In this document: positions 1-28,091 of the stretch, in pieces
Numbering within the stretch: the first letter of the stretch is position 1
Layout: each line of letters starts with the position of its first letter
Source of the DNA: a virus
Length of the DNA: 28,091 nucleotides
Strand: one strand, 5' to 3'
IMG/VR virus record: IMGVR_UViG_3300042549_001339
Coordinates: 1 to 28,091 of that record
The notes under the pieces: generated by a model
What the model was told of the DNA's origin: nothing
Seen by the model: the letters and a program-made list of their open reading frames with translations, nothing else
Database searches by the model: none
Program-made: the position numbers and the translations under genes

Positions 1-183
1 AGAACTAAGAAGACCAACATCTGAACAATAACCTTTACCTGCCATCAAACAAAGGGTATCTTCTGAGCCAGTAGTGACATACTCTTCTGTTCCGTCTCCT
101 TCATCAAACAATTCACCTGCGATTAATTCTTTGACTCGTGCTGACAGCACATTGAGCTGATCTAAAACTTCATTTGGTGTCAT
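1..183 (-). CDS. Partial hypothetical protein, N-terminal 61 residues
   Basis: An open frame starts at ATG 181-183 and runs without a stop off the left edge, so only the first 61 codons are visible. The product begins MTPNEVLDQLNVLSARVKEL and continues with an acidic stretch. I do not recognise a family. An AAAGG Shine-Dalgarno sequence lies about 7 bases upstream. The start lies inside the end of the preceding gene (170-388), overlapping it by 14 bases in another frame, which suggests translational coupling within the leftward early operon. The gene is real on context (tight packing, ribosome binding site), but its function cannot be read from this fragment. Confidence 0.6.
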   Translation of the reverse strand, partial: MTPNEVLDQLNVLSARVKELIAGELFDEGDGTEEYVTTGSEDTLCLMAGKGYCSDVGLLSS

Positions 184-388
184 ACTTACCTTTCAACGTA
201 TCTTTATCAGCTCCTGACAGCTCTCGCATAGTCTCAAGCAGCTTTCCAAGAGGCTCCAGCATCATAACACGACAGCAGCTCACTCCAATAGGATGGAAGA
301 GATAACCACTGTCGCTTTCTTCTACACGATTGAGGTACTTATTAAAGAACTCTTTAACAGCTTCTTTAAGTTTTTCATCATCAGTCAT
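170..388 (-). CDS. Small hypothetical early phage protein (72 aa)
   Basis: A 72-residue charged protein beginning MTDDEKLKEAVKEFFNKYLN. It has a helical, Lys/Glu-rich N-terminus and a central Cys-Cys pair, with no membrane segment or recognisable catalytic motif. The start is preceded by AGGAG at a spacing of about 7 bases. It overlaps the 52-aa gene upstream (381-539) by 8 bases and the partial gene downstream by 14 bases, in keeping with the dense packing of this leftward operon. Function is unknown. Its place just downstream of the primase-helicase suggests an early accessory role, by context only. Confidence 0.6.
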   Translation of the reverse strand: MTDDEKLKEAVKEFFNKYLNRVEESDSGYLFHPIGVSCCRVMMLEPLGKLLETMRELSGADKDTLKGKYDTK

Positions 389-539
389 TCTCTTGCTCCT
401 TCAACGGTTCCTCTTTCAAAGGCTTACCAATAGGTTCTTCCACCACCTTCTTGCCAAAGATACGATCCCAGTTATCTCGAATCTTCTCAGCGTCTTCGTT
501 GCGCCTAGATGACCCTTTACCGCCATGCCATTGACTCAT
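381..539 (-). CDS. Conserved very small phage protein (52 aa, GGKGS-type)
   Basis: Reading ATG 537-539 leftward gives a 52-residue protein that starts MSQWHGGKGSSRRNEDAEK, continues IRDNWDRIFGKK and ends with an acidic tail. I recall this pattern (WHGGKGS, Arg/Asp, then N-W-D/E-x-I-F-G-K) from short proteins of unknown function encoded beside replication genes in several podoviruses, but I could not check this. The start overlaps the primase-helicase stop as ATGA (536-539), so translation is probably coupled to it. The gene falls below common ORF length cut-offs and is easily missed. No function is known to me. The basic, glycine-rich N-terminus could bind nucleic acid, but that is inference. 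Confidence 0.7.
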   Translation of the reverse strand: MSQWHGGKGSSRRNEDAEKIRDNWDRIFGKKVVEEPIGKPLKEEPLKEQEND

Positions 540-2137
540 AGAGCCTCCTCTTCCACTTCAATCATACGTCCAGTATACCCATTATACTGCAACTTGCAAG
601 CAGGCCCAGTGTCCCCTGAAAAGCGATTCTTAGCCACTGCAATCTTGGTCAAGTGTCGCTCCTCTTCGTTCTCGGCCATACTGTTACGCTCCAGCGTGAT
701 CACGGCATCGCTCAGTTGTACAATGGCTCCAGAGCCTCGTAACTGTGACAATGACACACTACCTCCGTCCTCGTGTCCTTGGTTGCCCTGAGGACGTTTA
801 AGGTGGCTCACACAGATCAGAGTGATGTTCAACTCTTGCACCAGTGTGCGGAGCTTGGTCATCATGTTATCAATAGCTTTACGCTCATCTCCTAAGTCCT
901 GACCTGAGACAACAATGCTAATGTGATCGAGAAAAATAACGCGACAATCACAAGCCTTCGCCATATAGCGAATTCGGTTTGAGATGTTATCGACATCAGA
1001 ACTACCGAAATGGTCAAACAAATAAATGCGATTAGAGCCAAGAGTAGCATCAAAAGCCTCCTTCAATTCCTGTTCAGTTGTTGGTGTATCCGGCAAGTGT
1101 AACAGTTTGTTAGCATGAAGACTCATAATACTTCGCGCTGTCTTACGAGTAGATTCCTCAAGGAAGAGCCCGCCGATGTTCCACTTCGTAGTCTTCAACA
1201 GAAAGTATAAGATCTCCCTGAGAAACTGACTCTTACCCAATCCACTGCCTGCGGTGACTGTAATCAACTCAGCAGGTCTGATACCGTACAAGAGCTTATT
1301 AAGGCCCTTCCAAGGGTACTGAGCCTCTGCAACTGGCTCTGGTTTGGAGATTTCCTCCCAGAGATCAGCAGCATTAACAATACCGTCAGGCACATAAGGA
1401 GTAGCCTTCCACCACTCGTTAACAAAGTCCTTAGTCGCTCCTGCAATCAGATAGTCACAAGCATCCTTGTGCCCACTCTTGTGTTGCATGATCTTGGCCT
1501 TGTTACCGAACAGTTCAGCAACTTCCTTAGCAGCCTTCTTCCCCGGCTCATCAGCATCAAAGCAGATAACAATGGAGTCGAAGCTATTGAGCCACTCATA
1601 CTGGGCCTTACAGTCCTTCAGAGCAGCCTGAGCACCGTTACGAATGCTTACTGTAGGGTAGAGAGACCCTTGCATCTGGAAAGCTGCGAGAGCGTCAAGC
1701 TCTCCCTCTGTGATGGTGACAGCTTTTCCTCCAGAGTGAAAGAGAGACTGACCGAATAGTGTAGCTCCCTTGAAGTCTCCGGTGATGGAGAATGCCTTTG
1801 TAGGAACATTGCGTTGTTTAACAGCCGTTCTAACTCCGTCTCCGTCAGTGTAAGGATAATACTGGTTGTCTCCATCGGTAGTTACTCCATACTTTTCACA
1901 AGTTGCCTGACTGATTCCTCGATCAGGGATTGATTTAAATGTACCTTTTACTTGCATTGGTGTCACGTTTTTACGTGCTGTGTTGTTTCTGATAACTGAT
2001 AGCTCCTCTGACTCATCATCTGAGGGCTTGAACGCTTGGCATACGTGGCAGTATTCATGGCCATCGTCATAGAGACTGTTGCCGTCTGAGCTACCACAGT
2101 GTTCACAGGCGATATGCCTGAGAAACTTGCTTGTCAT
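536..2137 (-). CDS. DNA primase-helicase, T7 gp4-like
   Basis: This bifunctional replication protein (533 aa) primes lagging-strand synthesis and unwinds the fork. Domains in order: an N-terminal zinc ribbon with Cys11, Cys14, Cys30 and Cys33; a TOPRIM primase fold with the catalytic Glu in TEGELDA (Glu144) and the metal-binding pair FDADEPG (Asp194, Asp196); a linker near residues 240-280; then a DnaB/RecA-like helicase with Walker A AGSGLGKS (296-303, Lys302), Walker B VIFLDH (Asp404) and a QLRGSGAI H4-type motif (465-472) before an Arg-containing C-terminus. Length matches the T7 gp4 family (about 560 aa). An AAGGAG site precedes the start. ATGA overlaps join it to the genes on both sides. 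No DNA polymerase is visible; it may lie to the left of the window. Confidence 0.95.
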   Translation of the reverse strand: MTSKFLRHIACEHCGSSDGNSLYDDGHEYCHVCQAFKPSDDESEELSVIRNNTARKNVTPMQVKGTFKSIPDRGISQATCEKYGVTTDGDNQYYPYTDGDGVRTAVKQRNVPTKAFSITGDFKGATLFGQSLFHSGGKAVTITEGELDALAAFQMQGSLYPTVSIRNGAQAALKDCKAQYEWLNSFDSIVICFDADEPGKKAAKEVAELFGNKAKIMQHKSGHKDACDYLIAGATKDFVNEWWKATPYVPDGIVNAADLWEEISKPEPVAEAQYPWKGLNKLLYGIRPAELITVTAGSGLGKSQFLREILYFLLKTTKWNIGGLFLEESTRKTARSIMSLHANKLLHLPDTPTTEQELKEAFDATLGSNRIYLFDHFGSSDVDNISNRIRYMAKACDCRVIFLDHISIVVSGQDLGDERKAIDNMMTKLRTLVQELNITLICVSHLKRPQGNQGHEDGGSVSLSQLRGSGAIVQLSDAVITLERNSMAENEEERHLTKIAVAKNRFSGDTGPACKLQYNGYTGRMIEVEEEAL

Positions 2138-2490
2138 GTATTCTTCTCCTTAAGCTTGGCTTCGACGGCGCGGGCAAAACTGCCACGGTCAAACCATTCG
2201 TTGCCGTTCTTGGCAAACTTTTCGTGTTTGCTACCTTCTCCATAAATTTCCTCATCCGTCAGCCCAACCCAAACGGCTGGCTGCTTACGCAACTCCGTTG
2301 CTGGCTCTACGTCCGTACCGGACTGAAGGACTTGGCACAGGGCGGTGATGGCATTGTCAACATCGGCGGAAAAGAATGGGTTGGGCGACTCAATAGCAAC
2401 GCCGTTTGCAATGTTGTTGCGAATCAATCCCCGGCACATTTTCAACGCCTCCAGCGCCTGCCGTATTGCGGCTTGTTGTTCTGGTGTCAT
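2134..2490 (-). CDS. Hypothetical phage protein (118 aa)
   Basis: A soluble, mostly helical 118-residue protein beginning MTPEQQAAIRQALEALKMCR. Its central section resembles phrases common in phage accessory proteins (VGLTDEEI; FARAVEAKLKEKN at the C-terminus), but I cannot assign a family. AGGAG lies 7 bases upstream. Start and stop are both in ATGA overlaps with neighbours, so it is part of a translationally coupled chain delivering the primase-helicase. This and the next gene look more GC-rich and different in codon choice from the AT-rich genes further upstream, which may mean a recently acquired block. Function unknown. Confidence 0.65.
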   Translation of the reverse strand: MTPEQQAAIRQALEALKMCRGLIRNNIANGVAIESPNPFFSADVDNAITALCQVLQSGTDVEPATELRKQPAVWVGLTDEEIYGEGSKHEKFAKNGNEWFDRGSFARAVEAKLKEKNT

Positions 2491-2774
2491 TTGCTTTCTC
2501 CTGTTGCTTGTCGTAAAGCGGCTTCTTGCGCCAGTAACTTTGCCATCTCAGGGCCATACAAATGCGTTGTTCTGACGATGTGCGCGATCTCTTCCAAAAG
2601 TGTTTGTGCATTTTTCTCTGGAAAGTATCCTCCGCAATCACATTCTCCAGCAGGATAGGCAGGTTCGCTATGAACAGCGCAATCAGACCAATGCTTTGGA
2701 GTCTGCACAGGAATACACCCATGCACTGAGCAGTGAGCCACTGTTTCGCATTCTCGGCATATGTTGTGTGTCAT
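2487..2774 (-). CDS. Cysteine/histidine-rich small protein (95 aa), possible zinc binder
   Basis: A 95-residue protein with clustered Cys and His in its first half (Cys6, Cys9, Cys15 and Cys20, then Cys32, Cys45 and Cys47 with nearby His), followed by a helical C-terminus. The spacing CRECE...C..HGC suggests metal binding, but it matches no family I can name. AAGGA precedes the start. It is joined by ATGA overlaps to the genes on both sides. The role is unknown; a structural zinc site is inference from cysteine spacing only. Confidence 0.6.
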   Translation of the reverse strand: MTHNICRECETVAHCSVHGCIPVQTPKHWSDCAVHSEPAYPAGECDCGGYFPEKNAQTLLEEIAHIVRTTHLYGPEMAKLLAQEAALRQATGESK

Positions 2775-3022
2775 AAAACATCCTTATGTTGTGAACGGAT
2801 CTCTTTCTCGTTCCAGCACAGATCTGCATAAATCTTAATCCAATCACCTTCACTCAACAAGTCATTGACCTTGACGCAATACTTAGCCCCTTGAGTCTCT
2901 ACAGAGGGCAACAGAGCGTGAATAACCATGCTATCCCAGTCGGGCTCATCGTCACCATACCAATTGAACTCAATGGTAATCGGACAATCATTCAATGTCA
3001 TGTTATGGACTAAAGTGTTCAT
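2771..3022 (-). CDS. Hypothetical early protein (83 aa)
   Basis: An 83-residue soluble protein beginning MNTLVHNMTLNDCPITIEF, with alternating hydrophobic residues that suggest beta strands and an acidic, aromatic middle (WYGDDEPDWDS). No known motif. An AAGG site lies about 11 bases before the start, a rather long spacing. The stop overlaps the next start as ATGA. It sits second in the unit read from the promoter at 3475-3502. Function unknown. Confidence 0.6.
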   Translation of the reverse strand: MNTLVHNMTLNDCPITIEFNWYGDDEPDWDSMVIHALLPSVETQGAKYCVKVNDLLSEGDWIKIYADLCWNEKEIRSQHKDVL

Positions 3023-3071
3023 TTAAGTACAACCTTTACGAAAGTTAAGACAACCAAACAAAGAGAGACAA

Positions 3072-3263
3072 TCATTTATTATCCTTGTTTTGCTTGATCC
3101 TGTCAATGGCTTGTTCAATGTCCATCATGATATTGTTGTAACCATTTGTAACAATCAGATTAGCCACATCGTCAACGACAGACCAATACCAGCATTCAAA
3201 CTTCATCAGCTCATAGTCTTGTTGATCTTGCTCATCATACATTTCAATGGATAGAGTGCCCAT
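3072..3263 (-). CDS. Acidic small early protein (63 aa), first gene after leftward promoter
   Basis: A 63-residue acidic protein beginning MGTLSIEMYDEQDQQDYEL, rich in Asp, Glu, Gln and Trp/Tyr, with a basic C-terminal tail. TGGAG lies 5 bases upstream. It is the first gene downstream of the consensus leftward promoter at 3475-3502 and its roughly 200-nt leader, so it is probably expressed early and strongly. First genes of phage early operons often encode host-takeover proteins. That is an inference from position; no motif supports a specific role. Confidence 0.6.
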   Translation of the reverse strand: MGTLSIEMYDEQDQQDYELMKFECWYWSVVDDVANLIVTNGYNNIMMDIEQAIDRIKQNKDNK

Positions 3264-3304
3264 GATAACTCCAGTTAGTGAAAGTTGTTAACAATTATAG
3301 ACAT

Positions 3305-3470
3305 ATCTAACATTTGTGTTGTTAGATGTCGAACTAATGTTACATATATAGGACTTTAAAGGATTTTAAAGTACTTATACGCACTTCAATGCATAGATGT
3401 CTCTTTATAAGTACTTATTATAAGTAACTGTTAGTAGGTTAACATCTATGTAATGTCCTAGTCCTATATA
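3305..3470 (-). repeat. Leader of leftward operon with nested inverted repeats
   Basis: The 225-base gap 3264-3488 holds three perfect inverted repeats. ATCTAACA (3305-3312) pairs with TGTTAGAT (3320-3327) across a 7-base loop. TATATAGGAC (3345-3354) pairs with GTCCTATATA (3461-3470). Inside the latter, CATAGATGT (3392-3400) pairs with ACATCTATG (3442-3450). The inner interval contains the 12-bp palindrome ATAAGTACTTAT (3407-3418), and another AAGTACTT occurs at 3369-3376. All lie downstream of the promoter at 3475-3502, so they would be in the 5' untranslated RNA. They may be operators, an RNA fold, or both. Confidence 0.6.
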
Positions 3471-3474
3471 GTAT

Positions 3475-3502
3475 ATTATACCCGATCCTCAATCGTTGTC
3501 AA
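3475..3502 (-). promoter_or_regulatory. Leftward sigma-70 promoter, both hexamers consensus
   Basis: On the minus strand TTGACA (3497-3502) is followed by a 16-base spacer and TATAAT (3475-3480). Both hexamers match the sigma-70 consensus exactly. Transcription would start near 3467 and read the genes from 3263 to the left edge, including the primase-helicase. The -35 box overlaps the last codons of the gene at 3489-3725. Confidence 0.85.
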
Positions 3503-3725
3503 GATCTAAAGTGTAACAGTTTGTAACATCATCAATGTCCACGTTGTTGGCTTCGCTGTCCTCAAATGGGTCAGCTTCAACAATGACACCCTCGGGCAAC
3601 TTTGTCGGAATACTGGGAATGTCCTTCAAACACCCATCACACATGTCCAAGAATTCATTGGTGATGGCATGACGGCGGATAGACTCGTGGTCTTTCAAGT
3701 TTTTATCACAAACGATACAACGCAT
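3489..3725 (-). CDS. Small zinc-finger-like protein (78 aa)
   Basis: A 78-residue protein with two Cys pairs, Cys3-x2-Cys6 (MRCIVCDK) and Cys29-x2-Cys32 (MCDGCLKD), separated by a basic segment (HESIRRHAITNEF), then an acidic C-terminus ending LDLDND. The paired CxxC motifs suggest one zinc-ribbon-like module. AGGAG lies 6 bases upstream. The gene ends at the leftward promoter: the consensus -35 box sits in its last codons. It is separated from the next upstream gene by a hairpin-containing gap. I do not know its function; a role in regulating early transcription is possible but not shown. Confidence 0.65.
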   Translation of the reverse strand: MRCIVCDKNLKDHESIRRHAITNEFLDMCDGCLKDIPSIPTKLPEGVIVEADPFEDSEANNVDIDDVTNCYTLDLDND

Positions 3726-3787
3726 TTTAAGCTCCTTTTGTTGTCTACCTAGGCAATGCCCTTAGACGGTTGATTTGATGGCTTTGT

Positions 3788-3815
3788 AGGCCGTTTAAAG
3801 CCCTTTAACGGGCCT
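3788..3815. terminator. Bulged hairpin, terminator-like on the plus strand
   Basis: AGGCCGTTTAAAG is followed after CC by CTTTAACGGGCCT, forming a stem of about 12 bp with two single-base bulges, then TTTCG on the plus strand. It shares the 12-mer TAACGGGCCTTT with the strong terminator at 26383-26417. In the leftward direction, in which the local genes are read, it lacks a T tract. It may therefore stop antisense (rightward) transcription or act as an RNA-stability hairpin. Confidence 0.4.
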
Positions 3816-3835
3816 TTCGTGATGGCAGGATTAGT

Positions 3836-3922
3836 TCAATTAACCAATGTATCAAAGTAACCTCCAATGATGTAAGTTAAAAGAACTACACATAAGACAA
3901 CCCAGTGTTTATTGGTTTTCAT
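3836..3922 (-). CDS. Very small single-pass membrane protein (28 aa)
   Basis: ATG 3920-3922 read leftward gives MKTNKHWVVLCVVLLTYIIG followed by GYFDTLVN and TGA: 28 residues, with a positively charged N-terminus and one hydrophobic segment of about 17 residues (WVVLCVVLLTYIIGGYF). GGGAG lies 9 bases upstream, and the start overlaps the previous gene's end by 14 bases. This is the pattern of the tiny membrane proteins common in phage early regions. Some of these affect the host membrane or exclude other phages, but no specific role can be read here. It is too short for usual ORF filters. Confidence 0.5.
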   Translation of the reverse strand: MKTNKHWVVLCVVLLTYIIGGYFDTLVN

Positions 3923-4145
3923 AGTCATTCGCTCCCTTTGGGTTCTCATATTCAATCCTCACCATATCCTCAATGTCAAGGATTATCTGGTAGTCAACAA
4001 TGTCTTTGACGTCACTGTCAATGCCCTCGATGTACAGGTCAGTGCATGAGACAATCAAAGGCAGGGTTTCAATAGACTGTACTTCACAAAGCCCGTAGAA
4101 GTCAAAGCCCTTAAGCTTGTAACTAAATTGTTTTAGTTTAGTCAT
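3909..4145 (-). CDS. Hypothetical acidic protein (78 aa)
   Basis: A 78-residue soluble protein beginning MTKLKQFSYKLKGFDFYGLC, with beta-strand-like alternation in the first half and an acidic C-terminal half (DSDVKDIVDYQIILDIEDM). No motif recognised. The start overlaps the stop of the hexapeptide-repeat gene as ATGA, and the end overlaps the 28-aa membrane protein gene. Function unknown. Confidence 0.55.
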   Translation of the reverse strand: MTKLKQFSYKLKGFDFYGLCEVQSIETLPLIVSCTDLYIEGIDSDVKDIVDYQIILDIEDMVRIEYENPKGANDYENQ

Positions 4146-4657
4146 TCTGTAACCCCAAAGTTAAAATCAATCAATTGACAAAACAGGCGGTATTGTTCTA
4201 AATGTTCTTTATTGTCTTTATGAGTCTTCTCAATAGCTTCCGAAAATTCTTTTACAGTACCGCTAAAGCACCCACAATTCACACGTATTCCGATTTTAGA
4301 ATCCCTATAGGCAGTAGTAAACCTACCCGAAGATTTTGAAGGTCCGATAACTAGATAATCTGAAAATTTTTCAATAATTCCGTGACCGGACACCAGTGCA
4401 TTTCCGAACACCTGTGCATCTCCGGTCACCAGTGCATTTCCGTACACCTGTGCATTTCCGAACACCTGTGCATCTCCGGTCACCAGTGCATTTCCGTACA
4501 CCTGTGCATTTCCGAACACCTGTGCATTTCCGGAAACCTGTGCATTTCCGAACACCTGTGCATTATCGAACATCCGTGCATTATCGAACACCCGTGCATT
4601 ATCGGACACCCGTGCATCTCCAAAAATGTGTTTACCTTTTACATTAAAAACAGTCAT
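4142..4657 (-). CDS. Hexapeptide-repeat beta-helix protein with conserved C-terminal domain (171 aa)
   Basis: Residues about 10-92 consist of some 14 tandem hexapeptides of the form N-A-x-V-x-G/D (for example NAQVFG, NAQVYG, NALVTG). This periodicity is typical of a left-handed beta helix. The C-terminal part (about 95-171) contains IGPSKSSGRFTTAYR and VNCGCFSGTVKEFSEAIEKT. I associate this domain with repeat-bearing proteins in other phages and prophages, where its role is undefined. AGAGG lies 7 bases upstream. It is linked by ATGA overlaps to both neighbours. The repeats are nearly identical at the DNA level (see 4422-4529), so copy number could change by slippage or recombination. An acyltransferase role, known for other hexapeptide proteins, is not supported because no catalytic His motif is visible. 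Confidence 0.7.
   Translation of the reverse strand: MTVFNVKGKHIFGDARVSDNARVFDNARMFDNAQVFGNAQVSGNAQVFGNAQVYGNALVTGDAQVFGNAQVYGNALVTGDAQVFGNALVSGHGIIEKFSDYLVIGPSKSSGRFTTAYRDSKIGIRVNCGCFSGTVKEFSEAIEKTHKDNKEHLEQYRLFCQLIDFNFGVTE
4422..4529. repeat. Two tandem 54-bp units inside the hexapeptide-repeat gene
   Basis: Bases 4422-4475 and 4476-4529 are the same 54-bp unit with one visible difference, at the last base. Each unit is three 18-bp subunits encoding two hexapeptides. The 18-bp subunit pattern continues, less exactly, from about 4385 to 4620. Confidence 0.85.
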
Positions 4658-4782
4658 ATCAACGCCTCTTTAAATTGGTTTAAATCAATGGTTTGTTTTG
4701 TAGGCTTATGCTGACCTTTATCAGCCTGCAAAGCCTTAGATTCTGGTGTTTGTTGGCCGTTAACGGACGGAAAAGGCCACAT
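4654..4782 (-). CDS. Small hypothetical protein (42 aa)
   Basis: ATG 4780-4782 leftward gives a 42-residue polar protein starting MWPFPSVNGQQTPESKALQA and ending NQFKEALI. AGGAG lies 8 bases upstream. The start overlaps the preceding stop as TAATG, and its stop overlaps the start of the hexapeptide-repeat gene as ATGA, so it fills the gap exactly. That fit and the ribosome binding site are the main evidence that it is real. No domain is recognised and function is unknown. Confidence 0.6.
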   Translation of the reverse strand: MWPFPSVNGQQTPESKALQADKGQHKPTKQTIDLNQFKEALI

Positions 4783-5099
4783 TAGCACAACTCCTTTGGA
4801 ATTTCAACTTCATCACCGATCTTACTGACAACGTAGCAACGCATGGCGGCGATAAGTGGGGCTGTGGCTTGAATGCCAATTTGACCCGGTTTGTAGATCG
4901 ACACCCAGTTACCCTTACTGTTTCGCAATAAGTAAATCTGCTCCCGCTCAATAATCGGCCCGCCATCCGACCAGTCAGTGGATGGATGAAAAGAATCTAA
5001 AAATTCTTTGCTTTCCCAATATGTTCCCGGCTTGAATGTTTGAGCTACTGCCCAATCAAGGGCGGCACCTGTCAGTTCACGTGTTTTAACTTTTATCAT
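4782..5099 (-). CDS. DUF2591-like phage protein (105 aa)
   Basis: A 105-residue protein whose N-terminus, KVKTRELTGAALDWAVAQ, matches the signature of the DUF2591 family of small phage and prophage proteins as I recall it. A central section (STDWSDGGPIIEREQIYL) and the C-terminus (ATAPLIAAMRCYVVSKIGDE) also fit that family. Its function is not known. Start and stop lie in single-base TAATG overlaps with both neighbours. It belongs to the accessory early module rather than to replication or virion structure. Confidence 0.75.
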   Translation of the reverse strand: MIKVKTRELTGAALDWAVAQTFKPGTYWESKEFLDSFHPSTDWSDGGPIIEREQIYLLRNSKGNWVSIYKPGQIGIQATAPLIAAMRCYVVSKIGDEVEIPKELC

Positions 5100-5299
5100 T
5101 ACTTCACCTTCATGAGTTTAAACAGGTTAAGACAATCACCCCTTACCCATCGTGAAGGGTCAACTTCGCCCGTGTCCGGGTCTGTATAAGGTGTTTCTGG
5201 TGCGTAATCGTTGCACTCTAGCCAATGTTGGCAGACACCCCGATCAGTGCTACTGAAGGCGACTATACCGCTTGTTCTGAATTTTACTTGATACATCAT
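5099..5299 (-). CDS. Hypothetical protein (66 aa)
   Basis: I place the start at ATG 5297-5299. It gives an ATGA overlap with the upstream stop and has AAGGGG 7 bases upstream. The longer frame, starting at 5332, would intrude 37 bases into the upstream gene without a ribosome binding site. The product begins MMYQVKFRTSGIVAFSSTDR and includes PYTDPDTGEVDPSRW. No domain recognised. A second in-frame ATG follows immediately, so the first residue is uncertain by one. Confidence 0.55.
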   Translation of the reverse strand: MMYQVKFRTSGIVAFSSTDRGVCQHWLECNDYAPETPYTDPDTGEVDPSRWVRGDCLNLFKLMKVK

Positions 5300-5490
5300 T
5301 TCAAGACCCCTTGGTAGTGATAGCCATTCCAACGTTCAAGACGATCAGGTGTTACCTTGTCATCAGTGCTTAGCTGGGCCTGAGACAATGCCTCGGTGTC
5401 AGTATTAGCCCCAATCATTATCCAACCGTATCGGCCGCGGTAACGGTAGCTTATGAGACCTTCAGCGGCCATAGGTTTATCATAATGCAT
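5296..5490 (-). CDS. Conserved small phage protein (64 aa)
   Basis: A 64-residue basic protein beginning MHYDKPMAAEGLISYRYRGR and continuing YGWIMIGANT. This SYRYRGRYGxIMIGA pattern recurs, as I recall, in short phage proteins of unknown function in proteobacterial phages. AAGGGG lies about 7 bases upstream of the first ATG; an internal start at Met7 is possible. The stop overlaps the following start as ATGA. No enzymatic motif is visible. Confidence 0.6.
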   Translation of the reverse strand: MHYDKPMAAEGLISYRYRGRYGWIMIGANTDTEALSQAQLSTDDKVTPDRLERWNGYHYQGVLK

Positions 5491-5500
5491 AGACAGCCCC

Positions 5501-5845
5501 TTAGAATTGCTGGAACAAGAACATACCCTCAGACAACTCGATTGCTTGGGTGTTATCCCAAAGGAATTGCATTACAGCCTCGACGCGGTTGTAATCGTCT
5601 TCATCGTCTGCAAAGTCATCCAGATCAATAGAGTATTCACGGGCAACATCTGACCAATGCATCTCAGCCCAATCACAGCAGATTCCCACAATGTCAAACT
5701 CTACAGGCTCGCCTGTGCTGTCACTGTAGTCTTCCAAGTAATCGAAGATGGCTTCCAGTGCCTCATACGAGAATTGATCCTTGCGTGATGATTGCTTGAA
5801 CGCATCGATGAAGGAGGACTTGCTGATTGTTTGAACGATTGCCAT
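5501..5845 (-). CDS. Strongly acidic phage protein (114 aa)
   Basis: A 114-residue protein with a short basic N-terminus (MAIVQTISKSSFIDAFKQSS) and a long acidic remainder. The segments SYEALEAIFDYLEDY, EFDIVGICCDWAE and DDFADDEDDYNRV carry many Asp/Glu. Proteins of this type are common in proteobacterial phages and plasmids and are usually annotated as hypothetical. The acidity is reminiscent of DNA-mimic anti-restriction proteins, but I see no specific family match, so that is only a suggestion. AAAGG lies about 9 bases upstream. It is preceded by a 111-base gap that holds a structured-RNA candidate in the likely leader of this gene. Confidence 0.65.
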   Translation of the reverse strand: MAIVQTISKSSFIDAFKQSSRKDQFSYEALEAIFDYLEDYSDSTGEPVEFDIVGICCDWAEMHWSDVAREYSIDLDDFADDEDDYNRVEAVMQFLWDNTQAIELSEGMFLFQQF

Positions 5846-5872
5846 GATAAATTACCTTTAAAGTGTTTGCCT

Positions 5873-5960
5873 GTACATCACAGACGGGATTTCCTGCGTA
5901 ACGTTGCAGGCCATAGGATTCTAATCTATTAGACTAAAACCCTACAGTCTGTAATGTTAC
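5873..5960 (-). ncRNA. Candidate structured RNA, branched fold, between two early genes
   Basis: On the transcribed minus strand an outer helix pairs ACAGAC with GTCTGT (plus positions 5880-5885 and 5947-5952). A 4-bp and a 2-bp segment extend it outward (5875-5878 with 5954-5957, 5873-5874 with 5959-5960). It stacks on GGG/CCC and TTT/AAA (5886-5892 with 5936-5942, one mismatch). This encloses two hairpins: CCTGC/GCAGG with an 8-base loop (5893-5910) and a perfect 6-bp TCTAAT/ATTAGA (5920-5933). The element overlaps the upstream stop codon and lies about 27 bases before the next start. It is not a canonical tRNA, since no T arm could be built. Function unknown. Confidence 0.5.
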
Positions 5961-6337
5961 TTGATGAGGACGTCGAAGTAATGCAAAGCCCCAATTGTCA
6001 GGGCTAGGCCGATGGCGATGGCGAGTGCGTAGTCTTTCATGGTGTTGCTTTCAAAATTGCTTTTTAGTTTCAAACGATACCAAGACATTTTGGAAATTCT
6101 GCGTGTAGTACATGAGAGTGTCCCATGCTTTAGTTTGCTTATAAAGGTGGCCTCACCCACAGGGACAAGGTATCCATCATTGTCAATAACATCCCCTGCC
6201 AGACAGTAAGACACCGGATTATCAAAGTGGTCTAACTCTGTGGTGAAGGTAAGTTTTGCTTGTCTATTAATTTCTTTTGAGAGTGTCGTCAGTTTAAGTA
6301 CCATATCTTGGTGCATTTGTTCAATTCCGTTTTGCAT
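5957..6337 (-). CDS. Hypothetical protein with C-terminal membrane segment (126 aa)
   Basis: I start at ATG 6335-6337, which has AAAGGA about 7 bases upstream. The frame extends 12 codons further up without a ribosome binding site and would overlap the previous gene. The product begins MQNGIEQMHQDMVLKLTTLS with a helical N-terminus, then a polar middle (SYCLAGDVIDNDGYLVPVG). It ends in a hydrophobic helix (YALAIAIGLALTIGALHYF), so it is probably C-terminally anchored in the inner membrane. An internal Met just before that helix could start a separate 27-residue membrane peptide, but only a weak AAAG precedes it. Family and function are not recognised. Confidence 0.5.
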   Translation of the reverse strand: MQNGIEQMHQDMVLKLTTLSKEINRQAKLTFTTELDHFDNPVSYCLAGDVIDNDGYLVPVGEATFISKLKHGTLSCTTRRISKMSWYRLKLKSNFESNTMKDYALAIAIGLALTIGALHYFDVLIK

Positions 6338-6351
6338 GGTGTTTCCTTTAC

Positions 6352-6585
6352 TTAACCAAAATTCACAAAGCATTGAGCGGCATAGATGGCCTTCGTCTTT
6401 TGCATTGGCTTACTAAGCACGATGTTATAGACACCATCTTCATCATGCAAACGGCCTTTGACTGACCAGACCTTGGATCCTTTGAAGCGAGTCAAGAGAG
6501 CTTTACGGCTAGTGAATTCACCGCTCACGGTCATCTGTTCAAAGTTAGTATCTTTGTAGCTGCTGATCTGGGTTTCATACAACAT
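6352..6585 (-). CDS. Hypothetical protein (77 aa), first gene left of the non-coding region
   Basis: The frame is open from 6678, but I choose ATG 6583-6585 because AAAGGA lies about 10 bases upstream and the longer N-terminus has no ribosome binding site. The product begins MLYETQISSYKDTNFEQM and includes SGEFTSRKALLTRFKGSKVW and DGVYNIVLSK. It is a small beta-rich soluble protein by appearance. It is the first gene of the second leftward early unit, next to the origin-like region. I found no convincing consensus promoter for it. Function unknown. Confidence 0.5.
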   Translation of the reverse strand: MLYETQISSYKDTNFEQMTVSGEFTSRKALLTRFKGSKVWSVKGRLHDEDGVYNIVLSKPMQKTKAIYAAQCFVNFG

Positions 6586-6681
6586 GATGTTTGAGTCCTT
6601 TAAAATAGCCTGCACCGTGCCTGCTATGTTTTTTATGTAGCAAACACCGTGCCAACTGCTTAGGAATTTCAGCATCACAGG

Positions 6682-6762
6682 TTATCCACAGGCATTTACA
6701 GACACAAATAAATACTTATCCATAGGCAAATAAGTTATTCACAATTCTTAGAGTTATCCACA
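6682..6762 (+). other. Array of four DnaA-box-like 9-mers, putative replication origin
   Basis: All four are in the same orientation: TTATCCACA (6682-6690), TTATCCATA (6716-6724), TTATTCACA (6735-6743) and TTATCCACA (6754-6762). Three match the bacterial DnaA consensus TTATNCACA and one differs at one base. The last three start exactly 19 bases apart. This suggests recruitment of host DnaA, as an origin or as a titration site. Confidence 0.6.
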
Positions 6763-6763
6763 A

Positions 6764-6832
6764 GGTGCACTGATCTGGTGCTTTTATGCACCGATAAAGG
6801 GATGTTAGTGGATACTATGCACCATGTTGGTG
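6764..6832. repeat. Iteron-like TGCACC/GGTGCA repeats beside the DnaA boxes
   Basis: TATGCACC occurs at 6785-6792 and 6816-6823. The complementary GGTGCA occurs at 6764-6769, and GGTGC occurs at 6777-6781. The last pairs with GCACC (6788-6792) as a small hairpin. CACCA-TGT-TGGTG (6820-6832) is a second hairpin. Confidence 0.4.
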
Positions 6833-6842
6833 TACTTTGCTT

Positions 6843-6865
6843 GGCGCTGAAGTAGGCGCTGAAGT
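6843..6865 (+). repeat. Tandem direct repeat GGCGCTGAAGT
   Basis: The 11-mer GGCGCTGAAGT is present at 6843-6853 and 6855-6865, separated by one base, giving a 12-base period. The second copy also forms CGCTG-AAGTC-CAGCG (6857-6871). Confidence 0.6.
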
Positions 6866-6950
6866 CCAGCGTTTAGGGTCCTACGCCGCCTCTCACATCT
6901 GCTTAAATATTAGGCACTATCCTCGAAAGTACTTTAACATCCTATGATGG

Positions 6951-6978
6951 CCATGTGAGTGAGTACTTACTAACATGG
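6951..6978. promoter_or_regulatory. 28-bp imperfect palindrome centred on AGTACT
   Basis: CCATGTGAGTGAGT and ACTTACTAACATGG form two 14-base arms of dyad symmetry with 12 of 14 positions paired. The length and symmetry are those of a dimeric repressor operator or a cruciform-forming site. Confidence 0.5.
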
Positions 6979-7142
6979 ACTTGTGTGTACGCTAGCGAAC
7001 ATAGTAGTTAGTTAGCGCTTACTTCATAGGGGGAGGGGTAGGTGATGTGTGAGAACTTTGACGGAGCCCCTGACGCTCACAAAAGAGTAAAATAAGGAAT
7101 ATTACCCGGATAAAACTATGGAGTAAAGAATAAGCTAAGTAC

Positions 7143-7170
7143 TTGACAGGACTGGGAAATATGCTATGCT
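7143..7170 (+). promoter_or_regulatory. Rightward promoter with extended -10 (probable)
   Basis: TTGACA (7143-7148), a 16-base spacer and TATGCT (7165-7170) preceded by TGC, an extended -10. A second TGC-TATAAC follows at once. CTTGACAGGA here is repeated at the stronger promoter 184 bases downstream. The AGTACT palindrome at 7137-7144 overlaps the -35 box. Confidence 0.55.
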
Positions 7171-7326
7171 ATAACGCGCCTATAACGTAACTTAATTGGT
7201 TGGCTAGCAAAGCTAGCTAAGGACAGGTTAGTGCTTAAAAAGTAGGCAGTTACATTACTTGAAACTTACACTTAAGTAAAGAATGTGTAAAAGATGTAAT
7301 AAATTGTAACAAAGCTAAGAAAAAGC

Positions 7327-7355
7327 TTGACAGGATAGACAAAGTGTGGTATAAT
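7327..7355 (+). promoter_or_regulatory. Main rightward sigma-70 promoter, full consensus
   Basis: TTGACA (7327-7332), a 17-base spacer and TATAAT (7350-7355), with TGG directly before the -10, making it an extended -10 as well. It would start transcription near 7362 and drive the terminase and structural genes after a leader of about 250 bases. Confidence 0.9.
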
Positions 7356-7470
7356 ATTCTTTATAGATTGTGATAGTTCTAACACGTTTGGTGGTACGTG
7401 ATAGACTAAGACGGAATCTGGACAGTTGATACAACGAATGTATAAGTTAAATATTATAAGATACATACTA

Positions 7471-7536
7471 TAAGTACTTAACTTAGTACATAACATTAAC
7501 GTTAAGACAACGTATAAGAACTTTAAAGTACTTTAA
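7471..7536. repeat. AGTACT-centred palindromes in the rightward leader
   Basis: TAAGTACTTA (7471-7480) and the perfect 14-bp TTAAAGTACTTTAA (7523-7536) flank TTAACGTTAA (7496-7505). Related sites lie at 3369-3376, 3407-3418, 6926-6935, 6951-6978 and 7137-7144. Confidence 0.6.
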
Positions 7537-7615
7537 GTGTGTAAGATTTGTCTATAACCTTTAGGTATGTCTAAAAGAATAAATGGTTTGTCTCCCTTAG
7601 AAAGGATAAAGACAC

Positions 7616-7981
7616 ATGGAACAAGAAGAACATGAAAAGAAACGTAAAGCTGGAAGACCAAAGAAGTCTGAGCTTACGGAAATAAAAGAGAGTAGAAGTG
7701 TTGGCAGGCCTAAAGGTGAAGCGGCCATCATCAATGAATATAAGCTACGTATGCTTAATTCACCTAAGAGTGCTAAGGTACTTGAAGCCATTTACGATGC
7801 TGCTCTAAACGATGAACATAAGAATCAAGCTGCTGCATGGAAGCTGATCGTTGATCGTGTCGTACCTATCTCGGCCTTTGAGTCTGCTAAGCAAGGCGGA
7901 GGTGCTCCTCAGATCTCCATCAACATCACAGGGCTTAACAGTCCTACGGTAAGCACCGATGAGGACATAATTGATGTCTGA
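7616..7981 (+). CDS. terS: Terminase small subunit (probable)
   Basis: A 121-residue protein directly upstream of and overlapping the large terminase gene, the usual place of the packaging-site-binding small subunit. The N-terminus is very basic, with two AT-hook-like cores (AGRPKK and VGRPKG) suited to DNA contact. The middle (INEYKLRMLNSPKSAKVLEA) is helical, and the C-terminus ends in an acidic tail (STDEDIIDV). AAAGGA lies about 9 bases before ATG 7616. The assignment is by position, size and DNA-binding features, as terS sequences diverge widely. A 22-codon frame opening at 7567 (MSKRINGLSPLERIK...) overlaps its start and has no ribosome binding site; it could be a lost N-terminal extension. 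This is the first gene of the rightward transcript. Confidence 0.75.
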   Translation: MEQEEHEKKRKAGRPKKSELTEIKESRSVGRPKGEAAIINEYKLRMLNSPKSAKVLEAIYDAALNDEHKNQAAAWKLIVDRVVPISAFESAKQGGGAPQISINITGLNSPTVSTDEDIIDV

Positions 7982-9230
7982 ACTTAACTTTGCTTTACTG
8001 AAATGGCAACAGAGTGTCTTCAAAGACTCTCATCGCTTCAAGGTGGTAGCTGCTGGTCGTCGCTGTGGTAAGTCTAGGCTATCTGCTGTTACGCTACTTA
8101 TAGAGGCTTTAAACTGCCCTGAAGGGTCAGCAGTGATGTACATTGCGCCTACCCTCGGCATGGCCCGTACGATTATATGGGACTTGCTACATGAGCTTGG
8201 TCGTCCAGTTATAAAGGCTAGTCACGTAAATAACCTAGAGATCACTTTGATAAATGGCCGCAAAATTCTTGTACGTGGTGCAGATAACCCAGACGCTTTG
8301 CGTGGCGTGTCTTTAACGTATGTCGTTATGGACGAATGTGCTTTCATTAAAGAGGATGTCTGGCAAAAGATCATTCGTGCTGCTTTGTCTGACAAGAAAG
8401 GTAGAGCTCTATTCATCTCAACTCCCTCTGGCCGTAACTGGTTCTATGACACTTTCAAGCTAGGCTTGTCTGGTGATGATGAAGAGTGGAAGGCATGGCA
8501 CTTTACCACTGCTGATAACGAGACTATTGACCCTAAAGAGATTGAAGCAGCTAAGCGTACCTTGAGTAGCTTTGCGTTCAAGCAGGAATACTTATCCAGC
8601 TTTGATACAGCAGGTGCTGACATCTTCAAGCAAGAGTGGATTAAGAAGGATGAGATGCCTAAGCAAGGCTCCTATGTCATTGCCATTGACTTGGCTGGCT
8701 TTGAGGATGTATCAGCAGGATCTCAGAATAAGTCTAGGCTTGACGAGACAGCTATGGCTATCGTCTTGGTTGGCGATGATGGTAAGTGGTATGTTGAGAA
8801 GATTGAACATGGACGGTGGGATATTAAAGATACCTGCTTCCGTATCCTCAAGCTTATCAAGGACTACAGACCGTTATCGGTAGGTATCGAAAGAGGTACA
8901 GCCAAGAATGCCGTTATGACTGTTCTACAGGACATGATGAGGCAATACAATACCTTTGCTCACATTCAGACGCTCACACACGGTAACAAGAAGAAGACTG
9001 ATCGTGTGGTATGGGCACTGCAAGGAAAGTTTGAGCATGGGCGGATTGTCCTGAACAAAGATGAAGATTGGTCTGAGTTTGAAGATCAGCTTATCCTTTT
9101 CCCTACAAAAGGCGTTCATGATGACCTTGTAGACGCTTTAGCTTATATCGAACAACTTGCCCTATCCTCATTTATGCCTGATTATGAGCAAGACGATTAT
9201 GAAATTTTTGACCCCATTTCAGGTTATTGA
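7974..9230 (+). CDS. terL: Terminase large subunit (packaging ATPase-nuclease)
   Basis: A 418-residue motor protein that translocates DNA into the prohead and cuts concatemers. ATPase domain: Walker A AAGRRCGKS (26-34, Lys33), a YIAPT adenine-contact-like segment, Walker B VVMDE (Asp120, Glu121) and the STPSGRNWFYD coupling motif. RNase H-like nuclease domain: IAIDLAG (Asp239), GIERG (Glu306) and HDDLVDALAY (Asp383/384 and Asp387), the expected acidic metal-binding set. I start at ATG 7974, which has GAGG about 9 bases upstream, rather than at the TTG one codon earlier. It overlaps terS by 8 bases. The size is typical of compact podovirus large terminases. Confidence 0.93.
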   Translation: MSELNFALLKWQQSVFKDSHRFKVVAAGRRCGKSRLSAVTLLIEALNCPEGSAVMYIAPTLGMARTIIWDLLHELGRPVIKASHVNNLEITLINGRKILVRGADNPDALRGVSLTYVVMDECAFIKEDVWQKIIRAALSDKKGRALFISTPSGRNWFYDTFKLGLSGDDEEWKAWHFTTADNETIDPKEIEAAKRTLSSFAFKQEYLSSFDTAGADIFKQEWIKKDEMPKQGSYVIAIDLAGFEDVSAGSQNKSRLDETAMAIVLVGDDGKWYVEKIEHGRWDIKDTCFRILKLIKDYRPLSVGIERGTAKNAVMTVLQDMMRQYNTFAHIQTLTHGNKKKTDRVVWALQGKFEHGRIVLNKDEDWSEFEDQLILFPTKGVHDDLVDALAYIEQLALSSFMPDYEQDDYEIFDPISGY

Positions 9231-9258
9231 CACCCCGTAGTGGGCTTTCGACACGTTT

Positions 9259-9284
9259 ATAGGTGCGTGTGTCAGAACACCTAT
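9259..9284 (+). terminator. Hairpin between terL and endonuclease gene
   Basis: ATAGGTG (9259-9265) pairs perfectly with CACCTAT (9278-9284) across a 12-base loop, followed by TTCTCT. ACACG (9251-9255) can instead pair with CGTGT (9266-9270), giving alternative folds. It could be a weak terminator or a translation-control hairpin for the endonuclease gene, whose start is 23 bases downstream. Confidence 0.35.
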
Positions 9285-9306
9285 TTCTCTCGAAAGGAGA
9301 CTACAA

Positions 9307-9756
9307 ATGAAACAATGTCCTAAATGTAAAATGCACCTGACCTCAAGTTCATTCTACAAAGATAGTACAAAGAAAGACAAACTTACTTCTTACTGTAAAG
9401 ATTGTTGTATTGATAAACGCATTTTGGCTTACCAAAGCAATAAAAGCGAAGAACAAGAATACATGAAGAATAGGTACGAACATAAAAAAGATGAGTACAA
9501 GAGCACTGCCTTGAAAAATTTATACGGCATCGACCTTGATACGTATAATGACATGAGGAAAACTCAGTTGTTTTCGTGTTTGATTTGCACAACACACGAG
9601 CAAGATTTAAAGCGAGGCTTATTTGTAGACCATTGCCACGAAACAAAAAAAGTTCGTGGGCTTTTGTGCCAGCATTGTAATACTTTACTGGGCATGGCTA
9701 AAGATAATCAGCTCATTCTACAAGAAGCTATACATTATTTATCTAGGACACTTTAA
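9307..9756 (+). CDS. Free-standing recombination endonuclease VII-like HNH nuclease
   Basis: A 149-residue nuclease of the endonuclease VII/HNH superfamily. The N-terminus has a zinc-ribbon-like pair of Cys pairs (Cys4/7 and Cys30/33). The C-terminal part is the nuclease core: LKNLYGIDLDTYNDMR, the first Cys pair CLIC (91-94), the catalytic VDHCH (107-111) and the second Cys pair CQHCN (121-125). AAAGGAG precedes the start. The gene is noticeably more AT-rich than the terminase and portal genes around it, lies between terL and the portal, and its stop overlaps the portal start (TAATG). It also contains the portal ribosome binding site. This is typical of a mobile, intron-less endonuclease gene rather than of a core packaging gene, although a role in resolving DNA branches before packaging is possible. 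Confidence 0.85.
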   Translation: MKQCPKCKMHLTSSSFYKDSTKKDKLTSYCKDCCIDKRILAYQSNKSEEQEYMKNRYEHKKDEYKSTALKNLYGIDLDTYNDMRKTQLFSCLICTTHEQDLKRGLFVDHCHETKKVRGLLCQHCNTLLGMAKDNQLILQEAIHYLSRTL

Positions 9757-11792
9757 TGGACAAATTAGAACAAAACCAATTTGCTGAAGACACAGAATCC
9801 GATAAGGAGTTGGTATCTTGGGTTGTGTCTCGCACTGACTCATGGCGTGATTGGCGTGACCAGAACTACTTGGATAGCTGGCTTGAGTACGAACGTATCT
9901 TCCGAGGTCAGTGGGCTGCTGAGGATAAGACTCGTGAGAGCGAGCGTAGCCGAATCATCTCTCCTGCCACTCAACAGGCTATCGAGACTCGTCACGCTGA
10001 GATCATGGAAGCTATCTTCGGTCAAGGTGAATACTTTGACATTGAGGATGATATCAAGGATGTTAACGGAAACCCGCTGGACATTGAGCAGTTGAAAGCC
10101 CAGTTGTATGAGGACTTTTCCCGTGACAAGATTAAGAAGTCTATCGACCACATTGAGTTGATGGCTGAGATCTACGGTACGGGTATCGGTGAGATTGTTG
10201 TCAAGACTGAGAAAGAGTATGCTCCTGCTACTCAGGCTATTCCCGGTATTGTGGGACAAGCCGCTATCGGTGTTCAAGAGAATGATCGTGTATCGGTTAA
10301 ACTGATGCCTGTCAACCCTAAGAACTTCCTGATTGATCCTAATGCTACTTCGATGGACGATGCTCTGGGCTGTGGCATTGAAAAGTTTGTATCTATCCAC
10401 AACATTGTGGCAGGTATTGAAAAAGGTATCTATCGCAAGGTGGACATTGGTGTAGACGCTCCTGATGATGACATCGAAGCCACTGATGATTTGAATAACT
10501 ACCAAGATGGTAAGGTTCGTTTGCTGACTTACTACGGTCTGGTTCCTCGTGAATACCTTGAACAGCTTGAGAATGGCGGTAAAGAGATCGTTGATCTGTT
10601 TCCTGATGACTCTGTTGCTGATGACTACTCTGATCTGGTAGAAGCCATTGTCGTTATCGCTAACGGTAACAAGCTCTTGAAGGCTGAGGCTAATCCTTAC
10701 ATGATGAAGGATCGCCCTGTAATGGCTTATCAGGACGATACAGTTCCCGGACGTTTCTACGGTCGTGGAACGGCTGAGAAGGCGTATAACATGCAGAAGG
10801 CTATTGATGGTCAGTTGCGTGCTCATATGGACTCTGTGGCCCTTACGGCAGCTCCTATGATGGCTATGGATGCTACTCGACTGCCTCGTGGTGCTAAATT
10901 CCAAGTTAAAGCAGGTGCTCAGTTCCTTACTAACGGCGATCCAAGTCAAATCTTGATGCCTTTGAAGTTCGGTAGCACAGATCCTGTGAATTTGCAGACT
11001 TCTCAGAACTTTGAGCGTATGCTTTTGCAAGCTACAGGTACTGTTGACTCGGCTGGTATGCCTTCTAACGTCCCTCGTGACGCCGGTGCAGGTGGTATGT
11101 CGATGGCTTTGGCTGGTATTATCAAAAAGTACAAGCGTACTCTGAGCAACTTCCAAGAAGATTTCCTGATTCCTTTCATTAACAAAGCTGCATGGCGCTA
11201 TATGCAGTTTGATACTGAGCGTTATCCTGCTGTGGATGTTAAATTCATCCCTACAGCTACCTTGGGAATCTTGGCTCGTGAGTTTGAACAGCAGCAATTC
11301 ATCGCTTTGTTGCAGACATTAGGCCCGGATACTCCTGTATTGCCTCTGATCTTGAAGGGAATTGTCCAGAACAGTTCTTTCAGCAACCGTGGCGAGATGT
11401 TGGCCGCCTTGGATCAGATGAGTCAGCCTAATCCAGAGCAACAACAGATGCAAATGGCTCAAGCACAAGGTCAAATGGCTCTTCTGCAAGCTCAAATTCA
11501 AGATTTACAAGCTAAGGCTCAGAAATCTTCTGCTGATGCTCAGAAAGCAATGGTTGAGGCTCAACTTGCCCCCGAAGAAGCTAAAGCTAAGCTCATCTCT
11601 GCCTTGAGTAACAACCTCAACGAAGATAATGAGACTAAAGACTTTGAGCGTCGCGTGAAGCTGGCTGAATTATCGTTGAAAGAGAAAGAAATTGACGGTA
11701 ACTTGAAAGCTGTGCAACTTCAGACGATCCAGCATCAGGATAAAGTGGATACAGGTTTTATTGACGAGCTTACTAAAAGGTTAGGCGAATAA
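9756..11792 (+). CDS. Portal (head-tail connector) protein
   Basis: A 678-residue protein of podovirus portal type. The portal is a dodecameric ring at one vertex through which DNA is packaged and ejected. The N-terminal section RDWRDQNYLDSWLEYERIF followed by RESERSRIISPATQQAIE resembles portal proteins of podoviruses, as does the clip/stem region around PGRFYGRGTAEKA. The C-terminal tail (about 561-650) is rich in Gln, Ala and Lys and predicted to be coiled coil, and may form a barrel reaching into the head. The start is in a TAATG overlap with the endonuclease gene, using AGGA inside that gene; the stop overlaps the next start in the same way. A long antisense frame here is a codon-usage shadow. 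Confidence 0.88.
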   Translation: MDKLEQNQFAEDTESDKELVSWVVSRTDSWRDWRDQNYLDSWLEYERIFRGQWAAEDKTRESERSRIISPATQQAIETRHAEIMEAIFGQGEYFDIEDDIKDVNGNPLDIEQLKAQLYEDFSRDKIKKSIDHIELMAEIYGTGIGEIVVKTEKEYAPATQAIPGIVGQAAIGVQENDRVSVKLMPVNPKNFLIDPNATSMDDALGCGIEKFVSIHNIVAGIEKGIYRKVDIGVDAPDDDIEATDDLNNYQDGKVRLLTYYGLVPREYLEQLENGGKEIVDLFPDDSVADDYSDLVEAIVVIANGNKLLKAEANPYMMKDRPVMAYQDDTVPGRFYGRGTAEKAYNMQKAIDGQLRAHMDSVALTAAPMMAMDATRLPRGAKFQVKAGAQFLTNGDPSQILMPLKFGSTDPVNLQTSQNFERMLLQATGTVDSAGMPSNVPRDAGAGGMSMALAGIIKKYKRTLSNFQEDFLIPFINKAAWRYMQFDTERYPAVDVKFIPTATLGILAREFEQQQFIALLQTLGPDTPVLPLILKGIVQNSSFSNRGEMLAALDQMSQPNPEQQQMQMAQAQGQMALLQAQIQDLQAKAQKSSADAQKAMVEAQLAPEEAKAKLISALSNNLNEDNETKDFERRVKLAELSLKEKEIDGNLKAVQLQTIQHQDKVDTGFIDELTKRLGE

Positions 11793-12775
11793 TGAATGAA
11801 CAACAAACAGTTGACGCACTCTTAAAAACTGCTGTAAATCTTCAAAAATCCATAAGTAGGAAAGAGGAAACTCAAAAAGCTATCGCTGATGCCTTAGTCA
11901 CTTCATTTCAGTCCTTCAAAAGAGAGATAAAGAATGAAGTGGCCTCCATTAACGCAGCTATTCCTGAAAAGGGTGATAAGGGAGATAAAGGCGTTAAGGG
12001 TGACAAAGGTGATCGTGGCTTAGATGGTAAGGACGGTAAGCAAGGCAAGGACGGTAAAGACGGCATTGATGGTAAGGACGGTATTAGCGTTGTTAATGCC
12101 TTCTTGGACTTCGATGGCGGCTTAGTCATTGAGCTTTCTAATGGTACTCAGATTAACGCTGGTTACGTATCCCCTGAAGCTAAAGATGCTGTCTTCTCCA
12201 CTTTGAAACAAGGCCCAGTAGCTCTCAACGATCTGCTCCCTTCTCAGGCTGGAAATGCCGGTAAGTTCTTAACCACTGATGGTACAAATACATCATGGGC
12301 TACTGCTTCAGCAGGGTCTATGGTGTATCCTTCAGCAGGTATCGCTGTATCCACAGGAACTGCATGGGGAACTTCTAAAGCTACGCCAACGGGCGAAGTT
12401 GTAGGAACAACAGATACTCAGACGTTAACTAACAAGACGCTGACTAACCCTACAATTACTAACTACACAGAAACTGTTTTTACAGCCAACACAAGCACTG
12501 CGATTACGCTAGCCTTAACCAACGGTACGATTCAAAACCTTACCTTGACTGGCAATACGACAATCACAATGCCTACTGCTGCGGCTGGTAAATCGTTTGT
12601 GATCTATTTACGGACAGGTGCAGGTGGTTTTAGTACTACTTGGTCGACTGTTAAATGGCCTTCTGGTACAGCTCCTACTGTTACTTCTACTGCTTCTAAG
12701 ATGGATATTTTCTCTTTCTTTAGTGATGGAACTAACTGGTATGGAACAACTGTGGGTCAAAACTATACACCATAA
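11792..12775 (+). CDS. Collagen-like tail fibre or head-fibre protein
   Basis: A 327-residue protein in three parts. Residues 1-60 are a charged helical, probably coiled-coil, N-terminus (QKSISRKEETQKAIADALVT). Residues 61-96 are twelve Gly-X-Y collagen triplets rich in Lys and Asp (GDKGDKGVKGDK...). The rest is a Thr/Ser/Asn-rich beta region with TDTQTLTNKTLTNPTI, a phrase common in phage fibres, and a C-terminal domain ending WYGTTVGQNYTP. Collagen triplets in phages form trimeric stalks. The protein is therefore probably a trimeric fibre on the tail or head surface; which of the two cannot be told. Start in a TAATG overlap with the portal gene. Confidence 0.8.
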   Translation: MNEQQTVDALLKTAVNLQKSISRKEETQKAIADALVTSFQSFKREIKNEVASINAAIPEKGDKGDKGVKGDKGDRGLDGKDGKQGKDGKDGIDGKDGISVVNAFLDFDGGLVIELSNGTQINAGYVSPEAKDAVFSTLKQGPVALNDLLPSQAGNAGKFLTTDGTNTSWATASAGSMVYPSAGIAVSTGTAWGTSKATPTGEVVGTTDTQTLTNKTLTNPTITNYTETVFTANTSTAITLALTNGTIQNLTLTGNTTITMPTAAAGKSFVIYLRTGAGGFSTTWSTVKWPSGTAPTVTSTASKMDIFSFFSDGTNWYGTTVGQNYTP

Positions 12776-12776
12776 T

Positions 12777-14820
12777 AACGAGGTAATAAATGTTTGCTGC
12801 TTCTAAAACTGCTGGGGTAGTTTCGGCTGCTCCTCCAGCGTCTACGGACCCACAATTTAATTATGTCGCTATGCTTCTGAACGACACAGGAACGAACGGT
12901 CAGCAGAACAACACGTTCTTGGACAGTAGCAGCAACAACTTCACGATCACCCGCAACGGTACGCCTACGCAGGGCTCTGTGACTCCGTATTGGCCTGATG
13001 GTCAGTGGAGTAACTATTTCAACGGAAGCTCTGACTATGTGACCACGCCGAGTAGTGCTTCCTATCAGTTCGGAACAGGTGACTTTACGATTGAGGCTTG
13101 GGTTTACAGCACATCGTCCGCAAACCGATCAATCATTGACGCTCGGGGTAGTTCATCTGCTGCACCTTATGCTTTTTACATTGATGGCAGCAACTTCCCA
13201 TATTTTTATGACGGAACGGTTTACACATCGACAGTAGCGGCTCCCCCTAATCAGTGGAACCACGTTGCTGTTTCAAGAGCGTCCGGTACGCTGAGAATGT
13301 TTGTGAATGGCGTTCAAGGGTTCAGCGGAACTGTAACTACTGCGTTAAACCCCGCCGCGACCTTCTATATTGGCGGACAAAACTTTGCAACGCCCGTAAA
13401 GTTTCCGGGCTACCTTTCCAATTTACGGCTAGTCAAAGGCACAGCCCTCTACACCGCCAACTTTACACCCTCAACCACACCTCTGACAGCAGTAAGCGGA
13501 ACATCCTTGCTGACTTGCCAGAGCAACCGCTTCAAAGACAACAGCAGCAACAACTTTGCTATCACTGTGACAGGGGCTCCGACAGTTCAAGCATTTGATC
13601 CGTTCAGCCCTAGTGCAAGTTATTCCACGGCGACTTATGGCGGGAGTGCTTATTTTCCCGGCTCTACTTCTGGATTAAGAACAAATTATCAACCGATTAC
13701 TACAGGTCCATTTACTGTTGAGTTTTGGATAAATCCAGACTCATATAAATCGTCAATGATAGCAGTCAGTAATCGTGCTTGGAACACAGGGAACAATAGA
13801 GGCTGGTGGATCGAAATAAACTCCACCGGACAGCTTGTTTTGAAAGCTGGTCAAGGTGGTTTTGCATCTTGGCCTACCATCTTAACAAGTTCTGGCAAAG
13901 CGCCTTTTAGTCAATGGACCCATGTTGCTTGCGTACGAGATTCAAGTAATGTAATTAAGTTTTATATCAATGGAATTGCTGATTCTAGTACCGTGACTTA
14001 TAGCGCAAGTCTCGATCAAAACTCTGGAACTCCAACAGGAACCTTTTTTACAGTTGGTGTTGAATATTCAGATAATGTTTATCAATCAAGTACAATTTTT
14101 GTTGGGTATATGACAAGTGTTAGGATTAATCCTACCAATGCTTTGTATACCGCAAACTTCACAACCCCAACATTGCCTCCTACCGCTGTTAGTGGAACTA
14201 CTTTTTTGCTGAATGCTACCAGCGCAGGCATCTATGACGCCGCTGTTATTAATGATCTTACAACTATCGGAGATTCTCAAGTATCTACGGCACAAGCTAA
14301 ATGGGGGGCATCCTCAGTAGCTTTTGATGGAACCGGGGACTGGTTGACGTTTGTTGATAATCCAACAATGCAGCTCGGAACAAGCGACTTCACAATCGAG
14401 GGCTGGCTATATTTACCATTGCTTGGAACAGCTAGAGGTATTGTGTCAAAAGGAACCAGCACTACTGGGTGGTCTGTTGGTGTGAATTTATTAAATCAGT
14501 TTACATTTTCATACACATCCAGCACACTAACCGCAGCTACGGCTTTAACAATGGGTCAATGGGTTCATTTTGCAGTTGTTCGTAGTGGTAGCGCTACAGG
14601 CAACGTCAAGATTTACTTCAATGGAGTACTTGACGCTACAAGCAGTGGAGCTATTACTGATAATTTTAACCAAACAAGTATTGGTTATGTAGGCGCTGAT
14701 CGAGTGGGCACAAGCCCCATGAACGGCTACATTGATGATCTTCGGATTACCAAAGGTTACACCCGATACACTGCCAACTTCACCCCGCCAACAGCTGCTT
14801 TCCCAACGAGGTAATAAATG
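12777..14820 (+). repeat. 16-bp direct repeat bounding the LamG gene
   Basis: AACGAGGTAATAAATG occurs at 12777-12792 and again at 14805-14820, each time ending in the ATG of a gene (12790 and 14818). The two copies lie 2028 bases apart and enclose exactly the LamG open reading frame. Either this is a reused ribosome binding site or the mark of insertion or exchange of the gene between. Confidence 0.7.
12790..14814 (+). CDS. Triple LamG (concanavalin-like) adhesin, probable tail spike or decoration protein
   Basis: A 674-residue protein containing three consecutive LamG/concanavalin-A-like lectin domains. These lie at roughly residues 75-220 (GDFTIEAWVYS...GYLSNLRLVKG), 284-455 (GPFTVEFWINP...GYMTSVRINP) and 510-665 (SDFTIEGWLYL...GYIDDLRITKG). 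Each domain ends in a YTANFT motif. Such domains bind carbohydrates, so the protein probably contacts host surface glycans. GAGG lies 7 bases before the ATG. The three domains differ in base composition: two 60-base lines I counted are 52% GC in domain 1 (12901-12960) and 38% in domain 2 (13741-13800), suggesting mosaic origin. No hydrolase motif is visible. Confidence 0.8.
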   Translation: MFAASKTAGVVSAAPPASTDPQFNYVAMLLNDTGTNGQQNNTFLDSSSNNFTITRNGTPTQGSVTPYWPDGQWSNYFNGSSDYVTTPSSASYQFGTGDFTIEAWVYSTSSANRSIIDARGSSSAAPYAFYIDGSNFPYFYDGTVYTSTVAAPPNQWNHVAVSRASGTLRMFVNGVQGFSGTVTTALNPAATFYIGGQNFATPVKFPGYLSNLRLVKGTALYTANFTPSTTPLTAVSGTSLLTCQSNRFKDNSSNNFAITVTGAPTVQAFDPFSPSASYSTATYGGSAYFPGSTSGLRTNYQPITTGPFTVEFWINPDSYKSSMIAVSNRAWNTGNNRGWWIEINSTGQLVLKAGQGGFASWPTILTSSGKAPFSQWTHVACVRDSSNVIKFYINGIADSSTVTYSASLDQNSGTPTGTFFTVGVEYSDNVYQSSTIFVGYMTSVRINPTNALYTANFTTPTLPPTAVSGTTFLLNATSAGIYDAAVINDLTTIGDSQVSTAQAKWGASSVAFDGTGDWLTFVDNPTMQLGTSDFTIEGWLYLPLLGTARGIVSKGTSTTGWSVGVNLLNQFTFSYTSSTLTAATALTMGQWVHFAVVRSGSATGNVKIYFNGVLDATSSGAITDNFNQTSIGYVGADRVGTSPMNGYIDDLRITKGYTRYTANFTPPTAAFPTR

Positions 14821-15216
14821 CTTATTGCAAAACAAACAGAAACTGGATTCGATGTAGCTGACCATACATCGTTGCTTCCCAATACTTCCTTTGGTCCTAG
14901 CGGTCCTACTGTTGCTCAGATTGAGGAACTTGGGTTTTATCAAGTTACCATATGGAAGCAATATGATCACGCTACTGAGAAGCTTGTGCCTTGTTCTCCT
15001 TATATGGAAGACAAACAAGTATTCACTATTGAGGTAGTCCCCAAGACTGAAGAAGACCTATTAGCTGAAGAAGCTCAGCAAGTAGCCATGCGTAAGACAG
15101 CACGAGCTGAGGCGTATCGCCAAGAGTCTGATCCTTTGTTCTTCAAAGCTCAACGAGGTGAGGCGACAATGGATGAGTGGCTTGCTAAAGTACAAGAAAT
15201 TAAGGATAGATTTTAA
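14818..15216 (+). CDS. Fibre-associated protein, possible tail fibre assembly chaperone (132 aa)
   Basis: A 132-residue soluble protein directly following the adhesin gene. The N-terminal half (ETGFDVADHTSLLPNTSFG, GFYQVTIWKQYD) is beta-rich. The C-terminal half is a charged helix ending YRQESDPLFFKAQRGEATMD then EWLAKVQEIKDRF. I recall this ending (E-x-DPLFFK-x-QRGEAT-x-x-EWL) from small proteins next to fibre genes in many phages. Fibre assembly chaperones often sit in this position, but the function of this ending is not established, so the role is inferred. GAGG is supplied by the AACGAGGTAATAAATG repeat. Confidence 0.6.
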   Translation: MLIAKQTETGFDVADHTSLLPNTSFGPSGPTVAQIEELGFYQVTIWKQYDHATEKLVPCSPYMEDKQVFTIEVVPKTEEDLLAEEAQQVAMRKTARAEAYRQESDPLFFKAQRGEATMDEWLAKVQEIKDRF

Positions 15217-15234
15217 CTCTATACACGATATTAC

Positions 15235-15263
15235 TTGACAAACTAAGTAATTTATGGTATAAT
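15235..15263 (+). promoter_or_regulatory. Internal rightward sigma-70 promoter, full consensus
   Basis: TTGACA (15235-15240), a 17-base spacer and TATAAT (15258-15263) with TGG before the -10. The design is the same as the promoter at 7327-7355. It sits in the 77-base gap before the 79-aa gene and would boost transcription of the scaffold and capsid genes. Confidence 0.88.
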
Positions 15264-15293
15264 AGAACTATCTCAACTACATAGGACTCCACA

Positions 15294-15533
15294 ATGGAAC
15301 AATCCTTAGCAAATTATTATGACAATCAGTTCTCCATGATGGGTAGCGTAGGCTGGAAAGACCTCATGGAAGATCTAAAACAGTTAACTGTGAGCATCAA
15401 CGATGTAACATTGGCTACGGACACACAAGATTTATATTTCCGTAAAGGCCAGCTTGACATCCTGAACTTACTCTTAAACCGCCGAAAGACCTGTGAAGAG
15501 GTATATGAGCAACTCTTGGAGGAGTCTAAATGA
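15294..15533 (+). CDS. Conserved small protein of the head-gene module (79 aa)
   Basis: A 79-residue acidic helical protein beginning MEQSLANYYDNQFSMMGSVG, with GWKDLMEDLKQL and a LYFRKGQLDILNLLL core. Short proteins with this FRKGQLDIL core are, to my recollection, found just upstream of scaffold and capsid genes in podoviruses; their function is unknown. AGGA lies about 9 bases upstream. It is the first gene after the promoter at 15235-15263, and its stop overlaps the next start as ATGA. Confidence 0.65.
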   Translation: MEQSLANYYDNQFSMMGSVGWKDLMEDLKQLTVSINDVTLATDTQDLYFRKGQLDILNLLLNRRKTCEEVYEQLLEESK

Positions 15534-15772
15534 GACGAATCTTTGAATTCTTATGTACCGAAGAGCACAAGTTTGAGGCTTTCGTAGATGATAGCGTACG
15601 TACAGCACAGTGTCCTCACTGTAGTGCTAACGCTATTCGTATCGTTTCTGCGCCTACTATGAAGTTGGAAGGGTTCTCTGGAGCTTTCCCTACTGCATAT
15701 GATGCGTGGGATCGTAAAAGGGCAGAAAAGTTATCACAAGAGAAGAAACAGAGTTACTCTGAATCTGAGTGA
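15530..15772 (+). CDS. Small FmdB-like zinc-ribbon protein (80 aa)
   Basis: An 80-residue protein with the layout of FmdB-type zinc ribbons. It starts with a strand (RRIFEFLCTEEHKFEAFV), followed by a CPHC knuckle (28-31), IRIVSAPTMKLEGFSGAF and a basic C-terminus rich in Lys, Glu and Ser. Cys9 with His13 probably supplies the other metal ligands. Phage versions of this fold lie close to the scaffold gene; whether they are regulatory or structural is not known. ATGA overlap with the previous gene, with GGAGG about 6 bases upstream. Confidence 0.65.
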   Translation: MRRIFEFLCTEEHKFEAFVDDSVRTAQCPHCSANAIRIVSAPTMKLEGFSGAFPTAYDAWDRKRAEKLSQEKKQSYSESE

Positions 15773-15830
15773 TAACAAAGTTGCATTTCATAGTCCTATA
15801 ATCTCAATAATGAGACAGGAGAACAATTAC

Positions 15831-16643
15831 ATGGCATTGATTGAACAAGAATCGTTTGAGAATAACGACACAGACACGCAAACATCGTTGATTACCGATG
15901 ATTATCAGACTCAGCAAGTAACTGAGCAACCTGCTAATTCAGTAGTCGCTTCGATGGAAGTACCAGACAAATACAAAGGCAAGTCATTAGAAGACATCGT
16001 TAAGATGCACCAAGAGGCTGAAAAGCTCATTGGACGACAAGCTGGAGAAGTTAGTGAGGTACGCAAGCTTGCTGATGAACTACTTAAACGGCAACTCTCT
16101 AGTACAGCAGTTCCAGAGATTGAACAGAATGCGCCCGAAGTTGATTTCTTTGAGAATCCTCAAGAGGCTGTAAAGAAAGCCGTTGAGAATGATCCTACTG
16201 TACGCGAAGCTCGGCAAGCGGCATTAGAGTTTAAACGTATGAAGACAGCGCAACAGCTTGCTTCCAAACATCCTGACTTCGGACAGATTGCACAAGATGC
16301 AGGCTTCCAAGACTGGGTTAAGGGCAGTAAGTTCCGCCTTGAATTATATGCTAAAGCTGATGCTGATTTCGACTTTGAGTCAGCAGATGAACTTCTTAGC
16401 ACATATAAAGAACTTAAGCAGATCAAGACTTCAAAAGAGTCTACTGCTGTCCAAGAAACTGGCAATAAGCAGAAAGCACAAGCCTTGAAGGCCGCTGGTG
16501 TTGATGTCGGCGGCTCTGGAGAGGTTACAAAGAAAGTTTATCGTCGTGCGGATCTTATCCGTCTTAAGATGACTGACCCTGCCCGGTATGAAGCACTCCA
16601 ACCTGAGATCATGAGTGCTTACGCTGAGGGTCGAGTTAAATAA
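15831..16643 (+). CDS. Capsid scaffolding protein
   Basis: A 270-residue, acidic, Glu/Gln/Lys-rich protein immediately before the major capsid gene, the standard place for the scaffold that shapes the prohead and then leaves. The sequence is mostly helical, with VPDKYKGKSLEDIVKMHQEA near residue 45, a signature common in podovirus scaffolds, and a basic C-terminus (KKVYRRADLIRLKMTDPARY) of the kind that binds coat protein. I start at ATG 15831, with AGGAG about 9 bases upstream. The frame is open back to 15699, but that extension would overlap the zinc-ribbon gene and lacks a ribosome binding site. Confidence 0.82.
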   Translation: MALIEQESFENNDTDTQTSLITDDYQTQQVTEQPANSVVASMEVPDKYKGKSLEDIVKMHQEAEKLIGRQAGEVSEVRKLADELLKRQLSSTAVPEIEQNAPEVDFFENPQEAVKKAVENDPTVREARQAALEFKRMKTAQQLASKHPDFGQIAQDAGFQDWVKGSKFRLELYAKADADFDFESADELLSTYKELKQIKTSKESTAVQETGNKQKAQALKAAGVDVGGSGEVTKKVYRRADLIRLKMTDPARYEALQPEIMSAYAEGRVK

Positions 16644-16672
16644 TTTATTTTTAATATTATAGGAGTATTCAA

Positions 16673-17596
16673 ATGCCTTTAGGTACTAATAACGTCACCG
16701 TCACTACCGCAGCTAACTTTATCCCTGAAGTGTGGAGTGATGAAATTATCGCAGCTTACAAGAAGAACTTGGTTGCTGCAAACCTCATCAAGAAGATGAG
16801 CTTCAAGGGCAAGAAAGGTGACACCGTTCACATTCCTTCGCCTACCCGTGGTTCTGCTTCTGCCAAGGCTGCTAACTCGCAAGTGACCTTGATCGCTGCA
16901 ACTGAAGGCGATACCGTTATCACTATCAACCAGCACTGGGAATACAGCCGTTTGATCGAAGACATCGTGGAAGCTCAAGCTCTGTCCTCGCTGCGTCAGT
17001 TCTACACTGATGACGCTGGCTACGCTCTGGGTCGTCAAGTTGACTCTTCGCTGATCGCCTTGGGCCGTGGTGTTAACGGTGGTTCCGGCACTACTGCTTA
17101 CTCTGGCGGTTTCTCTGGTGCTGATGGTACTACCGCTTATGTTGCCGGTTCTAACACTGGCTTGGGCGCGCTGACCGATGCTGCTATCCGCCGCTCTATC
17201 CAACGTCTGGATGACAACGATGTTCCTATGGATGGCCGATTCCTGATCGTTCCTCCTTCGACTCGTAACACCCTGATGGGTATCGCTCGCTTCACCGAAC
17301 AAGCCTTCGTAGGCGAGACCGGCGCTAGCAACACCATCCGCAACGGTGAAATCGGTAACGTGTACGGCATTCCAGTGTTCGTGTCCACTAACGCCGACAC
17401 AACCAGCGGTTCTACTGCTGCTCGTGCTTGCCTGCTGGGTCACAAAGACTTTGCAGTGCTGGTTGAGCAGATGGGTGTCCGCACTCAGACTCAGTACAAA
17501 CAAGAATACCTCGGTAACTTGTTTACTGCTGACGTTCTGTACGGTGTTGGCGAACTGCGTGACGGCGCTGCTGTTGCTCTGATCGTTCCAGCTTAA
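16673..17596 (+). CDS. Major capsid protein
   Basis: A 307-residue coat protein beginning MPLGTNNVTVTTAANFIPEV and continuing VWSDEIIAAYKKNLVAANL. This is the N-terminal pattern of HK97-fold coat proteins in several podovirus groups. It has TVHIPSPTRGSASAK, EDIVEAQALSSLRQFYTDDA and a C-terminal ADVLYGVGELRDGAAVALIV. AGGAG lies 7 bases upstream. The codons are visibly biased to C-ending, translation-optimal forms (gtc acc, aac, ctg, cgt), in contrast to its neighbours, as expected for the most abundant virion protein. It follows the scaffold gene and is followed by a strong hairpin. Confidence 0.9.
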   Translation: MPLGTNNVTVTTAANFIPEVWSDEIIAAYKKNLVAANLIKKMSFKGKKGDTVHIPSPTRGSASAKAANSQVTLIAATEGDTVITINQHWEYSRLIEDIVEAQALSSLRQFYTDDAGYALGRQVDSSLIALGRGVNGGSGTTAYSGGFSGADGTTAYVAGSNTGLGALTDAAIRRSIQRLDDNDVPMDGRFLIVPPSTRNTLMGIARFTEQAFVGETGASNTIRNGEIGNVYGIPVFVSTNADTTSGSTAARACLLGHKDFAVLVEQMGVRTQTQYKQEYLGNLFTADVLYGVGELRDGAAVALIVPA

Positions 17597-17609
17597 TAGC
17601 TAGATAGTT

Positions 17610-17635
17610 GCCCCTTCGGTGAAAGCTGAGGGGGC
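17610..17635 (+). terminator. Post-capsid hairpin, probable partial terminator
   Basis: GCCCCTTCGG pairs with CTGAGGGGGC across the loop TGAAAG (10 bp with two G-U pairs), followed only by TTCTG. It is 14 bases after the capsid stop. The short T tract suggests partial read-through, as for the T7 terminator after the capsid gene, lowering expression of the tail genes relative to capsid. It could also protect the 3' end of capsid mRNA. Confidence 0.65.
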
Positions 17636-17671
17636 TTCTGTGTATCTATTCTTAACTAAAGGAATAATAGA

Positions 17672-17851
17672 ATGAGTGTTAAATTTAAGTGTAAGCAATC
17701 AGGAACAGTTACTGAGTTTCTTTATGAGCATGACATTGCTTCCATGCGTAAGCATCCCGAGTATGAGGAAGTGGTGGAAAAGCCTGTAGCTAAGAAAGCT
17801 GCTAAAACTGTGGAAGTTAAAGGAGAAGACAATGGCAACGAAGAAGCGTAA
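17672..17851 (+). CDS. Small hypothetical protein (59 aa) after the capsid gene
   Basis: A 59-residue protein beginning MSVKFKCKQSGTVTEFLYEH and continuing with a Lys/Glu/Ala-rich tail. AAAGGA lies 8 bases upstream. It lies between the post-capsid hairpin and the DUF6496-like gene, which starts inside its end (20-base overlap in another frame). The N-terminal strand-like section with one Cys and the charged tail give no recognised family. It is just below the usual 60-residue cut-off, so it is easily missed. Confidence 0.6.
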   Translation: MSVKFKCKQSGTVTEFLYEHDIASMRKHPEYEEVVEKPVAKKAAKTVEVKGEDNGNEEA

Positions 17852-18002
17852 GACTAAAGAAGAAAAGGTTATGGGAGAGTACAAAGAAGGTACTTTGCAT
17901 AGCGGTAAAGGTGGTCCTGTTGTGACTGACCGTAAACAAGCTGTTGCTATTGCTTTGAGCGAGGCGAATAAGTCTAAGAAGACTAAAAAGAAAGGTAAGT
18001 AA
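17832..18002 (+). CDS. DUF6496-like small basic protein (56 aa)
   Basis: A 56-residue very basic protein beginning MATKKRKTKEEKVMGEYKEG. It carries TLHSGKGGPVVTDRKQAVAI and ALSEANKSKK, which I recognise as the pattern of the DUF6496 family (M-x-E-[YF]-K-x-G-x-L-H-S, then KQAIAIALSEA). AAAGGAG lies 6 bases upstream of the ATG. It sits between the capsid and head-tail adaptor genes. The family's role is unknown. The Lys-rich composition suggests DNA or RNA contact, and such proteins may be packaged, but that is inference. Confidence 0.75.
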   Translation: MATKKRKTKEEKVMGEYKEGTLHSGKGGPVVTDRKQAVAIALSEANKSKKTKKKGK

Positions 18003-18007
18003 TTATC

Positions 18008-18667
18008 ATGGCGTTACCAACATATCTTGAACTGGTAAATGACGTTCTCGTGCGTATGCGAGAGCCTGAAGTGTCTACTGTCAACGAGAACGTATTATCT
18101 AAGCTTGTCGGTAAGTTGGTTAATGATGCTAAACGTCAAGTAGAAGATGCTTACAAATGGAATGCACTGCTGACGGATATTGTAATCCCTACTGTTGCAG
18201 ACACTGCTCAATATACAATCACTGGTTCAGGGACTCGCTTTAAGATCAGCGAAGTACACAACACTACTAAATACGTGGGTGTTGAGCCTATCCCGTTGAA
18301 GACATATAACCTGTGGGAAGGTTCTGCTACAGTTCCTCAAAAAGGTTCTCCTAATTACTACTGCGTGATCGGTCAATCTGCTTCAGGAGATGCTAAAGTA
18401 AAGCTCTGGCCTGTTCCAGATGGTGTCTATAACATTGACTATCAATTGTACATCCCTCAAGAAGCCTTGAGCACAGACACAGCTACTTTAACAGTGCCTA
18501 AAGAGCCTGTTGTCTTAGGTGCGTATGCTCGTGCCTTGGTTGAGCGAGGCGAGGACGGTGGTTTGAATAGCTCTGAAGCTTATGCTCTGTATAAGACTTC
18601 CTTAGCAGATCACATTGCTATTGAATCTAGTCGATACTTAGAGGACATGAACTGGGAGGCAGTATGA
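18008..18667 (+). CDS. Head-tail adaptor / tail tubular protein A-like
   Basis: A 219-residue protein in the position of T7 gp11 (tail tubular A) or P22 gp4, the ring that closes the portal after packaging and receives the tail. The N-terminus MALPTYLELVNDVLVRMREP with LVNDAKRQVEDAYKWNALLT is the conserved helical start of this group, followed by a beta-rich section (DTAQYTITGSGTRFKISEVH, YNIDYQLYIPQEALS) and a helical end. It starts 5 bases after the DUF6496-like gene, and its stop overlaps the next start as ATGA. Confidence 0.8.
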   Translation: MALPTYLELVNDVLVRMREPEVSTVNENVLSKLVGKLVNDAKRQVEDAYKWNALLTDIVIPTVADTAQYTITGSGTRFKISEVHNTTKYVGVEPIPLKTYNLWEGSATVPQKGSPNYYCVIGQSASGDAKVKLWPVPDGVYNIDYQLYIPQEALSTDTATLTVPKEPVVLGAYARALVERGEDGGLNSSEAYALYKTSLADHIAIESSRYLEDMNWEAV

Positions 18668-20205
18668 GCCAACCTATTCAAACCTTCAGTATCACAGCTC
18701 CCGGCTTCTACGGTCTGAACACTCAAGATAGCTCACTGGATCTGGCTTCTGGATATGCTCTGGTGGCTAACAACTGTGTTATTGATCAGTATGGCCGTGT
18801 AGGTGCTCGTAAGGGTTGGGTAGCTGCTCATAGCTCTATCGCTGCCCTCGGTACGGCTAAGATCAAGACTATTGCTGAACTGGTTACTAAAGATGGTACT
18901 TCCTATACCTTGTGTGCAGGCAATAACAAGATCTTTAAGCTGAGTGCTGGTGTTCTGACTGAAGTAACCTTCAACGGTGTAGGTACTGCTCCTACAATCA
19001 CTGCTGATAATTGGTCTACTGCCTTCTTGGACGGTGACTTGTACTTCTATCAGCGTGGTCATGTACCTATTGGCTTTGATCCTGATGCTTCTACAACTAC
19101 CTATTATCGTGTAGATCAGGAATCAGGGTATACTGGTACTGTTCAATTAGCTAACGTAGTTATCTCTGCTCTTGGACGTATCTGGAATGCTGATACTACT
19201 ACAGACAAGGTAACTGTTCAATGGTCAGACATCAAGAACCCTCATAAGTTTGGATCAGGTACAGCAGGTACATTAGACACAACTACTGTATGGCCTCATG
19301 GTGGGGATACAATCACTGCTCTTGCTGTACATAATAACTTCTTGTTTATCTTCGGCTACCGTAACATCTTGATCTATCAAGGTGCTAATAGTCCATCAAC
19401 GATGACCCTGTACGACACAATCAGTGGTATTGGTTGTATTGCTCGGGACTCCGTAGTGAACACAGAGACTGACATCATCTTCTTGTCTGAGACAGGTGTT
19501 CGATCAGTTATGAGAACCATTCAAGAGAAGTCTGCTCCTTTGCGTGACTTGTCCAAGAATGTTCGTAATGATCTGATGTCTGCTGTTGCTTCTGAAGTCA
19601 AAGCTGATATTAAAGCTGTGTATAATCCCCGTGAAGGGTTCTACTTGATTACACTGCCTTTGCTGAAGTCTGTGTACTGTTTTGATACCAAGCAAACATT
19701 GCAAGATGGGTCTTCAAGAGTAACTACTTGGGATTCTATTCAGCCTAATAGTTTCTGTCAGAAAGCTGATGGGACAATGCTGATTGGCGATTCTGGTCTT
19801 ATTGGCACATACACTGGATACTTGGATAATGGAGCTGTATATCGTTTCCAATACTTCACTAACCACACTGACTTAGGCGCTCCTTCGGTGACTTCCGTAC
19901 TGAAGAAACTATCAGTAGTTGTTATTGGAGGTTCCGATCAGTACATGACCATGAAGTGGGGATATGACTTTAATGGTAATTATTACTCACAGAACGTAAA
20001 GATTCCTGCTCAAGGGGTTTACTATTACGGAATAGGAGAGTATAATATAGCTGAGTATTCTAACGGTACTGCGCTACAGACTTTGGCTACTTACCCAACA
20101 GGTGCAGGTAAAGTTATTCAAACGGGATATGAAGCTAACATTAACGGATCTCCTCTGAGTATTCAAAAAATCGAGCTACAGGCTAAGAATGGAAAGATTG
20201 TATAA
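18664..20205 (+). CDS. Tail nozzle / stabilisation protein (P22 gp10 or T7 gp12-like)
   Basis: A 513-residue, Thr/Gly-rich, beta-rich protein following the adaptor gene. The N-terminus includes APGFYGLNTQDSSLDLASGY then VANNCVIDQYGRVGARKGW, typical of podovirus nozzle or stabilisation proteins. Repeating strand patterns through the middle (FNGVGTAPTITADNWSTAFL, TVQWSDIKNPHKFG) fit a beta-propeller-like fold. It would form the lower part of the short tail, to which fibres attach. GAGG lies 6 bases before the start, with an ATGA overlap with the adaptor gene; the stop overlaps the fibre start as TAATG. Confidence 0.8.
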   Translation: MSQPIQTFSITAPGFYGLNTQDSSLDLASGYALVANNCVIDQYGRVGARKGWVAAHSSIAALGTAKIKTIAELVTKDGTSYTLCAGNNKIFKLSAGVLTEVTFNGVGTAPTITADNWSTAFLDGDLYFYQRGHVPIGFDPDASTTTYYRVDQESGYTGTVQLANVVISALGRIWNADTTTDKVTVQWSDIKNPHKFGSGTAGTLDTTTVWPHGGDTITALAVHNNFLFIFGYRNILIYQGANSPSTMTLYDTISGIGCIARDSVVNTETDIIFLSETGVRSVMRTIQEKSAPLRDLSKNVRNDLMSAVASEVKADIKAVYNPREGFYLITLPLLKSVYCFDTKQTLQDGSSRVTTWDSIQPNSFCQKADGTMLIGDSGLIGTYTGYLDNGAVYRFQYFTNHTDLGAPSVTSVLKKLSVVVIGGSDQYMTMKWGYDFNGNYYSQNVKIPAQGVYYYGIGEYNIAEYSNGTALQTLATYPTGAGKVIQTGYEANINGSPLSIQKIELQAKNGKIV

Positions 20206-20954
20206 TGACTGATTACGTAAAATCAACTAACTTTGCAAGTAAAGATTCTCTTGCTACTGGCAATCCTTTAAAGATTGTTAAGGGTACTGAGATTGATTCT
20301 GAGTTCAATAATATTGCTACGGCAGTGGCTACTAAGGCTGATAGTGCTAGCCCTTTGTTGACAGGTGTTCCGTTAGCTCCTACAGCTTCAACAGGAACTA
20401 ATACCACACAAGTCGCTACTACTGCTTTTGTTAAGAATGCTGTGGATGCTTATGACGCAGCTTTGACAGTCTCTACAACTCAGATTGAGACAGGTGCTGT
20501 TACTGCTGTTAAACTTGCAGCGGGCGTAGCGGAGTCTAACTTGGGTTTCACTCCTGTTCAGCAAGGTGGAGGTACAGGACAACTTGCCAATAAAACTTAT
20601 ATTGGGTGGTCGGGATCTAAACTTAAAGCTCAGGTTGATTCTTCTGATCAAGGCGCTTTTGTGATGGAGCCTAGCTTTACTGGAAGTAATCAGAGTTTAA
20701 GCGGATCAGGGTATCAAAAGCTTCCCGGTGGTTTAATTATTCAATGGGGAAGTTTTTCTCAGACAGGCTCAAGTACTACAGTTACTTTACCCATTGCCTT
20801 TCCTAATGCAATGCTAAATGTGCAGCAAACAATAGCTGGAGGGGCTTCAATAAGTGCTCCGGGAGTATCTTTTGTTAATTCTCAACAATTTAATTCTATT
20901 CGAGATGCTGCTGTTGGTAATGTTGGATGCTATTACTTAGCTATTGGCTATTAA
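20205..20954 (+). CDS. Tail fibre protein with gp53-like C-terminal domain
   Basis: A 249-residue fibre. The N-terminal attachment part (MTDYVKSTNFASKDSLATGN, GTEIDSEFNNIATAVATKAD) is common in podovirus fibres. A Thr/Ala/Val-rich shaft contains TQVATTAFVKNAVDAYDA. The C-terminal domain begins about residue 165: SGYQKLPGGLIIQWGSF, TVTLPIAFPNAMLNVQQTI and a closing YYLAIGY. The L-P-G-G-L-I-I-Q-W-G motif marks the gp53-like C-terminal domain of many fibres, which probably contacts the receptor. Start in a TAATG overlap with the nozzle gene. Confidence 0.82.
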   Translation: MTDYVKSTNFASKDSLATGNPLKIVKGTEIDSEFNNIATAVATKADSASPLLTGVPLAPTASTGTNTTQVATTAFVKNAVDAYDAALTVSTTQIETGAVTAVKLAAGVAESNLGFTPVQQGGGTGQLANKTYIGWSGSKLKAQVDSSDQGAFVMEPSFTGSNQSLSGSGYQKLPGGLIIQWGSFSQTGSSTTVTLPIAFPNAMLNVQQTIAGGASISAPGVSFVNSQQFNSIRDAAVGNVGCYYLAIGY

Positions 20955-20956
20955 TA

Positions 20957-21253
20957 ATGAAAACACCTGTAATAATCTCTAAAGATTATACAGTTTACTT
21001 AGAGAACTATCACGGCTACAGTATCATACATTGTGATTGTGGTAGTTGGTCTAAGACAATTAAAACTAATCTAATAGCAGATTTAGATAAGTTATTAGAA
21101 ATACATAGAAAGCCGGTTTACGCTATCCATGAACCTGAAGATAGTAAACACTTGAAATTCATAACAATGATGGGCTTTAGTTGGAATAATGATTTCCACG
21201 GCTCTGATGGTAAATATAGACAATTATTTGTAAGGAATAAAAATGGGAATTGA
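20957..21253 (+). CDS. Small protein with GNAT / T7 gp13-like C-terminus (98 aa)
   Basis: I start at ATG 20957, two bases after the fibre stop. The earlier in-frame codon lies inside the fibre gene. There is no clear AGGAG, so translation probably depends on re-initiation. The product begins MKTPVIISKDYTVYLENYHG, and its last third reads SKHLKFITMMGFSWNNDF and DGKYRQLFVRNKNG. It resembles the C-terminal section of acetyltransferase-fold phage proteins such as T7 gp13, which sits at the same place just before the ejection proteins. Half the usual GNAT length is missing, so it is probably not an active enzyme. The resemblance is from memory and moderate. Confidence 0.5.
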   Translation: MKTPVIISKDYTVYLENYHGYSIIHCDCGSWSKTIKTNLIADLDKLLEIHRKPVYAIHEPEDSKHLKFITMMGFSWNNDFHGSDGKYRQLFVRNKNGN

Positions 21254-22241
21254 AGCTGCTCTTATTGGAGGAGGCTTAGGTTTACTCGGCTCTTCTATGT
21301 CTTCCAGTGCTGCTCGTGATGCCGCCAACACTTCTGCTGCTGCTCAGACTGAGGCAGCCCGTGTCGCTGCTGATGCACAGCGTTTCCGTCCTGTAGGTAT
21401 TACTACTCGCTTCGGTACTTCTAACTTCCAGATGTCTCCTGAAGGCTATCTGCAAAGTGCTGGATACAATATTTCTCCTGAACTCATGGGGATTCAGAAT
21501 CGTCTGTTGTCTCAGGCTGGCGGTCAGGGTTTAGGCAATACTGATCAAGCTCTTGCAGCACAAAATAGCCTCTTCAACTTAGGCCGACAATACCTTGCTG
21601 AGTCTCCTCAACAAGCTGCTCAGAAATGGATGGCTTCTCAGCAGGCTCTGTTGCAGCCCTCTCGCGATGTTGCCTATGGTAACTTGAAGCAAGGCTTGTT
21701 TAACTCTGGCCGTGAAGGCTTGGCTGTTGCTCAAGGTGGTAACTTAGGTGCTGCTAATCCTGAAGCTCAGGCATACTACAACTCCTTGGCTCAGCAAGAT
21801 GCTCAGTTGGCTGCTCAAGCACAACAGCAAGGTATGAATCAAGTTAACTTTGGTGCTGGCTTGTTCGGTACAGGCGCTCAGGTCGCTAATGCTGGCTACG
21901 CTCCATTGCAAACACAGTTGGGCTTAGGCCAGACTATTGAAAATCTGGGTCAGAACTCTCTGGATATTGGTGCTCAGTTGGGCGGACGTAGTGCTACAGC
22001 AGGTCAATCTGTGGGTAACACATTGCTGCAAGGCGGTTTAGGCGCTGCTCGGACGATGCAGGCTGCTAACCAATATAGCCCGGTAGGTGCTGGTCTGACT
22101 GGCCTTGCGGGTAATCAAACATTGATGAGCGGTATTGGTAACTGGTTCTCTGGTACTCCTTCAATGACAGCCGCAAGTTCAACAGGTGGTTGGGGAACAG
22201 GTAATTACTTCGGCAACCAAGACCTTGGCGCTTATCTGTAA
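21243..22241 (+). CDS. Internal virion / ejection protein A (332 aa)
   Basis: A 332-residue Ala/Gly/Gln-rich protein with a hydrophobic glycine-rich N-terminus (MGIEAALIGGGLGLLGSSMS), then an Ala/Ser/Asp-rich helix and long low-complexity helical stretches (QQDAQLAAQAQQQGMNQVNF). It is the first of three successive genes in the position of T7 genes 14-16 or P22 genes 7, 20 and 16. Their products are stored in the head and ejected to build a channel across the host envelope. AAGGA precedes the start, which overlaps the previous gene by 11 bases. The match is by composition and order, not by a catalytic motif. Confidence 0.7.
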   Translation: MGIEAALIGGGLGLLGSSMSSSAARDAANTSAAAQTEAARVAADAQRFRPVGITTRFGTSNFQMSPEGYLQSAGYNISPELMGIQNRLLSQAGGQGLGNTDQALAAQNSLFNLGRQYLAESPQQAAQKWMASQQALLQPSRDVAYGNLKQGLFNSGREGLAVAQGGNLGAANPEAQAYYNSLAQQDAQLAAQAQQQGMNQVNFGAGLFGTGAQVANAGYAPLQTQLGLGQTIENLGQNSLDIGAQLGGRSATAGQSVGNTLLQGGLGAARTMQAANQYSPVGAGLTGLAGNQTLMSGIGNWFSGTPSMTAASSTGGWGTGNYFGNQDLGAYL

Positions 22242-22252
22242 AGGAATATATA

Positions 22253-23404
22253 ATGGCTGAAATTGTAAATAGTTTATTCGGGATTACCCCTGAAGCTCTT
22301 CAAACGCAACGTGATCAGGCTCTGCAAGCTCAAGCTATGCAGTATGCTCAGTTAGATCCTATGCAGCAAGCTCAAGCAGGCTTCTATACAGCAGGTAATC
22401 GCTTAGGCGGTGCTATCGGTGGTTTGCTGGGTGCTCAAGATCCTGAGATGGCTAAGGCTGCTGCTTTGCAGGGTATCTTGAAGCAAGCAGATACGACAAC
22501 TCCTGAAGGCTTGGCTAAACTTGCTCAGACTCTTGGCAGTCAAGGCTTTGGTGCTCAGGCTATGCAAGTTATGGATCAGGCACAGCAGGCTAAACTCCAA
22601 GCGGCGCAGATCGGTAAAGCGACTGCTGAACAGCGTAAGCTTGAGAATGCTACAGCTCAGGATGAGAAAGTAAGAGCAGAACTGGCAGCTTTAGGGCCAG
22701 ATACTACAGATAAAGACATCATGAGCATTGTAGTTAAATACGGAAATCCTGATAAGGTCTTGTCTGTATTACAAAGTGCTGCTGATAAAGCTGCTACTCG
22801 TGATCAGAAAGCTCAACTGCAACAACAACACGATCAGTTAATGGTTTCTCTTAAGCAAATGGGAATTGCTGCTGGAGCAGGCAGTAAGGGGATTCAAGAT
22901 CAACTGAATGCACAACGCTTAGAGGATCTTAAAACTAAAGCAGAAGATAAGAGAATGGCTAATGAGTCAGCCGCTCAGGGTCGCATTGCTTCGTTTGACA
23001 CAGCTCTTGAAACTCTGGATACAGTTGCTAACCATCCCGGTAAAAAGGATGTTGTTGGTACACTGTCAGGTGCTTTAGTGTCGAAAGTTCCCGGAACAAA
23101 TGCAGCAGGTTTTGCTTCTCAGTTGGAAACATTTAAAGCTCAGACATTCCTTCCTCAAGTTGAGAAACTTAAAGGGATGGGTGCTCTGTCTGATGCTGAA
23201 GGTAAGAAACTTACCAATGCTGTTGGTGCTTTAGATATTAATATGAAGCCTTCTGAATTTGACGCTCAGGTAGCTAAGATTAAGAAAGATCTTCAGTCAG
23301 CTAAAGATAGAGCCGCTGCTCGTGTTTCAGGAGGAGGAACGCCTACTACCCCCGCGCCTACTAAGCGTTTTAATCCTGCTACAGGGCAGATCGAACCAAT
23401 TTAA
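22253..23404 (+). CDS. Internal virion / ejection protein B (383 aa)
   Basis: A 383-residue helical protein beginning MAEIVNSLFGITPEALQTQR, very rich in Ala, Gln and Lys, with a Gly patch (NRLGGAIGGLLGAQDPEMAK) near residue 50 and a long coiled-coil-like region (QAQQAKLQAAQIGKATAEQR). A globular C-terminal part contains SFDTALETLDTVANHPGKKD and ends in a Pro/Thr linker. Second of the three ejection-type genes. AAGGA is about 7 bases before the start. No lytic transglycosylase motif is seen here, unlike T7 gp16. Confidence 0.7.
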   Translation: MAEIVNSLFGITPEALQTQRDQALQAQAMQYAQLDPMQQAQAGFYTAGNRLGGAIGGLLGAQDPEMAKAAALQGILKQADTTTPEGLAKLAQTLGSQGFGAQAMQVMDQAQQAKLQAAQIGKATAEQRKLENATAQDEKVRAELAALGPDTTDKDIMSIVVKYGNPDKVLSVLQSAADKAATRDQKAQLQQQHDQLMVSLKQMGIAAGAGSKGIQDQLNAQRLEDLKTKAEDKRMANESAAQGRIASFDTALETLDTVANHPGKKDVVGTLSGALVSKVPGTNAAGFASQLETFKAQTFLPQVEKLKGMGALSDAEGKKLTNAVGALDINMKPSEFDAQVAKIKKDLQSAKDRAAARVSGGGTPTTPAPTKRFNPATGQIEPI

Positions 23405-23412
23405 GGAATAAC

Positions 23413-24945
23413 ATGCCGCAATATATTCAAGTAAACGGAGAAACAGTCGAGTTTCCAGACAACATGTCTGATACTCAGATTGCGGCTGCTTTAAAAGGTA
23501 ATCAATCTCCTGTCAATACTGATTTGGCTTCTCAGATTCCCGGTCAGTCCTACAAAGCTCCTGCTAAACAACCAGAACAGCCTAGCTTTGCATCTAGCAT
23601 GTTTAAGAAGATTGACAGTGCAGTCCGAGGGATGGCAGATACTGCTACTTTCGGTCTTGCTGATGAACTGGCAGCTAAAGCAGACGAGTTAAGAGGTAAG
23701 GGAACTTATGCAGAAAATTTAAAGCAGCAACGTCAAAGAGATGCTGAAGGCGGTCTTCCAATGCTGGCAGGACAAGTGGCAGGTGCTTTTATGTCTCCTG
23801 CTTCTGGTTTAATCAGTAAAGGGGCACAGGCTATTGCTCCTGCTTTAAAGATTGCACCTGAAGCTCTAAGTGCTGCTGCTCAGGGAGCTGCTTATGGTGC
23901 AGGAAGTGCTGAAGAGGGTAGTCGCTTACAAGGAGCTGCTTTAGGAGGCGTTACCGGATTGGGCGCAGGAGCAGCTACTAACATTTTTGGCAATACTACT
24001 GAAGCTTTTCTGCGTAATCAAGCAGCTAAGAAACTTCCTACTGCACAACAGGTACGGGATGTTGCGGGTGCTGTGTATGATCAAGCGAATAACTTAGGGG
24101 TGGCAATTAAACCGCAACCTTTATTAGATAGTCTGAATACACTGCGTTCTTCATTGGCTAAACAAGGAGTAACTGAACGTAGTCCTTTAGAGGCAAATCA
24201 AAAAGTATTAGGTTTAATTTCTCAGCTTGAAGACAGTATCGGTACACAGCGTTTATCATGGCAACAAGTTGAACAGCTTCGACAAACTGCTAGCACAATG
24301 GCTCGTGATTCTCTTGACCCAGCAACTAAGCGATTAGCAGGAGAGGTGGTAGGCCACTTAGACGAAACAGTCTCTAAGCTTCCTACTTCAGCTTTTGTCA
24401 AAGGAACAGCAGGTAATGCTGAAGAAGCTATTAAACTAACTCAGCAAGCTCGTGACGCATGGAAACAAAGCCGTAAAGCTGATGTTCTTGATGAACTTCT
24501 TAATAAGGCAGTAACTGTAGGTGAAAAAGCTACAGGTAACGAAGCTAAAGATATTCAACAGCGTTTAACTACTCTGATCAATTCTCGTAAATTTAATATG
24601 TTTACTGAGTCTGAACAGAACTTAATTAAAGCTGCTCAGAAGTCTTCTAGCGTGGATAAGATTGCTGACTTGCTTAGTCGTTTCCAAGCAGGGGCTAGTG
24701 GCCGTAACTTATGGATTTCACTAGGAGCAGCTACGGTTGCCCCAATGACTACTCTGGGATTACAGGCTGCTGCTTACGGAGCTGGTGCTGCTCGTAGTGC
24801 TGTTAGTCAAGCTGAGATTGCTAACCTTGCCCGTGAGATCGCTAATAAGTCTCCTTATAAGCCTCAAATCTCTCAAGAAGCTTTAACACAGTTAGGTGGT
24901 GGATTAGGATTGTTCAGTGTGCCTAATGTCTATCGAGGACAATAA
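23413..24945 (+). CDS. Internal virion / ejection protein C (510 aa)
   Basis: A 510-residue protein starting MPQYIQVNGETVEFPDNMSD, an N-terminal motif (V-x-F-P-D-x-M-[ST]-D-x-[QE]-I) shared by many phage ejection proteins. Residues about 120-190 form glycine- and alanine-rich hydrophobic stretches (QVAGAFMSPASGLISKGAQA, LGGVTGLGAGAATN) able to insert in membranes. The middle is helical and charged, and a second hydrophobic stretch lies near 440-460 (SLGAATVAPMTTLGLQAAAY). It is the largest of the three and probably forms part of the trans-envelope conduit. AAGGA precedes the start, 9 bases after the previous stop. No transglycosylase motif was seen. Confidence 0.68.
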   Translation: MPQYIQVNGETVEFPDNMSDTQIAAALKGNQSPVNTDLASQIPGQSYKAPAKQPEQPSFASSMFKKIDSAVRGMADTATFGLADELAAKADELRGKGTYAENLKQQRQRDAEGGLPMLAGQVAGAFMSPASGLISKGAQAIAPALKIAPEALSAAAQGAAYGAGSAEEGSRLQGAALGGVTGLGAGAATNIFGNTTEAFLRNQAAKKLPTAQQVRDVAGAVYDQANNLGVAIKPQPLLDSLNTLRSSLAKQGVTERSPLEANQKVLGLISQLEDSIGTQRLSWQQVEQLRQTASTMARDSLDPATKRLAGEVVGHLDETVSKLPTSAFVKGTAGNAEEAIKLTQQARDAWKQSRKADVLDELLNKAVTVGEKATGNEAKDIQQRLTTLINSRKFNMFTESEQNLIKAAQKSSSVDKIADLLSRFQAGASGRNLWISLGAATVAPMTTLGLQAAAYGAGAARSAVSQAEIANLAREIANKSPYKPQISQEALTQLGGGLGLFSVPNVYRGQ

Positions 24946-24946
24946 C

Positions 24947-25330
24947 ATGACCTATTCATTCTCTGCAAAGAGCGTGGGCAGACTCACTGGGGTTCATAAC
25001 GATCTCCAGCGAGTCATGTTAGCCTCTATCCCTAACAGTCCTCTGGACTTCGGTATTACTGAAGGCTTACGTACTAAAGAGAGACAACAAGAGTTGTTCG
25101 ATAGTGGTAAGTCTCAGACGATGCGTAGTCGTCACCTTACAGGCCATGCCGTTGATATTACTGTCTTCATTGATGGTAAGGTTAACTGGGACTTAGCTAA
25201 TTATAAGAGTGTAACGGATCATATAAAAAAGAAAGCAAAAGAGCTTGACATAGCTATCGTGTGTGGGATAGACTGGAAGTCCTTCGTCGATGGACCACAC
25301 ATCGAATTAAACCGTGATAAGTATCCTTAA
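24947..25330 (+). CDS. Endolysin, M15-type peptidase
   Basis: A 127-residue single-domain peptidase of the M15/VanY-like group, similar in layout to T5 endolysin, which cleaves the L-Ala-D-Glu peptide bond in the cell wall. The metal-binding motif SRHLTGHAVDI supplies His63 and Asp70; the second motif FVDGPHIEL supplies His118, with Asp116 as probable catalytic residue. The N-terminus (SVGRLTGVHNDLQRVMLASI, ITEGLRTKERQQELF) is also typical. I start at ATG 24947 with GAGG 9 bases upstream. The frame is open 10 codons further up inside the previous gene. There is no signal peptide, so export depends on the holin two genes downstream. Confidence 0.9.
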   Translation: MTYSFSAKSVGRLTGVHNDLQRVMLASIPNSPLDFGITEGLRTKERQQELFDSGKSQTMRSRHLTGHAVDITVFIDGKVNWDLANYKSVTDHIKKKAKELDIAIVCGIDWKSFVDGPHIELNRDKYP

Positions 25331-25339
25331 GGAGTTAAT

Positions 25340-25753
25340 ATGAATTGGGTTAAGCATCCGATCTACAACGTTTATATCAATGAACCGGGACAAGTCCTAG
25401 GAGCTAGAGGCAATCTCAGAAAGCCGCGTAAAGATAGATACGGCTATCTTCGTATAAACCTAGCTGTCAAAGGACAGAAAAAGAACAAGACTGCCTATAT
25501 TCATAGATTGATGGCTGAGTGTTTTGAACTTCCCGGCTCAGGAGAAACTGTTGATCATATTGACGGAAATAAAGAAAATAATTCTGTAGAGAACTTACAA
25601 CTTGTTACGGCTTTAGAAAATTATCGTTTGTACCTTGAGCGAGGGAAGTACCATAAAGGTTATTCTCCTGTTGAAATAAACGGCGTACTCTATCGGAGTA
25701 AACGAGAAGCAGAGCGAGAAACAGGAACAAATAGGAGAACATATGCTGCTTGA
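25340..25753 (+). CDS. HNH homing endonuclease-like protein, C-terminally short
   Basis: A 137-residue HNH nuclease. The core reads YIHRLMAECFELPGSGETVD, continuing HIDGNKENNSVENLQLVT, with His55, Asp72-His73, and the Asn residues of the third motif (about 80-85). The C-terminal section (VEINGVLYRSKREAERETGT) looks like a NUMOD-type DNA-binding helix-turn-helix but stops abruptly (NRRTYAA). The last codons overlap the holin start by 11 bases and contain the holin AGGAG site, so the tail has probably been trimmed to fit. AAGGAG lies 5 bases before its own start. It is a mobile endonuclease gene inserted between endolysin and holin, with no intron visible. Confidence 0.85.
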   Translation: MNWVKHPIYNVYINEPGQVLGARGNLRKPRKDRYGYLRINLAVKGQKKNKTAYIHRLMAECFELPGSGETVDHIDGNKENNSVENLQLVTALENYRLYLERGKYHKGYSPVEINGVLYRSKREAERETGTNRRTYAA

Positions 25754-26147
25754 TCTATTACCTTTTGCTGGTAAGCTTTTAGATAAACTCATTCCTGATC
25801 CAACTGCTAAGGCTGAAGCACAACTAAAGCTGGCTCAGATGGCTCAGGAGGGTGAGCTATCTAAGATGGCTAATGAGACTGAACTGTTTAAGACTGAACA
25901 GAATAACCTTACAGCCCGTCAACAAGCGGACATGGCTAGTGACTCTTGGTTGTCCAAGAACATTCGTCCTATGACACTTGTGGCTATCTTTACAGGTTAC
26001 TTTACATTCGGTATCATGGATGCCAATGGTGTTAAAGCTAATGAATCCTATGTCCAGTTACTGGGTCAATGGGGAATGTTGGTTATGTCCTTCTACTTTG
26101 GAGGAAGAACTTTAGAGAAGATCATGGAAATCAAAGGAAGACAATGA
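25743..26147 (+). CDS. Holin, 3TM family
   Basis: A 134-residue membrane protein. The N-terminus MLLDLLPFAGKLLDKLIPDP is an amphipathic or membrane-associated helix. A charged helix follows (TAKAEAQLKLAQMAQEGELS), then WLSKNIRPMTLVAIFTGYFT and a second hydrophobic helix (LLGQWGMLVMSFYFGGRTL). The S-x-R-P-x-T/M-hydrophobic pattern and the final YFGGRTLEK are those of the 3TM holin family (gene-transfer-release type). Holins permeabilise the inner membrane and release the endolysin. AGGAG lies 5 bases before the start, within the endonuclease gene. Confidence 0.85.
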   Translation: MLLDLLPFAGKLLDKLIPDPTAKAEAQLKLAQMAQEGELSKMANETELFKTEQNNLTARQQADMASDSWLSKNIRPMTLVAIFTGYFTFGIMDANGVKANESYVQLLGQWGMLVMSFYFGGRTLEKIMEIKGRQ

Positions 26148-26148
26148 C

Positions 26149-26376
26149 ATGGCACACAAGGAAGTATCCCATAACGAGATCTATGAGCGACTATGTAAAG
26201 TAGAAGCTAAGGTAGACAAGATGGCTACGGACACAGAAGGTATGGTATCAGCTTTCCATGCTGCTCAAGGTGCTTTTACAGTCCTTGATTGGCTAGCCAG
26301 AGTAGCTAAACCTATTATCTTTATTGGTAGTATCATTGCTGCTGTTGCAGCTATGTGGCATCAACAGAAGCCATAA
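26149..26376 (+). CDS. Small membrane-anchored lysis-cassette protein (75 aa)
   Basis: A 75-residue protein with an N-terminal helix of coiled-coil character (NEIYERLCKVEAKVDKMATD) and one C-terminal transmembrane segment (PIIFIGSIIAAVAAMWH). Its ATG lies one base past the holin stop. The arrangement suggests a second holin-like or antiholin protein, or an inner-membrane spanin-like factor. A typical Rz/Rz1 nested pair is not visible, so I leave the type open. AGGA lies about 10 bases upstream. It is the last gene of the rightward unit, ending at the terminator. Confidence 0.6.
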   Translation: MAHKEVSHNEIYERLCKVEAKVDKMATDTEGMVSAFHAAQGAFTVLDWLARVAKPIIFIGSIIAAVAAMWHQQKP

Positions 26377-26382
26377 ACAAAT

Positions 26383-26417
26383 AAGGCCCGTTAGAGTTCA
26401 TCGCTCTAACGGGCCTT
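26383..26417. terminator. Strong bidirectional rho-independent terminator
   Basis: AAGGCCCGTTAGAG pairs perfectly over 14 bp with CTCTAACGGGCCTT across the loop TTCATCG, followed by TTC on the plus strand and by TATTTGTTT on the minus strand. It lies between two convergent transcription units, ending the lysis genes rightward and the ClpP-PhoH unit leftward. Confidence 0.93.
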
Positions 26418-26422
26418 TTCAT

Positions 26423-27055
26423 TTACTCTACCGTTTTAACTTCCTTAACCTTCTTAGGCTTAGGAGGCTTACTCAGTCCATTAAGATATTTGTACCTACG
26501 TACCATACGCTTACCAGACTCTTCAGCATCAAACCAGAACTCCTTACCATTCTTAAGTTCTTCCAGTTCCTTGTCTGTTAAGAATCCTTTGTAGGCTTGG
26601 TCAAGCAGTTTATTAATCTGCCTTGTAGCAAAGTCAGTCTGTCCTTTAACATTTGGAACAGTACCAATAGAACCATAATGGGCAGTGTGCAGCATAAATT
26701 CAGCAGAATCAGCAATGTAACACTCAGGAGCCATGCAAGCCAACATAGAGGCAGCACTATACGCAGCACCAATAACAGTAACAGAGACTTGACCACGACA
26801 ATCTTTCATTGCTTCGATCACTTGCCAAATACTATCAGTACGTCCTCCTGAGCTATTGACAAGCATGTTAACAGAATCATTCTCACTACAGGTAGCAAGG
26901 CAGTGGATAACGTCACGGTAGGCGCTAGGGGCTACGATGTCATCATCAATGAACACCAGATGTGTGTGCATCTGCTGAGTGATAGTGCGGATAAGACCTT
27001 TCTGTTCCAAAGGCATCATCAACAGTTCTTCCAGACTTTCATTTGCTTTAGTCAT
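26423..27055 (-). CDS. ClpP-like serine protease
   Basis: A 210-residue protein of the ClpP/crotonase superfamily. NSSGGRTDS (67-75) is the oxyanion-hole strand. The nucleophile is probably Ser103 in AYSAASMLA, aligned with the A-S-M of ClpP, and the histidine is His123 in MLHTAHYG. The length is near that of bacterial ClpP (about 200), with a Lys/Pro-rich C-terminal tail (SKPPKPKKVKEVKTVE). Phage ClpP-like proteases often mature the prohead, but this one lies away from the capsid genes, beside phoH, so a role in host protein degradation or in partnership with a host Clp ATPase is equally possible. Start in an ATGA overlap with the PhoH-like gene. Confidence 0.82.
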   Translation of the reverse strand: MTKANESLEELLMMPLEQKGLIRTITQQMHTHLVFIDDDIVAPSAYRDVIHCLATCSENDSVNMLVNSSGGRTDSIWQVIEAMKDCRGQVSVTVIGAAYSAASMLACMAPECYIADSAEFMLHTAHYGSIGTVPNVKGQTDFATRQINKLLDQAYKGFLTDKELEELKNGKEFWFDAEESGKRMVRRYKYLNGLSKPPKPKKVKEVKTVE

Positions 27056-27798
27056 TCACCGTCCTCATACTTAGTTTTAGCAATAATGTAATTTTTTACG
27101 AGAGAACTTCGCACAATATCTTCAATATGAAATTCAATACGTACAAATTCCTTCATTTTAGCAGCAATGTCAAAGAACTTAAGGATACCGCTTTTATCAT
27201 CTTTTTTCTTTAAGTCAGTTTGCCTGTAGTCCCCACAAAACACGATCTTAGATTTATCTCCTACTCGTGTAATAACTGTGTCCAATTCCTCGAAGGTTAG
27301 ATTCTGAACTTCATCCACAACAATGATGCTGTTCGAGAAGGTAGTACCACGAATGAACGAAGTTGAGACAAACTCGATATGTCCTTGTTCAACAAGTCGA
27401 TCCCAAGCATCTTTGCGTTTGAACAAGTCACTACAGATCTGTCGATAAGGTTGGATGTAAACTTCCATCTTTTCATCCGCATCTCCCGGCAAGAAACCGA
27501 TGTCACGGCTTTGAACACTGCTCCGGATAATAGTCACCTTGTTAAAGGGATTGTTACGATCCATAGCCTCTTCCAAAGCCTTGTATAAGGCAATGTATGT
27601 CTTACCTGTACCTGCTACGCCATGCAGAGCCATGAAGTAATTAGAGGCTTGATAGGCTTCAAAGAAGTCCATCTGTTTTTCTGTCTTAGGCTTGATAACA
27701 GTCATATCATCTAGCTTCAACTTCAAACTATTACTGACTTTCTCCCGAGGTGTAAGCTCCTTAGCTGGGATTGCTCGGTTCATCTGTTTACTAGCCAT
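27052..27798 (-). CDS. PhoH-like ATPase
   Basis: A 248-residue P-loop protein of the PhoH family. Walker A is HGVAGTGKTYIA (59-70, Lys66). The family signature IRSSVQSRDIGFLPGDADEK (91-110) is followed by MEVYIQPY, then SFIRGTTFSNSIIVVDEVQN with Walker B (Asp162, Glu163), and GDYRQTD (189-195) as sensor. It lacks the N-terminal RNA-binding region of larger PhoH proteins, apart from a short basic leader. PhoH-like genes are common in phages; roles in RNA metabolism or phosphate stress are proposed but not settled. It is followed by the ClpP-like gene with a 4-base overlap. Confidence 0.9.
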   Translation of the reverse strand: MASKQMNRAIPAKELTPREKVSNSLKLKLDDMTVIKPKTEKQMDFFEAYQASNYFMALHGVAGTGKTYIALYKALEEAMDRNNPFNKVTIIRSSVQSRDIGFLPGDADEKMEVYIQPYRQICSDLFKRKDAWDRLVEQGHIEFVSTSFIRGTTFSNSIIVVDEVQNLTFEELDTVITRVGDKSKIVFCGDYRQTDLKKKDDKSGILKFFDIAAKMKEFVRIEFHIEDIVRSSLVKNYIIAKTKYEDGE

Positions 27799-27807
27799 TG
27801 TTTATCC

Positions 27808-28014
27808 TTATACTTCGTTAACAAACTCTACGTTTGTGTCAACAAACTCTACGTGAGGCATCTGACGTACTTGCGGGAACTTCGCTAGGAAGTCCTCACG
27901 AGCCATGTCCTTACCTACCATGATCTCTGTAAAGGACTCGCCCTCCTTGTTTAACCTGTTTTTTAAGGCCACGCAAGCAGGGCAGTTATCTTTACTATAC
28001 ACCACTATTTTCAT
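27808..28014 (-). CDS. Glutaredoxin
   Basis: A 68-residue thioredoxin-fold protein with the redox motif C11-P-A-C14 (YSKDNCPACVALKNRL) and the cis-proline region QMPHVEFVD (Pro53). It is short, as phage glutaredoxins often are, and would reduce ribonucleotide reductase or other disulfides. I start at ATG 28012-28014, with AAGGA 5 bases upstream; the open frame continues 12 codons further without support. The C-terminus carries VEFV twice because of a 14-bp direct repeat (27820-27833 and 27841-27854, 21 bases apart), an in-frame duplication. A related ribonucleotide reductase gene is not in the window. Confidence 0.85.
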   Translation of the reverse strand: MKIVVYSKDNCPACVALKNRLNKEGESFTEIMVGKDMAREDFLAKFPQVRQMPHVEFVDTNVEFVNEV

Positions 28015-28091
28015 CTTGATCCTTATATGTTTTGAATACCCAAGTAGCAAACTGAAGCAACTGTTCTTTTGTTGCGTTCTGCTTCATGGTG
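27995..28091 (-). CDS. Possible small protein (30 aa or longer, cut by window edge)
   Basis: ATG 28085-28087 leftward gives MKQNATKEQLLQFATWVFKT and YKDQDENSGV then TAG. It overlaps the glutaredoxin start by 20 bases in another frame, and the glutaredoxin ribosome binding site lies inside it. Only four bases remain beyond the ATG, so a ribosome binding site cannot be judged and the ATG may be internal to a longer gene entering from the right. The helical, polar sequence looks protein-like, but no family is recognised. Confidence 0.4.
   Translation of the reverse strand, partial: TMKQNATKEQLLQFATWVFKTYKDQDENSGV

Follow-up and report, generated by a model that had tools for sequence, protein, structure and literature searches.

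Genomic Layout of the Control Region

The window, by which we mean the whole stretch of 28,091 nucleotides analysed here, is a 28-kb record of an uncultured water phage and represents a fragment of its genome. Near-complete relatives span 37-40 kb, and 9 of the 20 assembled for comparison close via end overlaps of 55-127 bases. The features under study fall in a ~940-bp non-coding stretch, flanked on one side by a leftward operon with the primase-helicase gene and on the other by a rightward operon with the putative TerS and TerL genes (Table 1). An earlier note on this DNA had stated that the phage encodes its own primase-helicase, which is borne out by a gp4-type gene; the relatives add DNA polymerase A (PolA) and endonuclease I, along with a 5'-3' exonuclease, RNR, ThyX and more, in the part that the window lacks. 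When used as a marker, the first leftward gene was found solely in a contig that barely differs from the window. The leftward strand also encodes a 171-aa protein with YdcK beta-solenoid repeats, which stem from internal tandem DNA repeats of ~36-54 bp (4142-4657, -), and the far end of the leftward operon carries Clp-protease-like and PhoH genes (26423-27798, -).

Table 1. Features of the window and their coordinates
Feature	Position	Strand	Remarks
T7 gp4-type primase-helicase	536-2137	-	
First leftward gene	6352-6585	-	likely ATG 6585 (ORF list: GTG 6678); no family match
CAGGCACGGTGCAGGCT, degenerate second copy of the sigma54-like motif	6607-6623	-	32 bp away from the first copy
TTGGCACGGTGTTTGCT, sigma54 -24/-12-like motif	6639-6655	-	14/14; ~53 nt upstream of the likely ATG 6585
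DnaA box 1, TTATCCACA	6682-6690	+	perfect; aligned and identical in L099
DnaA box 2, TTATCCATA	6716-6724	+	probably decayed; L099 has TTATCCACA here; no enrichment of the variant in relatives
DnaA box 3, TTATTCACA	6735-6743	+	TTATCCACA at this place in L099
DnaA box 4, TTATCCACA	6754-6762	+	perfect
Inverted repeat TGCACTGATCTGGTGCT, NtrC-site-like	6766-6782		TGCACY-N5-RGTGCA, 1 mismatch
Inverted repeat TGCACCATGTTGGTGTA, NtrC-site-like	6818-6834		TGCACY-N5-RGTGCA, 1 mismatch
Short block CCTACGCCGCCTCTCACA	6880-6898		recognisable in many relatives
Candidate origin core (non-coding)	7029-7097	+	G-rich tract, ~20 nt, TTTG..GGAGCC..CTCACAAAA, AT-rich stretch
Sigma70-like promoter, TTGACA-16-TATGCT	7143-7170	+	rightward
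Sigma70-like promoter, TTGACA-17-TATAAT	7327-7355	+	rightward; 12/12
Putative small terminase (TerS)	7616-7981	+	121 aa, beside TerL; lineage-conserved; no library match
Terminase large subunit (TerL)	7971-9230	+	

No DNA-level relatives were found among isolates, with the best isolate primase matches staying below 50% and the best-listed TerL match at 25%. The label "T7-like" stands as far as the gp4-type primase-helicase is concerned. It fails for the single-subunit RNA polymerase of the Autographiviridae, as no T7-type RNA polymerase was detected in any of 12 records in a search that did detect the positive control S-CBP3; the window itself is only a fragment. With PolA, a gp4-type primase-helicase, endonuclease I, divergent operons and no RNA polymerase found, layout and content rather resemble those of the Zobellviridae/Cobavirinae. 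These phages (Siovirus: SIO1, P12053L) have genomes of ~38-40 kb with divergent replication and structural operons and encode PolA, primase-helicase, PhoH, ThyX and RNR but no phage RNA polymerase (PMC6775973). The window phage differs from such isolates in its distant primase and in having no close TerL among them, and P12053L holds two scattered TTATACACA words only, with no cluster. Searching prophages and genomes for a host gave one match, a weak one, to the 4.7-kb contig L201 (CAIUZV010000033.1), binned in a betaproteobacterial MAG. It has 64% TerL and shares the G-rich core, and is the only hint of a host. We found nothing specific on DnaA or sigma54 control in such phages in the open-access literature.

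The Array of DnaA-type Boxes

The four 9-mers are present as previously described, all on the plus strand and in one orientation, and the starts of boxes 2, 3 and 4 are indeed exactly 19 bp apart, with a first gap of 34 bp. Three of the four are exact TTATNCACA matches, and only one further copy occurs in the window (19617, - strand). Among 1000 dinucleotide shuffles of the window, the maximum was two same-strand exact boxes per 81 bp (reached in 3 shuffles) vs three observed, in agreement with the claim that a chance origin is very unlikely. Because the L001 contig, 100% identical to the window over its first 8.5 kb (8522 bp), holds the same four sites, an assembly slip can be ruled out for the array.

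A more distant comparison is offered by L099, which carries TTATCCACA at all four places with the same 34-19-19 spacing. Between the window and L099, the boxes are 34/36 identical (94%) vs 30/45 (67%) for the spacers, so that the boxes have been retained while the sequence between them diverged. Box 2 looks like a decayed DnaA box, since its variant TTATCCATA is not enriched in the control regions of relatives (1.5x only) and L099 has TTATCCACA there. Two repeats reported beside the boxes also need correcting: the "TGCACC iterons" do lie there but are better described as inverted repeats, and the "11-bp tandem repeat" exists (GGCGCTGAAGT at 6843 and 6855) with a 12-bp step. Single-strand folding over the array was not significant (z -1.1), and the control region gave no credible RNA-structure match in Rfam.

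Enrichment and Specificity of the Boxes in Relatives

Counting the boxes genome-wide in the phage and its relatives, as had been suggested, allows for a quantitative view of their placement. We compared 65 distinct control regions of close relatives with the rest of the same contigs; these are metagenomic contigs, and a box-less region may in some cases be incomplete or, rarely, chimeric through assembly. TTATNCACA occurs 98 times in 104 kb of control regions vs 49 times in 1029 kb elsewhere, a ~20-fold enrichment. At least two such boxes are found in 32/65 control regions, vs at most 11 regions for any of 400 scrambled words. Single-base variants display strikingly unequal enrichment: 69x for TTATCCACA, 60x for TTGTCCACA, 10x for TTATACACA, 5x for TTATGCACA and ~1-3x for the others. 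The enriched variants are those tolerated by DnaA, and both the consensus and the limits of variation match bacterial DnaA. With a positional conservation across relatives beyond chance (enrichment 20-170x), the comparison supports reading the 9-mers in the window as genuine DnaA-type boxes on which selection acts in the divergent control region.

The position of the boxes is equally uniform farther out in the lineage. A blind scan for 19-bp-spaced boxes gave 116 newly fetched loci, 46 of them homologous to this phage. Together with a scan for box pairs, it placed the boxes within 1.2 kb upstream of TerS in 50/50 loci with a TerS homologue, with up to 13 boxes per array; loci found through box patterns inform on position, not on prevalence. 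A scan by TerL alignment, free of selection on boxes, yielded 95 boxes in 144 kb upstream of TerL vs 1 in 258 kb. No box cluster was seen in T7, HTVC115P (1-50000), P12053L or part of S-CBP3.

Among viral contigs in general, most TTATCCACA pairs in the matches listed are non-coding, and the pairs are helically phased (11-13, 20-22 and 29-33 bp), with a 10.25-bp period and a vector strength of 0.73 (at least 170 pairs from at least 120 viral loci, L202-L321). A reversed control word displays codon-like 3-bp spacing in coding DNA. The 19-bp step of the window lies off the common helical phase of these pairs.

A G-rich Core Beside the Boxes

The earlier note missed two features of the region, namely the G-rich core at 7029 and the TTGGCA...TTGC motif at 6639-6655. 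The core, a lineage-wide feature whose G tract reads G5-6AG4, is present in 60/65 control regions of close relatives, with or without boxes. It has no match in Rfam; its G tract is reminiscent of mitochondrial CSBII, a lead only. In distant members of the lineage (TerL ~52%), the last box often abuts the G-rich tract, followed by ..CACAAAA ~40 nt on and then by an AT-rich stretch; box starts lie 12-20 nt from the G-run in 9/13 measurable cases of the TerL-alignment scan. In the window, ~270-350 bp separate the boxes from the core, and the leftward promoter is closer to them. Checking the GC-skew turning point, as proposed earlier, placed the minimum 0.04-1.7 kb from the core in 10/10 circular relatives, a coincidence confounded by gene orientation, as gene direction also changes there. 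We regard the core as a candidate for the phage replication origin. The basal unwinding system of oriC includes DnaA-trios (NAN, three or more) within ~16 bp of a box (PMC8287927). Judged by eye only, the NAN rule is too permissive around box 1; the TAGTAG-like triplets of distant relatives are more than 16 bp away from the last box.

Neighbouring Promoter-like Motifs

The motif next to the first leftward gene conforms to the sigma54 promoter pattern (GG-N10-GC, YTGGCACGR...TTGCW, upstream of a gene start), and several relatives have it at a distance of exactly 11 nt from the start of the first box. Its exact form YTGGCAYGRnnnTTGCW was counted 13 times in control regions totalling 110 kb and 0 times in the remaining 632 kb, and the NtrC-site-like inverted repeat class 14 times vs 0 in 632 kb; several motif classes were defined by inspecting the very regions later counted, with the rest of the genomes as control. 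The phages searched yielded no sigma54 activator gene. In distant relatives (L602, L606, L626, L564, L445 and others), the region upstream of TerS carries dense arrays of the related 17-bp element YTGGCAYR-N4-TTGCW, with up to ~10 copies on both strands, and with iteron-like packing; these arrays tend to replace DnaA boxes. We set aside a plain sigma54 promoter reading of the TTGGCA motif as unproven, since such dense two-strand arrays are unlike promoters; because of them, TTGGCAYR-N4-TTGCW may be the site of another DNA-binding protein. A direct repeat, TGTTACAAACTGTTACA, was noticed upstream of sigma70 TTGACA left promoters of relatives (e.g. G011, L102); it occurs 23 times in control regions and 0 times in the rest.

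Exchange of the Array Between Relatives

On a TerL tree of 60 rows, box presence or absence changes 15 times, and rows with identical TerL differ in box presence. Conservation in relatives, on which the earlier proposal had been made to depend, thus holds for the position of the boxes and breaks down for their constant presence. At least 11 gains or losses are forced by well-supported branches, making an obligatory DnaA-dependent origin unlikely. Boxes are absent from about half of the close relatives sharing the same replisome, and near-identical phages occur with and without the array, which argues against the boxes being indispensable for this replisome.

The breakpoints of the swaps are sharp. 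To the right of the boxes, L099 matches the box-less L102 at 94.7% identity, and to the left of them the two are unrelated. L525, which has boxes, and L151, which has CGGCAATATTTGCCG repeats, show 92.6% identity starting at the TTGGCA motif and continuing into the first leftward gene; upstream, they differ. What occupies the place of the array varies: TTGGCAYR-N4-TTGCW repeats; the repeated inverted repeat CGGCAATATTTGCCG, which replaces the boxes upstream of the leftward motif and gene in L078, L151 and L158; or parS sites, with perfect ParB-type copies (TGTTNCACGTGAAACA) in the control regions of L104 and L107, both box-less, and also in L514. Across the 61 regions of the TerL-alignment scan, at least two boxes are found in 14, at least two TTGGCAYR-N4-TTGCW elements in 21 and both in 1 (Fisher p=0.012, a statistic that ignores kinship). 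The iteron TAAGTTAA was considered as a substitute in box-less relatives and rejected, because relatives with and without boxes alike have it to the right of the core.

Judged from these comparisons, the array is an exchangeable accessory cassette and probably not an essential oriC. Tentatively, the origin/control locus as a whole might be an exchangeable docking platform for host chromosome-biology proteins, with DnaA arrays, TTGGCAYR-N4-TTGCW, CGGCAATATTTGCCG and parS as its cassettes. If so, similar phages could start replication or early transcription via different host factors, and the swapping of factors would perhaps match hosts or avoid interference between co-infecting relatives.

Proposed Role of the Array and Alternatives

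The reading we favor, with a probability of roughly 0.55, is that the array provides docking sites for host DnaA at the origin/control locus, aiding origin activation and/or early leftward transcription. Host DnaA would be brought close to both the G-rich core and the promoter of the first leftward gene, and there would help to open or activate the phage origin and/or tune early leftward transcription. Afterwards, the phage primase-helicase and PolA would take over replication. The binding of DnaA, the origin activity of the core and this order of events are what we infer from sequence. A purely regulatory role fits as well, because the boxes seem dispensable, as the rows with identical TerL illustrate.

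Such a role is taken furthest if the boxes are only transcriptional operators, with DnaA acting upstream of the first leftward promoter (sigma54-type in the window) and coupling early phage transcription to the cell-cycle or nitrogen state of the host, the NtrC-like sites lying further upstream. That DnaA regulates transcription is known (PMC8203912). The order of gene start, TTGGCA..TTGC, boxes and TGCAC inverted repeats recurs in the window, L099, G008 and L525, and the L525/L151 pair, with shared motif and gene behind different upstream elements, is as an operator swap would look. However, most other box-bearing relatives have their boxes near the core or around the motif, their leftward promoters are of sigma70 type where one was seen, boxes abut the core in distant relatives, and the two-strand packing of the TTGGCA motif there is at odds with a promoter. 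We regard an operator-only function as the main alternative, possible but less likely than the favored reading. A packaging (cos/pac) site at the core, with the boxes as mere neighbours lacking a replication role, would account for the core closely preceding TerS/TerL in every part of the lineage. Contigs that end near the core do so at scattered points, 16-350 bp away on either side, without a sharp end, on which ground a cos site judged by contig ends was rejected; several relatives close as circles, and the DnaA-box specificity would be left unexplained, all of which renders this option unlikely.

The earlier note had left the choice between origin use with host DnaA and titration of DnaA to slow host initiation, for which datA is a precedent. 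A genome present in many copies would, through its high-affinity boxes, compete for DnaA. Yet 2-5 boxes per genome matter only once many genome copies exist, and since titration needs no fixed position, the 20-170-fold concentration of boxes in one locus makes it quite unlikely. Action at the origin/control locus fits better, because the boxes concentrate there and abut the core in distant relatives. Finally, the 9-mers could serve a phage-encoded protein that mimics DnaA specificity, and the alternation with TTGGCAYR-N4-TTGCW at the same place makes an initiator swap imaginable. We consider this very unlikely, given that the consensus and the variants allowed are those of bacterial DnaA, that 0 of 22 phage records searched contained a DnaA C-terminal domain, and that the word and its helical phasing recur in unrelated viruses among the matches listed.

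Comparison with Known Systems

Textbook accounts treat T7-type replication modules as needing no host initiator. In a widespread uncultured lineage where DnaA arrays are kept, lost and re-acquired by a conserved core, use of the host initiator would be an interchangeable option. The array raises testable questions on the coupling of phage infection to the host cell cycle, and DnaA-box pairs might make candidate origins easy to spot in phages from the environment.

The locus is like a bacterial oriC in that a TTATNCACA cluster, a GC-rich tract and an AT-rich stretch share one non-coding locus, such clustering being an oriC-type trait, and in the 11-12 bp tandem boxes of distant phage relatives. 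In contrast to oriC, the phage array is optional and rapidly lost or exchanged, the boxes of the window lie 270 bp from the GC tract, and the phage supplies its own helicase-primase and polymerase. P1-type plasmid-prophage origins carry host DnaA boxes combined with other repeats, as does the candidate origin here; unlike them, the window phage has no recognised Rep gene or plasmid maintenance genes. For PseuGes_254, DnaA boxes at a putative phage origin were predicted with Ori-Finder (PMC11512268), in that case from a single genome without a comparative test. At pR/pO-ori of phage lambda, two sites resembling DnaA boxes are footprinted by DnaA, which also stimulates transcription (PMC3985674). 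The likeness, here predicted, is that sites for host DnaA adjoin a phage origin and a promoter, with replication and transcription entwined. Lambda, however, is temperate, and its O and P proteins load host DnaB, whereas the present lineage combines a T7-type replisome with more boxes and cassette exchange.
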